NCBI GenBank assembly: GCA_029256085.1
Contig: JAQSYP010000003.1
Coordinates: 67,891-127,192 of the forward strand
Direction: 5' to 3'
From: Caryophanales bacterium
Lineage (GTDB): Bacteria > Bacillota > Bacilli > CAJFEE01
DNA: 59,302 nucleotides
Part shown: positions 1 to 59,302 of the stretch, in pieces
How positions within the stretch are numbered: the first letter of the stretch is position 1
Layout: each line of letters opens with the position of its first letter
Notes under the pieces: model-generated
Told to the model about the DNA's origin: nothing
Databases searched by the model: none
The model's input: the letters and a program-made list of their open reading frames with translations, nothing else
Program-made: the position numbers and the translations under genes

Positions 1-246
1 CCTTTAGTTCTTCATGGAGGAACTGGAATCCCGCTAGAACAAATTCAAAGAGCAATTTCATGTGGTACCTCGAAGATTAATGTAAATACAGAAAATCAAA
101 TTGTATTTACAAAAGTCGTTCGTGAAACGCTTGCAAATGACAGTAAGATGTATGATCCTCGTAAATTCCTGACTCCAGGTCGTGATGCAGTTCAAGCTAC
201 TGTTGTTGGAAAAATTCGTGAGTTCGGATCTAATAATAAAGCATAA
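1..246 (+). CDS. fba: Fructose-bisphosphate aldolase, class II (3' end only)
   Basis: The window opens inside this gene; only the last 81 codons are present. The reading frame contains the HGGTGIP segment and the later [10 protein letters not shown] segment, both typical of the C-terminal half of zinc-dependent class II fructose-1,6-bisphosphate aldolases. The enzyme splits fructose-1,6-bisphosphate into dihydroxyacetone phosphate and glyceraldehyde-3-phosphate in the cytoplasm. A strong hairpin terminator follows directly. Its position before transaldolase, murZ and glpX matches the Bacillus arrangement. The start and the zinc-binding N-terminal part lie outside the window. Confidence 0.93.
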
Positions 247-267
247 ATGATTTTGACTAAATTATGG

Positions 268-302
268 CCTGTTTCCAAATATTTATTGGAAGCAGGTTTT
301 TT
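268..302 (+). terminator. Terminator after fba
   Basis: An 11-bp inverted repeat (cctgtttccaa / ttggaagcagg) around an AT-rich loop is followed by a run of six T. It closes the fba transcript. Confidence 0.85.
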
Positions 303-314
303 AGCTGACTAGTT

Positions 315-345
315 TTGTCTAATTCCAAGTAAAATAATATATAAT
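315..345 (+). promoter_or_regulatory. Possible promoter of the transaldolase gene
   Basis: A TTGTCT hexamer lies 19 bp before a perfect TATAAT at 340-345, about 70 bp ahead of the TTG start. The spacing is longer than ideal, so this is tentative. Confidence 0.4.
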
Positions 346-416
346 AGGAATGGTATAAAGAAGAAGTATTGTTGGTAAAACATATATAATTCTAATAGGA
401 TTGGAAGTGGTTTTCT

Positions 417-1064
417 TTGAAGTTTTTTATTGATACGGCTAACCTTGAGGAAATTAAACAAGCATATAGTTTAGGTTTTATTTCGGGTGTTACAACAAAC
501 CCAAGTCTAGTTGCAAAGGAGAAAGTTTCCTTTGAAGAAAGACTAAAAGAAATATCGCAAATTGTTGAAGGCTCAATTAGTGCAGAAGTTTTATCATTAG
601 ATGCCGATGAGATGGTAGATGAAGGTAGGAAACTAGCTGAAATATCACCGAACATTACTATTAAAGTACCGATGACTAAGGATGGAATACAAGCGGTTTC
701 AAAACTATCAAAACTAGGGATTAAAACAAATGTAACACTTATTTTTAACGCTAACCAAGCTCTTATAGCTGCTAGGGCAGGGGCAACATATGTCTCACCA
801 TTCTTAGGTAGACTTGATGATATCGGTCAAAATGGACTAGAGTTGATAGAACAAATATCTACTATTTTTCTTATTCATAACATTCAAACAGAAATAATTG
901 CAGCATCAATAAGAAACCCGCTTCACGTAACTGAATCTGCACTTAGAGGTGCCCATATTTCAACAATACCTTATAAAGTATTAATGCAACTTTTTAACCA
1001 TCCATTAACTGATCAAGGTATCGAAAAATTTATCTCCGATTGGCAAAACAAAAGTATGGAATAA
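417..1064 (+). CDS. tal: Fructose-6-phosphate aldolase / small transaldolase
   Basis: This 215-residue protein belongs to the short TalC/FSA-type transaldolase family (Bacillus YwjH), a cytoplasmic TIM barrel of the non-oxidative pentose phosphate pathway. It carries [12 protein letters not shown] near the N-terminus, NITIKVPMT with the Schiff-base lysine at residue 83, and [17 protein letters not shown]. The start is TTG at 417, with a GGAAGTGG ribosome site a few bases upstream; no in-frame ATG precedes the conserved FIDTAN segment. Members of this family may act as transaldolase or as fructose-6-phosphate aldolase, and the sequence alone does not decide which. Confidence 0.93.
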
Positions 1065-1216
1065 TATACTAGGAAATTTTTTACATAACTATTCGATTTT
1101 CGTGTAAACTAATATTTAGCAAAAAGTTATAAATTCTACTTGGCGAAGTTCTGTACCAAACAATCTAAACCTCAATTTTCTTTGTAGTGTTTGGTTTAAC
1201 AGAAAGGGAGATATGC

Positions 1217-2506
1217 ATGAAGAAGTTAAAAATAGAGGGTGGACATCCTTTAAACGGTACTGTTAGAATAAGTGGGGCAAAAAATAGTGCTGTTGCATTA
1301 ATACCTGCTACAATTCTAGCTGATGATGTAGTAGCTATAGACGGAATTCCAAATATTTCTGATGTACATTTGTTAAAAACCCTTTTACAGGAAATAGGAG
1401 GAGAAGTCTGTATTGATGGAGAAAAATTTATTGTAGATCCCAAAAATATGGTTTCAATGCCTCTTCCAAATGGAAAGGTAAAAATGTTAAGAGCTTCATA
1501 TTATTTAATGGGAGCAATGTTAGGTAAATTTAAAAAAGCGGTAATTGGACTTCCAGGTGGCTGCCACCTAGGTCCGAGACCGATAGACCAACATATAAAA
1601 GGTTTTGAAGCACTAGGGGCAAAAGTTACAAATGAACACGGGGCTATTTACTTGCGTGCTGACGAACTCATTGGTGCTAAGATTTATTTAGATGTTGTTA
1701 GTGTTGGTGCAACAATAAATATTATGTTAGCAGCTGTCCGAGCAAAAGGAAGAACTATTATCGAAAATGCTGCGAAAGAACCTGAAATTATTGATGTAGC
1801 TACTCTTTTAACGAATATGGGAGCTAAAATTAAAGGTGCAGGTACAGACGTAATTAGAATAGATGGTGTTGATAAGCTTAACGGCTGCAATCATACAATA
1901 ATTCCTGATCGGATTGAGGCGGGAACATATTTGATTATTGGTGCTGCTAGTGGCGGTGAAGTTACAGTAGATAACGTTATTCCGTTACATTTAGAATCAG
2001 TAATTGCCAAACTGAGAGAAATGGGAATCAAAATTGACATTAATGATGACAGTATAACTGTAAACAGTAATATCAATAAACTAAAGATGGTAGATATTAA
2101 AACTCTAGTATACCCAGGGTTTCCAACTGACCTCCAACAACCATTCACTACACTTTTAAACAAAGCTTCAGGTACAGGTGTTGTTACTGATACAATCTAC
2201 GGTGCTAGATTTAAACATATCGATGAACTTCGAAGAATGAATGCTAAGATAAAAGTTGAAGGGTCAACGGCAATTATTGAAGGTCCTACAAAGCTGCAAG
2301 CTGCTAAAGTTAGGGCAACTGATCTTAGAGCTGGAGCAGCATTAGTGGCAGCGGGAATAATTGCTGAAGGTGTAACTGAAATTACAGGTGTGGATCATAT
2401 TGACCGAGGATATGAAGATTTGGAAAACAAGCTCGTTGGGTTAGGAGCGAAAATTTGGCGCGAAGATTTAACTTCTGAAGAGATAGAGCAATTACAGAAC
2501 TTATAG
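1217..2506 (+). CDS. murZ: UDP-N-acetylglucosamine 1-carboxyvinyltransferase (second MurA paralog)
   Basis: This 429-residue enzyme transfers enolpyruvate from PEP to UDP-GlcNAc, the first committed step of peptidoglycan synthesis. The [12 protein letters not shown] loop contains the PEP-binding, fosfomycin-sensitive cysteine at about residue 116. The C-terminal DHIDRGYE segment is typical of the family. The frame stays open upstream to 1187, but the ATG at 1217 after AAAGGGAG is preferred because the family begins at KKLKIEGG. Position between transaldolase and glpX identifies it as the MurZ (MurAB) copy; the other paralog is at 37844. Confidence 0.95.
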
Positions 2507-2549
2507 TAATAACAAGAGAACGTTTTGGTGTTATTTGGGAGGGGAAAAA

Positions 2550-3518
2550 ATGGAGAGAAGTTTATCAATGGAACTTGTACGTGTCACAGAAGCTGCAGCA
2601 CTTGCTTCAGCTCGATGGATGGGTAGAGGTTTAAAAGATGAAGCAGACGGTGCAGCTACTTCAGCAATGAGAGCTGTTTTTGATACAGTACCAATGCAAG
2701 GTACTGTTGTTATCGGAGAAGGCGAGATGGATGAAGCACCAATGTTATATATTGGTGAAGAACTTGGTACTGGTGTAGGACCATTAGTTGATGTAGCGGT
2801 TGATCCACTTGAAGGGACTAATATCGTCGCTGCTGGTGGCTGGAACTCATTAGCTGTTCTAGCAATTGCGGATAAGGGAAATCTACTTCACGCACCAGAT
2901 ATGTACATGGATAAAATAGCTGTTGGTCCCGAAGCAGTGGGCTTAATAGATATAAATGCTCCAGTGGAAGTTAATATTAAAGCTGTAGCTAAGGCTAAAA
3001 ATAAAAATATTGAAGATGTTGTGGTTGTAGTATTAAACCGTGAAAGACATAAAACTTTAATTGAAGAAGTTAGAGCATCTGGTGCTAGAATTAAGTTAAT
3101 TAATGATGGTGATTTAGCTGCTGCTATAAATACAGCTTTTGACTATACCGGTGTAGATTTGTTATTAGGTTCAGGTGGAGCCCCAGAAGGTGTATTATCT
3201 GCTGTTGCATTAAAGTGCCTTGGAGGGGAAATCCAAGGAAGGCTATTACCTCAAAATGATGAAGAACTTAACCGATGCTTTGAAATGGGTATTGGAGATT
3301 GTAACAAAGTACTAAAAATGGATGACTTGGTAAAAGGTGATGACGCTATCTTTGCTGCTACTGGAGTAACTGATGGTGAACTACTAAAGGGTGTCCAGTT
3401 TAAAGGTGGAACTGCTACTACGCAGTCTCTAGTAATGAGAGCGAAAACAGGGACAGTCCGCTTTATAGATGGTAGACATAATCTAGTTAATAAACCTAAC
3501 TTTATAGGCAAGAAGTAA
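2550..3518 (+). CDS. glpX: Fructose-1,6-bisphosphatase, class II
   Basis: This 322-residue GlpX-type phosphatase hydrolyses fructose-1,6-bisphosphate to fructose-6-phosphate in gluconeogenesis. Lithium-sensitive metal-phosphatase motifs are visible: [18 protein letters not shown] and [12 protein letters not shown] at 2535 is in frame, but the GGGAGGGG ribosome site at 2537-2544 overlaps that stretch and points to the ATG at 2550, which begins [12 protein letters not shown] as in other Bacillus GlpX proteins. It follows murZ by 43 bp with no terminator between, so co-transcription is likely. Confidence 0.95.
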
Positions 3519-3560
3519 ATATATTAAACTACTAAGTAAGGCTACGATATAAAATATTTG

Positions 3561-3580
3561 GGGATAATGTTTATTATCCC
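3561..3580 (+). terminator. Hairpin in the glpX-rho gap, possible weak terminator
   Basis: A perfect 8-bp stem (gggataat / attatccc) with a 4-base loop is followed only by a short mixed T stretch. It may end the glpX transcript partially or form part of the rho leader. Confidence 0.4.
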
Positions 3581-3669
3581 TATTTACCCTCATATCATGA
3601 TTAAACTCCATGTTCCTCTATATAAAAGAATTCCAAAAAAATATAAAAAATAATTTATGTGGTGATTAA

Positions 3670-4944
3670 ATGGAAAAGGTTACTTATAATGATTTAGAAA
3701 ATTTAACATTAAAAAGCTTATATGAGCTTGCTCGTAAATATAAGGTTTTATATTACAGCAAGTTAAACAAGAAAGAATTAATTTATGCTATTTTACAAGC
3801 AAAAGCGGATCAAGAAGAATTGTCTTATATGGAGGGAGTACTGGAGATTATCCAAAGTGAAGGATATGGATTTTTAAGACCTTCAAATTATTCTCCGAGT
3901 CCTGCAGACATATATATATCAGCATCTCAGATTAGAAGATTTGATTTAAGAAATGGTGATAAGGTTTATGGGAAAGTTAGAAAGCCAAAGGAAAATGAAA
4001 GATTTTTTGGCTTACTACAAATCGATGCTGTTAATGGACATGATCCAGAAACTGCTAAAGAAAGAGTACACTTTCCTGCATTGACTGCATTGTACCCAGA
4101 AAGACAGATTAAACTTGAGACAACTCCGAATAGAATATCAACACGAATTATGGATGTCATATCTCCTGTTGGATTTGGTCAACGTGGGTTGATTGTTGCT
4201 CCTCCAAAAGCAGGTAAAACACAATTAATAAAAGAAGTAGCTAATAGTATTTCAGCTAACTATCCAGATGCTGAATTGTTGATATTATTAATTGACGAAC
4301 GACCAGAAGAGGTTACAGATATTGAGAGGTCTGTTAAGGCTGAAGTAATAAGCTCAACTTTTGATGAGGTTCCAGAAAATCATATTAAAGTATCTGAATT
4401 AGTTCTCGAGAGAGCAATGAGACTAGTTGAACATAAAAAAGATGTTGTTATTTTGATGGATAGTATTACTAGACTTGCTAGAGCTTACAATTTAGTTGTA
4501 CCTCCGAGTGGAAGAACTTTGTCAGGAGGTATTGACCCTGCATCATTCCATAAGCCTAAAAGATTCTTTGGTGCAGCTAGAAATATTGAAGACGGTGGAA
4601 GTCTAACAATATTAGCAACTGCATTGGTCGAAACGGGCTCTAGAATGGATGATGTAATTTACGAAGAGTTTAAAGGAACTGGAAACATGGAGTTGCATTT
4701 AGATAGGTCACTTGCTGAAAGAAGAATTTTCCCAGCAATTGATATTAGACGTTCTGGAACTCGTAAAGAAGAACTTCTTATTTCTAAAGAAAAATTAGAA
4801 GTAATCTGGAATATTAGAAAGACTATGACGGATATGCCAGACTTCACTGAAAAGTTTCTTCGAGCAATAAAGTCAACAAAAGGTAATGATGAATTTTTTA
4901 GAATCCTTGAAGCTGACAAGAAAGCATTCTCAAAAGTTAAATAA
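3670..4944 (+). CDS. rho: Transcription termination factor Rho
   Basis: This 424-residue hexameric RNA-dependent ATPase terminates transcripts by pulling RNA from polymerase. An N-terminal helical Rho_N region (about 1-45) is followed by a cold-shock-like RNA-binding domain (about 50-125, EGYGFLRP). The RecA-type motor has Walker A PPKAGKT near residues 177-184, Walker B around [16 protein letters not shown], and the Q/R-loop region [10 protein letters not shown]. The ribosome site before the ATG at 3670 is weak (GGTG), which may keep expression low; Rho levels are autoregulated in many bacteria. Confidence 0.97.
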
Positions 4945-4963
4945 TTCCATAGTGAAAACTATA

Positions 4964-4992
4964 TTGCAAAATCATCCACACATTGGTATAAT
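4964..4992 (+). promoter_or_regulatory. Sigma-A promoter of rpmE
   Basis: TTGCAA at 4964-4969 and TATAAT at 4987-4992 are 17 bp apart, with an extended -10 TGG just before TATAAT. It lies about 65 bp before the rpmE start, so rpmE can be transcribed independently of rho. Confidence 0.75.
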
Positions 4993-5058
4993 TCTTTCGT
5001 ATGTGTCATATGAACTTACTCTAGTTTAATGAAACTAGGGCGGAAGGAGATGAATAGT

Positions 5059-5262
5059 ATGAAAGAAGGATTACATCCTAACTACAAAGCAATCAATGTA
5101 AAGTGTGCATGTGGTAACGAATTCGAAACAGGATCAGTTAAAGGTGATCTACGTGTTGAGGTTTGTAACGAATGCCATCCATTCTACACTGGTCGTCAAA
5201 AATTTGCTAGTGCTGATGGACGTGTTGACAGATTCAATAAAAAATACGGCCTTAAGCAATAG
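5059..5262 (+). CDS. rpmE: 50S ribosomal protein L31, zinc-binding type
   Basis: This 67-residue large-subunit ribosomal protein has four cysteines (16, 18, 36 and 39, in CACG and CNECH), the zinc-binding form of L31, in contrast with the cysteine-free YtiA type used under zinc starvation. The frame is open upstream with ATGs at 5029 and 5050. The start at 5059 is preferred because GAAGGAG is correctly spaced from it and the product then begins MKEGLHPNY as in the family. A strong terminator follows. Confidence 0.95.
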
Positions 5263-5270
5263 TTTTAAAC

Positions 5271-5303
5271 AAACAGGCAAGGTATCTATCTTGCCTGTTT
5301 TTT
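5271..5303 (+). terminator. Terminator after rpmE
   Basis: The arms aaacaggcaag / cttgcctgttt form a perfect stem that runs straight into a T tract. Confidence 0.92.
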
Positions 5304-5438
5304 AATGGGAAAAAGTGAAAATAATGTCGAATTTTAATGCTTAAAATTTAAAATAGCATATTATAATATAAATAATCAGTTTTAAATTAGTTATCTTACT
5401 AGAAATAAATACATAAGTTATGAGGGGGGCGGCCTACT

Positions 5439-6014
5439 GTGTATGTAATGAAGCAAAGCGGTTGGGTTGAGTTAATTTGTGGTAGCATGTTTTCTGGGAA
5501 ATCTGAGGAATTAATTAGACGAGTAAGAAGAACTCAGTTTGCTAAACAAAAAGTAATTACATTCAAGCCACAAATTGATAATAGATATAGTGAATCCGAG
5601 GTTGTGTCCCACAATGGTACTTCAGTAAATGCTTTAGCAGTATCATCATCGGATGAGATTCTTGATAAAGTTACTTTAGAGTATGATGTTGTTGCTATAG
5701 ATGAAGTTCAATTTTTCGATAATGGTATTGTAGATGTTGTACAACATCTTGCAGATAAAGGATTTAGGGTAATAGTTGCCGGACTTGATCAAGATTTTAG
5801 AGGTGAGCCATTCGGACAGATGCCAGTTCTAATGACAATCGCCGAAACAGTAACTAAACTACAAGCTGTATGTGCGCGTTGTGGAGCTCCAGCAAGTAGA
5901 ACTCAGAGATTAATAGATGGCAGTCCTGCTCATTACGAAGATCCAATCATCTTGGTAGGAGCATCAGATTCGTATGAACCTAGGTGCCGTCACTGTCACG
6001 ATGTGAAAAGATAG
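5439..6014 (+). CDS. tdk: Thymidine kinase
   Basis: This 191-residue type II thymidine kinase phosphorylates thymidine to dTMP in nucleoside salvage. The P-loop [10 protein letters not shown] is near residues 16-25, the DEVQFF Walker B segment is in the middle, and a zinc site is formed by CARCG and the C-terminal CRHCH. The start is GTG at 5439, nine bases after the unusually G-rich ribosome site GAGGGGGG; the product then begins MYVMKQSGW as in Bacillus Tdk. An internal ATG at 5448 is the alternative. Confidence 0.95.
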
Positions 6015-6023
6015 TAATTAATA

Positions 6024-6048
6024 AACTCGTTCATCCGAACGGGTTTTT
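6024..6048 (+). terminator. Terminator after tdk
   Basis: The inverted repeat aactcgttc / gaacgggtt is followed by a T run a few bases after the tdk stop codon. Confidence 0.8.
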
Positions 6049-6104
6049 CAGATGTTAAAAATCTAAACTGTTGTTTATGGATATTTTTCGCTAGAATTCG
6101 ATAA

Positions 6105-6188
6105 GTGGAAGATAAATCGAGCGAACTGGAAGATAAAACTCAAAAAGTGGAAGATAAATCACACAAACTGGAAGATAAAAATTTTTCA
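6105..6188. repeat. 21-bp-period array, family A (4 units), tdk-prfA gap
   Basis: Four units start at 6105, 6126, 6147 and 6168, exactly 21 bp apart. Each has the core G/C-TGGAAGATAAA followed by nine variable bases ending in A. The array is preceded by aattcgataa and ends in gataaaaattt, the same flanks as the six-unit array at 24167. It lies beyond the tdk terminator within a 325-bp gap before prfA. The rest of the gap (6189-6339) is AT-rich and holds only the prfA ribosome site. Confidence 0.9.
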
Positions 6189-6339
6189 CAAAGAATTTTA
6201 TACTAAAGGGTGATGAAAATCCAATTGTTTTTTGCATTCGGTGATGAAATATGTGATTTATTTTAGGGGAAAGTTGATTTTATATAATAAATACAGCTAT
6301 ACTTATATATTAGATGTATAAAATTAGGGGTGAATTTTT

Positions 6340-7419
6340 GTGATAGATCGTTTGCAAACTGTTGAAGACAGATACGATAAATTAAATGAAATGTTAAGTG
6401 ATCCAGAAATAATAAATGATACAAAAAAATTAAGAGATTACTCTAAGGAAGCATCAGACCTTCAAGCAACTGTAGAAGCATACCGTGAGTACAAAGAAGT
6501 TGTTACACAGTTAAAAGACGCTAAAGCAATGCTCGAAGACAAACAACTAGATTCTGAAATGCGTGATATGGTAAAAGAAGAAGTTTCTGAACTTGAAGAG
6601 CAACAAGAACAACTAGAAGCGAAGCTTAAAATATTACTTCTACCGAAGGATCCAAACGATGATAAGAACGTTATCATAGAAATCCGTGGCGCAGCTGGTG
6701 GAGATGAAGCAGCACTATTTGCTGGTGATTTATATAAAATGTATTCTCGTTTTGCTGAAGTACAAGGATGGAAGCCAGAAATTATTGAAGCATCATATAA
6801 TGACCTTGGTGGTTTCAAAGAGGTTATTTTCATGATAAACGGTAAAGGTGCATACTCAAAGCTTAAATTTGAGAATGGTGCACACCGTGTGCAACGTGTT
6901 CCCGAAACTGAATCTGGTGGAAGAATTCATACTTCAACAGCAACTGTTGCCGTTTTACCTGAAGCAGAACAGTTTGAAATAGAAATTCACGAAAAAGATG
7001 TACGTGTAGATACGTTTACATCAAGTGGACCTGGTGGGCAAAGCGTTAACACAACACAATCAGCAGTTCGTTTAACACATATACCAACAGGTGTAGTTGT
7101 ATCATGTCAAGATGAGAAATCTCAAATAAAGAATAAAGAAAAAGCAATGAAAGTTTTACGTGCTAGAGTATACGATAAGTTTCAACGTGAGCATCAAGCA
7201 GAATTAGATGCGACTAGAAAAAGCGCAGTAGGTACTGGGGACCGTTCAGAACGTATACGTACTTATAACTTCCCACAAAATCGCGTAACTGACCATAGAA
7301 TAGGTTTAACTATCCAAAAACTTGATCAAATCTTACAAGGTAAGATCGATGAGTTTATCGATGCATTAGTAATGGAAGATCAAGCATCGAGGCTTGAAGA
7401 AGCAATGAAAAATGACTAA
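6340..7419 (+). CDS. prfA: Peptide chain release factor 1
   Basis: This 359-residue class I release factor reads UAA and UAG and triggers peptide release on the ribosome. The catalytic GGQ loop is at residues 232-234 within [12 protein letters not shown], where the glutamine is the residue methylated by PrmC, encoded immediately downstream. An acidic helical N-terminal domain precedes it. The start is GTG at 6340 with AGGGGTG upstream. The last codons overlap prmC by 8 bp, indicating translational coupling of the factor and its modifier. Confidence 0.97.
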
Positions 7420-8287
7420 TAATATTAAGACAATCGCAGAAGCACTTACTTGGGCTTCTGCTTTTTTAAAAGAAAATAAACGCGATGTTAACGCTGGAGA
7501 AGTTTTATTAAAAGGACTTTATAGATGGGATACAACTAGGTTATTAGTAAATCTTAGAGAAGAAATTGACCCTAATATTTTGCAGGAATTTGTTGAAGGT
7601 GTCGGGAGGCATGCGTTAAAAGGCTATCCGATTCAATATAACCTAGGTTACGAGATATTTTATGGAAGAAAATTTGAAGTTAATAACGAAGTTCTAATTC
7701 CAAGACCAGAAACTGAAGAGTTGATAGAGGGAATACTAGTTAGGGCTAATGATCTTTTTTCAAATAAAGATAAGTTAATAATTGCTGATATTGGTACAGG
7801 AAGCGGCGCTATTGGAGTAACCATAGCTTTAGAAAAAACTAATTCCAATGTCATAGCAACTGATATTGCCAAACAATCATTAATAGTCGCAGAAGGAAAT
7901 GCTAAGAACCTAAATGCACATAATATTACCTTCCTTCAAGGTGACCTACTGGCACCGATACTAAAAAATGGAGAAAAACTAGATATACTTGTAAGTAATC
8001 CACCATATATTCCTTCATCAGATATTTTAGATTTATCTGATACAGTAAAAAATTATGAGCCATTAAGAGCGTTGGATGGTGGACATGACGGACTAGATTT
8101 TTATCGAAGGCTAATAGATGAATCATCGAGAGTTCTTAACGCAAAAGCACTTATAGCTTTTGAAATCGGTGTTGGACAAGGCGAAGATGTGCGTGAACTA
8201 ATCTTACAAAAATATCCGAAGTGTGATGTAGATATAGTATTTGATATTAATGGTAAAGATAGAATGATATTTGCAAAAATAATTTAA
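7412..8287 (+). CDS. prmC: Release factor glutamine methyltransferase
   Basis: This 291-residue SAM-dependent enzyme methylates the glutamine of the GGQ motif in release factors. It shows an N-terminal helical substrate-recognition part, the SAM-binding motif [12 protein letters not shown], and the catalytic NPPY motif at residues 196-199. Length and motif order match PrmC/HemK. It overlaps prfA by 8 bp. Confidence 0.96.
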
Positions 8288-8295
8288 AAATTCAT

Positions 8296-8382
8296 AGTAT
8301 ACGAGTTTAAAATGTTTATTTCCTGTTAACACTGTTTCTTAGAAGGGGTTGAGGTTGGAGATGAGAAATAAACTCGTATACT
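8296..8382. repeat. Perfect 14-bp inverted repeat around the spoIIR start
   Basis: AGTATACGAGTTTA at 8296-8309 is the exact reverse complement of 8369-8382. The right arm lies inside spoIIR codons 3-8; the ribosome site and start codon are in the roughly 60-base loop. It could form an RNA stem enclosing the translation start or be a pair of protein-binding half sites. Confidence 0.85.
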
Positions 8383-8975
8383 TTTTTATTTTATTATTAA
8401 TTGCAACAAATCTATCAAACTTAAATATAGCAGAAGCAAATGAAGTTAATAATGTAGTTAAAATACCAAATGAAGCAATAAGACTTAGAATCTTAGCAAA
8501 TAGTGACTCGATTAAAGATCAGGCACTTAAAAGAAAAATAAGAGATAACATTAATAGAAATGTAAATAGATGGGTTGCTCAATTTAAAGACATAGATGAT
8601 GCTAGAAATATGATTAGTAATAATATTCCTGAAATTAATAGAATTATTGAAGAGACAATGAAACAAGAAAACTACATTCAAGAATATAGAGTTGAGTTTG
8701 GACCTACTAAATTCCCTACGAAACTATATGGGGATATGCTATATCCTGCAGGAGAATATGAGGCTCTAAAGATTGTCTTAGGCGAAGGTAAAGGTGCGAA
8801 TTGGTGGTGCGTACTCTTCCCGCCTCTCTGCTTTATAGATTTCAATAGTAGTACAGCAGAAGAAAAAAAGAATGAAGAAGTAATGGAAGTATCTACAACA
8901 CCTGAAAAAACAGAAGCTAAGAAAGAAGTTAGATTTTTCTTACTAGATTTGATTGATAGTATTTTTAAAAATTAA
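8361..8975 (+). CDS. spoIIR: Stage II sporulation protein R
   Basis: This 204-residue secreted protein is the forespore signal that activates the SpoIIGA protease, which processes pro-sigma-E in the mother cell. A hydrophobic signal segment spans about residues 6-25, followed by the conserved IRLRILANSDS and the GANWWCVLFPPLCF block, which strongly marks the family. The frame opens at TTG 8349, but GAGGTTGGAG is correctly placed for the ATG at 8361. In Bacillus the gene is under sigma-F; no clear sigma-F promoter was identified here. Confidence 0.95.
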   Translation: MRNKLVYFFILLLIATNLSNLNIAEANEVNNVVKIPNEAIRLRILANSDSIKDQALKRKIRDNINRNVNRWVAQFKDIDDARNMISNNIPEINRIIEETMKQENYIQEYRVEFGPTKFPTKLYGDMLYPAGEYEALKIVLGEGKGANWWCVLFPPLCFIDFNSSTAEEKKNEEVMEVSTTPEKTEAKKEVRFFLLDLIDSIFKN

Positions 8976-9039
8976 ATAGTCTACCTTTTTCCTCCTTTAC
9001 ATATATTTTATTAAATAAATATAGTAGAGGAGTTTTTTT

Positions 9040-9477
9040 ATGAAAATTGTGAGAAGGGCAACTGTTAATGATATTTTAAGGCTTAAAGCGTTTTTACTAA
9101 AATCTAAATTAGAAGTTTCAAATTTAGAGGAAAAGATTGAGAGTTTCTACTTATTAACAAATAGTAATGATGAACTATATGCTGCATCAGGATATGTAAT
9201 TGTGGACAACCATGTTGTATTAAGGACGAGTGCGATAGATTCTAATTTGGCCATTGAGGAAATTCTTCAATTTTTCCGTGATATTCTAAAAAACTTATCG
9301 AATCAAGGAGTAATCGATGTTTATCTTTGTGCAGGGAGTGAAAGTTCTGCCAACTTCTTCAGTGCACTCGGATTTAAAAGACTAAGCTCAGAAGAAGTTG
9401 AGAAAATATTAGATATCTTTTCAAACCAAAGTGATATGCCAGATGGAAAAGCGTGGTTAGGGTATGTTTTTAACTAA
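9040..9477 (+). CDS. ywlB: GNAT-fold acetyltransferase-like protein (YwlB type)
   Basis: This 145-residue protein begins MKIVRRATVNDILRLKAF and contains an ESSANFFSALGFKRL segment, characteristic of the last part of the GNAT acyl-CoA-binding fold. Its position between spoIIR and the threonylcarbamoyl-AMP synthase gene matches Bacillus ywlB. The substrate is unknown. The central acetyl-CoA-binding Q/R-x-x-G-x-G/A loop is not obvious, so it may bind CoA weakly or not at all. The ATG at 9040 follows AGAGGAG. B. subtilis has a further small gene, ywlA, before this position; I do not see it here. Confidence 0.75.
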   Translation: MKIVRRATVNDILRLKAFLLKSKLEVSNLEEKIESFYLLTNSNDELYAASGYVIVDNHVVLRTSAIDSNLAIEEILQFFRDILKNLSNQGVIDVYLCAGSESSANFFSALGFKRLSSEEVEKILDIFSNQSDMPDGKAWLGYVFN

Positions 9478-9619
9478 TATATCAAGTTATTAACATACTT
9501 ATTAACATTACAAGGGGAAGTTGCTAACATTTTGTGGATAAAAATGAGTTTTTCAAATAGTAATCATTAATGTATACTATTAAAAGTATATTTAATAGGT
9601 TAAAAAAGGAGAAAAAATC

Positions 9620-10657
9620 ATGAACACAAAAGTGTGGGTTGTTGATAACTTATCAACAGAAAGCAATACTTATCCACAATTAGATGAACCTGCAAGGCTT
9701 TTGAGGGAAGGCGAAGTGGTAGCTTTTCCAACTGAAACGGTTTACGGTCTTGGAGCAAATGCTCTTGATAAGAATGCGATAAAAAAGATTTTCGAAGCTA
9801 AGGGAAGACCAAGTGATAATCCCTTAATTATACATATTAGCAATAAAGATGATGTGAATTCACTAGCTAGTAACATTTCAGATGACGCACAAAAAATAAT
9901 GAATGCATTTTGGCCAGGACCAATTACGTTAGTATTAAAGAAAAAGAATGAAGTGCCGTTAGAAGTAACGGCTGGTTTAGATACCGTAGCTATTAGAATT
10001 CCCAATCATAAAATTGCTCTCGAACTAATTGTTAGGGCGGGTGTCCCTATAGCTGCGCCAAGTGCAAATTTATCGGGTAAACCATCTCCTACTAACGCAG
10101 AACATGTACTAACAGACCTTTCAGGAAAGATTAGTGGTGTTCTTGATGGTGGCGAAACAGGTGTAGGATTAGAGTCAACAGTAATTGACTGTACTTGCTC
10201 AATTCCGATAATCCTAAGACCAGGCGGAATTACAAAAGAGCAGCTTGAAGAAGTGATAGGTAATGTAGAATACGATAGCCATTTGAGTAATGAGGACTAC
10301 ATTCCTAGATCTCCAGGAATGAAATACCGTCATTACGCACCAGATGCTCAGTTCATACTTGTGAATGCAGACTATAATAGATTTCAAACTATAATTACCG
10401 AGGCAAAAAGCGCTGGAAATCGAGTCGGAATCCTTGTATCAGATGAAGGTAGTAAAATTTTATCGGCAGATGTTGTAGTAAATTTAGGATCTAAAAGAAA
10501 CTTACTAGATATTTCATCAAATCTATATAAGGGTTTAAGAAATTTTAATACTGAAAAGGTTGACGTAATTTATGGTGAAACCTTTGAGGAAGTCGGAATA
10601 GGCGTGGCAATAATGAATCGATTAAAAAAATCGAGTGGAGATCTCGTAGTTTATTAA
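9620..10657 (+). CDS. ywlC: L-threonylcarbamoyladenylate synthase (Sua5/YwlC)
   Basis: This 345-residue enzyme makes threonylcarbamoyl-AMP from threonine, bicarbonate and ATP for the t6A37 modification of ANN-decoding tRNAs. The YrdC domain spans about residues 20-210, with FPTETVYGLGANA, KGRPSDNPL and the PSANLSGKPSPT loop. An SPGMKYRHYAPDA linker leads into a C-terminal Sua5 domain, so it is the long Sua5 form. The ATG at 9620 follows AAAAGGAG. A 142-bp AT-rich gap with a possible TATACT -10 box at 9573 precedes it. Confidence 0.95.
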   Translation: MNTKVWVVDNLSTESNTYPQLDEPARLLREGEVVAFPTETVYGLGANALDKNAIKKIFEAKGRPSDNPLIIHISNKDDVNSLASNISDDAQKIMNAFWPGPITLVLKKKNEVPLEVTAGLDTVAIRIPNHKIALELIVRAGVPIAAPSANLSGKPSPTNAEHVLTDLSGKISGVLDGGETGVGLESTVIDCTCSIPIILRPGGITKEQLEEVIGNVEYDSHLSNEDYIPRSPGMKYRHYAPDAQFILVNADYNRFQTIITEAKSAGNRVGILVSDEGSKILSADVVVNLGSKRNLLDISSNLYKGLRNFNTEKVDVIYGETFEEVGIGVAIMNRLKKSSGDLVVY

Positions 10658-10669
10658 TTCTAACCTTGA

Positions 10670-10703
10670 TTGGACGTGCATAAAATTTAACTAGCAAGTC
10701 CAA
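10670..10703 (+). promoter_or_regulatory. Possible hairpin over the mntP ribosome site
   Basis: TTGGAC at 10670-10675 can pair with GTCCAA at 10698-10703, whose last bases overlap the AAGGAGG ribosome site of mntP. If it forms, it would partly occlude translation initiation. The stem is only six pairs with a 22-base loop. Confidence 0.35.
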
Positions 10704-10715
10704 GGAGGATATTAA

Positions 10716-11288
10716 ATGGAAATACATGTAGCTAAATTAATATCAGAATTATTTACTTTAACTTTAATGGCATTTGCACTTAGCCTAGATGCATTCTCAG
10801 TTAGTCTAGGTATGGGGGCTGCTGTTGCAAGGAAAAAACAAATTTTCAAAATAGGAATATTTGTTGGTGCTTTTCACGTTTTGATGCCTCTAATAGGTAT
10901 TATACTGGGTAATATTATCGCAACAAAGTTTGGGGCAATATCCTCTTTTATAAGTGGAGCGCTTTTATTAATAATAGGGATTCAAATTTTTTATTCAGCA
11001 ATCAAAAATGATGATAAAACGTATTTCTCTCCTGTAGGAATAAGTTTGTTAGTATTTGCATTCACTGTGAGCTTGGATAGTTTTACAGTAGGTTTATCAT
11101 TAGGAATACTCGGCGCAAAAACATGGCTTACATTAATAATATTTGGTGGGATGAGCTGTTTATTATCTTGGGTAGGACTACTAATTGGTAGGAAATCAAG
11201 ATCTATGTTTGGACCGATTACTGAGATGATTGGTGGAAGTATTTTAATTTTGTTCGCACTGAAACTAATATTTAACAACAATATTTAA
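10716..11288 (+). CDS. mntP: Manganese efflux pump MntP
   Basis: This 190-residue integral membrane protein has about six transmembrane helices and the two inverted-topology repeats of the MntP family. Aspartates lie within membrane segments, in ALSLDAFSVSLGMG and in the second-repeat counterpart VSLDSFTVGLSLG, and form the likely Mn(II) path. Position after ywlC matches Bacillus ywlD. The ATG at 10716 follows AAGGAGG. The 58-bp upstream gap is too short for the yybP-ykoY manganese riboswitch that controls mntP in other bacteria. Confidence 0.93.
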   Translation: MEIHVAKLISELFTLTLMAFALSLDAFSVSLGMGAAVARKKQIFKIGIFVGAFHVLMPLIGIILGNIIATKFGAISSFISGALLLIIGIQIFYSAIKNDDKTYFSPVGISLLVFAFTVSLDSFTVGLSLGILGAKTWLTLIIFGGMSCLLSWVGLLIGRKSRSMFGPITEMIGGSILILFALKLIFNNNI

Positions 11289-11306
11289 CTAATTAGTTAA
11301 TAAAAA

Positions 11307-11349
11307 AAGAACCATTGTTCAAAAATTCTGAACAAGGGTCTTTTTTTTG
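11307..11349 (+). terminator. Terminator after mntP
   Basis: The arms agaaccattgttc / gaacaagggtct form an imperfect 12-bp stem followed by eight T. Confidence 0.9.
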
Positions 11350-11490
11350 TCAAAAAATATATTATTAGCTATCAAAGGGTGTTAAAATAATAATATATAA
11401 AATATTTCTATTACTTAAAACATTATTGTATAATTACTACTATGAATATGTTGTTAAAGTGAAGATATAATATTGTAAGGGGTTTCAGAA

Positions 11491-11934
11491 ATGAGAATTC
11501 TTTTCGTTTGTACAGGTAATACATGCAGAAGTCCTATGGCAGAAGCTATTCTAAAATATAATTTGCATAATACGCATCAAGTTGAATCAGCAGGTATATA
11601 CGCTTTTCCAGGGCAAAGCATTTCTGATAACGCCGACTACGTTCTAAAAAAAAATAATATTAGTCACATTCATACTTCTAGACTATTGACGCAAGATCTA
11701 ATAGAGCATGCTGATTTAGTATTAACAATGACTTCGAATCACAAGAATGCCTCACTAAGTATAATCAATGATTTAAATAAAATTTTTACAATAACTGAAT
11801 ACGTAGGGGAAGATAACCAGTTTGACATAATCGATCCCTACGGTGGTGATGTAGGAATATATGAGGCGACTTTCAAACAGCTTAGCATTCTTATTGATAA
11901 GCTTATTAAAGTATTAAACGAGGGGAAGAGCTAA
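11491..11934 (+). CDS. ywlE: Protein-arginine phosphatase YwlE
   Basis: This 147-residue low-molecular-weight phosphatase has the P-loop [13 protein letters not shown], with nucleophile Cys7 and Arg13, and the general-acid DPYGGD loop near residue 118. The threonine after the first cysteine distinguishes the arginine phosphatase YwlE, which reverses McsB phosphorylation, from tyrosine phosphatases. The ATG at 11491 follows AAGGGG. It ends one base before the chemoreceptor gene, so both are probably translated from one mRNA. Its own transcript likely starts after the mntP terminator. Confidence 0.93.
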
Positions 11935-11935
11935 A

Positions 11936-13225
11936 ATGGACAAACGAAACAGTTCAAGTTTAAAAACGAAATTTGTGCTTTATATGAGTATAGTTGCGGC
12001 TATTACATACTCTACTAGTGCTGTGTTTATTCAATTCATCTTTGATTATGTACAAGAGTATCTACCATTTGGAAAAAATATGTTTATGTACTTAACTTTT
12101 CTACTTGGAGTTGTTTGGACAGGAATACTATCTTATGTAGCTGCACTGTTAATAACTAAGCCGATTGAGAGGTTGAGAGATGTTGCTCTTGAAGTTGCTG
12201 ATGGTAACATCAATGTAGAAGTTCCATTACCAAAATCTGATGATGAGATAAAGGCTCTTGGTCTAGCGTTTCAAGAAATGGTTAATAACCTTAAAAAAAT
12301 AGTTAATAATATAGAATGTAACTTTGAAAATACTAATAAAAAAGTAATTCAAATAAAAGATGTATCTAATAGAGCGTCGGAAACTTCAAATATTATTGCT
12401 AAAACTATTAGTGATATTTCCGTAGGAGCTAAGGACTCAGCTGAAGCATGTGTTAGCACTGCTGAAAAAATGCATGAGGTATTGGGTATTGCTGAAGAGG
12501 TTAAAGAAAAGGCAGAGGGATCTAGTAATATGACCTCTGAATTAGTTACAGTTTTAAATGAGAGTAATGAAATTATTAGCTCCTTAATAGAGGGTATTAT
12601 TGAAGTAAAAGATAATAATAATGAGTTGTTGACTAGTGTTAGTAGACTAGAAGTGAATGCTAAGGAAGTCGAAAAGATAATTGGATTAGTTGGAAGTATT
12701 GCAGGGCAAACTAACCTCCTAGCATTAAATGCTTCTATTGAGGCTGCTAGAGCAGGTGAGCACGGCAGAGGATTTGCAGTTGTTGCAGATGAAGTAAGAT
12801 CTCTTGCAGATCAAAGCGCACAAGCAGTACATGGCATTACTACGCTAATTAAAAGTATACAAGATGAAGTCCAAACAGTAGTTAGGGAAATTGGAAACCA
12901 AGTCGAAAAAATAAATAACGAGTCAGAAAAAGGTGCTACGACTAACTCTGCAATCCAAAGAGTTTCTAGTAAAGTAGAAAGTGTTGCTACCGCAGTAAAT
13001 GAAATTAAAGATTTAGTGGATATACAAGTTAAAAATATTGAGATTGCTAATCACCAAAGTCAAGAGTTATCTGCAATCTCAGAAGAAACTTCGGCTGGAG
13101 CGTTTGAGGTTGCTGCTTCAGCACAATCACAAAAATCCGATATGGAAAGTGTGTATGAATTAACTAAAGAGTTATCTAAAGAAGCAAATAAACTTAATGA
13201 AACGATAAGTGTTTTCAAGAAGTAA
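11936..13225 (+). CDS. Methyl-accepting chemotaxis-type receptor without extracellular sensor
   Basis: This 429-residue protein has two transmembrane helices (about 12-34 and 46-70) with only about 12 residues between them, so no periplasmic ligand domain. A HAMP segment (about 72-125) follows, then a long coiled-coil signalling domain with the tip [31 protein letters not shown], which binds CheA/CheW. Typical methylation-helix glutamates are present. It starts one base after ywlE, an insertion into the B. subtilis-type ywl gene order. Its stimulus is unknown; membrane state, proton motive force or a cytoplasmic signal are possible. Confidence 0.9.
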
Positions 13226-13240
13226 TCTGGAGGTAAATAA

Positions 13241-13681
13241 ATGAAAGTAGCAATCGCATCTGATCACGGCGGACTTAATATTAGAAAAGAATTATTAGTT
13301 TTAATGGATGAAATGGGAATTGAATACGTAGACTTCGGTCCATCAACATCAGATTCTGTTGATTACCCAGATTTTGCATTTCCTGTTGCTGAAGGTGTTG
13401 CAAAAGGTGAATTTGATAAAGGTATATTAGTATGTGGCACTGGAATTGGAATGAGTATCGCTGCTAACAAAGTACCTGGAATTAGATGTGCATTAGTTCA
13501 TGATACATTTAGTGCAAAGGCAACTAGAGAGCATAATGATACGAATATATTAGCAATGGGCGAAAGAGTAATTGGTCCTGGACTTGCAAGAGATATTGCA
13601 AAGATATGGCTATCTACTAATTTTGAAGGTGGAAGACATGAGGCTAGAGTTAACAAGATAAATAGCTATGAAATTAAATAA
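13241..13681 (+). CDS. rpiB: Ribose-5-phosphate isomerase B
   Basis: This 146-residue enzyme of the LacAB/RpiB family interconverts ribose-5-phosphate and ribulose-5-phosphate. It shows ASDHGG at residues 6-11, YPDFAFPVAE, the catalytic-loop GILVCGTGIGMSIAANK with its cysteine, and the closing SAKATREHNDTNILAMG. The ATG at 13241 follows CTGGAGG. In Bacillus the equivalent gene is ywlF, next to ywlG as here. Confidence 0.94.
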   Translation: MKVAIASDHGGLNIRKELLVLMDEMGIEYVDFGPSTSDSVDYPDFAFPVAEGVAKGEFDKGILVCGTGIGMSIAANKVPGIRCALVHDTFSAKATREHNDTNILAMGERVIGPGLARDIAKIWLSTNFEGGRHEARVNKINSYEIK

Positions 13682-13696
13682 AAGCGGTGTTAACTG

Positions 13697-14266
13697 ATGA
13701 TAGAAACAATACATGAGGAATGGAAGTCGCTTCTACAGGAATTTTTTAATGAAGTACTTCTAGATGAATCAAAGATTTTAGTTGTAGGTTGTTCAACTAG
13801 TGAAGTTCTAGGCCATAAAATAGGAACAAACAGTACCCTTGATGCCGCAAAAGTTATATATAAGGAACTAAGGTCATTTCAGAAGAAATTAAACTTTCAC
13901 CTTGCTGTACAATGCTGCGAACACTTAAATCGTGCTCTAGTTGTAGAGAGAGAATTCGCAATTCATAAAAACTTGGAAATCGTGAATGCTATTCCAAGTC
14001 CCAAAGCGGGTGGCGCATTTGCTACTATTGTTTATCATAATATGAGGGATGCTGTTCTCGTTGAAAGTATTAAGGCAGACGTTGGAATTGATATAGGAGA
14101 TACACTAATAGGCATGCATATAAAAAATGTGGCAATTCCTATGAGACTAAGCAAAAATAGCCTTGGGCATTCTCATGTAAATTTCGCAACTACAAGACCT
14201 AAATATATCGGTGGAAATAGAACGCAATATGAACATATAAATGAAGTAGATTATCATTGCGAGTGA
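13697..14266 (+). CDS. ywlG: YwlG, UPF0340/TIGR01440 family protein of unknown function
   Basis: This 189-residue protein belongs to a conserved Firmicutes family with no established reaction. Visible hallmarks are LVVGCSTSEVLGHKIGTNS, LAVQCCEHLNRALVVERE with paired cysteines and a histidine, and the C-terminal PKYIGGNRTQYEH. It lies 15 bp after rpiB and ends inside the stem of the terminator that follows. The ATG at 13697 follows a weak GCGGTG ribosome site. Confidence 0.88.
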   Translation: MIETIHEEWKSLLQEFFNEVLLDESKILVVGCSTSEVLGHKIGTNSTLDAAKVIYKELRSFQKKLNFHLAVQCCEHLNRALVVEREFAIHKNLEIVNAIPSPKAGGAFATIVYHNMRDAVLVESIKADVGIDIGDTLIGMHIKNVAIPMRLSKNSLGHSHVNFATTRPKYIGGNRTQYEHINEVDYHCE

Positions 14267-14285
14267 GGATTCTCACTCGCAATTT
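14257..14285 (+). terminator. Terminator at the end of the ywl genes
   Basis: The perfect stem gcgagtgag / ctcactcgc includes the ywlG stop codon and is followed by AATTTTGTT. The T run is short but the stem is strong. Confidence 0.8.
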
Positions 14286-14580
14286 TGTTGTTAGCTGAAA
14301 ACCACAAGGACGATGGTCATGATTATTATGCTTACCATTGTTTAATGTTCTCTGATGTTGATAGAGCGTAGGCGATCGCCGAAAGCGAAAATAAACCATA
14401 TACAACCATAAATTTGTTTCCTGCAATGCCTTTGAAAGTACTATTTTAGATATTACTTTTCATACTGATATAACTTAAATTTTTAATAGATTGATTTTTC
14501 ATTGGTCTCTCGTTTTTTAGTTTTTTTCTGATATAATTATAAAAAGTTAAAAATTTTCTGCAAATTAATAGGAGGTTAAT
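14286..14580. other. Gap before glyA with a GGCGATCGCC-type fragment
   Basis: No gene is supported here. At about 14366-14390 there is a GGCGATCGCCGAAAGC stretch that resembles the interior of the inverted-repeat element at 25754-25852 and may be a degraded relative. The last 120 bp are very AT-rich, with a TATAAT at 14532-14537 that could serve glyA but has no good -35 partner. The AGGAGG ribosome site of glyA is at the end. No ZTP or glycine riboswitch was recognised. Confidence 0.6.
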
Positions 14581-15816
14581 ATGAGCTATATTAAAAATCA
14601 AGATGAAAAAGTTTTCGAGGCTATAGAACTCGAGCGTAAAAGACAAAACTCAAATATCGAACTAATTGCATCTGAGAATTTTGTAAGCAGGGCTGTTATG
14701 GAAGCCCAAGGTTCAGTATTGACCAACAAGTATGCAGAAGGATATCCAGCTAAAAGATACTATGGCGGATGTGAGTATGTAGACATCGTGGAAGATTTAG
14801 CTAGAGAAAGAGCTAAGGAGTTATTTGGAGCAGACCACGCAAACGTTCAGCCACATTCTGGCGCACAAGCAAATATGGCTGTATACTACACTGTCTTAAA
14901 TCAGGGAGATACAGTATTAGGTATGAACCTATCGCATGGTGGTCATTTAACTCACGGGAGCCCAGTTAACTTTAGTGGCGTACAATACAATTTCGTTGAG
15001 TATGGTGTTGACGAAGAACTTCATACAATAAATTATGACATCGTTAGAGAAAAGGCTCTTTTACATAAACCTAAACTAATTGTTGCAGGTGCTAGTGCTT
15101 ATCCAAGAAAAATCAATTTTGCTAAATTTAGAGAAATAGCTGATGAAGTAGGCGCATATTTAATGGTGGATATGGCCCATATCGCTGGCCTTGTTGCAGC
15201 TGGACTGCATGAGAACCCAGTGCCATATGCAAACTTTGTTACAACGACAACACATAAAACGCTTCGAGGTCCACGTGGTGGAATGATTTTATGTAAGGAA
15301 GAGTTTGCAAAGCAAATCGATAAAGCAATATTCCCAGGTATCCAAGGTGGTCCATTAATGCATGTTATAGCAGCTAAAGCTGTTGCATTTGGAGAGGCGC
15401 TTCAACCTGAATTCAAGAAATATGCTGAACAAATTATAAAAAATACAAGCTCGCTTGCCGAGTCACTAATGGCAAATGGTATTGAGTTAGTTTCGGGTGG
15501 CACAGATAATCATCTTCTATTAATTAATGTTAAACCATTAGGATTGACTGGAAAGTTAGCTGAAAAGCTTTTAGATGAAGTTGGTATAACTGTAAATAAG
15601 AACACAATTCCTTTTGATACTGAAAGTCCATTTGTTACAAGTGGTATTAGAGTTGGTACTGCAGCCGTAACTTCAAGAGGTTTTAATGAAAACGACTTAA
15701 TTGTAGTTGGTTCAATAATAAGTGATGTTATGAGAAACCATGAAAATCAAGAAATTTTAGAAGCGGCGAAATCACGTGTAATAGAACTTACATCAAAGTA
15801 TCCATTATATAATTAA
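14581..15816 (+). CDS. glyA: Serine hydroxymethyltransferase
   Basis: This 411-residue PLP enzyme converts serine and tetrahydrofolate to glycine and methylene-tetrahydrofolate, the main source of one-carbon units. Visible are [11 protein letters not shown] near the N-terminus, [16 protein letters not shown], and [14 protein letters not shown], in which Lys226 is the PLP-binding residue. The ATG at 14581 follows AGGAGG. It is transcribed alone, bounded by terminators on both sides. Confidence 0.97.
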
Positions 15817-15824
15817 TACATTTG

Positions 15825-15855
15825 TGCATCTCTTATAAAAGAGATGCATTTTTTT
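15825..15855 (+). terminator. Terminator after glyA
   Basis: The arms tgcatctctt / aagagatgca flank a short AT loop and lead into seven T. Confidence 0.9.
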
Positions 15856-15921
15856 ACAATTTATATAAAATAATATATAGGTAATAAAAAGAAATTTTGT
15901 CGAAATTTCACACATAATATG

Positions 15922-15950
15922 TTGAAGTTAGCTAGGCTTTTATGTACAAT
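15922..15950 (+). promoter_or_regulatory. Sigma-A promoter of upp
   Basis: TTGAAG and TACAAT are separated by exactly 17 bp, about 43 bp before the upp start codon. Confidence 0.75.
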
Positions 15951-15977
15951 GAAAAATAGTGTTTAAGACGAAATTGA

Positions 15978-16622
<645 letters not shown>

Positions 16623-16640
16623 TTTTGAGTAAAATTGTCA

Positions 16641-16673
16641 AATGATACCTAAATTTAGGTATCATTTTTTTTT
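16641..16673 (+). terminator. Terminator after upp
   Basis: The stem aaatgataccta / taggtatcattt is followed by a T tract of about nine. Confidence 0.92.
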
Positions 16674-16727
16674 GTTTTTTGGGTATTGTATTAAAGGGAC
16701 AATAATTTAAAAATTTCTAACAATTTA

Positions 16728-16756
16728 TTGACTACAATGTGAACCTATTGTATCCT
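16728..16756 (+). promoter_or_regulatory. Sigma-A promoter of the atp operon
   Basis: TTGACT and TATCCT are separated by 17 bp, about 120 bp before the first gene. It is the best promoter match in the upp-atp gap, which otherwise is AT-rich leader. Confidence 0.7.
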
Positions 16757-16877
16757 TAAAATTGTGGGTTTTTGATAAAAAACACTTATTTTATATGTGT
16801 TATTTCTACAAATCTAGTAAAATATTTCTATTAAATTAATTATTGGTTCCTAATAACTCTGAGGAGTGTGAGCAGGA

Positions 16878-17093
16878 ATGGATAAAGATAGAGATAGGCC
16901 ATTTAAGGCAATGGCATTAACGACATCTATTGTATCTCAGTTATCTGGATGTGTAATTATTGGGATTTTTGCTGGTAGATTTGCAGATCAAAAACTAAAC
17001 ACTGAGCCAATTTTCCTTATAGTTGGATTATTTCTAGGACTTGCTGCTGGAGTTTATGCAGTAATTCAGACATTAAATCGATATAACAAGTAG
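16878..17093 (+). CDS. AtpZ/AtpI-family small membrane protein
   Basis: This 71-residue protein has two predicted transmembrane helices (about 15-33 and 43-64) and the GIFAGRFADQKLN...FLIVGLFLGLAAGVYAV pattern of the AtpZ family. AtpZ partners AtpI at the head of many atp operons, where the pair has been linked to magnesium or calcium supply and to c-ring assembly. The start is ATG at 16878; a ribosome site GAGGAG is seen at about 16860. It is 15 bp upstream of atpI. B. subtilis has only atpI at this position. Confidence 0.8.
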   Translation: MDKDRDRPFKAMALTTSIVSQLSGCVIIGIFAGRFADQKLNTEPIFLIVGLFLGLAAGVYAVIQTLNRYNK

Positions 17094-17108
17094 GGGGAAT
17101 TTCTTAAC

Positions 17109-18259
<1,151 letters not shown>

Positions 18260-18264
18260 AATAA

Positions 18265-18528
<264 letters not shown>

Positions 18529-18544
18529 TTAACTTGAATTTTTG

Positions 18545-18573
18545 TGGCGAAGTAATAATGATTACCTTCGCCA
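18545..18573 (+). promoter_or_regulatory. Intercistronic hairpin between atpE and atpF
   Basis: tggcgaagtaat pairs with attaccttcgcca (one bulged base). There is no T run, so it is not a terminator. It lies just after the high-copy subunit gene and could protect the upstream mRNA from 3' exonucleases. Confidence 0.6.
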
Positions 18574-18685
18574 TTGATTTGAATTTAAACAGATTATCAT
18601 CTGTATGATAGAAATCTTTGTAAGAAGTTTTGTTTTCACAACGGCTCTCCTACAATAGAGAGACTTGAAGGGAGTGAACCTTGGA

Positions 18686-19221
18686 ATGTTAAACGCAAAC
18701 TTATTAGTTCTTGGTGCAAGCGCAGGAGCAAGTGCTGTGCCTTATGGTACGATAATTTTTCAATTATTAATCTTTCTAGTACTTCTTGCACTATTGCGTA
18801 AATATGCATTCGGTCCTCTAATGAACGTTATGAAGGAACGCGAACAGCATATTAATAGCCAATTAGATTCTGCTGAAAAGCAAAATAACGAGTCAAAAGA
18901 ACTTGTAAATAAATTAAGAGAAGACCAAAAGGCAGCACGTGTTGAATCTGCTACATTACTTGAGAATGCTCGTAAGCAAGCAGAAACTCAAAAAGAGGAA
19001 ATCATTACTGCAGCGCGCAATGAAGCTGATAGCTTAAAGAACGCAGCGGTTCTTGAAATCCAAAGAGAAAAAGCGTTAGCTGTTCAAGCGCTTCAAGAGC
19101 AAATGGCTTCAATCTCTATCCAAATTGCTTCTAAAATTTTAGAGAAAGAGATTGATGAGGCTGATAACGCTAACTTAGTAAAAGGCTATTTATCTGAAAT
19201 TCAAAAGGTAGGCGAAGCGAA

Positions 19222-19225
<4 letters not shown>
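18686..19225 (+). CDS. atpF: ATP synthase Fo subunit b
   Basis: This 179-residue protein has one N-terminal transmembrane helix (about residues 17-38) and a long charged coiled coil that forms the peripheral stalk. The frame opens at TTG 18665, but the GGAGTGA ribosome site at 18671-18677 places the start at ATG 18686. The end overlaps the atpH start in an ATGA junction. Confidence 0.95.
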
Positions 19226-21293
<2,068 letters not shown>

Positions 21294-21334
21294 TAATTAA
21301 TCACCCAACAACCTGATAGTAAAAAAGGTGGTGA

Positions 21335-22207
<873 letters not shown>

Positions 22208-22229
22208 AATAGTTCGGTTTTGAGAATAG

Positions 22230-23660
<1,431 letters not shown>

Positions 23661-23668
23661 TACATTAG

Positions 23669-24079
<411 letters not shown>

Positions 24080-24108
24080 AAAAGAAGCCAATTTGGCTTC
24101 TTTTTTTT
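24080..24108 (+). terminator. Terminator of the atp operon
   Basis: aaagaagcca pairs with tggcttcttt around a short AT loop, followed by eight T. Confidence 0.93.
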
Positions 24109-24166
24109 GTATATTTCACCTATCGAAAATTAGGACAGGTGTTATTTTATCGCCATAATTCGACAA

Positions 24167-24292
24167 GTGGCAGATAAAACAGCAAAAGTGGAAGATAAAT
24201 CATCGAAAGTGGAAGATAAAATGAACGAACTGGAAGATAAAATGAACGAACTGGAAGATAAAAAGGCAAAAGTGGAAGATAAAAATTTCCTC
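24167..24292. repeat. 21-bp-period array, family A (6 units), after atpC
   Basis: Six units start at 24167, 24188, 24209, 24230, 24251 and 24272, exactly 21 bp apart, with the same G/C-TGG-A/C-AGATAAA core as the 6105 array. Two adjacent units share the insert atgaacgaa. The flanks aattcgacaa before and gataaaaattt after match those of the 6105 array. It lies beyond the atp terminator. The rest of this 391-bp gap (24293-24470) is AT-rich and holds only the ribosome site of the next gene. Confidence 0.92.
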
Positions 24293-24470
24293 TCATAAAT
24301 AAACACATAATTTTTGAGGTAAAGAAGCTTTGACGGAACTAAAAAATTGGGAAAAACGAATTTTAGTATTAATTTTCGAAAAAATGAGAAGTGTTTATAG
24401 TGTAAAAACCCAAATAATCTAACTAAATTAAGACATAATATTTATATATAACAACATCACGAGGTAACAT

Positions 24471-25637
24471 ATGAAGAGTAAAATATTAATAATATTATGT
24501 AGTTGGCTTTTTTTAAATGGAAGAGCAAATGCGGAAGAAATGCAAATGCAACCAGAGGTTAAGGTAAATAATACAAAAGAAAATATAATTATTGAAATCG
24601 AAAATTCAGCTGGGCACATACTTTTAATTAACGATCTGAATAAAGGCTCAGAAGGAAAAGTTATTAAAAAAGATTATGAGAGAATAATACGTAAAAATAA
24701 CGGCAAATCAAAAATAAATATAGATATTGTTTCTATTGATGGATTAACAATCTACAATAAAAAATTTCCTGTAAAGGATCTAATTGCACCAAAAATTTAT
24801 TACATAAATAAAGTAGATACTCATAGTAGAATTGTTACTGGAAGAACAGAGCCATATACTACATTAGATATTATTTATGACAAAACTAGGTTAAAAACTA
24901 TGGCAGACTCAGACGGATACTTTTATGCACTAACAAATTTAATTCCTGAAAACACAAGAATAGAAATAGCTGCAATGGACATAGCAGGTAACATTAATTT
25001 AATAAAAGATTTCAAGGTAAAAAAAGCGCAGACGCCTAAATCAAAGATTCTAAATGTAAAATTAATCAAACAAATGCCCGAACTTCCAAGAGGATGTGAA
25101 GTTACTAGTTTAGCAATGCTAATAAATTCTGCTGGAGTTAAGGCCAATAAAATGATTCTTGCAAAAGAAATAGAGAAAGATCCTACTAAGTACACAAAGA
25201 GAAACGGTAAAGTATATTTTGGGAACCCTAATAGAGGGTTTGTTGGAAGTATGTACACATTTTCAAAACCTGGATTAGGAGTATATCACGGTCCAATAAA
25301 TAAACTAGCACAAAAATATTTACCGAATAAAGCTATAGATATTACAGGATGCACCTTTAATCATATCGAGAACTATATAACATTAGGTTCACCAGTTTGG
25401 GTAATATCAACGAGTAGTTATAATTATGTTCCGAAAAGATTTTGGCATAAGTGGAACACTCCAACAGGGGAAGTGACTATAACCTACAAAGAACACTCAG
25501 TTCTCATTACTGGCTTCGATACTGAATATATTTATATAAATGATCCATTATATTTCCGACCAAATAGAAAAATAAATAAATTAAATTTTATTAAGGGTTG
25601 GGAGCAACTAGGAAAGCAGGCTGTTACATATTTATAA
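24471..25637 (+). CDS. Secreted C39-type peptidase-like protein with Ig-like region
   Basis: This 388-residue protein starts with a signal peptide (about residues 1-21, ending ANA). Residues about 30-180 look like beta-rich, bacterial Ig-like modules. The C-terminal part, about 195-388, has the papain-like C39_2 (YvpB-type) pattern: PELPRGCEVTSLAMLI with the candidate nucleophile cysteine, HSVLITGFD with the histidine, and a YINDPL aspartate. It is predicted to be exported and may cleave or bind cell-surface peptides; the substrate is unknown. It stands alone, isolated by an array upstream and inverted repeats downstream. The start is ATG 24471 after GAGGT. Confidence 0.8.
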   Translation: MKSKILIILCSWLFLNGRANAEEMQMQPEVKVNNTKENIIIEIENSAGHILLINDLNKGSEGKVIKKDYERIIRKNNGKSKINIDIVSIDGLTIYNKKFPVKDLIAPKIYYINKVDTHSRIVTGRTEPYTTLDIIYDKTRLKTMADSDGYFYALTNLIPENTRIEIAAMDIAGNINLIKDFKVKKAQTPKSKILNVKLIKQMPELPRGCEVTSLAMLINSAGVKANKMILAKEIEKDPTKYTKRNGKVYFGNPNRGFVGSMYTFSKPGLGVYHGPINKLAQKYLPNKAIDITGCTFNHIENYITLGSPVWVISTSSYNYVPKRFWHKWNTPTGEVTITYKEHSVLITGFDTEYIYINDPLYFRPNRKINKLNFIKGWEQLGKQAVTYL

Positions 25638-25658
25638 AAAAAATAATCCATTTTGAAA

Positions 25659-25694
25659 AACTGTTTATACTAAATATATTGAGTATAAACAGTT
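25659..25694 (+). terminator. Hairpin after the C39-like gene
   Basis: A perfect 13-bp stem (aactgtttatact and its complement) with a 10-base loop is followed by ATTTACTTTG, a weak T tract. It is probably the terminator of the preceding gene. Confidence 0.65.
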
Positions 25695-25753
25695 ATTTAC
25701 TTTGCTAATAGGAAAGTATAAACTTTTGACTAAGTTCATACCTTCCTAACGCA

Positions 25754-25852
25754 TAAGTGCAACTACGTCTCTGCCATCGCCTTAAAGGCTCGGCAATCGC
25801 CGAGTTTTTCTGTGAAAATAAAAAATGGTGGGCTAAGAGTAGAGTGCACTTA
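25754..25852. repeat. Short inverted-repeat element
   Basis: The ends taagtgcaact and gagtgcactta are imperfect inverted repeats (9 of 11). Inside is a smaller hairpin, ctcggcaatcgccgag, at about 25788-25804. The GC-rich interior differs from its surroundings. It resembles intergenic repeats in other Bacillus genomes as I recall them, but no family name can be assigned from sequence alone. Confidence 0.6.
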
Positions 25853-25870
25853 AAAAGTCGTCAAACATAT

Positions 25871-26023
25871 TATTGATGTTCCGAATCTGCTCGCTTTCCT
25901 GGGGCTGCGAAACGCATGCGTTTCGCAAGCCTCCTCACTCGCAAACTCGTTGCGGGGTCTTGCTTGGCCAGCTATCCCCTAGGGGAAAAGTATACTTTTC
26001 CCACAGATTCTTGAACATCAATA
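25871..26023. repeat. MITE/REP-like palindromic element, copy 1
   Basis: The terminal arms tattgatgttccgaatctg (25871-25889) and its near-complement at 26004-26023 bracket a GC-rich block, out of character with the AT-rich gap. Inside are a perfect 22-bp palindrome at 25906-25927 and a perfect 20-bp palindrome at 25983-26002. The GCTCGCTTTCC...TTCCCACAGATTC layout is shared, in opposite orientation, with the element at 36580-36680. No transposase is encoded. Confidence 0.8.
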
Positions 26024-26371
26024 AACTAGAAGTAAATCATTTTCATCAATGGTTTGTGATTTATAAATCATGTGTTTCTTTATGTTTTGCAACACTGGTA
26101 TATAATTTAAATAGTATTATAACAGAATAATTCTTAATTTGTATTAATACTCATATTGTTGGACAGCGAAATTTTTTGTTTGTTATACTCATTTTAAAGA
26201 GGCTGTTTTATATACATTACATAAAAAAATGACGGTTTTTATTAAATAATACGATAGGAGGTTGTCTTCACCTCTAATTGTTATATCGAAATAATAATTT
26301 CTAGTATAACAGTTTTAATGAATTACTTTAATACGAAAATATAATAATAAGAAAATTGAAGGAGGGTCTAA
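26024..26371. other. AT-rich leader region of the nuo operon
   Basis: No gene is supported. The segment holds the nuo promoter at 26159-26189. A long 5' leader follows, with a small hairpin aggaggttgtcttcacctct at about 26256-26275 that contains a ribosome-site-like AGGAGG but has no start codon beside it. The real nuoA ribosome site is at 26360-26366. No known riboswitch was recognised. Confidence 0.6.
26159..26189 (+). promoter_or_regulatory. Probable sigma-A promoter of the nuo operon
   Basis: TTGGAC is 19 bp before TATACT, with an extended -10 TGT directly in front. The predicted start would give a leader of about 175 bases before nuoA. Confidence 0.6.
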
Positions 26372-26746
26372 ATGGATGCTCTAAATACTTATTTTAATAG
26401 CTACACAATAGTTGGTGTGTTTTTAGTAATTGGTATATTACTTCCACTTGTTGCATGGGGAATAGGAGCATTAGTGCAGCCTCATGAACCTAATGAAGAA
26501 AAGGAAAAGACATACGAAAGTGGTTTAGATCCATTTCATGAGGCGACTGTAAAATTTCATGTTAGATACTATCATATTGCTATTCTGTTTGTTATTTTTG
26601 ACGTTGAGACAATATTTCTATATCCATGGGCGGTTGCGTACGATAAATTAGGGCTTTTTGCACTAATTGAGATGCTCATTTTTGTAACCTTGTTACTAAT
26701 TGGCCTTTTATATGCTTGGAAAAAGAAGGTGTTAAAATGGATGTAA
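26372..26746 (+). CDS. nuoA: NADH-quinone oxidoreductase subunit A
   Basis: This 124-residue membrane subunit of complex I has three transmembrane helices and the conserved loop [37 protein letters not shown] that shapes the quinone site. The ATG at 26372 follows AAGGAGGG. Its 3' end overlaps the preferred nuoB start by 10 bp. Confidence 0.95.
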
Positions 26747-27267
26747 AATATTTGGAAGGTCTAAAACCTGAAGAAATTCATGAACTAGATAGGAATTTGT
26801 TCCTTACTACTTTTGAACAATTAAAAGGATGGTCTAGAAGTAATTCACTATGGCCGCTCTCGTTTGGATTGGCATGCTGTGCGATTGAAATGATGGCTGG
26901 CGGATCTTCACATTATGATCTAGATAGATTTGGAACAATCTTTAGAGCAACACCTAGACAAGCGGATGTAATGATTGTTGCTGGAACTGTTACAAAGAAG
27001 ATGGCTCCAATTTTAAGAAGATTATATGATCAAATGCCTGAGCCTAAATGGGTAATAGCAATGGGAACTTGTGCAACAGCAGGAGGGCCGTATGTTAATT
27101 CATACGCTGTAGTAAAGGGTGTTGATCAAATAGTACCAGTTGATGTTTATATACCAGGCTGTCCACCTTCACCACCGGCATTAATACATGGGATTAATTT
27201 ACTCCAAGAGAAAATACGTTACGAGGCGAAAACTGGGAAGAAGGTGATTGACCGTGACGGAAAGTAA
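26737..27267 (+). CDS. nuoB: NADH-quinone oxidoreductase subunit B
   Basis: This 176-residue peripheral subunit binds the last iron-sulfur cluster, N2, through the adjacent cysteines in LACCAIEMM and those in [10 protein letters not shown] and [10 protein letters not shown]. The start at ATG 26737 inside the end of nuoA is preferred over upstream in-frame codons because GAAGGTG is properly spaced and the product then begins at MDVKYLEG. Confidence 0.96.
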
Positions 27268-28192
27268 TGAAAAAAGTCTATCGGAATTAAGGAGAGAAGC
27301 TGTTCAAAAAGCTAAAGAAGAGGCATTGAGAAAGAATCAAGAGCAACAGTCTGAATCTAAGACTGAACTATCAAAAGAAGACAAACTAGTAGAAGAGAAA
27401 AAACGCGCAGTAGCAGAGGCGAAAGCTAAAGCAGTAGCCGAAGCTAAGGCGAAGGCAGCAGCAAAAGCGTCCTCAGGAGATGCAAATAGTGATGATGAAA
27501 AAGCTAAAGCAATTGCAGAGGCAAAAGCTAAAGCAGTAGCCGAAGCTAAGGCGAAGGCAGCAACAAAAGCATCGTCAGGGGACACAAATACTGATGATGA
27601 AAAAGCTAAAGCGATTGCGGCAGCCAAAGCTAAAGCAGTAGCCGTTGCAAAGGCAAAAGCAGAGGCAGCAGCTAAGGCTAAAGAAATACCAGAGGTAAAG
27701 ACTGAGGAAAAGCCCGAAGTACCGTCAGTAAATAAACCTTTACTAGATAAAATTGTATCCATTTTAGGTAAAGAATATATTAAGGAGTCTTATATTAATA
27801 AACAATCTAAAGAAGTACCTACAATAATTATTAAAGAAGACGCTTATGAAAGTTCGGCTAAACTTCTAAAAGAAAATGAAGAGCTGTCATTTGACTATTT
27901 ATCGAACCTTCATGCCACTGACCTTGGAAATGAGTTAGAAGTGTATTCTTTCCTATATTCAAGTAAAAAGAATCATTCTGTTGTATTTAAAGTAATTTTG
28001 GACAGAGATAAGGCGTCATTACCTTCACTGACAAACATTTGGGAAGGTGCAAATTGGCCAGAACGTGAAATTTACGACTTATTAGGGATAACATTTATTA
28101 ACCATCCTAACATGACTCGAATGTTCTTACCTGAAACATGGGTTGGCTATCCATTGCGAAAGGATTATGAGCAATTCGATTTGGAGGTGTAA
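27254..28192 (+). CDS. nuoC: NADH-quinone oxidoreductase subunit C with repeat-rich N-terminal extension
   Basis: This 312-residue subunit has the usual NuoC domain in about residues 160-312, ending [13 protein letters not shown]...[11 protein letters not shown]. The first half is a low-complexity Ala/Lys/Glu extension built from 34-residue units encoded by 102-bp direct repeats. It is predicted to be long alpha helix. Such an extension is absent from E. coli NuoC. GTG 27254 is preferred over TTG 27248 because AAGAAGGTG is better spaced. It overlaps nuoB by 14 bp. Confidence 0.92.
27422..27680 (+). repeat. 102-bp direct repeats inside nuoC
   Basis: The phrase aaagctaaagcagtagcc recurs at 27422, 27524 and 27626, exactly 102 bp apart; the third unit is partial. 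Each unit encodes an [14 protein letters not shown]-type helix plus a linker SSGDxNxDDEKA. Such repeats can gain or lose whole 34-residue units. Confidence 0.92.
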
Positions 28193-28198
28193 ACGCAC

Positions 28199-29299
28199 AT
28201 GATTAGAACCGAAGAAATGCTATTAAATGTTGGACCTCAACATCCGAGTACTCACGGAGTATTCAGACTCGTTGTAAAAATGGATGGTGAAAGAATAATT
28301 GAAGCAACACCTGTTGTTGGTTACCTTCATAGAGGAACAGAAAAAATAGCAGAAGATCTATTATATACACAAATCATTCCGTACACAGATCGAATGGATT
28401 ATTTATCAGCGATGACAAACAATTATGTTTATTGTCATGCTGTGGAGACGTTGATGGGATTAGAGGTTCCAGAAAAGGCAGAATTCTTGAGAGTAATCTC
28501 GATGGAATTAAATAGAATAGCTAGCCATTTAGTTTGGTGGGGAACTAACTTATTAGATTTAGGAGCTTTTACACCATTTTTATATGCATTCCGTGAACGT
28601 GAAATGATTCTGAACTTCTTAAATGAATTATCCGGATCAAGACTCAATTATAGTTATATGCGTATTGGCGGAGTAAAGTGGGATGCACCTCCAGGGTGGA
28701 TAGAAAAAGTTCAAGATTTTATTCCGTATATGAGAAAACAACTAGCAGGATACCATGACTTTGTGACTGGAAATGAAATATTCCTTAATCGTGTTCAAGG
28801 TATTGGCAAATACACTGCAGAGGATGCATTTAATTTTTCCTTAAGTGGTGCAAACCTTAGATGTACCGGTGCTAGCTATGATGTGCGTAAAGACGATCCA
28901 TACTCTATATACAACCGTTTCGAATTTAAGATTCCAGTCGGTGAAAATGGAGATGCGTTTGATAGATATATGGTAAGAATGAAAGAAATTGAGGAATCAA
29001 TTAATATCATTGAACAGGCTTGTGAACAGTTTCCGAAAGAAGGCAGCATTTTAGGAAAAGTTCCAAAGGTGATTAAACCACCAGCAGGCGAGACTTTTGT
29101 AAGAATAGAATCTCCACGTGGAGAAATTGGGTGTTACATAAAAAGTGAAGGTAAAACAAAGCCATATCGTGTTAAGTTTCGTAGACCATCGTTTCATAAC
29201 CTTCAAATATTACCTAAATTATTAGTTGGCGAAAGTATGTCGAATTTAGTAGCGATTTTAGGCGGAATCGATATCGTACTAGGGGAGGTTGATGGCTAA
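28199..29299 (+). CDS. nuoD: NADH-quinone oxidoreductase subunit D
   Basis: This 366-residue subunit, related to the hydrogenase large subunit, forms the quinone pocket with NuoB. It begins at the conserved NVGPQHPSTHGVFRLVV and has GYLHRGTEKIAE and the C-terminal DIVLGEVDG. The ATG at 28199 follows GGAGGTG. Its stop shares one base with the nuoH start. Confidence 0.96.
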   Translation: MIRTEEMLLNVGPQHPSTHGVFRLVVKMDGERIIEATPVVGYLHRGTEKIAEDLLYTQIIPYTDRMDYLSAMTNNYVYCHAVETLMGLEVPEKAEFLRVISMELNRIASHLVWWGTNLLDLGAFTPFLYAFREREMILNFLNELSGSRLNYSYMRIGGVKWDAPPGWIEKVQDFIPYMRKQLAGYHDFVTGNEIFLNRVQGIGKYTAEDAFNFSLSGANLRCTGASYDVRKDDPYSIYNRFEFKIPVGENGDAFDRYMVRMKEIEESINIIEQACEQFPKEGSILGKVPKVIKPPAGETFVRIESPRGEIGCYIKSEGKTKPYRVKFRRPSFHNLQILPKLLVGESMSNLVAILGGIDIVLGEVDG

Positions 29300-30303
29300 T
29301 GATGAATGAAATTATGACATCTCAACCTAGTTGGTTAAACGTACTGAAATTCACAGGTCTCGGTGTAGCATTAATTCTTGTAGTAATTCTATTCGTAACA
29401 TATGCGATACTAGCTGAACGTAAAGTTATGGCTTTTATGCAAATGCGACCAGGGCCAAACAGAATAGGTGGTAAACTAGGAATACTACAAACATTAGCTG
29501 ACGTACTAAAGCTACTTTTAAAAGAAAATATAACACCAAAATCTGCTGATAAATTATTATTCCTAGTAGCTCCAGTCATTGCATTCGCACCAGCATTTAT
29601 GGTTATGGCTGTAATTCCATTTTCAGAGAATGTTACTTTTGCTAATTTAAACGTTGGGGTACTTTACTACGTAGGTATTTCTGGACTTTCAATAATAGGA
29701 ATCGTTGCAGCAGGTTGGGCGTCAAACAATAAGTATTCACTACTTGGTGGAATGCGTGCAGCTGCACAAATGATTTCTTATGAAATACCACTAGTACTCA
29801 GCTTACTCGGAGTAATTTTACTAACAGGAAGCATGAATTTAAACGATATTATAAAGGCGCAGGATAACGTTTGGTATATCTTTACGCAGCCTATCGCGTT
29901 CGTAATTTTCTTTATTGCAGCAATTGCAGAATTAAATAGAGGGCCTTTTGACTTAGTCGAGGCAGAGTCAGAACTTGTTGGAGGTTTCTCTACAGAATAT
30001 ACTGGCTTTAGATGGGCGATATTTATGTTAGCTGAGTACTTTTATTTATTCGCAATGTCATCATTAATTACGGTACTGTTCCTAGGTGGATGGCAACCAG
30101 TGATGTTTTTAGGATTTATACCTGGGTCAGTATGGTTCGCTTTAAAATTCCTATTTGTAGTATTTCTTTTCTTATGGATTCGCTTTACCTTCCCTAGAAT
30201 CAGAGCTGACCAGCTTATGGAACTTGGTTGGAAGGTATTATTACCATTAGCACTAGCTAATGTGTTCATTACAGCCATCATTAAAGAAATCTTCTTTAGA
30301 TAA
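29299..30303 (+). CDS. nuoH: NADH-quinone oxidoreductase subunit H
   Basis: This 334-residue membrane subunit has about eight helices and links the hydrophilic arm to the proton pumps. The conserved ERKVMAFMQMRPGPNRIG loop and the AELNRGPFDLVEAESELVGGF segment are intact. The start is ATG 29299, with a second ATG at 29302. Confidence 0.96.
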   Translation: MMNEIMTSQPSWLNVLKFTGLGVALILVVILFVTYAILAERKVMAFMQMRPGPNRIGGKLGILQTLADVLKLLLKENITPKSADKLLFLVAPVIAFAPAFMVMAVIPFSENVTFANLNVGVLYYVGISGLSIIGIVAAGWASNNKYSLLGGMRAAAQMISYEIPLVLSLLGVILLTGSMNLNDIIKAQDNVWYIFTQPIAFVIFFIAAIAELNRGPFDLVEAESELVGGFSTEYTGFRWAIFMLAEYFYLFAMSSLITVLFLGGWQPVMFLGFIPGSVWFALKFLFVVFLFLWIRFTFPRIRADQLMELGWKVLLPLALANVFITAIIKEIFFR

Positions 30304-30322
30304 AGAAGAAAGGGTGAGATAA

Positions 30323-30742
30323 ATGCTAGGATTAGCTAAGGGCTTAAAATATACCCTAAAGAATTTTACTAAAGAAATAGTAACTTACGATTACCCTGAA
30401 AAATCTGTCCCTTTACCAGATAGATTTCGAGGAATACAGAAATTTTACCCTGAAAGATGTATCGTTTGTAATCAATGTGCTAATATTTGCCCGACACAAT
30501 GTATTCACCTTACAGGTAAAAAAGATCCTGATCCATCAAAAAAGGGAAAAGTAATTGAATCATATAATATTAACTTTGAGTTATGTATTTTATGTGATTT
30601 TTGCACTGAGGTTTGCCCAACTGAAGCAGTAGTTATGACAAATAACTTTGAAAACTCAGCATATACACGTGACGATCTATACAAAGATCTAACATGGTTA
30701 GATAACAATAATGAGAATATTAGAGAGGAGAATAAAGGATGA
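30323..30742 (+). CDS. nuoI: NADH-quinone oxidoreductase subunit I
   Basis: This 139-residue ferredoxin-like subunit binds two 4Fe-4S clusters via CIVCNQCANICP and CILCDFCTEVCP. These are the clusters that pass electrons to NuoB. The ATG at 30323 follows AAAGGGTG. It overlaps nuoJ by 4 bp. Confidence 0.96.
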   Translation: MLGLAKGLKYTLKNFTKEIVTYDYPEKSVPLPDRFRGIQKFYPERCIVCNQCANICPTQCIHLTGKKDPDPSKKGKVIESYNINFELCILCDFCTEVCPTEAVVMTNNFENSAYTRDDLYKDLTWLDNNNENIREENKG

Positions 30743-31251
30743 GTAGTTCTGGCATCGTTTTCTCCATAATTGCAATATGTGCTATTCTCGGCGGTCTAAT
30801 GATGATTACTCTAAAAAAAGTAATGCATATGACAGTTGCAATGATTTTAACGTATTTTAGTATAGCTGCGTTATATGTTCTTCTCACAGCTGAATTCGTT
30901 GCGGTAGCACAAGTATTAGTTTACTCAGGTGGGATAACAATACTAATGGTATTTGGAATAATGCTTACTTACCATAAGGCTGAAAACAGAGATGAGGAAA
31001 AAGTAAGTTCATTTAGAAAATTAATAACTTTTCTATCTGTAGCTACTCTAGGAATAGTATCTTATTTCCTAGTCGCTCCTGTCGACTTTGTAGCTGAAGA
31101 AATTTTTGTTGGAGATCATACGAAGGCAATTGGTGAAATTTTATATACTAATTATATAATTCCGTTCGAATTAGTATCGATTCTATTATTAGTTGCTTTA
31201 ATTGGTGCAGTTCTCCTAGCGAAAAAAGATAAAGAGGAGGCGAATGAATAG
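30739..31251 (+). CDS. nuoJ: NADH-quinone oxidoreductase subunit J
   Basis: This 170-residue membrane subunit has five predicted helices, including the [18 protein letters not shown] helix involved in coupling. Its ATGA start overlaps nuoI and its stop shares a base with nuoK. Confidence 0.94.
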
Positions 31252-31565
31252 TGTCCTCAATACCTGCAAGTAGTTTTCTTTTATTAGCTATTATTTTATT
31301 TTGTATAGGTTTATATGGTGCTTTAACGAAGAGGAATACTGTTGTCGTACTTATTTCTATAGAACTAATGCTTAATGCTGCAAACATTAATCTTGTTACG
31401 TTTAGTAAGTATGGATTAACACCTAACTTAACAGGACATATTTTCTCATTATTTGTAATGGCTGTTGCAGCAGCAGAAGCTGCAGTAGCGCTAGCGATCT
31501 TAATTGCACTTTACAGAAATAAGCCAACAATATTAATTGATGAGATGGATGATTTGAAACACTAA
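31251..31565 (+). CDS. nuoK: NADH-quinone oxidoreductase subunit K
   Basis: This 104-residue protein has three transmembrane helices with the buried glutamates in [17 protein letters not shown] and [13 protein letters not shown] that take part in proton transfer. The start is GTG 31251 after GAGGAGG. Confidence 0.95.
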
Positions 31566-31625
31566 TTAAGATTTATGAGCTAGAGGATTTTGAGATTATT
31601 AGCCTTTAAAGGAGATGAAGTAAGG

Positions 31626-33494
31626 ATGATCCATAGTGCATGGTTGATACCAGTCCTTCCACTTCTATCATTTCTCATAGTTATTTTATTTTTGAGGAAT
31701 AAACCGAAATTAGGATCGTTAGTTGCTAACTGCTTTAGTTTAATAACTTTCATACTAGCAACATTGGTTTTGGTGGGTAGATTACAAGGCGATTCACTAT
31801 TAAGAGAATGGAATTGGCTTGAGGTTGGTTCGACAACAATAACATTAGGATTCGAAATAAATGCGCTTAATTCATTAATGCTTTTCATTGTATCTTTTGT
31901 TAGCTTTTTAGTTAATGTTTATTCGCTTGAATACATGGAGGGCGATGATAGAAAATCTATATTCTTCGCTTATCTAGGGTTATTTACTTTTGCGATGTTA
32001 GCATTAGTGATTTCGCCAAATCTGTTACAAACATATATTTTCTGGGAATTGGTTGGATTAGGATCATTCCTGTTAATTGGATTTTACTTTTATAAAGACT
32101 CAGCACGAGCAGCTGCTAAAAAAGCATTTATAATGACAAGAATCGGTGATGTAGGCTTACTGATAGGGATATTACTACTTTTCACACAAGTCGGCAGTTT
32201 TGAATACGACGAAATATTTGCTGCTGTTCGAAATGGTGAATTAATTGGAAGTGTTATAACCGCTTCAGCTATCTTGATTTTCATCGGTGCAGTTGGTAAA
32301 TCAGGTCAATTCCCATTACATACATGGCTACCGGATGCAATGGAAGGTCCAACTCCAGTTTCAGCTTTAATCCATGCAGCTACCATGGTTGCTGCAGGTG
32401 TTTACTTAGTAGCAGCAACATATCCATTATTCGAAGTAAGTCAAATAGCATTAACAACAGTAGCAGTTGTTGGGTGCTTTACAGCGATATTTGCTGCATC
32501 AATTGGATTATTTCAGAAGGATATTAAAAGAGTCCTTGCATACTCGACGGTAAGTCAGCTAGGGTTTATGATGTTAGCTTTAGGAACTTCCGGTTATGTT
32601 GCAGGAGTATTTCACTTAACGACACATGCATTCTTCAAAGCATTATTGTTCCTTGCAGCAGGTTCTGTAATCCACGCAGTACACACCCAGGATATTGAAG
32701 AAATGGGTGGTTTGAATAAAAGAATGAAAATAACATCGTTAGTATTCTTGATTGGTACTTTAGCAATTTCAGGTTTTCCATTATTTTCAGGGTTCTTCAG
32801 TAAAGAGGAAATATTAATTTCAGCATGGACTTCTGGAAATGAAATAATGTTTTTTATAGCATTATTTACAGCCTTCTTAACATCACTATATATGTTTAGA
32901 GTGTATTTCTTAGTTTTCACAGGTGAAACTTCTGAGGCAAGTTCCCATGCAAAGGAATCTGGAAGTGCTATCTTAGTGCCAATGCTAATATTAGCTGTTT
33001 TTGCAGTATTTTCAGGTTTCATAAACACACATTGGTTTGGAACTTATCTTAGTGATTTTCTCCTTGAAGATGCACAAATAACTGTAAAAGAAACACATGC
33101 ACCTACATGGATACTGTACGCAGCAACTATAGTTTCATTGGCAGGTATATTTACAAGTTACTTGCTATTCGGTAAAAACAAAACTAAATTTGGAGAAAGT
33201 TCTTTCTCAAAGTCACCTGTTTACTCGATAGTATATAACAAGTACTACATAGATGAGATATATGACGCAATAGTAGTAAAACCAACTAGACTGTTTGCTG
33301 CAGGACTTAAGTTTATCGAGTGGTTCTGTGTTGGTGGAATTATGAAGACAATCTCTGGATGCATACAGTTTGTTGGATGGATAGGATCAAGATTACAATC
33401 TGGTAAAATCCAAACCTACGGAACAATCGCAGTGTTTATTTTTGCATTATTTATTTTAGTATATGGAGTTACGAATGGAGGGTTGTTGAAATGA
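31626..33494 (+). CDS. nuoL: NADH-quinone oxidoreductase subunit L
   Basis: This 622-residue antiporter-like subunit pumps protons at the far end of the membrane arm and supplies the long lateral helix. Conserved segments include FFWELVGLGSFLLIGFYF-like text, LPDAMEGPTPVSALIHAATMVAAGVYL, and KDIKRVLAYSTVSQLGFM. The frame is open from 31590, but the product from ATG 31626 (MIHSAWLIPVLP) matches the family. The ribosome site GGAG is about 13 bases upstream, a little far. Confidence 0.95.
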   Translation: MIHSAWLIPVLPLLSFLIVILFLRNKPKLGSLVANCFSLITFILATLVLVGRLQGDSLLREWNWLEVGSTTITLGFEINALNSLMLFIVSFVSFLVNVYSLEYMEGDDRKSIFFAYLGLFTFAMLALVISPNLLQTYIFWELVGLGSFLLIGFYFYKDSARAAAKKAFIMTRIGDVGLLIGILLLFTQVGSFEYDEIFAAVRNGELIGSVITASAILIFIGAVGKSGQFPLHTWLPDAMEGPTPVSALIHAATMVAAGVYLVAATYPLFEVSQIALTTVAVVGCFTAIFAASIGLFQKDIKRVLAYSTVSQLGFMMLALGTSGYVAGVFHLTTHAFFKALLFLAAGSVIHAVHTQDIEEMGGLNKRMKITSLVFLIGTLAISGFPLFSGFFSKEEILISAWTSGNEIMFFIALFTAFLTSLYMFRVYFLVFTGETSEASSHAKESGSAILVPMLILAVFAVFSGFINTHWFGTYLSDFLLEDAQITVKETHAPTWILYAATIVSLAGIFTSYLLFGKNKTKFGESSFSKSPVYSIVYNKYYIDEIYDAIVVKPTRLFAAGLKFIEWFCVGGIMKTISGCIQFVGWIGSRLQSGKIQTYGTIAVFIFALFILVYGVTNGGLLK

Positions 33495-35032
33495 CGCATT
33501 CATTTATTCTACTAGCGCTAATTTTAACCCCCTTACTCGGTGTAATAGCATTGCAATTCATTCCTAAAGATAATTATACTTTAGGCAAAAATGTAGGTGT
33601 ATTATTTTCGGGAATACCGTTTCTCTTTTCAATATATATAATATTTGATTACTTCCAAGATGGTGGTCTTACTGGATACAGTATTACAAAAAAGTGGATT
33701 ACTTTTGGTAATCTCTCTGAGTCACCTGGACATACACAAACTTTATATAAAGTAGGATTTGATCTTGGACTTAATGGGTTTTCGCTATTATTAGTTTTTT
33801 TAACCGCCCTACTTTGCATGTTGTCAGCATATGCAAGTATTAAGCAAGTAAATTATGCTTGGAGATTATATTTTAGTTTGTTCTTAATTTTAGAAACAGC
33901 TATGCTCGGTGTTTTTTCGGCACAAGATATATTCCTGTTCTTCCTATTTTTTGAAGTTACACTTATAACTATGTTTATCTTAGTAGGAAAATGGGGTTAT
34001 GAAGAACGAGCAAAGGCAGCGTATAGATTTTTAGTTTACAATGCATTAGGTTCACTAATTATGTTCTCGGTATTTGTTTACATTTTTGTAAATACTGGAA
34101 CATCTAATATAGGAACTTTGACAGAACTAATTGCCCTAAACGGAAGACTTGCCCCAGAAGGCATGGGTTTCTCTGACGAAACTCGATCTGTTTTATTCCT
34201 CTTATTGCTATTAGCTTTTGCTGTAAAGTTTCCAATCGTACCGTTTCACACTTGGTTAATCAATGTTCACGCACAAGCACTTCCCGCAATCGTTATGCTA
34301 CATGCAGGTATTTTAATAAAAATGGGTGCGTACGGATTAATAATTTTTGGACTAGGATTTTTCCCAGATCAAGCTCAAAATTACTCTTTCTTAATCGCAA
34401 TCCTAGGATTAGTCAACTTAATATATGGTGCAATGCTAGCCATGATTGAGGATGAAATTAAGAAGGTACTAGCATATTCAACCGTATCCCATATGGGTAT
34501 CGTCTTACTTGGTATCGCTGCTCTAAATGAATTTGGAATTCAAGGCGCTATGTTCCAAGTAATATCACACGGTTTAATTGCTGCAATAATGTTCTATTTA
34601 GTTGGAAAATTATATGAGCGTAGTGAGACTACAGTTTTAAGGCAACTTGGTGGTGTAGCTAAAGATATGCCAATCTTATCAGGGTTTCTTTTAGCGGGAG
34701 GTATGGCTTCCCTAGGACTACCAGGAATGTCAGGGTTTATTAGTGAAGCAATGGCCTTCGTCGGTTTATTTGAAAAAGAACCTGTAATTACGGTCATTGC
34801 AGTTTTAGGAATTATAATTGCAGCAGTTTACGTTCTTAGAGCAGTTTTAGCCATTACCTTTGGTAAGGGTGATATTATGAAGGAACGCAAATGGAAGGAT
34901 CTTAGCTTTACTGAAGCGTTACCAGCGATAATATTATTATCTGCAATATTATTTATTGGTATTTTACCTAATGTTTTCGCAGAAACATTGCGTCCAGCAA
35001 TCGAACTTATTTTAAAAGGAATTGGGGGGTGA
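33491..35032 (+). CDS. nuoM: NADH-quinone oxidoreductase subunit M
   Basis: This 513-residue antiporter-like proton-pumping subunit has the key glutamate region FLFFLFFEVTLITMFILVG, the KFPIVPFHTWLINVHAQALPA loop and IKKVLAYSTVSHMGIV. It overlaps nuoL by 4 bp (ATGA) and is followed by nuoN after 4 bp. Confidence 0.95.
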   Translation: MTHSFILLALILTPLLGVIALQFIPKDNYTLGKNVGVLFSGIPFLFSIYIIFDYFQDGGLTGYSITKKWITFGNLSESPGHTQTLYKVGFDLGLNGFSLLLVFLTALLCMLSAYASIKQVNYAWRLYFSLFLILETAMLGVFSAQDIFLFFLFFEVTLITMFILVGKWGYEERAKAAYRFLVYNALGSLIMFSVFVYIFVNTGTSNIGTLTELIALNGRLAPEGMGFSDETRSVLFLLLLLAFAVKFPIVPFHTWLINVHAQALPAIVMLHAGILIKMGAYGLIIFGLGFFPDQAQNYSFLIAILGLVNLIYGAMLAMIEDEIKKVLAYSTVSHMGIVLLGIAALNEFGIQGAMFQVISHGLIAAIMFYLVGKLYERSETTVLRQLGGVAKDMPILSGFLLAGGMASLGLPGMSGFISEAMAFVGLFEKEPVITVIAVLGIIIAAVYVLRAVLAITFGKGDIMKERKWKDLSFTEALPAIILLSAILFIGILPNVFAETLRPAIELILKGIGG

Positions 35033-35036
35033 GTGA

Positions 35037-36533
35037 ATGGATCTGCAAACGTTGTTAAGTTTTCATTGGGATACAATGATGCCTGAGTTTATAATTTTAA
35101 TCTCAGCAACTGTGTTATCTCTTATAGATTTATTCATAGGCCGCTCATTCTCACGTAAATTCTTTGGTTGGGCTAGTTTTATAGCTGTAGTTGCAGCACT
35201 TGTGTCACTAATTTCACTCTCTGATCACGGTGTTACTACAATATTAAACAACTCATATGTTTTTGATTCTTTCTCAATAGTATTTAAAGCTATTTTATTA
35301 ATCGGAACAGCGTTAGTAATTTTAATGGCTATAAGTGATAAATTTGAAAACATAGAAGAAGTGAAAAGTGAATACTTTTATCTACTAATGACAGGATTAC
35401 TTGGTGCAATGTTCATGTCATCTAGTGGAGATCTAATAACTCTGTTTATTGGATTAGAGCTTTTATCAATATCTTCCTATATTTTAGTTGCGATTCGTAA
35501 AGAGAACAGTAAGTCGAATGAAGCAGCGATGAAGTACATAATAAATGGTTCAATTGCTTCGGCCATACTGTTATTTGGTTTATCTTATATTTACGGACTA
35601 ACCGGTTCAACGGATCTTGCTGCTGTTCAGCAAATAGTCAGCACTTTATCAGGCACTGAATTAAGTGGTTTACTGGGTTTATCATTCTTGTTTATAATCG
35701 TGGGATTCACTTTCAAAATTGCTGCGGCACCATTTCATATGTGGGCGCCAGACGTGTATCAAGGAGCATCAACTCCAGTTGCAGCCTTTTTAAGTGTAGT
35801 ATCAAAAAGTGCAGGATTTATAATAATAATAAGAGTACTCCTAAATATTTATGCAGGAGCATACTCACCAGATGGGCAACTTCCGCTTCTAATTAATATG
35901 CAAAATTACATATTCACAATTTCTGCTATCACGATAATACTTGGTAATGCTGTTGCTCTAATGCAAACGAACATTAAGAGGATGTTTGCATACTCAAGTG
36001 TTGCTCACGCTGGTTATATACTTGTACCTTTGGCAGCAGTTTCACCGTTATTATTTGAAAATATTTGGTTTTATTTATTAGCATATACAGTCACTAATAT
36101 CGGTGCGTTTGCAGTAATCCAATATGTAGTTTCAGATGAGAATAATGAAAATATTGAGGCATTCAGAGGGTTGTATAAGAGGAAAAGAAGCATGGCGATT
36201 GCATTGTTATTTTTCTTAATATCGTTAGCAGGAATCCCTGGGACGGTGGGATTTATAGCTAAACTGCAAATAATCGCTTCGGCTTTAGCTAACAATCCAA
36301 TTAATATCACAATAGTTGTAATTATGATTTTAGGTACACTCGTTTCGTACTTTTATTATTTTAGGGTTATTGCAGAAATGTTTTTCAAAGGTGACCGTTT
36401 AGAGCTTCAGCCACCTAAGAATGAAATACCATTTAACTTGATTGTAGTTATTGGTGTTTGTGTAGCTGCGACAATAGTTTTAGGTCTAATGCCGAATCTC
36501 GCACTAGATAACTTCTACAAGCTATTCTCCTGA
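35037..36533 (+). CDS. nuoN: NADH-quinone oxidoreductase subunit N
   Basis: This 498-residue antiporter-like subunit completes the membrane arm. It has LITLFIGLELLSISSYILV, AAAPFHMWAPDVYQGASTPVAAFL and NIKRMFAYSSVAHAGYIL. nuoE, nuoF and nuoG do not follow; the operon ends here, and a palindromic element and a terminator come next. Confidence 0.95.
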   Translation: MDLQTLLSFHWDTMMPEFIILISATVLSLIDLFIGRSFSRKFFGWASFIAVVAALVSLISLSDHGVTTILNNSYVFDSFSIVFKAILLIGTALVILMAISDKFENIEEVKSEYFYLLMTGLLGAMFMSSSGDLITLFIGLELLSISSYILVAIRKENSKSNEAAMKYIINGSIASAILLFGLSYIYGLTGSTDLAAVQQIVSTLSGTELSGLLGLSFLFIIVGFTFKIAAAPFHMWAPDVYQGASTPVAAFLSVVSKSAGFIIIIRVLLNIYAGAYSPDGQLPLLINMQNYIFTISAITIILGNAVALMQTNIKRMFAYSSVAHAGYILVPLAAVSPLLFENIWFYLLAYTVTNIGAFAVIQYVVSDENNENIEAFRGLYKRKRSMAIALLFFLISLAGIPGTVGFIAKLQIIASALANNPINITIVVIMILGTLVSYFYYFRVIAEMFFKGDRLELQPPKNEIPFNLIVVIGVCVAATIVLGLMPNLALDNFYKLFS

Positions 36534-36579
36534 AAATTTATTTGCTAACTCAGTTTATTGTAACTTTGAATTGCACAAT

Positions 36580-36680
36580 GGCCGCTTGACTCCAGTGGGA
36601 ACAGCACGAGCCGAAAATCCATTTTTGCAAGTTTACTTGCAAAAATTAGTTGAGGCCGTGCCCGCGGAAAGCAAGCGGCC
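36580..36680. repeat. MITE/REP-like palindromic element, copy 2
   Basis: The ends ggccgcttg (36580-36588) and caagcggcc (36672-36680) are exact inverted repeats. The centre holds tttttgcaagt / acttgcaaaaa, a perfect stem at 36622-36645. The block is GC-rich in an AT-rich gap. Read on the minus strand it shares GCTTGCTTTCC..GGGC..CCTC...TTCCCACT with copy 1. It lies between nuoN and its terminator, so it is probably transcribed as the operon's 3' tail. Confidence 0.8.
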
Positions 36681-36700
36681 GATAGGGCATTATAATTTTA

Positions 36701-36741
36701 AACCAAAAAGAGGATGTGTACCTTACATCCTCTTTTTGGTT
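36701..36741 (+). terminator. Terminator of the nuo operon
   Basis: A long perfect stem, aaccaaaaagaggatgt paired with acatcctctttttggtt, has only a seven-base loop. It can act in both directions. Confidence 0.92.
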
Positions 36742-36780
36742 ATACTGGATATATAATTTTTTTAAGGAATGGGGTTCTGT

Positions 36781-37017
36781 ATGGAAAGTGTAATCGCAGG
36801 TAATGCCATATTAGGTATTTGTGTTAATTTAATTTTTATAGCTATAACTTGGTGGAGTTTACAATCCTTACAAATTGATAAACTGTTCAAAAAAGGGAAA
36901 ACAATGCAAATTCAAGTTTTTTATATTCTGCTTACAATTTCAATAGCGCAGCTTGCAAGTGACTTTGTCATGAGTTATTTCCAATACACTCAGGGGCTGC
37001 AATACTTATTTCAATAG
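36781..37017 (+). CDS. ywzB: DUF1146 small membrane protein YwzB
   Basis: This 78-residue protein has two transmembrane helices (about 7-27 and 45-65) and the ITWWSLQSLQIDKLFKKGK pattern of the DUF1146 family. Function is unknown. The frame opens at ATG 36769, but AAGGAATGGGG is well placed for the ATG at 36781. It sits between nuo and ywmB, as in related genomes. Confidence 0.82.
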   Translation: MESVIAGNAILGICVNLIFIAITWWSLQSLQIDKLFKKGKTMQIQVFYILLTISIAQLASDFVMSYFQYTQGLQYLFQ

Positions 37018-37083
37018 ATTAATAGAAAAGAAGGTATCATTTACTAGCTTCTCGGCAACAATTGTTACTGAGGGGGAGTAGAA

Positions 37084-37806
37084 ATGAAAAAATCTAACTT
37101 ATTATTAATAATTGTAGTTGTTTTAGTATTTATTAATCTAGGATATTCTTCAAATTTAAACAATGATTTACCAATATATAAAATGAAGCAGTTATTTAAT
37201 GAAAATGGGATAGAAATATCAGAGTGGAACGTCCTTGCTAGAACAAAAGTCGGTGATTTTAACAAAAAAGACGACGCATTGCGTAATGCAGAAGTTATTT
37301 GTAAAAAATTAAGTGGACAAGTTTGTAAGGAAATGCATTCAAAAGAAGGTATAAAGTTGACATCAGATGTGGGAAATGTCAACTATTTACTGTCAATTCA
37401 TAGAAATGCAACTGACTGGAAAGTTACACTTATTGCCAGGTTAACAGGAAAAGAATGGAATGAAAAAGCGAGCAAAAAACAAATAAATAATTTTTTACAT
37501 AATATGGAACGCAATTTTAAACATAACGTGACAATTTTCTCTTGTATAAAAGGCTACTCAGATGATAATATTGAAGAGATTTTGCAAAAAAGAGTTAAAA
37601 ATATTTTTGAGACCCTTGAAGCAAAGGTAGTTGAGGCTTCCACAGAAGAGGCATTTGTCTCGTCTTCGGCATATACTGAAGTGTGGGAGGAGGCGTCTAT
37701 CCATACAGCTCAAGGTAAAATGAATTGTCAAATTGCAGTTAGACAGATAGATAAAAATAAAACTGTAATTACAATGGGAACGCCAATCATTACAAACGAA
37801 TATTAA
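37084..37806 (+). CDS. ywmB: YwmB family protein (TATA-box-binding-like fold)
   Basis: This 240-residue protein has an N-terminal hydrophobic segment (about 5-21), likely a signal or anchor, and then a domain of the YwmB family. The structural name refers to a fold resemblance, not to transcription; the role is unknown. Position immediately before murA is conserved in Bacillus. The ATG at 37084 follows GAGGGGG. Confidence 0.8.
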
Positions 37807-37843
37807 TGACTATACAAAGAAATACATCGCGGAGGGGAATAAG

Positions 37844-39160
37844 TTGGAAAAAATCATCGTCCGCGGCGGAAACAGGCTTGAAGGAAAAGTACGTGTTGAA
37901 GGTGCAAAGAATTCAGTACTGCCTGTAATTGCCGCAGCTTTATTAGCTAGCGAAGGAACAAACGAAATATTAGATGTGCCCACTCTCGCTGACGTATCAA
38001 CCATCTTAGAAGTATTAAGAAGTTTAAATGCCAAAGTAAGCTTTTATAATAATAGAGTAACGGTTGATGCTTCTGAAGAGTTAGATATAGAGGCACCTTT
38101 TGAATACGTAAGAAAAATGCGCGCATCAATCCTAGTTATGGGTCCACTTTTAGCAAGAAACAGTCATGCTAGAGTTGCACTTCCTGGTGGTTGTGCTATT
38201 GGATCTCGACCTATCGATCAACATCTTAAAGGCTTTGAAGCAATGGGTGCAACTGTTAAAATTGGCAACGGTTTTGTCGAAGCAAAAGTTGATGGAAGAC
38301 TAAAAGGAGCAAAAATTTATTTAGATACTCCAAGTGTTGGCGCAACAGAAAATTTAATGATGGCTGCTGCATTAGCTAATGGTATAACAGTACTAGATAA
38401 TGCTGCACGTGAACCCGAAATCGTTGACCTTGCTAATTTCTTAAACGAAATGGGCGCAAAAGTACGTGGTGCTGGAACAAGTAGCATTCGTATCGAAGGT
38501 GTAGAACGTCTATATGCTACTACTCATACAATTATTCCAGATAGAATTGAAGCAGGTACATTTATGGTAGCAGCTGCAATAACTGGTGGAGACGTTTTAA
38601 TTGAAAATGCATGCATGGAGCACATGGTTTCCCTTGTCTCAAAAATGCGTGAAATGGGTGTAGTATTAATTGAAGAGAAACAAGGTTTAAGAGTTATTGG
38701 AAACGATAATTTAAGAGCAGTTGATATTAAAACTATGCCGCATCCAGGTTTTCCTACTGATATGCAGTCACAAATGATGGCTTTACTTTTAAAGGCTAAA
38801 GGAACTGGTATGATTACTGAAACAGTTTTCGAGAATAGATTCATGCACGTCGAAGAATTCCGCCGTATGAATGCTAATATCAAGATTGAAGGCAGATCAG
38901 TAGTTACAGAAGGCTCTGCAAATCTACAAGGTGCTGAAGTTTCTGCAACAGATTTACGAGCAGCAGCAGCGTTAGTTTTAGCAGGGTTAGTATCAGAAGG
39001 ATATACTAGAGTTACTGAGTTAAAGCACTTAGACCGCGGCTATGTAAACTTCCACGGCAAGCTTGCTGCATTAGGTGCTGATATTGAACGTGTTGCGATT
39101 AATGAAGAAGTAGAAATGACAGTTTTCAATCCTAACTCTTCTATCGCAATGGAAAATTAA
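37844..39160 (+). CDS. murA: UDP-N-acetylglucosamine 1-carboxyvinyltransferase (main MurA)
   Basis: This 438-residue enzyme catalyses the same first peptidoglycan step as the paralog at 1217. The catalytic loop [16 protein letters not shown] puts the reactive cysteine at about residue 117, and [14 protein letters not shown] and [13 protein letters not shown] are conserved. The start is TTG at 37844 after CGGAGGGG, as in B. subtilis MurAA. Position before spoIID marks it as the MurAA copy, the essential one in Bacillus. Confidence 0.96.
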
Positions 39161-39174
39161 TAGTGTAAATAACC

Positions 39175-39207
39175 GCCAACGGACAAAAGGTTCCGTTGGC
39201 ATTTTTC
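39175..39207 (+). terminator. Terminator after murA
   Basis: gccaacgga pairs with tccgttggc and is followed by five T. Confidence 0.9.
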
Positions 39208-39302
39208 TATTAAAAAAATTAATAGATTTAATTCATAATAAAAAACTCTCTATCATATAGTTTATTAAACGTGAAAGATTATGAACTAGGGAGGGTGAGT
39301 TC

Positions 39303-40301
39303 TTGCGTACCATTTTAGTTAATCCTATTAGTTTTGTCGTGGCAATTTTAGCAGTAGTTATTCTATTAATTCCATCCTTAGTAGTATTACCATATCGGGC
39401 AGGACCAGTTAATAAAATAGATTCCATTCCGGTAAATACAACTGAAAAAGTTAATTCACCTAAACCTATTAAAGGTAAGGTAGTTGAAGTAGCAGTTTAT
39501 AGAGCAGCTCTCGCAAAAACAGAAAAGCTCCCTATCGATGATTATTTAGTAGGGGTAGTTGCAGCAGAAATGCCAGCCGACTTTGAGCTCGAGGCATTGA
39601 AGGCACAAGCATTAACTGCGAGAACTTTCATTATGAAGAGAATGAAGGGCCCACAAGATACAGGTTTACCAGGTGGTGCAATCGTTTCGGATACTGTTGA
39701 TCACCAAGTCTACAAAAATAAGAATGAACTTAAGAAGATTTGGGGATCAGAATACGAGTGGAAACTTAATAAAATAACAGCAGCAGTTCGGGCGACATCA
39801 GGTCAGATCATAACATATAATGATGAGCCAATTACAGCATCATTTTTTTCAACTAGTAACGGATACACCGAGAACTCGGAAGACTACTGGGCCAATAAAT
39901 TTCCTTACTTACGATCGGTAAAAAACCCATGGGACGAGGATTCTCCTAAATTCCTGCATCAAAAATTAGTCTTAATAAAAGATTTTGAAAAAATTTTAGG
40001 AGTTTCGATAAAGGGGAAATCAATTGGTGTTATAAAAGCAAGGACAGAAGGACATCGTGTAAAGGAAGTTAGCATTGGCAGTAAGGTATTTACTGGTCGT
40101 GAAATCCGTGAAAAACTAGATTTAAAATCCTCAGACTTTACATGGGTGAAAAAGGATGAATATATCGTAATAACAACTAAAGGTTACGGACACGGTGTAG
40201 GAATGAGCCAATATGGCGCAAACGGCATGGCAAAAAAAGGTAAAACTTACGAAGAAATTATAGATTTCTACTATAAAGATGTAAAAATAAAGAGAATGTG
40301 A
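39303..40301 (+). CDS. spoIID: Stage II sporulation protein D, peptidoglycan lytic transglycosylase
   Basis: This 332-residue membrane-anchored enzyme cuts glycan strands during engulfment, together with SpoIIM and SpoIIP, in the mother cell. It has one N-terminal transmembrane helix (about 9-29), then the SpoIID domain with VVAAEMPADFELEALKAQALTARTF and the C-terminal GYGHGVGMSQYGANGMAKKG. The start is TTG 39303 after GGGAGGGTG. In Bacillus it is under sigma-E. Confidence 0.95.
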   Translation: MRTILVNPISFVVAILAVVILLIPSLVVLPYRAGPVNKIDSIPVNTTEKVNSPKPIKGKVVEVAVYRAALAKTEKLPIDDYLVGVVAAEMPADFELEALKAQALTARTFIMKRMKGPQDTGLPGGAIVSDTVDHQVYKNKNELKKIWGSEYEWKLNKITAAVRATSGQIITYNDEPITASFFSTSNGYTENSEDYWANKFPYLRSVKNPWDEDSPKFLHQKLVLIKDFEKILGVSIKGKSIGVIKARTEGHRVKEVSIGSKVFTGREIREKLDLKSSDFTWVKKDEYIVITTKGYGHGVGMSQYGANGMAKKGKTYEEIIDFYYKDVKIKRM

Positions 40302-40316
40302 TAGTTAAATATTATG

Positions 40317-40360
40317 ATACGACATTATCCAAAAGTAATTGGTGTGTCGTATTATTTTTT
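40317..40360 (+). terminator. Terminator after spoIID
   Basis: atacgaca at 40317-40324 pairs with tgtcgtat at 40345-40352, followed by a T-rich run. It separates spoIID from the cassette that follows. Confidence 0.75.
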
Positions 40361-40474
40361 GTGCATTACTAGACATTTTTTAGCTAGTATTTTTTAATAT
40401 AAATAGATTAACTTATGATAGTATGAAGGAGAGTAGTCTTATTTTCGATTCTACTAAATACATTGTTTTTAAGC

Positions 40475-40486
40475 TTGTCACGACAA
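40475..40486. promoter_or_regulatory. Small dyad upstream of the cassette
   Basis: TTGTC-AC-GACAA is an exact 5-bp dyad 39 bp before the aldolase start. The left half also reads as a -35-like TTGTCA. It could be an operator or part of a promoter; no matching -10 box at normal spacing was seen. Confidence 0.3.
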
Positions 40487-40525
40487 CTTTTATATAGTTA
40501 AAAAGAAATAAAAGGGGATGTACAA

Positions 40526-42151
40526 ATGAGTGAAATCCGTTTTTTAGACTGCACACTCCGTGATGGTGGATATTACAACTCTTGGGATTTTGATAGTAAG
40601 TTAATTAATGAATATTTGAAAGCAATGGACGAAATATCTGTGGATTATGTTGAACTAGGATTACGTAGCTTCAGTAAGGATGGCTTTAAAGGAGCATGTG
40701 CTTATACAACTGATAATTTTATTAATAGCTTAGAAATACCAGATGGTTTGAAAATAGGAGTAATGATCAATGCGGGTGATTTACTATTACACCCAGATGG
40801 AATAGAAACTGCATTAACGAAACTATTTGCACCAGCAACAGAATCTCCTGTTACTTTAGTTCGTATCGCATGCCATGTACATGAGTTTGAGAAAGCTTTG
40901 TCAGCCTCATTTTGGTTAAAAGAACAAGGATATACTGTTGGGTATAATCTAATGCAAATTGCTGATCGTAGTTTTACAGAAATTAAAGAAATAGCTACAA
41001 TGGCAAATGTCTATCCATTAGATGTACTGTACTTCGCAGATAGCATGGGCAGTCTTACACCGCAACAAATATCTGAAATAGTTATGGTAATTCGTAGCGC
41101 TTGGAAAGGTCCTCTTGGTATTCATACACATGATAACATGGGCTATGCACTAGCTAACTCTATGCGTGCAGTTGAGGATGGAGTAACTTGGATAGATAGT
41201 ACAGTAACAGGCATGGGAAGAGGTCCTGGAAATGCTAAAACAGAGTATGTTGTTATTGAACTAGATAGTTATAGGGAGAAGAAAGTCAATTTAATTCCAC
41301 TATTAGAAATTATAAATGACAATTTCTATCCTATGAAGAAGAAATACAACTGGGGGACGAATACTTACTATTACCTTGCTGGTAAATATGGAATCCACCC
41401 TACGTATATTCAGGAAATGATTAATGATTCCAGATTTGAAGAGAATGATATTTTATCTGTTATTGATCATCTTAAATTAGAGGGCGGGAAAAAATTTAGT
41501 TTTGATAGATTAGCTTCTGCAAGAAATGTTTATTCAGGAAATCCAGAAGGAACATGGAGCCCTGCTAAAGAAATTAATGGTAGGGAAGTTGTAATACTAG
41601 GTACTGGGCCAGGAATTGTTAGATATAAGGAAGCTATAGAAGAATATATCAAGAGTTCAAACCCATATGTTATAGCCTTAAATACACAAGAAAATATTGA
41701 AGCGGAATTAATAGATATAAGAGCGGCTTGTCATCCTGTTCGACTTATGGCAGATTATAATACCCATGCAAAACTCCCACAGCCTTTAGCTACACCGTTA
41801 TCTATGTTAGACGATAAAATAAAAGAAGTGTTTAAGACAAAAGTAATAAAAGATTATGGTATTAGATGTGAGTCAAATACATTTAGATTCGAAGAAAATT
41901 ATTGTATAGTACCTACATCGTTGGTTATTGCGTATGCTCTAGCAATTGCTTCAAGTGGGAAATCGTCAAGAATTCTATTAGCTGGTTTTGACGGGTATAG
42001 TTCAGATGACAGCAGAAATATAGAAATGAATGAACTCATAAGCTTATATTCTAATAGTGAGGGAGCCTGCCCAATTACAGCTATAACTCCAACGCTATAT
42101 CAGGTTGATAAAGCGAGTGTTTATCAATTGTTAGGGGAGTATGTTAAATGA
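40526..42151 (+). CDS. DRE-TIM aldolase fused to an unassigned C-terminal domain
   Basis: The N-terminal part (about residues 1-280) is an HMGL/4-hydroxy-2-oxovalerate aldolase-type DRE-TIM barrel, with FLDCTLRDGGYYNSWDF, VELGLRSF, the metal-binding HTHDNMG and GMGRGPGNAKTE. Such enzymes make or break carbon-carbon bonds with pyruvate or an acyl donor. After a linker, residues about 350-541 start with VVILGTGPGIVRY, a Rossmann-like glycine motif, and contain RILLAGFDGYSS. This domain loosely resembles DUF115/sialyltransferase-like folds, but I cannot assign it. The 541-residue length is far above the roughly 340 usual for the aldolase alone. It overlaps the next gene by 4 bp. The start is ATG 40526 after AAAGGGGATG. 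Confidence 0.8.
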   Translation: MSEIRFLDCTLRDGGYYNSWDFDSKLINEYLKAMDEISVDYVELGLRSFSKDGFKGACAYTTDNFINSLEIPDGLKIGVMINAGDLLLHPDGIETALTKLFAPATESPVTLVRIACHVHEFEKALSASFWLKEQGYTVGYNLMQIADRSFTEIKEIATMANVYPLDVLYFADSMGSLTPQQISEIVMVIRSAWKGPLGIHTHDNMGYALANSMRAVEDGVTWIDSTVTGMGRGPGNAKTEYVVIELDSYREKKVNLIPLLEIINDNFYPMKKKYNWGTNTYYYLAGKYGIHPTYIQEMINDSRFEENDILSVIDHLKLEGGKKFSFDRLASARNVYSGNPEGTWSPAKEINGREVVILGTGPGIVRYKEAIEEYIKSSNPYVIALNTQENIEAELIDIRAACHPVRLMADYNTHAKLPQPLATPLSMLDDKIKEVFKTKVIKDYGIRCESNTFRFEENYCIVPTSLVIAYALAIASSGKSSRILLAGFDGYSSDDSRNIEMNELISLYSNSEGACPITAITPTLYQVDKASVYQLLGEYVK

Positions 42152-42834
42152 AGATAACTTGTTTTTTGCCTTGTCGTAAAGGCAGTGAAAGAGTAAAAAA
42201 TAAAAATATTCGTCCTTTCTCAACATATGATAAAGGTTTAATAGAAATAAAACTTAAACAGCTAAGTAAAGTTGAGGAAATAGAAAAAATCATATTATCG
42301 ACAAATGATGAAGAAATAATAAATTACGCAGAACAAACTAGTATAAAAAATTTAGTAATTCATCGTAGGAATGATGAATTAGCAACAAGTCTAACTAGCA
42401 CTGACGACTTAATTATTCATGCAAGTTCGTTAATTACAGAAGGTCATGTTTTATGGACACATGTTACTTCGCCCTTCTTAAACTCAGAAGCCTATAGGAA
42501 AATAATTCTTGCCTATAAAGAGGGACTTGAACAAGGATATGATTCATTAATGACAACTTCCCCTATTCAAAGTTTTGTTTGGGGTGATAAGGGACCAATT
42601 AATTATGATAGAAATATAGAGAAATGGCCAAGAACGCAGACCCTTCCGTTATTACATGAAGTTAATAGTGCAGTGTTTCTCTCGAATATTGAAATTTATA
42701 ATAAAAATAAGGATAGAATCGGTGATAGACCTAGATTTTACCCTTTAACCAAAGTAGAAGGCTTAGATATTGATTGGCCAGAGGATTTTGAAATTGCTGA
42801 ATGCTTACTTAATGCAAAACTAGGAAGTATATAA
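42148..42834 (+). CDS. Acylneuraminate-type cytidylyltransferase
   Basis: This 228-residue protein matches the CMP-NeuAc synthetase/KdsB-related family, which activates 2-keto-3-deoxy acid sugars with CTP. The nucleotide-binding signature PCRKGSERVKNKN is at residues 9-21. LTSTDDLIIHA, HVTSPFL, EVNSAVFLS and GLDIDWPEDFEIAE, with acidic metal ligands, follow in the family order. It starts within the stop of the aldolase gene (ATGA) and ends one base before the HAD gene start. The true sugar is unknown. Confidence 0.88.
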   Translation: MKITCFLPCRKGSERVKNKNIRPFSTYDKGLIEIKLKQLSKVEEIEKIILSTNDEEIINYAEQTSIKNLVIHRRNDELATSLTSTDDLIIHASSLITEGHVLWTHVTSPFLNSEAYRKIILAYKEGLEQGYDSLMTTSPIQSFVWGDKGPINYDRNIEKWPRTQTLPLLHEVNSAVFLSNIEIYNKNKDRIGDRPRFYPLTKVEGLDIDWPEDFEIAECLLNAKLGSI

Positions 42835-42835
42835 T

Positions 42836-43492
42836 ATGGATTCACAAATAAAAGACTATGATATTTTTATTTTTGATTGTGATGGAGTTTTAATGGATGT
42901 AAACCTATTAAAATGTGAAGCTTTTGGCAAAGCTGTTGAAGGTTATCCATCCGAAACTGTAAAGGATTTTGTTAATCATTGCAAAAAAACTTTTGGAGTA
43001 TCAAGGTATGTAAAATTTAAAGAATTTTTTAGTGATTTTGCCAAGGAACCATTTCAAGAAACGAAATATAACAATTTACTTAAGAAATATTCATGTCTCT
43101 GTAGACAACTGTATAGCACAGCAAATATTACCCCAGGCTGTGAATCGCTACTGAATCAATTATCCAGCTTAAATAAGAAAATGTATGTTGCATCGGGTAG
43201 TGATGAAAAAGAATTAATTAAGGTTTTTAAGACTAGGGGACTTGATAAATATTTTTCCGGAATCTATGGGTCTCCTAAGACAAAATCAGAGTGCACTTCA
43301 ATTATTTTAAACAATAATCCTACTAAAAGAACTGTTTTTATAGGCGATGCTTTATCCGATTTGAAAACTGCTACAGAACATGGGATTGATTTTATTTATA
43401 TGTATAAATTCACAGTGCAAACTAAAGACCAAGACGAGAAATGCAGAAATGGAGCTGTCAAAGTTATAAATGTACTGGAGGATATTTTATAA
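42836..43492 (+). CDS. HAD-superfamily phosphatase
   Basis: This 218-residue hydrolase has all four HAD motifs: FDCDGVLMD (nucleophile aspartate), VASGSD (serine), the lysine in GSPKTKSE, and VFIGDALSDLKTA. A helical C1-type cap lies between motifs I and II. By analogy with KDO-8-phosphate and N-acylneuraminate-9-phosphate phosphatases, it could dephosphorylate the product of the aldolase before activation. It is the last gene of the cassette; no clear terminator follows in the 119 bp before spoIIQ. Confidence 0.85.
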   Translation: MDSQIKDYDIFIFDCDGVLMDVNLLKCEAFGKAVEGYPSETVKDFVNHCKKTFGVSRYVKFKEFFSDFAKEPFQETKYNNLLKKYSCLCRQLYSTANITPGCESLLNQLSSLNKKMYVASGSDEKELIKVFKTRGLDKYFSGIYGSPKTKSECTSIILNNNPTKRTVFIGDALSDLKTATEHGIDFIYMYKFTVQTKDQDEKCRNGAVKVINVLEDIL

Positions 43493-43611
43493 ATACTTGG
43501 CCACTTTTACCTTTTACATTTATCATCGCGTAATTTGTCGAAAAATTTATAATAGTTCCGTGGTATGAATTATTAGAAAATTGTTCACAATGGCTGATGA
43601 GGTGATGAATC

Positions 43612-44292
43612 ATGAGAGAGGAAGAAAACAAGAAGTCTTCTCCAAAAGGGGTAAATTTAGTGAACAAAAAGTGGTTTTATCCAGCGCTTTATGTGGCAGT
43701 AGTATCAATTCTATTAATCGTTGCATTCGTAATGCAAGCTACTTCTGACCGTCCTATTGAAGTGGGACAGCCAAAAGATACTGGTTCAGGATCAAAGTCG
43801 GTTGTACCAGTAACTAAGAAAGAAGAAGTAATGCAGATGCCTATGTTAGACGATGACATGGCTGTAATTCAAAAGAAATTCTACGATGACAAAATGTCAG
43901 CTGAAGAGCAAGAAGCAGCTCTAGTATCATATAACAACACATTTACACCAAACACTGGAATTGACATTACGACAAAAGAAGGAAAATCTTTTGATGTTGT
44001 AGCTGCATTAAGTGGTACGGTAACTTCTGCGGAAAAAGATCCAGTATTAGGTAATATTGTAACAATTGATCATGGTAATGGTTTTGTTACATACTACCAA
44101 AGTCTTGGAACTGTTGCAGTTGAACCTGGTTCTCAAGTTGACCAAGGACAAGTTATTGCGACTGCTGGTACAAGCTTAGTAAACAAAGAAGCTGGAAACC
44201 ATGTTCATTTTGAATTACGTAAAGATGGCGTTGCTGTTAACCCAGCAGACGTTATGAACAAGACCCTTTCTTCAGTTAGCGAAGTAAAATAA
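43612..44292 (+). CDS. spoIIQ: Stage II sporulation protein Q (degenerate LytM domain)
   Basis: This 226-residue forespore membrane protein pairs with mother-cell SpoIIIAH across the intermembrane space to hold the membranes during engulfment and form the feeding-tube channel. It has one transmembrane helix (about 21-41) and a C-terminal M23/LytM domain. The first metal-ligand motif HxGxD reads NTGID, so the zinc histidine is replaced by asparagine, while the later HVHFEL is intact. Loss of this ligand fits the catalytically inactive Bacillus SpoIIQ. The start is ATG 43612 after GATGAGGTGATG. Confidence 0.94.
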   Translation: MREEENKKSSPKGVNLVNKKWFYPALYVAVVSILLIVAFVMQATSDRPIEVGQPKDTGSGSKSVVPVTKKEEVMQMPMLDDDMAVIQKKFYDDKMSAEEQEAALVSYNNTFTPNTGIDITTKEGKSFDVVAALSGTVTSAEKDPVLGNIVTIDHGNGFVTYYQSLGTVAVEPGSQVDQGQVIATAGTSLVNKEAGNHVHFELRKDGVAVNPADVMNKTLSSVSEVK

Positions 44293-44636
44293 AAGCTGAC
44301 TGCCCAGACCCTGTAGCAAATAATTGCTACAGGTTTTTTGTTTTTTCAGTATTCATGTTCTTGTTTATTGAGCGGAAATAAACCACCTAGTTTATTTCAT
44401 TTCGAATAGGGATAAATGGTTTTTTTTTTGTACTTAGCATAATTTGGTCGAGTTACTAATAAAATGTTACAAACCTGACCAAGAGAGTGTCTGAGGTGAG
44501 AAATCGAGAACTGCCTTAGTAGTATATGTTGCGATGATCCCTCTTTATGATGAGCAGTTTTACATATTCAACAATAGATGTCGCAGCGAGTCTCATTTCG
44601 CGCTCCTCATTTTCATATGCTAGGGAGGCGAGTGGT
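44293..44636. other. spoIIQ-spoIIID gap
   Basis: Besides the spoIIQ terminator at 44310-44347, this gap holds a perfect 9-bp stem (gaaataaac / gtttatttc) with a 6-base loop at 44375-44398 and no T run. CATATTCA near 44557 could be a sigma-E-type -10 box, but no convincing -35 is present. The reading frame of spoIIID stays open to 44547 here but lacks a ribosome site. Confidence 0.55.
44310..44347 (+). terminator. Terminator after spoIIQ
   Basis: cctgtagcaa pairs with ttgctacagg, followed by a long T-rich run. Confidence 0.92.
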
Positions 44637-44906
44637 GTGCACGATTACATCAAAGAACGTACACTCAAAATAGGAATGTACATTCTAGAAACAAAAAAAA
44701 CCGTTAGAGTAATAGCTAAAGAGTTCGGTGTTTCAAAAAGTACAGTTCATAAGGACTTAACTGAGAGATTACCAGCAATAAATCCAGAACTCGCAGGATC
44801 TGTACAAGAAATACTAGACTATCACAAATCTATACGACATTTACGTGGCGGAGAAGCTACTAAGATGAAGTATAAAAGGGAAGAAGCAGGGAAAGCAGTA
44901 AAATAA
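44637..44906 (+). CDS. spoIIID: Stage III sporulation transcription regulator SpoIIID
   Basis: This 89-residue DNA-binding protein reshapes mother-cell transcription between sigma-E and sigma-K. The helix-turn-helix is TVRVIAKEFGVSKSTVHKDL (about residues 20-39), followed by the basic tail KSIRHLRGGEATKMKYKREE. The start is GTG 44637 after GGGAGG, giving MHDYIKERT as in Bacillus. Codons further upstream are in frame but outside the conserved protein. Confidence 0.95.
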   Translation: MHDYIKERTLKIGMYILETKKTVRVIAKEFGVSKSTVHKDLTERLPAINPELAGSVQEILDYHKSIRHLRGGEATKMKYKREEAGKAVK

Positions 44907-45119
44907 TAGGCATAAACAAAACAATATTAAGATAAAAAGTATTAGCCTAGAAAAATATTTTCAGATTCAAGAAAATCCTTCTCACAAAAAGTCAAGCATT
45001 TAATTAAGAAAAAATTTACTCAATATGACAATTTATGATAAAATTAATTGTTAGATATAAATGAGTAATTTTTTCGAATAATATAAATGTGTGACGAAGA
45101 TATTGAGGAGGATTTTTTC

Positions 45120-46112
45120 ATGTGGTCAAAGGATATAGGGATTGATTTAGGTACAGCAAACGTACTTATTCATGTAAAGGGTAAAGGAATTGTACTTAAC
45201 GAGCCATCAGTTGTGGCGATAGATAAAAACTCGGGTAAAGTTTTGGCAGTAGGTGAAGAAGCACGCCGAATGGTTGGACGTACACCTGGAAATATAGTTG
45301 CGATACGTCCTCTAAAAGATGGTGTTATTGCAGACTTTGAAATTACTGAACAAATGTTAAAATATTTTATTAATAAATTAGATGTTAAAGGCTTCTTTTC
45401 AAAGCCGCGTATCTTAATTTGCTGTCCAACAAATATTACTTCAGTCGAAAAGAAGGCAATACGTGAAGCAGCTGAGAAGAGTGGTGGAAAGAAAGTTTAC
45501 TTAGAAGAAGAACCAAAGGTTGCAGCAGTTGGTGCAGGAATGGAAATTTTCCAACCATACGGCAACATGGTTGTTGACATAGGTGGGGGAACTACTGACG
45601 TAGCAGTTCTTTCAATGGGTGATATCGTAACTTCATCATCTATTAAAATGGCTGGAGATAAGTTCGATAACGAAATACTTAACTATATTAAAAGAGAGTA
45701 CAAGCTATTAATTGGTGAACGTACTGCTGAAGATATAAAAATAAGTGTAGGTACAGTTTTCCCAGGATCTCGTCACGAATCGCTTGATATCCGTGGTCGT
45801 GATCTAGTTTCAGGTCTTCCAAGAACAATTACGGTTTATTCGGAAGAAATTGAGCGTGCTCTTAAAGAACCAGCAGCTATGATAGTACAAGCAGCTAAAT
45901 CAGTACTTGAACGTACTCCACCAGAATTATCTGCCGACATTATTGACCGTGGTGTAATATTAACAGGTGGTGGTGCATTACTTCACGGAATGGACCTACT
46001 TTTAGCAGAAGAGTTAAAGGTTCCTGTACTTATTGCTGAAGAACCAATGAAGTGTGTTGCAATCGGTACTGGTATTATGTTGGAAAATATTGACAGAATA
46101 CCAGCGAAGTAA
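45120..46112 (+). CDS. mbl: Rod-shape protein Mbl (MreB paralog)
   Basis: This 330-residue actin homolog forms membrane filaments that guide lateral-wall synthesis. It has DIGIDLGTANVLIHVKGKGIVL, the phosphate-binding VVDIGGGTTDVAV and TGGGALLHGMD, characteristic of the MreB family. Position between spoIIID and flhO identifies Mbl. The ATG at 45120 is set by GAGGAGG at 45105-45111; an in-frame codon at 45087 lies upstream of it. Confidence 0.95.
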   Translation: MWSKDIGIDLGTANVLIHVKGKGIVLNEPSVVAIDKNSGKVLAVGEEARRMVGRTPGNIVAIRPLKDGVIADFEITEQMLKYFINKLDVKGFFSKPRILICCPTNITSVEKKAIREAAEKSGGKKVYLEEEPKVAAVGAGMEIFQPYGNMVVDIGGGTTDVAVLSMGDIVTSSSIKMAGDKFDNEILNYIKREYKLLIGERTAEDIKISVGTVFPGSRHESLDIRGRDLVSGLPRTITVYSEEIERALKEPAAMIVQAAKSVLERTPPELSADIIDRGVILTGGGALLHGMDLLLAEELKVPVLIAEEPMKCVAIGTGIMLENIDRIPAK

Positions 46113-46184
46113 AAACTAAGGACGACAATCCAAAAAGGCTGTATAATAAATAGATAAAAGTTTTACTGAGAGGAGACCATTGTT

Positions 46185-47012
46185 ATGCTTAGAGGATTTT
46201 ACACGGCAGCAGCGGGAATGATATCGCAACAAAGAAAAACTGATGTGCTAACAAATAATTTAGCTAATTCAAATACTCCTGGCTTCAAGTCAGAGCAAAC
46301 ATCAATGCGCTCGTTTCCAGAGATGCTTATTTCAAGTTATGATAAGCAGGCTATCCCTAGCAAAAATGGTATTTCTCGTGGGAACGTTATAGGTAGCTTA
46401 AATACAGGAGTCTATCTACAAGAAACTATGCCTAACTTAAGACAAGGTGATCTTCAACAAACGAATAGATTAACAGATATAGCTCTACGAGAGTTCAACT
46501 TACCTGTTAATCCGGAAACAGGGCGACCTGGATCACTATTTTATACAGTTCAAAACCAAGACGGTAATATTAGATATACTAAAAATGGTAATTTTGCAAT
46601 AGATGGACAAGGGTCCCTAACGACTAATGAAGGATTCTATGTTTTAGATAAGAATGGTCAAAAGATTACGATTCAAACAGATAATTTCAAAGTTTTACAA
46701 AATGGTGATGTAATAGAAGAAGGAAGATTAGTTGGAACAATTGGCGTAGCCTTTGCAGATAACCCTAGTGATCTTATCAAAGATGGTCCAGGAGTATTTA
46801 AATTTGGTAACGATGAAGTACTTCCGCAAGCTGAAGATGCAGGTCAGTTCACATTAAATCAAGGATTTATTGAACGTTCAAATGTTGACGTTCAGCAAAC
46901 AATGACAGACCTAATGATAGCTTACCGTTCATTCGAGGCTAATCAAAAAATGCTTCAAGCTTACGATCGCAGCTTAGAGAAAGCAGTAAATGAAATTGGA
47001 CGCATCGGATAA
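46185..47012 (+). CDS. flhO: Flagellar hook-basal body protein FlhO (FlgF/FlgG-like)
   Basis: This 275-residue protein is a distal or proximal rod subunit of the flagellar basal body. The N-terminal MLRGFYTAAAGMISQQRKTDVLTNNLANSNTPGFK and the C-terminal ERSNVDVQQTMTDLMIAYRSFEANQKMLQAYD form the coiled rod core typical of the family. Paired with flhP 24 bp downstream, as in Bacillus. The ATG at 46185 follows GAGAGGAGA. Confidence 0.93.
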   Translation: MLRGFYTAAAGMISQQRKTDVLTNNLANSNTPGFKSEQTSMRSFPEMLISSYDKQAIPSKNGISRGNVIGSLNTGVYLQETMPNLRQGDLQQTNRLTDIALREFNLPVNPETGRPGSLFYTVQNQDGNIRYTKNGNFAIDGQGSLTTNEGFYVLDKNGQKITIQTDNFKVLQNGDVIEEGRLVGTIGVAFADNPSDLIKDGPGVFKFGNDEVLPQAEDAGQFTLNQGFIERSNVDVQQTMTDLMIAYRSFEANQKMLQAYDRSLEKAVNEIGRIG

Positions 47013-47036
47013 AATTGTTTAGGGAGAAGGTGAACT

Positions 47037-47879
47037 ATGAACCGTTCTATAATTACAGCTACTAATACAATGTCACAGCTACAAAAACAAATTGATAACA
47101 TTTCAAATAATATTGCAAATGTTAATACGACTGGATATAAGAGTCGGGAAGCAAACTTCTCAGAACTTTTATACCAAAATTTTAACAACCAGCAACGTAC
47201 TGACAAAGAAATTGGTCGACTTACACCGCATGGAATCCGCTATGGAACTGGTGCGAAGCTTGGTCATACAAATGTTAATTATGGTATTGGTAACATCACT
47301 AAGACGGACCGCCTATTAGACGTAGCTTTGTCTAATCCTAGTCAATTCTTTAGAATTGGTGTTCAAACCGACGCAGCTACTGTTGAATATAGAGCGACTA
47401 GAGATGGTTCCTTCCATTTATCACCTACTGCTGATAATTCTAACATGCTAGAACTGGTAACGAGTAGTGGTCACTCCGTTGTAGACCCTAATGGGCAGAA
47501 AATACTTGTGCCAGCTGATTATAAACAAGTTACGTTTAGGCCTGATGGTAGTATTTTTGTTACAGATAAAAATGGCATAACAACTCAAAACCAACTTTCT
47601 ATTTTTCATTTTGATAAACCTCAGTTGTTAGAAAGTAAAGGCGACAACACATATGATTTGCCATTTAACTTGCAAGAACTAGGGTATAATGAAAATGATA
47701 TTGCGCGTGTAATTAATCCTAACGAGGGTAGCTTAGTTCAGGGCTCACTAGAGCAGTCAAACGTAGACCTATCTTCAGAGATGACTAACTTAGTAATGAC
47801 ACAACGTTCATATCAGTTCAACGCAAGAGCTATTACTCTATCAGATGAAATGATGGGTATGATCAACAATATTAGATAA
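47037..47879 (+). CDS. flhP: Flagellar hook-basal body protein FlhP (FlgG-like)
   Basis: This 280-residue rod protein has the same architecture as FlhO. It shows the N-terminal helix NTMSQLQKQIDNISNNIANVNTTGYKSR and the C-terminal LEQSNVDLSSEMTNLVMTQRSYQFNARAI. The pair builds the distal rod. The ATG at 47037 follows GGGAGAAGGTG. Confidence 0.93.
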   Translation: MNRSIITATNTMSQLQKQIDNISNNIANVNTTGYKSREANFSELLYQNFNNQQRTDKEIGRLTPHGIRYGTGAKLGHTNVNYGIGNITKTDRLLDVALSNPSQFFRIGVQTDAATVEYRATRDGSFHLSPTADNSNMLELVTSSGHSVVDPNGQKILVPADYKQVTFRPDGSIFVTDKNGITTQNQLSIFHFDKPQLLESKGDNTYDLPFNLQELGYNENDIARVINPNEGSLVQGSLEQSNVDLSSEMTNLVMTQRSYQFNARAITLSDEMMGMINNIR

Positions 47880-47945
47880 TTAATTTGGGAAGGATTTTTG
47901 GCAGATGCTGAGGTCCTTCTTTAATACATATAGGAGGTAAAAAGA

Positions 47946-48368
47946 ATGTTAGACGTTCAACAAATTAAAGAAATTATTCCACACAGATATCCGTTTCTAT
48001 TAGTAGACAAAATTACAGAAATGGAAGTCGGTAAAAAAGCAGTCGGGTTAAAAAATGTAACTATTAATGAGCCATTTTTTCAAGGTCATTTCCCTGATTA
48101 TCCTGTAATGCCAGGTGTTCTAATCGTTGAAGCGTTAGCACAAGTTGGTGCCGTAGCAATGCTAAGCTTAGATCAGTACAAAGGAAAAATCGGATTTTTC
48201 GCTGGTATCGACAACTGCCGATTCCGTCGCCAAGTGGTTCCAGGTGACGTTCTGAAGCTTGATGTTGAGATCGTTAGAATTAAAGGTCCAATCGGAAAAG
48301 GTAAGGCAGTAGCAACAGTAGATGGCGAAGTTGCATGCGAAGCAGAAATAACATTTGCGATTAAATAA
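47946..48368 (+). CDS. fabZ: 3-hydroxyacyl-ACP dehydratase FabZ
   Basis: This 140-residue hot-dog-fold enzyme removes water from 3-hydroxyacyl-ACP in type II fatty acid synthesis. The active-site histidine is in [22 protein letters not shown], with the catalytic glutamate in the following helix. Start ATG 47946 follows AGGAGG. Confidence 0.95.
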
Positions 48369-48371
48369 ATA

Positions 48372-48412
48372 AAAACGTTACTAGTGGTTGGTGCCATTAG
48401 TAACGTTTTTTG
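48372..48412 (+). terminator. Terminator after fabZ
   Basis: aaaacgttactagtgg pairs with ccattagtaacgtttt, followed by a T run. It faces the terminator of the minus-strand helicase gene about 230 bp away. Confidence 0.92.
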
Positions 48413-48436
48413 TTTTCCAAAGATTTTTCGACATCG

Positions 48437-48520
48437 CGGTGCGATTTTTACCGATGACGGTGCGATTTTTACCGATGACGGTGCGATTTTGACAAATGAC
48501 GGTGCAATCCAAATCCAAAA
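48437..48520. repeat. 21-bp-period array, family B (4 units)
   Basis: Units start at 48437, 48458, 48479 and 48500. The core is CGGTGCGATTTT followed by ACCGATGA or a variant; the last unit is degenerate. It is preceded by tttttcgacat, similar to the TTCGACA flank of the family A arrays. It lies between the convergent fabZ and ywqA terminators. Confidence 0.88.
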
Positions 48521-48531
48521 TTCGACAAACG

Positions 48532-48636
48532 CGTACTAAAAAGATAATTTTACGTATGGAAAAAACCAATTCACGTACGAAAAAGTCGTTATTGCGTACG
48601 AAAAGACCTAGTTCACGTACGAAAAGCACATACCGA
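48532..48636. repeat. 21-bp-period array, family C (5 units)
   Basis: Units start at 48532, 48553, 48574, 48595 and 48616, again 21 bp apart. The core is CGTACGAAAA with eleven variable bases; the first two units differ at a few core positions. It directly follows family B after the flank aaaattcgacaa. Together the two arrays fill nearly all of the 303-bp convergent gap. Confidence 0.88.
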
Positions 48637-48639
48637 TAT

Positions 48640-48669
48640 AAAAAAGAAACCTAGCCACAGCTAGGTTTC
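48640..48669 (-). terminator. Terminator of ywqB-ywqA (minus strand)
   Basis: On the minus strand gaaacctagc pairs with gctaggtttc and is followed by TTTTTT. It ends the helicase operon. Confidence 0.88.
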
Positions 48670-48671
48670 AA

Positions 48672-51437
48672 CTACTTTAATTTCATTAAATCTTCAAGTT
48701 CTTCGATGGATAACTCGGTTAATAAACCTTCTGGATGCATGATTTTATCATTTAATTCTTGTTTTGTCTCAATTATCTTATCGATTCGTTCCTCGAGAGT
48801 GCCTTTAGTAATTAATTTATGAACATGTACGAAAAATTCCTGTCCAATTCTATATACACGATCAGTAGCTTGATTCTCAACAGCAGGATTCCACCAACGA
48901 TCATAGTGGATAACATGATTAGCAGCAGTTAGATTAAGTCCTGTTCCACCGGCCTTCAGTGATAAAATCATAACAGGGAACTCACGGTTTTGAAATCTTT
49001 TAACTAAACGATCACGCTCATCTTTTCGAAGACCACCATGGAAAAATGGAACTTCTAACCCAAACACATTTTTAAAATGGAATTGCATTATTTCAGCCAT
49101 GCGCAAATACTGTGTAAAAATTAGACAGCTTTCACCTTGGTCGATAATGTCACCAATAATTGTCGTGCATCTATCAAGTTTTGGTGACAATTTAAAGTTA
49201 CCAACGGAAGGTCTTATTTTTTCATACAACATAGGATGATTACAAATTTGCTTCAACTTACTTAATAAAACAAGTATTAGTCCTTTACGCTCAATCCCTG
49301 ATTTCTTATCAACCTCGCTCAGGCCAGCACGAACTAATCCTTCATAAAGCGCAGCTTGTTCAACGTCAAGTGTACATATTTCTTTTTGCTCAATCTTATC
49401 AGGTAGATCAAGAGCTATATCTTCATCTTTCTTGGTCCTTCTTAAAATAAATGGATGGACAACGGATTTCAAAGCTGTAATTTTCGCTGGATTTCTATCC
49501 TTCTCAACAGGAATAATAAAGCTCTGAGTAAACTGCTTTAAATTTCCGAGATAACCCTTTTGGACAAAATCAAAAATTGACCAAAGCTCAGAAAGCCTGT
49601 TCTCCATAGGGGTACCTGTTAAAGCGATATGATGCTTACCACACAAATTTCGAACAACAGATGACTGCTTTGAAGTGGAGTTCTTTATGTTCTGTGCCTC
49701 GTCGATACAAATACAATCCCACTTTACTCCTTTAAACAACTCGTCATCATTTGAAACATGACCGTATGAAGTAAGGACAATATCATAGCCACTAATAGCA
49801 TCTGAAAAATTAGTTCTTTCACGGTTTTGACCGTAATGTATATAAACTTTCAAAGATGGAGCGAAACGTTCCAATTCTGATTCCCAGTTTCCTAGCACTG
49901 ACGTTGGGCATATCAAAAGAATCGGCTCGTTAGAAACATCAACCGAACTTCTAATATGTGAAAAATAAGAAATAGCTTGGACCGTTTTCCCAAGACCCAT
50001 ATCATCAGCCAATATTGCCCCAAGTCCAATCTGGCGCATATAAACAAGCCATTCATAGCCAAACTGTTGATATTTGCGAAGATCAGTATGAACAAAAACA
50101 GGCTTAGGTAACTTTGGAACTTTATCTCTATTCCTCAACGCTACTAAATTGTCTTCCCAAGCAGTGTCTAACTCGACATCGGTTTGAAGCTCTAACTTAT
50201 TTGTAGGAAGCTTCGTAACTATTCCGCCACCACTTTGATGCTCTACGATATCTCTTAAAGAAATGCCTTTCTTTTTTGCTTCGTTTAAAAGCTTATGAAC
50301 GTTCTTTAATGTTTCGGGGTCAAGAATAATCCACTCATTCCCAATTTTAATAAATCTCTGCTTCTCATTTAATAATCTTTCAAAATCCATCTCAGAAAAC
50401 ATTTTCTCGCCAATTGCCACAGACCAATCGAAGTTTTTCAAGCTCGATGAAAATGATTCTAGAGAATTAAATCGAGTATTAACATGTTCTTGCTGCGAGG
50501 CCCTGAGTGCATAGGTTACACGAGATGCCGTTTCCCACCATGATGGTAAAAAGACCTCAACCCCAGCACTAATTAATACAGGGGCATTAACCATCAGAAA
50601 CTCATATGCCTCTTCTTCAGTCAATTTAGACTTTAATGGTGCAACCTCATCATCAGCAGAAAGCTTCGGAAAGCTAGTTGCCCAATGTGATACTGTTCTT
50701 CGGATACGATTCCAATCTTCCGCCCAAACCTCAGTCGTTTCATACGGATTCCAAACAAACCACTCAGACTCAGAATTAGCAGTTCTAATAACAACATTAA
50801 GACTCCAATCGTACTCATTTTCGATAGGTTCATGAAGTTGCAACCCAATTTTGTAATTCGAATTTGAAGTGTTCCAGCCAATTATTTCATACCAATCATC
50901 TTTAGAAATAACGGAAATATCAGCAATTTTTGTTGCTCTAATAAACGTCTCCACATAAACCTTGAGCTCATTTTTAATTGGAAAATGACTTTTAGCACAG
51001 TCTTCAAGAATACTTTTGAAAAAAATTAATATCTTATCATCAGTACCATTTCTTTCGGAGAGTTTCCAATTTAGGGCACTGGTTGAACTTTCATAATCAG
51101 GAATAATCTCACGGTTATCTAAAGCAGATTGTAAAACTAAAGCGTCTGTTATTGTCATGCCATCTTTAATATGAAAGTTAACAGTGAACAAACTATTGCA
51201 TGCATCTTCTATTAGAAAAGTATAAGCAAGATACGGTGACAACAGGATATACTCTTTTCCACTAACCTTAAAAGTCTCGATGTTCGAACCAAAAAAAGAT
51301 TCATGGTGCCACATGAAAGCATGAGGAACCCAGCTAGCTGTAGGGAAATGTTCACCATTAACTCCCACTGCATGAAGCGCAACACCATCATCATCAAGAT
51401 TTTCAAATACAATGCTAAAGCTATTATTTTTAGTCAT
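48672..51437 (-). CDS. ywqA: SNF2-family DNA/RNA helicase-like ATPase YwqA
   Basis: This 921-residue protein has a large N-terminal region typical of bacterial SNF2-associated proteins, then a Swi2/Snf2 motor. Walker A LADDMGLGKTVQA lies near residues 475-487, the DEAQ Walker B is near 580, and motifs V-VI (SLKAGGTGLNLTAANHVIHY and DRVYRIGQ) are near 830-862. It is a double-stranded DNA translocase by family; its physiological role is unknown. It overlaps the upstream YwqB-like gene by 8 bp, and this pair is conserved in Bacillus. Confidence 0.93.
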   Translation of the reverse strand: MTKNNSFSIVFENLDDDGVALHAVGVNGEHFPTASWVPHAFMWHHESFFGSNIETFKVSGKEYILLSPYLAYTFLIEDACNSLFTVNFHIKDGMTITDALVLQSALDNREIIPDYESSTSALNWKLSERNGTDDKILIFFKSILEDCAKSHFPIKNELKVYVETFIRATKIADISVISKDDWYEIIGWNTSNSNYKIGLQLHEPIENEYDWSLNVVIRTANSESEWFVWNPYETTEVWAEDWNRIRRTVSHWATSFPKLSADDEVAPLKSKLTEEEAYEFLMVNAPVLISAGVEVFLPSWWETASRVTYALRASQQEHVNTRFNSLESFSSSLKNFDWSVAIGEKMFSEMDFERLLNEKQRFIKIGNEWIILDPETLKNVHKLLNEAKKKGISLRDIVEHQSGGGIVTKLPTNKLELQTDVELDTAWEDNLVALRNRDKVPKLPKPVFVHTDLRKYQQFGYEWLVYMRQIGLGAILADDMGLGKTVQAISYFSHIRSSVDVSNEPILLICPTSVLGNWESELERFAPSLKVYIHYGQNRERTNFSDAISGYDIVLTSYGHVSNDDELFKGVKWDCICIDEAQNIKNSTSKQSSVVRNLCGKHHIALTGTPMENRLSELWSIFDFVQKGYLGNLKQFTQSFIIPVEKDRNPAKITALKSVVHPFILRRTKKDEDIALDLPDKIEQKEICTLDVEQAALYEGLVRAGLSEVDKKSGIERKGLILVLLSKLKQICNHPMLYEKIRPSVGNFKLSPKLDRCTTIIGDIIDQGESCLIFTQYLRMAEIMQFHFKNVFGLEVPFFHGGLRKDERDRLVKRFQNREFPVMILSLKAGGTGLNLTAANHVIHYDRWWNPAVENQATDRVYRIGQEFFVHVHKLITKGTLEERIDKIIETKQELNDKIMHPEGLLTELSIEELEDLMKLK

Positions 51438-53010
51438 GTAGTAAGCTTCCTTTCTTAATAATATCTAGGAAACTTCTTAGTTTTTGATGTTTATTAAAGA
51501 ACATCTTGAAATAACTATCCCAGTAGTCTTGTTTGTTATGAAAAAAGTAAAGCTCCTTTAACTTAACTAAATATTTATTAGCTAATACGTAGTTTGACTT
51601 ACCTTTCTTTTTCATTAAACCATCGATTAACCGGTGATAAATAGGGAAGAGGCTCTCATGTCTCTCCTTTTCAAGCTGTTCAATAGTAAAGATATTATGC
51701 TCATCAAGCTCTAGACCTATATAGAACTGCAGCTCAACCCATTTATGTCGATCGCTCTCCTCAAATAAGTATTGCTCATACTCAACTGCGCTATAAGGAA
51801 GATACTTTTTTAAAGCATCTTCATAGGCAGTTGAAATACCAGTGTGCTCATAGAAGAAGGAATAATAGCTAAAGAATGTTGCAATTATTCCACGGGAATT
51901 TGCTTCAACTGGAATTTGTTTTTCACAGTAAGTAAGCCATTTTTCAAGCTTAATCCAATCCTTTTTCTTCTTTAGAAAATCAAGAATAGGTTCTACAAAA
52001 GAAAACTTAAAGTAACCTAACGAGAAATGTATTTCTAAACCTTTGTCTACTTCGTTATTAACCGTATGCAAAAATGCCAAGGCATTTTTATTGGTACATT
52101 TAGAAAGTTCTTTTTCAAGAAGCTTAGACTGGGTGCTCCAAATTAACCAATATTCTGTGTAAACCTTATAACACTCACTTGAAACGAACTCACTGTCCAA
52201 GAGTTTTCTAATGTCATCCGATAAAGACTTCTCAAATTCAAGCATTTCAAATGTTTTCGTAAGAGGTTGTAACTTCTGAATATTTTGTTTAATAAATAAT
52301 AAAATTCTTTCGGCAAATGAAAGTAAGTAAGTACTAACGAAATTGTTTAGTTTCATTTCTTCTTCAAGCGTTTTAATAAAAGTATCAAATATATAAACCC
52401 CAAGAACAATTGAATATACAGATCTATCAATATCATCGCGAGGAGCATTTTGCATTTCTTCAGATAAAAATTGATTTAACTGTAATGGTACACGGGCTTT
52501 ATTAGACTTAGAAGCAAGTGAAATACTAGTTTTTTTGATCATTTCAATATATTTTTGCTCGAAATCACTTTTCCAGAGCTCAACTGACTTAGTAGGAGAA
52601 AGTGATTCTTTCGAGTGGGAACTAATATTTATCTTCGGGCCTTTTAAAGAGTTCAGTATGGCATCATTTGCCTTAATACGTTCCTTCCACAAATCGATAA
52701 ATGTTCCAGCACGATCAACAGAAGAAAATGCTGAAAAAATAACAGCATAATCAATAGGCTCGAGATTAATTATTCTAGTAGGTTCAACTAAATCAATAAC
52801 TGAATCAAAAGGAGGACCTTCTTCATTTATAATGCAAGCAGTTAAAGAGTTAGAAGTACGTGATAAGTTATAAACGTATCCCTTACGATAAATGTCGAAA
52901 CCTAATTTAATATTATTTTTAATTTTTGATATATCGTTATTATCTAAGGTAATAAATAACTTTTTTGCGAAACTATACAACTCTTCTTTAGATACCAATT
53001 TTGCTATCAC
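51430..53010 (-). CDS. ywqB: YwqB-like partner of the SNF2 ATPase, SWIM zinc finger lost
   Basis: This 526-residue protein occupies the position of YwqB, a SWIM zinc-finger protein, directly upstream of the SNF2 gene. The region after KGYVYNLSRTSNSL, where the CxCx(n)CxH SWIM motif belongs, has only one cysteine, and the segment before YAVIFSAFSS lacks the zinc ligands. The rest is helical and poorly conserved. The start is GTG 53010 on the minus strand, after AGAGGTGG. Identity as YwqB rests on neighbourhood, length and layout. Confidence 0.75.
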   Translation of the reverse strand: MIAKLVSKEELYSFAKKLFITLDNNDISKIKNNIKLGFDIYRKGYVYNLSRTSNSLTACIINEEGPPFDSVIDLVEPTRIINLEPIDYAVIFSAFSSVDRAGTFIDLWKERIKANDAILNSLKGPKINISSHSKESLSPTKSVELWKSDFEQKYIEMIKKTSISLASKSNKARVPLQLNQFLSEEMQNAPRDDIDRSVYSIVLGVYIFDTFIKTLEEEMKLNNFVSTYLLSFAERILLFIKQNIQKLQPLTKTFEMLEFEKSLSDDIRKLLDSEFVSSECYKVYTEYWLIWSTQSKLLEKELSKCTNKNALAFLHTVNNEVDKGLEIHFSLGYFKFSFVEPILDFLKKKKDWIKLEKWLTYCEKQIPVEANSRGIIATFFSYYSFFYEHTGISTAYEDALKKYLPYSAVEYEQYLFEESDRHKWVELQFYIGLELDEHNIFTIEQLEKERHESLFPIYHRLIDGLMKKKGKSNYVLANKYLVKLKELYFFHNKQDYWDSYFKMFFNKHQKLRSFLDIIKKGSLLHD

Positions 53011-53042
53011 GAATTTCCACCTCTAAAAATGCTTATTAGATT

Positions 53043-53072
53043 ATTATACCTAATTACAGATACCTTTTTCAA
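53043..53072 (-). promoter_or_regulatory. Sigma-A promoter of ywqB-ywqA
   Basis: On the minus strand TTGAAA (53072-53067) and TATAAT (53048-53043) are 18 bp apart, about 35 bp before the GTG start. It lies in the divergent gap with gtaB. Confidence 0.7.
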
Positions 53073-53144
53073 AGTGAATTTAATTATTTCATTTAACATA
53101 TAATGGTGTGATTAAAAAAATAATTTTAAATGGGGGTTTGAGAC

Positions 53145-54032
53145 GTGCGAGTAAGAAAAGCTATTATCCCAGCTGCAGGACTCGGAACCAGATTTTTACC
53201 CGCGACGAAAGCGCAGCCTAAAGAAATGTTACCAATAGTTGATAAACCTACAATACAGTACATAGTTGAGGAAGCTGTTGCTTCAGGAATTGAAGATATC
53301 TTAATAATAAGTGGTCGTGGTAAACGTGCAATCGAAGATCATTTTGATAAATCATACGAGCTCGAAGAAACGCTTGAAAAGAAAAATAAAAATAAGGAAC
53401 TAGAAAACATTAAGAAGATTTCACACCTTGCTAACATCCATTACATCAGGCAAAAAGAACCACGAGGACTTGGGGATGCAATAAATTGCGCAAGAACATT
53501 TATTGGTAATGAACCATTTGCAGTTATGCTAGGTGATGATATCGTGCAAGCTGACGTACCTTGTGTTAAACAACTAATGAACATCTATGATATACATCAA
53601 GTTCCAGTAGTAGGAGTCCAACAAGTTAGAGACGAGGATGTTGAGAAGTATGGGATTGTTAGTATAGAAGATGAGCTTGATGAAGGATTGTTCTCTGTAG
53701 GCACTTTTGTAGAAAAACCAAACGTGGATGATGCTCCATCCAATTTTGCGATAATGGGAAGATATATCCTTACGCCAGATATTTTTAATATTCTTCCAAA
53801 GTTGAGTGCAGGAGCTGGTGGAGAAATTCAGCTAACAGATGCATTATTGCAGTTAAATGAAGAAAGACCAATTTTCGCGTACGAATTTGAAGGTAATAGG
53901 TATGATGTAGGTGATAAATTAGGATTTGTCAAAGCGACAATCGATTTTGCGTTAATGAGGAATGACATTAGAGGGAATTTGTTAGATTATTTCCAAATGA
54001 AGCTTGATGAGTCGAAGTTACGAAAAAGATAA
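53145..54032 (+). CDS. gtaB: UTP-glucose-1-phosphate uridylyltransferase
   Basis: This 295-residue enzyme makes UDP-glucose from UTP and glucose-1-phosphate for teichoic acid glucosylation, glycolipids and exopolysaccharide. The N-terminal AIIPAAGLGTRFLPATKAQPKEMLP and DKPTIQYIVEEA are diagnostic, as is NRYDVGDKLGFVKATIDFAL. The start is GTG 53145 after GGGGG. It supplies the polysaccharide genes that follow. Confidence 0.95.
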   Translation: MRVRKAIIPAAGLGTRFLPATKAQPKEMLPIVDKPTIQYIVEEAVASGIEDILIISGRGKRAIEDHFDKSYELEETLEKKNKNKELENIKKISHLANIHYIRQKEPRGLGDAINCARTFIGNEPFAVMLGDDIVQADVPCVKQLMNIYDIHQVPVVGVQQVRDEDVEKYGIVSIEDELDEGLFSVGTFVEKPNVDDAPSNFAIMGRYILTPDIFNILPKLSAGAGGEIQLTDALLQLNEERPIFAYEFEGNRYDVGDKLGFVKATIDFALMRNDIRGNLLDYFQMKLDESKLRKR

Positions 54033-54044
54033 TTAAACAAAGTG

Positions 54045-54075
54045 ACCCATTAGTTCGAAGCTAATGGGTTTTTTC
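54045..54075 (+). terminator. Terminator after gtaB
   Basis: acccattag pairs with ctaatgggt and leads into six T. Confidence 0.9.
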
Positions 54076-54143
54076 TATTGTAAGCAAGGTCAGATATAAT
54101 GTTGAATGATAAGAGAAAAGATAGTAATCTGTAATAAGGCATC

Positions 54144-54311
54144 TCAACTAATAATAAAATAAACATTAATAGTAAAAGTAAAAACGTCACTAGAGTTTTA
54201 ATAAACAGTATGGGGATAGTGCTAATATTATTAGTAGGTTATATATTTTATTTATATCATGGTCTAAATAATAAATATGACACACTAGAAAAGAAAAAAT
54301 CTGGTAACTAG
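54144..54311 (+). pseudogene. Remnant of an LCP (LytR-CpsA-Psr) gene N-terminus
   Basis: The frame ending at the TAG at 54309-54311 encodes SKSKNVTRVLINSMG and then IVLILLVGYIFYLYHGLN and NKYDTLEKKKSGN. This follows the same pattern as the start of the intact LCP protein at 57139 (basic residues, one transmembrane helix, YxxGLDKTYSPLDRKKSD). There is no start codon or ribosome site upstream and no catalytic domain downstream. The only ATG is at 54210 inside the membrane helix. It looks like a decayed copy left at the head of the polysaccharide locus within a 415-bp gap; the remainder of the gap is AT-rich. Confidence 0.65.
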
Positions 54312-54396
54312 CACATTAAGAGAACATATAAAATTACATTAATCGAGTACAAACAACATTTTCCAATTAATTATTACAATTTTGAAATAATTAATA

Positions 54397-54405
54397 TGTT
54401 ATAAT
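54397..54405 (+). promoter_or_regulatory. Extended -10 promoter of ywqC-ywqD-ywqE
   Basis: TGT-TATAAT is a perfect extended -10 element about 45 bp before the ywqC start. The -35 region is weak (TTACAA at 54374, 20 bp away). Confidence 0.55.
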
Positions 54406-54447
54406 AAAACTTATTTAACGTAAAAGTGTATAACTTAGGAGGCGCTT

Positions 54448-55194
54448 ATGGAGGAGACAATTAGTTTTAAAGAATTTATTGGAATGCTAAAAAAACGTAC
54501 AAAGTTAATAGGGTTTATTACTATCTGTGCTCTATTAATTAGTGCTATAGTTAGTTTTTTTATTATGACCCCGATTTATCAATCATCATCTCAAATCTTA
54601 GTAAACCAAAACAAAAGTGGAGACGTAACATATGAGTTTAGTGAGGTTCAAACAAATCTACAACTTATAAACACTTATAATGTCATAATCAAAAGCCCTG
54701 CAATATTAGATATAGTTAGAAAGGAACTAGATTTAGATATTACTAGTCAACAATTAAATAATAAAATATCTGTCTTAGCAGAGAAGAACTCACAAATAGT
54801 TACCGTTTCTGTTCAAGATACAGATGCGGAGCAAGCTGCAGAAATTGCTAATAAAACTGTTGAAGTTTTCAAAAAAGAAATTGTAACTATAATGAATGTT
54901 GATAATGTAACTATTTTATCTAAAGCAGTTGCACTAGATGAACAAACTCCTATTAAACCTAAACCACTTCTAAATTTAACATTCGCACTAGTCGTAGGAT
55001 TTTTTATCGGGTTATGTCTAGCGTTTTTAATGGAGTACTTAGATAACACCGTCAAAAATGAGAATGATTTAGAAAAATTATTAGGACTCCCGGTACTTGG
55101 AGCTATAGGAGTAATTGATGAATCAAAGTCAGATCAAAGAGTACGTCGTGGAAAGAGAAGAAGAGAAGTAAGAGGTGAATCTATTGGTGTTTAA
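54448..55194 (+). CDS. ywqC: Wzz-type chain-length regulator and tyrosine-kinase activator YwqC
   Basis: This 248-residue protein has the Wzz topology: a cytoplasmic N-terminus, a first transmembrane helix (about 18-38), an extracellular domain, a second helix (about 174-194) preceded by the proline-rich TPIKPKPLLNL, and a basic cytoplasmic tail. In Gram-positive bacteria it activates the separate kinase encoded next and sets polymer length. The ATG at 54448 follows TAGGAGG. It overlaps ywqD. Confidence 0.92.
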   Translation: MEETISFKEFIGMLKKRTKLIGFITICALLISAIVSFFIMTPIYQSSSQILVNQNKSGDVTYEFSEVQTNLQLINTYNVIIKSPAILDIVRKELDLDITSQQLNNKISVLAEKNSQIVTVSVQDTDAEQAAEIANKTVEVFKKEIVTIMNVDNVTILSKAVALDEQTPIKPKPLLNLTFALVVGFFIGLCLAFLMEYLDNTVKNENDLEKLLGLPVLGAIGVIDESKSDQRVRRGKRRREVRGESIGV

Positions 55195-55882
55195 AGGAAA
55201 AACAAAATCAAATTTAAATAGCAAAAGAAAATTGATTGCAGCGAATGATCCAAAATCCCCAATTTCTGAACAATATAGAACAATCCGCACTAATATCCAA
55301 TTCTCAGTAATTGATACAGAACTTAGGTCGGTTATGGCCACATCATCTGTGCCAGGTGAAGGCAAATCAACAACTATTTCTAATCTTGCAGTTGTTTTTG
55401 CGCAACAAGGTAAAAAGGTTCTTTTAGTAGACGCTGACCTTCGAAAACCGACTATGCATTATACATTCAATCTATCAAATACAATAGGCCTTACTAGTGT
55501 GCTAACAAAACAATCTAGTCTAGCATTAGCAGTTAGAGAAATAGCTATTGAAAACCTATCAGTACTATCAAGTGGGCCAGTACCTCCTAACCCATCTGAA
55601 CTACTAGGCTCAAATGCTATGTTACATTTTTTAAACGATGCTTATAATATTTATGACTTAATATTATTTGATGCACCTCCAGTTTTAGCAGTGACAGATG
55701 CGCAAATTTTGTCTAATATCTGTGATGGTACAATATTTGTAGTCCATAGTGGTAAAACAGAGAAAGAATCTATCGTTAAAGCAAAGGAATTGCTACAATC
55801 AGCCAATACCAAGATTCTTGGAACTGTATTGAATAATAAAGAAATTAATGAAAATCAATATTATTACTATGGTAATGAATAA
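55184..55882 (+). CDS. ywqD: Bacterial tyrosine kinase YwqD
   Basis: This 232-residue BY-kinase has the P-loop SSVPGEGKSTT, Walker A' LLVDADLRKPT and Walker B LILFDAPP. The C-terminal tyrosine cluster YYYYGNE is the autophosphorylation site. The kinase phosphorylates polysaccharide enzymes such as UDP-glucose dehydrogenase. The frame opens at GTG 55175, but AGAGGTGA is best spaced for the TTG at 55184. It overlaps ywqC by 11 bp. Confidence 0.93.
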   Translation: MVFKGKTKSNLNSKRKLIAANDPKSPISEQYRTIRTNIQFSVIDTELRSVMATSSVPGEGKSTTISNLAVVFAQQGKKVLLVDADLRKPTMHYTFNLSNTIGLTSVLTKQSSLALAVREIAIENLSVLSSGPVPPNPSELLGSNAMLHFLNDAYNIYDLILFDAPPVLAVTDAQILSNICDGTIFVVHSGKTEKESIVKAKELLQSANTKILGTVLNNKEINENQYYYYGNE

Positions 55883-55985
55883 AGCAGAAATCGACAAAAA
55901 AACCCTCTTTACGGTGAAATTAGGCTTTGCTACTATATAAGAAGCTTTGATTTATTAGGGATTTTTAGAAGGGTGTGAAAAGCAT

Positions 55986-56747
55986 TTGATAGATTTACAT
56001 TGTCATATTTTACCGGGTATTGATGATGGCGCCCAAAATATGTTTGATAGCATTAGTATGGCAAAACAAGCTGTCAACGAAGGCATTCATTCTATTGTTG
56101 CTACTCCGCACTTTAATAGAACTTATAAAAATAGCAAGCAGTTAATTATTGAAAAAGTAGACTTGTTGAACGAGGCGCTTAAAAGAGAGAATATAAACCT
56201 TGTCATTTTACCGGGTCAGGAATCAAGAATTGATGGAAATATAATAGATGGTATTAATAATGAAGAAATAATAACTTTAGCAGGATCTTCTTATTTATTA
56301 ATAGAATTTCCATCAACAAATGTACCACGATATGTAGATCAACTTTTTTACGATCTACAAAACAAAGGTATTACCCCAATAATTGCACATCCAGAAAGAA
56401 ATCAAGAAATTATTGAACATCCAGATTTAATTTATAGACTAGTAAAAAATGGCGCTCTTTCTCAAGTTACAGCAGCAAGTTTAACTGGCTCTTTTGGAAA
56501 GAAAATTAAATTATTCTCAGAGCAGTTAGTTGAGTTTAATCTAGCACACTTTATTGCTTCTGATGCACATAATACCTCTAGTAGAGGTTTTAAGCTGCGT
56601 GAAGGTTATGAAGTTATTAAAAGTGTGTTTGGAACTGATTACGAATTTTCGTTTAAAGAAAATTCAGAATGTTTAATTAACAACTTTAACATACAGAAAG
56701 AAATTCCTGAACGTATTAAGAGAAAAAAGCTGTTTGGTATATTTTAA
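55986..56747 (+). CDS. ywqE: Tyrosine-protein phosphatase YwqE (PHP family)
   Basis: This 253-residue CpsB/Wzb-replacing phosphatase removes phosphate from the YwqD tyrosine cluster. Metal ligands of the PHP domain are visible: MIDLHCHILPGIDDG, ATPHFN, IAHPERN and SDAHN. The start is TTG 55986 with GAAGGGTG upstream. The 103-bp gap after ywqD has no terminator, so the three genes form one regulatory unit. Confidence 0.93.
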   Translation: MIDLHCHILPGIDDGAQNMFDSISMAKQAVNEGIHSIVATPHFNRTYKNSKQLIIEKVDLLNEALKRENINLVILPGQESRIDGNIIDGINNEEIITLAGSSYLLIEFPSTNVPRYVDQLFYDLQNKGITPIIAHPERNQEIIEHPDLIYRLVKNGALSQVTAASLTGSFGKKIKLFSEQLVEFNLAHFIASDAHNTSSRGFKLREGYEVIKSVFGTDYEFSFKENSECLINNFNIQKEIPERIKRKKLFGIF

Positions 56748-57138
56748 TTTTAATTTAATCTAGGGAGTAAAAAGGGATTTCCTTCATTGTGTTAAAATGA
56801 TTAAGTATTTTAATCTCCGCCTCGTGTTTCCCATCAAATTGCAGCAGACTATCTCTATTTATATTGCTGTAACTAATTAGGTGGTTTAAAAAAATAATAG
56901 GAATTAAGAATTTTATAATTGTGAAATTAAAAATGTTGTGGACTCCACAACATTTTTTTATACATAGTAACTTTTTTAAGACATTTTAGGCTTCTTAATA
57001 TATAATAAATAGGTTGTCGAATTAAGTCGACCAATATAGAAAGAATTTTAGATAAATTTGTAGTAAAATGGAAGAAGTCCTTTTTTTTGCAATGTTCTAT
57101 GTATTAAGTATAACTGATTTCAAAGGAGATTTTAAAAA
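56748..57138. other. Gap between ywqE and the LCP gene
   Basis: The gap contains the bidirectional terminator at 56930-56959. Between 56756 and 56900 the minus strand has an open frame of about 48 codons with protein-like composition (SLLQFDGKHEAEIKILNHF) but no start or ribosome site; it may be a decayed gene end. A small dyad gtcga/tcgac at about 57016-57030 lies upstream of the LCP gene. No promoter is convincing. Confidence 0.5.
56930..56959 (+). terminator. Terminator after ywqE
   Basis: The perfect stem aaaatgttgtgga / tccacaacatttt with a 2-base loop is followed by T, and preceded by A, so it can act on both strands. Confidence 0.88.
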
Positions 57139-58071
57139 GTGGAAAATAGAAGATCAACAGTAAAAAATAAAATTAAAAAAAAGAAAATATATAGAATTAT
57201 ATTAATCATGACGGTTTTGTTTTGTGTGGTTTTACTAGGATATAGTTATTATATTTATAAGGGGCTAGATAAAACATATTCCCCATTAGATAGAAAAAAA
57301 TCAGACTTAAGACAAACGAAGGTCTCTATTAAAAATAATGACCCAATATCTATACTCTTACTTGGGGTAGATGAACGCAAGGGTGATAGAGGAAGATCAG
57401 ATACAATGATAGTTGTTACTCTAAATCCTATAGAAAAAACAATGAAAATGTTAAGTATACCTCGTGATACAAGAACTGAAATAGTTGGTAAAAATAAACT
57501 TGATAAGATTAATCATTCATATGCTTTTGGTGGGGTCAAAATGTCAATAGAAACAGTAGAAAAACTCCTTGATATTCCCATAGACTATTATGCCAAGGTA
57601 AATATGGAAGGTCTTTCTGAATTAGTTGACCAAGTCGGTGGGATAGAAGTTAACAGTTCTATATCATTCCGACAAGATACTTCAGTTTTTGTGCAGGGTA
57701 ATAATAAGTTAAATGGGAAGGATGCATTAACTTATGTTAGGATGCGTAAAGAAGATCCTAAAGGTGATTTTGGGCGTCAAGAAAGGCAACGACAAGTTAT
57801 TGAGGCTATCTTAACAAAAAGTATGAACATAACAACTGTGAATAAAATTTCAGGTATTGTAAATGCAATTGGTGATAATATTGAAACAAATATTAAAACA
57901 ACAAGTGCACTTGATTTACGAAAGGGATATTTACCAGCGACAAAAACTAGTGAAACACTTGCGTTAAAAGGTAAAGGAAGCAAAATTAATGGAGTATACT
58001 ACTACATTGTTGATGAAACTACAAAACAAGATATATCAAATAGACTAAGACAACACTTAGAGCTAAACTGA
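57139..58071 (+). CDS. LCP-family (LytR-CpsA-Psr) glycopolymer transferase
   Basis: This 310-residue membrane-anchored enzyme attaches teichoic acids or other glycopolymers to peptidoglycan outside the cell. It has a basic N-terminus and one transmembrane helix (about 20-42). The LCP domain has ILLLGVDERKGDRGRSDTMIVVTLNP, SIPRDTRTEI, LDKINHSYAFGG, VDQVGGIEV and the arginine-rich GDFGRQERQRQVI. The start is GTG 57139 after AAAGGAG. It resembles Bacillus TagU/TagV/TagT; which polymer it serves is probably set by the adjoining polysaccharide locus. Confidence 0.93.
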   Translation: MENRRSTVKNKIKKKKIYRIILIMTVLFCVVLLGYSYYIYKGLDKTYSPLDRKKSDLRQTKVSIKNNDPISILLLGVDERKGDRGRSDTMIVVTLNPIEKTMKMLSIPRDTRTEIVGKNKLDKINHSYAFGGVKMSIETVEKLLDIPIDYYAKVNMEGLSELVDQVGGIEVNSSISFRQDTSVFVQGNNKLNGKDALTYVRMRKEDPKGDFGRQERQRQVIEAILTKSMNITTVNKISGIVNAIGDNIETNIKTTSALDLRKGYLPATKTSETLALKGKGSKINGVYYYIVDETTKQDISNRLRQHLELN

Positions 58072-58195
58072 CAGTCACATTTCCATAATGATGCAAATAA
58101 AAAGTAGATTATGTGTGATATAATTACTTTGAATTTTAATAGGTACTTACTAAAAATGACTTTATATAAATTATGTTTAGGGGGGAATTACTGCG

Positions 58196-59302
58196 GTGTG
58201 GTATAGATTAAGGTTTACTACTTTAGTGGTTTTAGATTCCATTCTCGTTTTAACAGCATTGTTTTTTAGCTACGGTCCTTTACACCCTACAATAAAATTA
58301 AGTAATGAAGATTTAGTCTTTAGTGGGATATTTCTCGTCATAAGTCATTTTACATTTGCAGGTGTTTATCGTCTATATAAAAAGGCTTGGGAATATGCTA
58401 GCGTTGGAGAATTAATAGTTATTACTAAATCTGTAACTTTTGCTGTACTTTCAACAGGTTTATTTCAAATATTAACAAATAATCTAATTAGCTTTAGGGC
58501 GTTAATTAGTACTTGGATGCTTTATACAATACTTTTAGGTGGATCACGTTTAATTTGGAGAATGTTTAGAGACCGATATATAAGTCCTACATCGTCAAGA
58601 AATCGAACACTTATTATTGGAGCAGGATCTGGTGGTATTATGGTTGCACGTCATTTACAAAAGAGTGTAGATGCAAAGTTGAAACCAGTTGCCTTTATAG
58701 ATGATGATTATAGAAAACAAAAACTACATTATTTAGGGCTACCTGTAGTAGGTGGCACTTCGGAGATTAAAAATGTAGTATCGGAATTTCAAATAGAAAA
58801 TATTGTAATTGCAATACCTTCATTGAGCAAAAAAGAATTGAACAGAATTTTTGATGAATGTTCAAAGACAAATGCAAAAACAAAAATTATTCCAAAATTA
58901 GAAGATATAATGACTGGAAAGATCTCAGTAAATAATTTCCGTGATGTTCAAGTTGAAGACTTATTAGGAAGAGAACCTGTGAAATTAGACATTGAAAAAA
59001 TCTCTGAATCAGTTACGAATAAAACTATTTTGGTTACTGGAGCGGGTGGGTCTATTGGATCTGAAATTTGTAGACAAATCCGCAGCTTTTCACCTGCTAA
59101 AATCGTCCTAGTTGGACATGGTGAAAACAGTATCTATCAGATTGACATGGAACTACGTAAGCATAATGCTGATAATGTGGAAATTATCCCTGTTATCGGC
59201 GATATACAGGATAGAAAAAGAATGTTTGAGGTAATGGAGGAATTCCGTCCTCATGTTGTATATCATGCAGCAGCACATAAGCATGTACCTTTAATGGAAT
59301 AT
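58196..59302 (+). CDS. Membrane-bound UDP-sugar epimerase/dehydratase (5' part only)
   Basis: The gene runs off the window after 369 codons. It starts with about four transmembrane helices (residues 1-120), followed by a first Rossmann domain (LIIGAGSGGIM, about residue 140) and a second, SDR-type one at about 278 (LVTGAGGSIGSEICRQI). The segment HVVYHAAAHKHVPLME at the edge is typical of the FlaA1/CapD/EpsC family, which converts UDP-GlcNAc to dehydrated or epimerised sugars at the first step of capsule synthesis. GTG 58196 follows AGGGGGGAA. Confidence 0.92.
   Translation, partial: MWYRLRFTTLVVLDSILVLTALFFSYGPLHPTIKLSNEDLVFSGIFLVISHFTFAGVYRLYKKAWEYASVGELIVITKSVTFAVLSTGLFQILTNNLISFRALISTWMLYTILLGGSRLIWRMFRDRYISPTSSRNRTLIIGAGSGGIMVARHLQKSVDAKLKPVAFIDDDYRKQKLHYLGLPVVGGTSEIKNVVSEFQIENIVIAIPSLSKKELNRIFDECSKTNAKTKIIPKLEDIMTGKISVNNFRDVQVEDLLGREPVKLDIEKISESVTNKTILVTGAGGSIGSEICRQIRSFSPAKIVLVGHGENSIYQIDMELRKHNADNVEIIPVIGDIQDRKRMFEVMEEFRPHVVYHAAAHKHVPLMEY

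Follow-up and report, generated by a model that had tools for sequence, protein, structure and literature searches.

An aldolase, cytidylyltransferase and phosphatase cassette that may supply a CMP-activated acidic sugar

Sialic, legionaminic and pseudaminic acids and Kdo are acidic sugars activated with CMP, and bacterial surfaces contain them as major components. To our knowledge, all described routes to them form the key carbon-carbon bond from phosphoenolpyruvate (PEP). The three genes considered here lie in a 59,302-nucleotide stretch of DNA from a Caryophanales bacterium (the window), and encode a two-domain aldolase (ALD), a cytidylyltransferase (CT) and a HAD phosphatase (HAD). The cassette looks like a form of the CMP-ulosonate pathway that has not been described. 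On balance, we lean towards the view that it is a stand-alone unit supplying an acidic, CMP-activated sugar for a surface polysaccharide through aldolase, phosphatase and cytidylyltransferase steps. No description of the cassette was found in the titles and abstracts of the open-access PMC literature, where the results for the aldolase were mostly catabolic.

The cassette and its genomic setting

The three open reading frames are intact and encode 541, 228 and 218 amino acids, all on the plus strand (Table 1). The first two genes overlap by 4 bp (ATGA) and the second and third are 1 bp apart, as stated in the original prediction, which took them for a single compact unit. The three families named there were also recovered: residues 4-249 of ALD, whose whole reading frame spans 40526-42151, match PF00682 (HMGL-like, E 8e-27), CT matches PF02348 (E 5e-16) and HAD matches HAD_2 (E 1e-15). 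ALD had been described as a fusion, correctly in that residues ~332-541 form a further domain of distinct fold, but the sialyltransferase fold of this domain had gone unrecognised.

Table 1. Features of the cassette and its surroundings (window coordinates).
Feature	Coordinates	Strand	Basis
spoIID, left flank of insertion	39303..40301	+	Homologues and position in 29 other Bacilli genomes
Hairpin ATACGACA...TGTCGTAT with a T run behind it, probable terminator of spoIID	40317..40352	+	By eye; loop beyond the limit of the automatic scan, so unlisted there
ALD N-terminal domain (residues 1-331), DRE-TIM barrel, 4-hydroxy-2-oxoacid aldolase branch	40526..41518	+	PF00682, PDB profile matches, invariants over 19 relatives
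ALD C-terminal domain (residues 332-541), sialyltransferase / MptE-like fold	41519..42151	+	AF2 model, fold comparison, profile-profile match
CT, PseF/NeuA-related cytidylyltransferase, subtype CTp1	42148..42834	+	PF02348, PseF model, tree and motifs
HAD, HAD-IA phosphatase (PGMB/YqaB-like)	42836..43492	+	HAD_2, motifs intact
spoIIQ-like gene, right flank of insertion	43612..44292	+	Adjoins spoIID in 26 other Bacilli genomes, gap 80-1222 bp
Start of exopolysaccharide locus (GtaB, Wzz/Wze/CpsB-like genes, LCP, CapD), runs past window end	53145..59302	+	Synteny with L007, L005

The cassette is placed inside the spoIID-spoIIQ gap, which is otherwise closed in other Bacilli, and was found in only one of the 399 Bacilli sampled. 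Given this patchy distribution and the closed gap elsewhere, we suspect that it arrived laterally. Foreign base composition was considered as a further sign of such an arrival and gave no signal (33.3% GC in the cassette and 34.8% in the window). No convincing promoter that would indicate sporulation control was seen at the locus.

NeuB, epimerase and aminotransferase genes had been described as absent nearby. This is true of the immediate surroundings (the spoIID and spoIIQ flanks), but the window also contains, 9.7 kb downstream, the start of an exopolysaccharide locus, and a legionaminic-type NeuB/Maf locus with its own cytidylyltransferase lies ~80 kb from the cassette on the same contig. 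The exopolysaccharide locus is 67-73% identical and syntenic to the cassette-holding locus of L007, and its part past the window matches both L005 and L007, two loci of other Bacillaceae that have the cassette inside. The locus at 53145 likely uses the activated sugar. The original prediction had proposed to look for a partner glycosyltransferase, and the candidate partners are exopolysaccharide loci of this kind, which enclose the cassette elsewhere and one of which is close by in its own genome.

Recurrence in bacteria and marine viruses

The comparison covered 33 bacterial loci with an ALD gene, drawn from Bacillota, Gammaproteobacteria and Bacteroidota, and Leisingera plasmids were included. 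A CT lies within 4 kb of ALD in 32 of the 33 loci (31 by HMM and L008 by reading), and a HAD in 30. The cassette thus recurs in at least three phyla, which rules out a chance neighbourhood and bears out the co-inheritance that the original prediction had proposed to look for. The three-gene unit is real and old. Bacteroidota ALDs with the cassette score 208-238 bits against the profile, compared with roughly 900-1000 for close ALDs. Among 339 Gammaproteobacteria, the four best matches to the CT family of the window are all in ALD-bearing genomes. Cassettes nearly always sit in polysaccharide loci, where their neighbours are NDP-sugar enzymes, glycosyltransferases and flippases.

Marine viral contigs in IMG/VR carry ALD fused to a KdsB-type CT in one reading frame. 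These fusions (552-574 aa, PF00682 followed by PF02348) occur on 17 contigs and form 7 clusters at 90% identity, and they tie the aldolase to CMP activation. Their KdsB-like part, on reading the sequence, keeps the substrate Gln. No genome in the phage collection has a copy, fusions were seen only in IMG/VR contigs, and PHROGs has no family for the fusion protein.

No NeuB-family synthase was found within the cassettes. Of 18 cassette genomes searched for NeuB, 10 gave no match and 4 more only weak ones, which coincide in place with weak DAHP/KdsA-like matches. KdsA was not found above its cut-off in genomes G000, G061 and G063. L005 and L007 combine a KdsB-type CT with a genome that has no KdsA above the cut-off, and the genomes of L011, L014 and L017 have no NeuB. 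The cassette is therefore independent of the standard sialic-type and Kdo pathways. Its product is not simply Kdo either, given that in L024 the cassette shares its locus with a complete KdsB-KdsA-KdsD-KdsC set.

Enzymes and proposed pathway

The ALD barrel has the motif LDCTLRDGGYYNxWDF and keeps the metal ligands D13, H200 and H202 as well as R12; PF00682, the Arg-Asp motif and the His-x-His metal site place it in the HMGL-like DRE-TIM superfamily. Its nearest named model is 4-hydroxy-2-oxovalerate aldolase (TIGR03217), at 107 bits and below the cut-off of 286 bits. In profile comparisons the barrel matches PDB 3dxi (E 1e-63) and 1nvm (E 1e-23, with residues mapped), and R12, D13, H200 and H202 coincide with the metal/enolate site of the latter. 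ALD thus shares its barrel branch, metal ligands and Arg with the 4-hydroxy-2-oxovalerate aldolases (DmpG, BphI; 1nvm), but it has no partner acetaldehyde dehydrogenase, carries the fused C-terminal domain, and has Tyr16 in place of the catalytic His21 of 1nvm (H20 in BphI). This position is Tyr in 19 of 19 aligned sequences, which counts against our model. The closest solved relative, 3dxi, shares the RDGGYY motif and H-x-H site with Bacteroidota cassette aldolases, but only about 310 residues align with ALD and the entry, a "putative aldolase", names no function. The enzyme family of ALD itself currently goes by no other name than "aldolase catalytic domain-containing protein".

The C-terminal domain is confidently modelled (AF2 mean pLDDT 93.5), while the full-length model has a pTM of 0.61 and a poorly predicted interdomain linker. 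The fold of the C-terminal domain matches Maf (5mu5, Z 14.3), the MptE HPPK (8sd5, Z 12.5), SteA (Z 12.4) and CstII (1ro8, Z 11.0), and profile-profile comparison matches it to MptE-like proteins. Because the fold is common to the MptE kinase and SteA, it does not by itself fix the function. The domain has the same fold as the Maf flagellin transferase and CstII (GT42), both CMP-ulosonate transferases, but it is joined to an aldolase and seems to lack the GT42 lid and its His, which we take to be the catalytic base. The stretch from GFDGY to ITPT, measured as sequence spacing and not as a structure-based residue map, has ~33 residues and no His in ALD, compared with ~62 residues and a His in L026_11. 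Active GT42 enzymes have a lid and a base that the domain appears to lack, and its probable role is therefore to bind a precursor or the CMP-sugar itself, for feedback or hand-over. The N-terminal domain of a NeuB fusion in L023 was not established as a homologue of the ALD C-terminal domain (hhalign probability 1.6%).

The HAD-IA residues (DxD, Ser, Lys and GDxxxD) are intact in the window HAD and conserved in 30-31 of 31 cassette HADs. PF02348, the P-x-R-x-G-S-x-R loop and the metal DxD place CT in the CTP_transf_3 superfamily. Its nearest model is PseF (TIGR03584), at 61.6 bits and below the cut-off of 205.7, and KdsB models give at most 25 bits (cut-offs 155-255); the CT of L005, for instance, reaches 288 bits with the KdsB model PRK13368. 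The position of Gln104 is His in the window CT and in 10/10 CTp1 enzymes, and Thr in most of the CTp2 subtype, and that of Arg165 is Thr in the window CT and Thr or Ser across both subtypes, with Asn in one. In the meningococcal enzyme, the residues at both positions are important (PMC2901514). Judged by these residues, the carboxylate-binding site of the window CT is altered, and an acid sugar product is thus probable but not certain. In CTp1, the residue that directly precedes the Arg165 position is an Arg, which might replace the missing one. That CTp1 lacks the Gln and Arg that bind ulosonate in known enzymes counts against our model, and no aldehyde substrate is indicated.

In the proposed pathway, ALD would condense a phosphorylated aldehyde with the enolate of pyruvate, or of a close 2-keto acid, to yield a 3-deoxy-2-ulosonate phosphate. 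HAD would take off the phosphate and CT would join the free acid to CMP. The order of steps would be that of KdsA-KdsC-KdsB, with an aldolase replacing the PEP-dependent synthase. A condensation, dephosphorylation and CMP-activation pathway had been predicted, and co-inheritance, the viral fusion and the NeuB- or KdsA-free genomes favour it; its condensation step, which we infer, has to accommodate the change from His to Tyr16, and its acid product is only probable. A single fixed product is also unlikely, because the CT is exchangeable and some loci have a second pyruvate aldolase. Three middle modules occur: a KdsB-like CT (CTk, in about half of the cassettes), CTp1, and HpcH with CTp2. In 7 loci an HpcH/HpaI aldolase lies between ALD and CT, always with CTp2, and ALD need not be the sole enzyme forming carbon-carbon bonds. 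A Streptomyces plasmid cluster has a stand-alone ALD and the same kind of HAD beside a DHDPS-family aldolase, with no CT, which also counts against our model.

These modules bear on the possibility, unlikely in our view but deserving weight, that ALD and HAD together supply a common precursor (a keto acid or aldehyde), with the middle module setting the final sugar, so that ALD is not the ulosonate synthase in every cassette. The swapping of modules between ALDs that are 85-92% identical (L008, L009, L010, L012, L014, L017), the restriction of HpcH to CTp2 loci, the Streptomyces cluster and the missing canonical base His would all fit. However, CTk and CTp1 loci have no other condensing enzyme near, KdsA or NeuB is absent from the five genomes mentioned above, and in the viral fusion ALD is directly followed by a KdsB-like CT with its Gln kept. 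The substitutions at Gln104 and Arg165 could alternatively mean that the CMP-activated product is no 2-ulosonate but some other small hydroxy- or keto-acid, read by CTp1 and CTp2 without the usual site. We think this improbable, as KdsB-type CTs that occupy the same slot next to ALDs of ~90% identity retain the Kdo-type Gln, and CTp1 has its displaced Arg and an unchanged metal site. Least credible is that CT takes a standard sugar, either legionaminic acid or Kdo, from a complete pathway elsewhere, with the aldolase an incidental neighbour. The NeuB/Maf locus of the same genome would allow for this, but it carries its own cytidylyltransferase, the window CT has an altered substrate site, and both the ALD-CT fusion and co-inheritance contradict it. 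Such a role, which the original prediction had named as the one that would undo it, also disagrees with the cassette genomes that have no NeuB or no KdsA.

We also considered a phosphonate pathway with CMP activation (PEP mutase and a homocitrate-synthase-like enzyme), but no PEP mutase was seen, and the additional gene of some loci belongs to PF03328 and is nearest to HpaI/GarL aldolases. The pentulosonic acid of the Klebsiella K38 capsule was considered as a possible product; a literature search for this capsule found nothing.

Returning to the supply-unit reading, a bolder form of it is tentative, and we would sooner expect it to fail than to hold. ALD would use pyruvate aldol addition, independently of PEP, to make a 3-deoxy-2-ulosonic acid not recognised before, the C-terminal domain would handle the CMP product, the three CT modules would give different products, and viruses would carry one ALD-CT protein to alter surface glycans. 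An aldolase-based unit conserved in several phyla and in viruses would, even apart from this bolder form, be an added route to CMP-activated acidic sugars, would probably mean new monosaccharides in capsules and exopolysaccharides, and would give a function to a family known only by its generic name.

Comparison with known CMP-sugar pathways

The cassette resembles the Kdo pathway (KdsA-KdsC-KdsB) in combining a carbon-carbon synthase, a HAD phosphatase and a CTP_transf_3 cytidylyltransferase. However, the PEP-dependent KdsA is replaced by an HMGL-like aldolase, and its HAD is PGMB-like and not of the KdsC family. The cassette occurs next to a full Kdo set as well as in genomes that lack KdsA. 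With the nonulosonic acid pathways (NeuB/NeuA, Leg, Pse) it shares PF02348 CMP activation akin to NeuA/PseF, use in surface glycans, and a link through the Maf/CstII fold. It differs from them in that most cassette genomes have no NeuB, the dehydratase, aminotransferase and epimerase set is missing, and the substrate-site residues of CT are different.

The three-gene unit and its distribution

The cassette encodes an aldolase-like protein (ALD), a cytidylyltransferase (CT) and a phosphatase (HAD), packed as originally predicted: three forward-strand ORFs, with a 4-bp ALD/CT overlap (ATGA) and a 1-bp gap before HAD. The predicted aldolase, cytidylyltransferase and HAD phosphatase families also agree with the domain matches (see table). 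None of the three proteins reaches a functional NCBIfam equivalog cut-off; ALD scores 107 bits against the 4-hydroxy-2-oxovalerate aldolase model (cut-off 286) and CT 61.6 bits against the PseF model (cut-off 205.7). The nearest solved relative of the ALD barrel is 3dxi, a 'putative aldolase'. An inverted repeat that precedes the ALD start by ~40 bp is possibly an operator.

Coordinates of the cassette genes and of other features discussed
Feature	Location	Strand	Description
ALD	40526-42151	+	N-terminal HMGL-like barrel, PF00682, E 8e-27
CT	42148-42834	+	PF02348 cytidylyltransferase
HAD	42836-43492	+	HAD-IA phosphatase
Inverted repeat	40475-40486		TTGTC-AC-GACAA
L010 and L053	G066 C3:104971 and C3:121435		Halomonas alkaliantarctica cassettes
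L033	G000 C15:183000-193500		Legionaminic-acid-type locus, own genome
L023 protein	11676-13220 of L023		514 aa, C-terminal NeuB domain

Across some 85,000 species genomes scanned, 22 ALD relatives were recovered, with hosts including Bacillaceae, Halomonadaceae, Marinobacter, Idiomarina, Thiomicrorhabdus, a Methylovulum, SAR86, a flavobacterium and a planctomycete, among others. Surveys of sampled genomes found ALD in 7 of 369 Gammaproteobacteria and in 9 of 395 Bacteroidota, 8 of the latter branching more distantly; among the 399 Bacilli sampled, only the window's own genome had it. The co-occurrence proposed as a check on the original prediction was found: within 4 kb of ALD, CT accompanies 32 of the 33 loci taken for the tree (31 by HMMs, L008 from reading the frame) and HAD accompanies 30. 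Among 339 Gammaproteobacteria, the top four matches to the window CT family all fall in ALD-bearing genomes. Three Leisingera plasmids carry ALD, and the one inspected has the order ALD, CT, HAD, annotated 'aldolase catalytic domain-containing protein', '3-deoxy-manno-octulosonate cytidylyltransferase' and 'HAD family hydrolase'. Halomonas alkaliantarctica has two complete cassettes with KdsB-like CTs, 16 kb apart. No description of an ALD-CT-HAD cassette was found in the open-access literature searched. We see good evidence for the unit, for its link to CMP activation and for a surface-glycan role; the aldol step and the sugar's identity are presumptive.

The genes spoIID and spoIIQ are adjacent, 80-1222 bp apart, in 26 of the 29 other Bacilli genomes read (90 bp in the only family relative); in the window's genome they lie 3.3 kb apart, with the cassette between them. 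An exopolysaccharide locus starting at 53145 and extending past the window matches the cassette-holding loci L007 and L005 (identities: GtaB 67%, CapD-like 69%, sugar transferase 73%), and thus its exopolysaccharide is the likely user of the sugar. A trio in this locus (first PF02719, last PF02350 protein) has 77-87% identity, followed by two sugar enzymes at 84-85%. The L005 cassette sits between trio and sugar enzymes; in the window's genome that place holds other glycosyltransferase, EpsG and flippase genes, and the cassette is upstream. No sialyltransferase-like gene was found in the 53145 locus.

Exchangeable cytidylyltransferases and active sites

CT type is shuffled across the ALD tree. 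Among ALDs that are 85-92% identical, L008, L010 and L012 have a KdsB-like CT, L014 and L017 a PseF-like CT, and L009 an HpcH/HpaI aldolase (HpcH) with another PseF-like CT. Given this exchange, different cassettes likely lead to different products, with ALD and HAD the likely constant core. The CT tree has three groups, KdsB-like CTk and PseF-like CTp1 and CTp2. HpcH is absent from all ten CTp1 loci, which span three phyla and include the window, and present in all CTp2 members; the divergent L064 CT falls outside CTp2 and the joining of L065 is weakly supported. The HpcH proteins are closest to HpaI and GarL aldolases; their gene lies between ALD and CT in L009, L013, L056, L057 and L063-L065, always with a distinct CT subtype. 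Stand-alone ALDs occur in small-molecule-like clusters on plasmids, in Streptomyces (L113) with a HAD of similar sequence, an adjoining DHDPS-family aldolase and no CT, and in Paraburkholderia and Mesorhizobium (L112, L114) alongside dehydrogenases and a HAD of another kind.

ALD shares with 1nvm the Arg-Asp motif and the His-x-His metal site. Where 1nvm has the His that is catalytic in DmpG/BphI, however, ALD and all its aligned relatives have a Tyr (Tyr16). The cassette HADs keep their motifs intact (30-31 of 31). Work on meningococcal CMP-Neu5Ac synthetase (PMC2901514) gives Gln104, matched by Gln98 in a KdsB-type enzyme, an important part in both catalysis and Neu5Ac binding; in docking, the carboxylate lies at Arg165. 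The Gln is kept in CTk, and is His in 10/10 CTp1 and Thr in most CTp2; at the Arg165 position CTp1 has Thr, and CTp2 has mostly Ser. The legionaminic CT of the window's genome keeps both residues. CTp1 proteins have an Arg one residue upstream, which HMMER pairs with 1eyr Arg165 via a gap and which may compensate.

The C-terminal domain and viral fusions

The model of ALD residues 332-541 (pLDDT 93.5) most resembles Maf 5mu5 (Z 14.3), archaeal MptE kinase (12.5) and SteA (12.4), followed by CstII (11.0) and human sialyltransferases (about 8); profile comparison links it to the MptE-like proteins of cassette loci. The Maf central domain belongs to the same Pfam family as these and resembles CstII, and a clostridial Maf accepts CMP-Neu5Ac and CMP-Kdo (PMC11339370). 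After the G-x-D motif the ALD domain is ~30 residues shorter, where stand-alone relatives have a lid, with a His in most. Given the missing stretch, we tentatively infer binding or hand-over rather than an active transferase. In L015, a GT29-family protein is encoded directly upstream of ALD.

IMG/VR contigs carry ORFs of 552-574 aa in which an ALD barrel precedes a KdsB-type cytidylyltransferase in one frame (in L110, PF00682 at 11-256 and PF02348 at 338-542). These occur at 17 loci (L110, L115-L130; 7 clusters at 90% identity), of which L110 and L115 are the same contig and one has its ORF cut by the contig end. Several also encode a separate protein with an AGGPSL-type motif (MptE-like fold), found by HMM in L110, where the Pfam match is just below cut-off, and in L123. 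The barrel is therefore fused to a sialyltransferase-fold domain in bacteria, with CT separate, and to CT in viruses, with the sialyltransferase-fold protein separate. These opposite fusions link all three parts, the sialyltransferase-fold part most loosely. Glycosyltransferase-like and MptE-like genes lie near the viral fusions, and L124-L126 and L130 additionally have a PseF-like CT and a NeuB-like gene.

Relation to NeuB and Kdo pathways

The cassette CT could instead act on a standard sugar supplied elsewhere, an alternative raised with the original prediction; cassette genomes without NeuB or KdsA argue against it. NeuB was not found in 10 of 18 cassette genomes, an absence that is provisional because many are drafts. 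With the same proviso, L011, L014 and L017 combine a PseF-type CT with a genome lacking NeuB, and L005 and L007 a KdsB-type CT with a genome lacking an above-cut-off KdsA. Four Bacillaceae cassette genomes have only weak NeuB matches, which coincide in place with weak KdsA-model matches and are DAHP-synthase-like proteins. The window's genome has a legionaminic-type locus ~80 kb away (L033), in a flagellar region; this locus includes a CT of its own and two Maf-like genes of flagellin transferase type. The NeuB domain in L023 follows a GKGAS-type Rossmann-like region, and the NeuB match in the L012 genome is likewise in a 514-aa frame.

One locus, L024, combines the cassette with a complete kdsB-kdsA-kdsD-kdsC set, which makes separate products for the two probable. 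The cassette works like KdsA-KdsC-KdsB of the Kdo pathway, but it falls outside that pathway, because the defining KdsA is absent.
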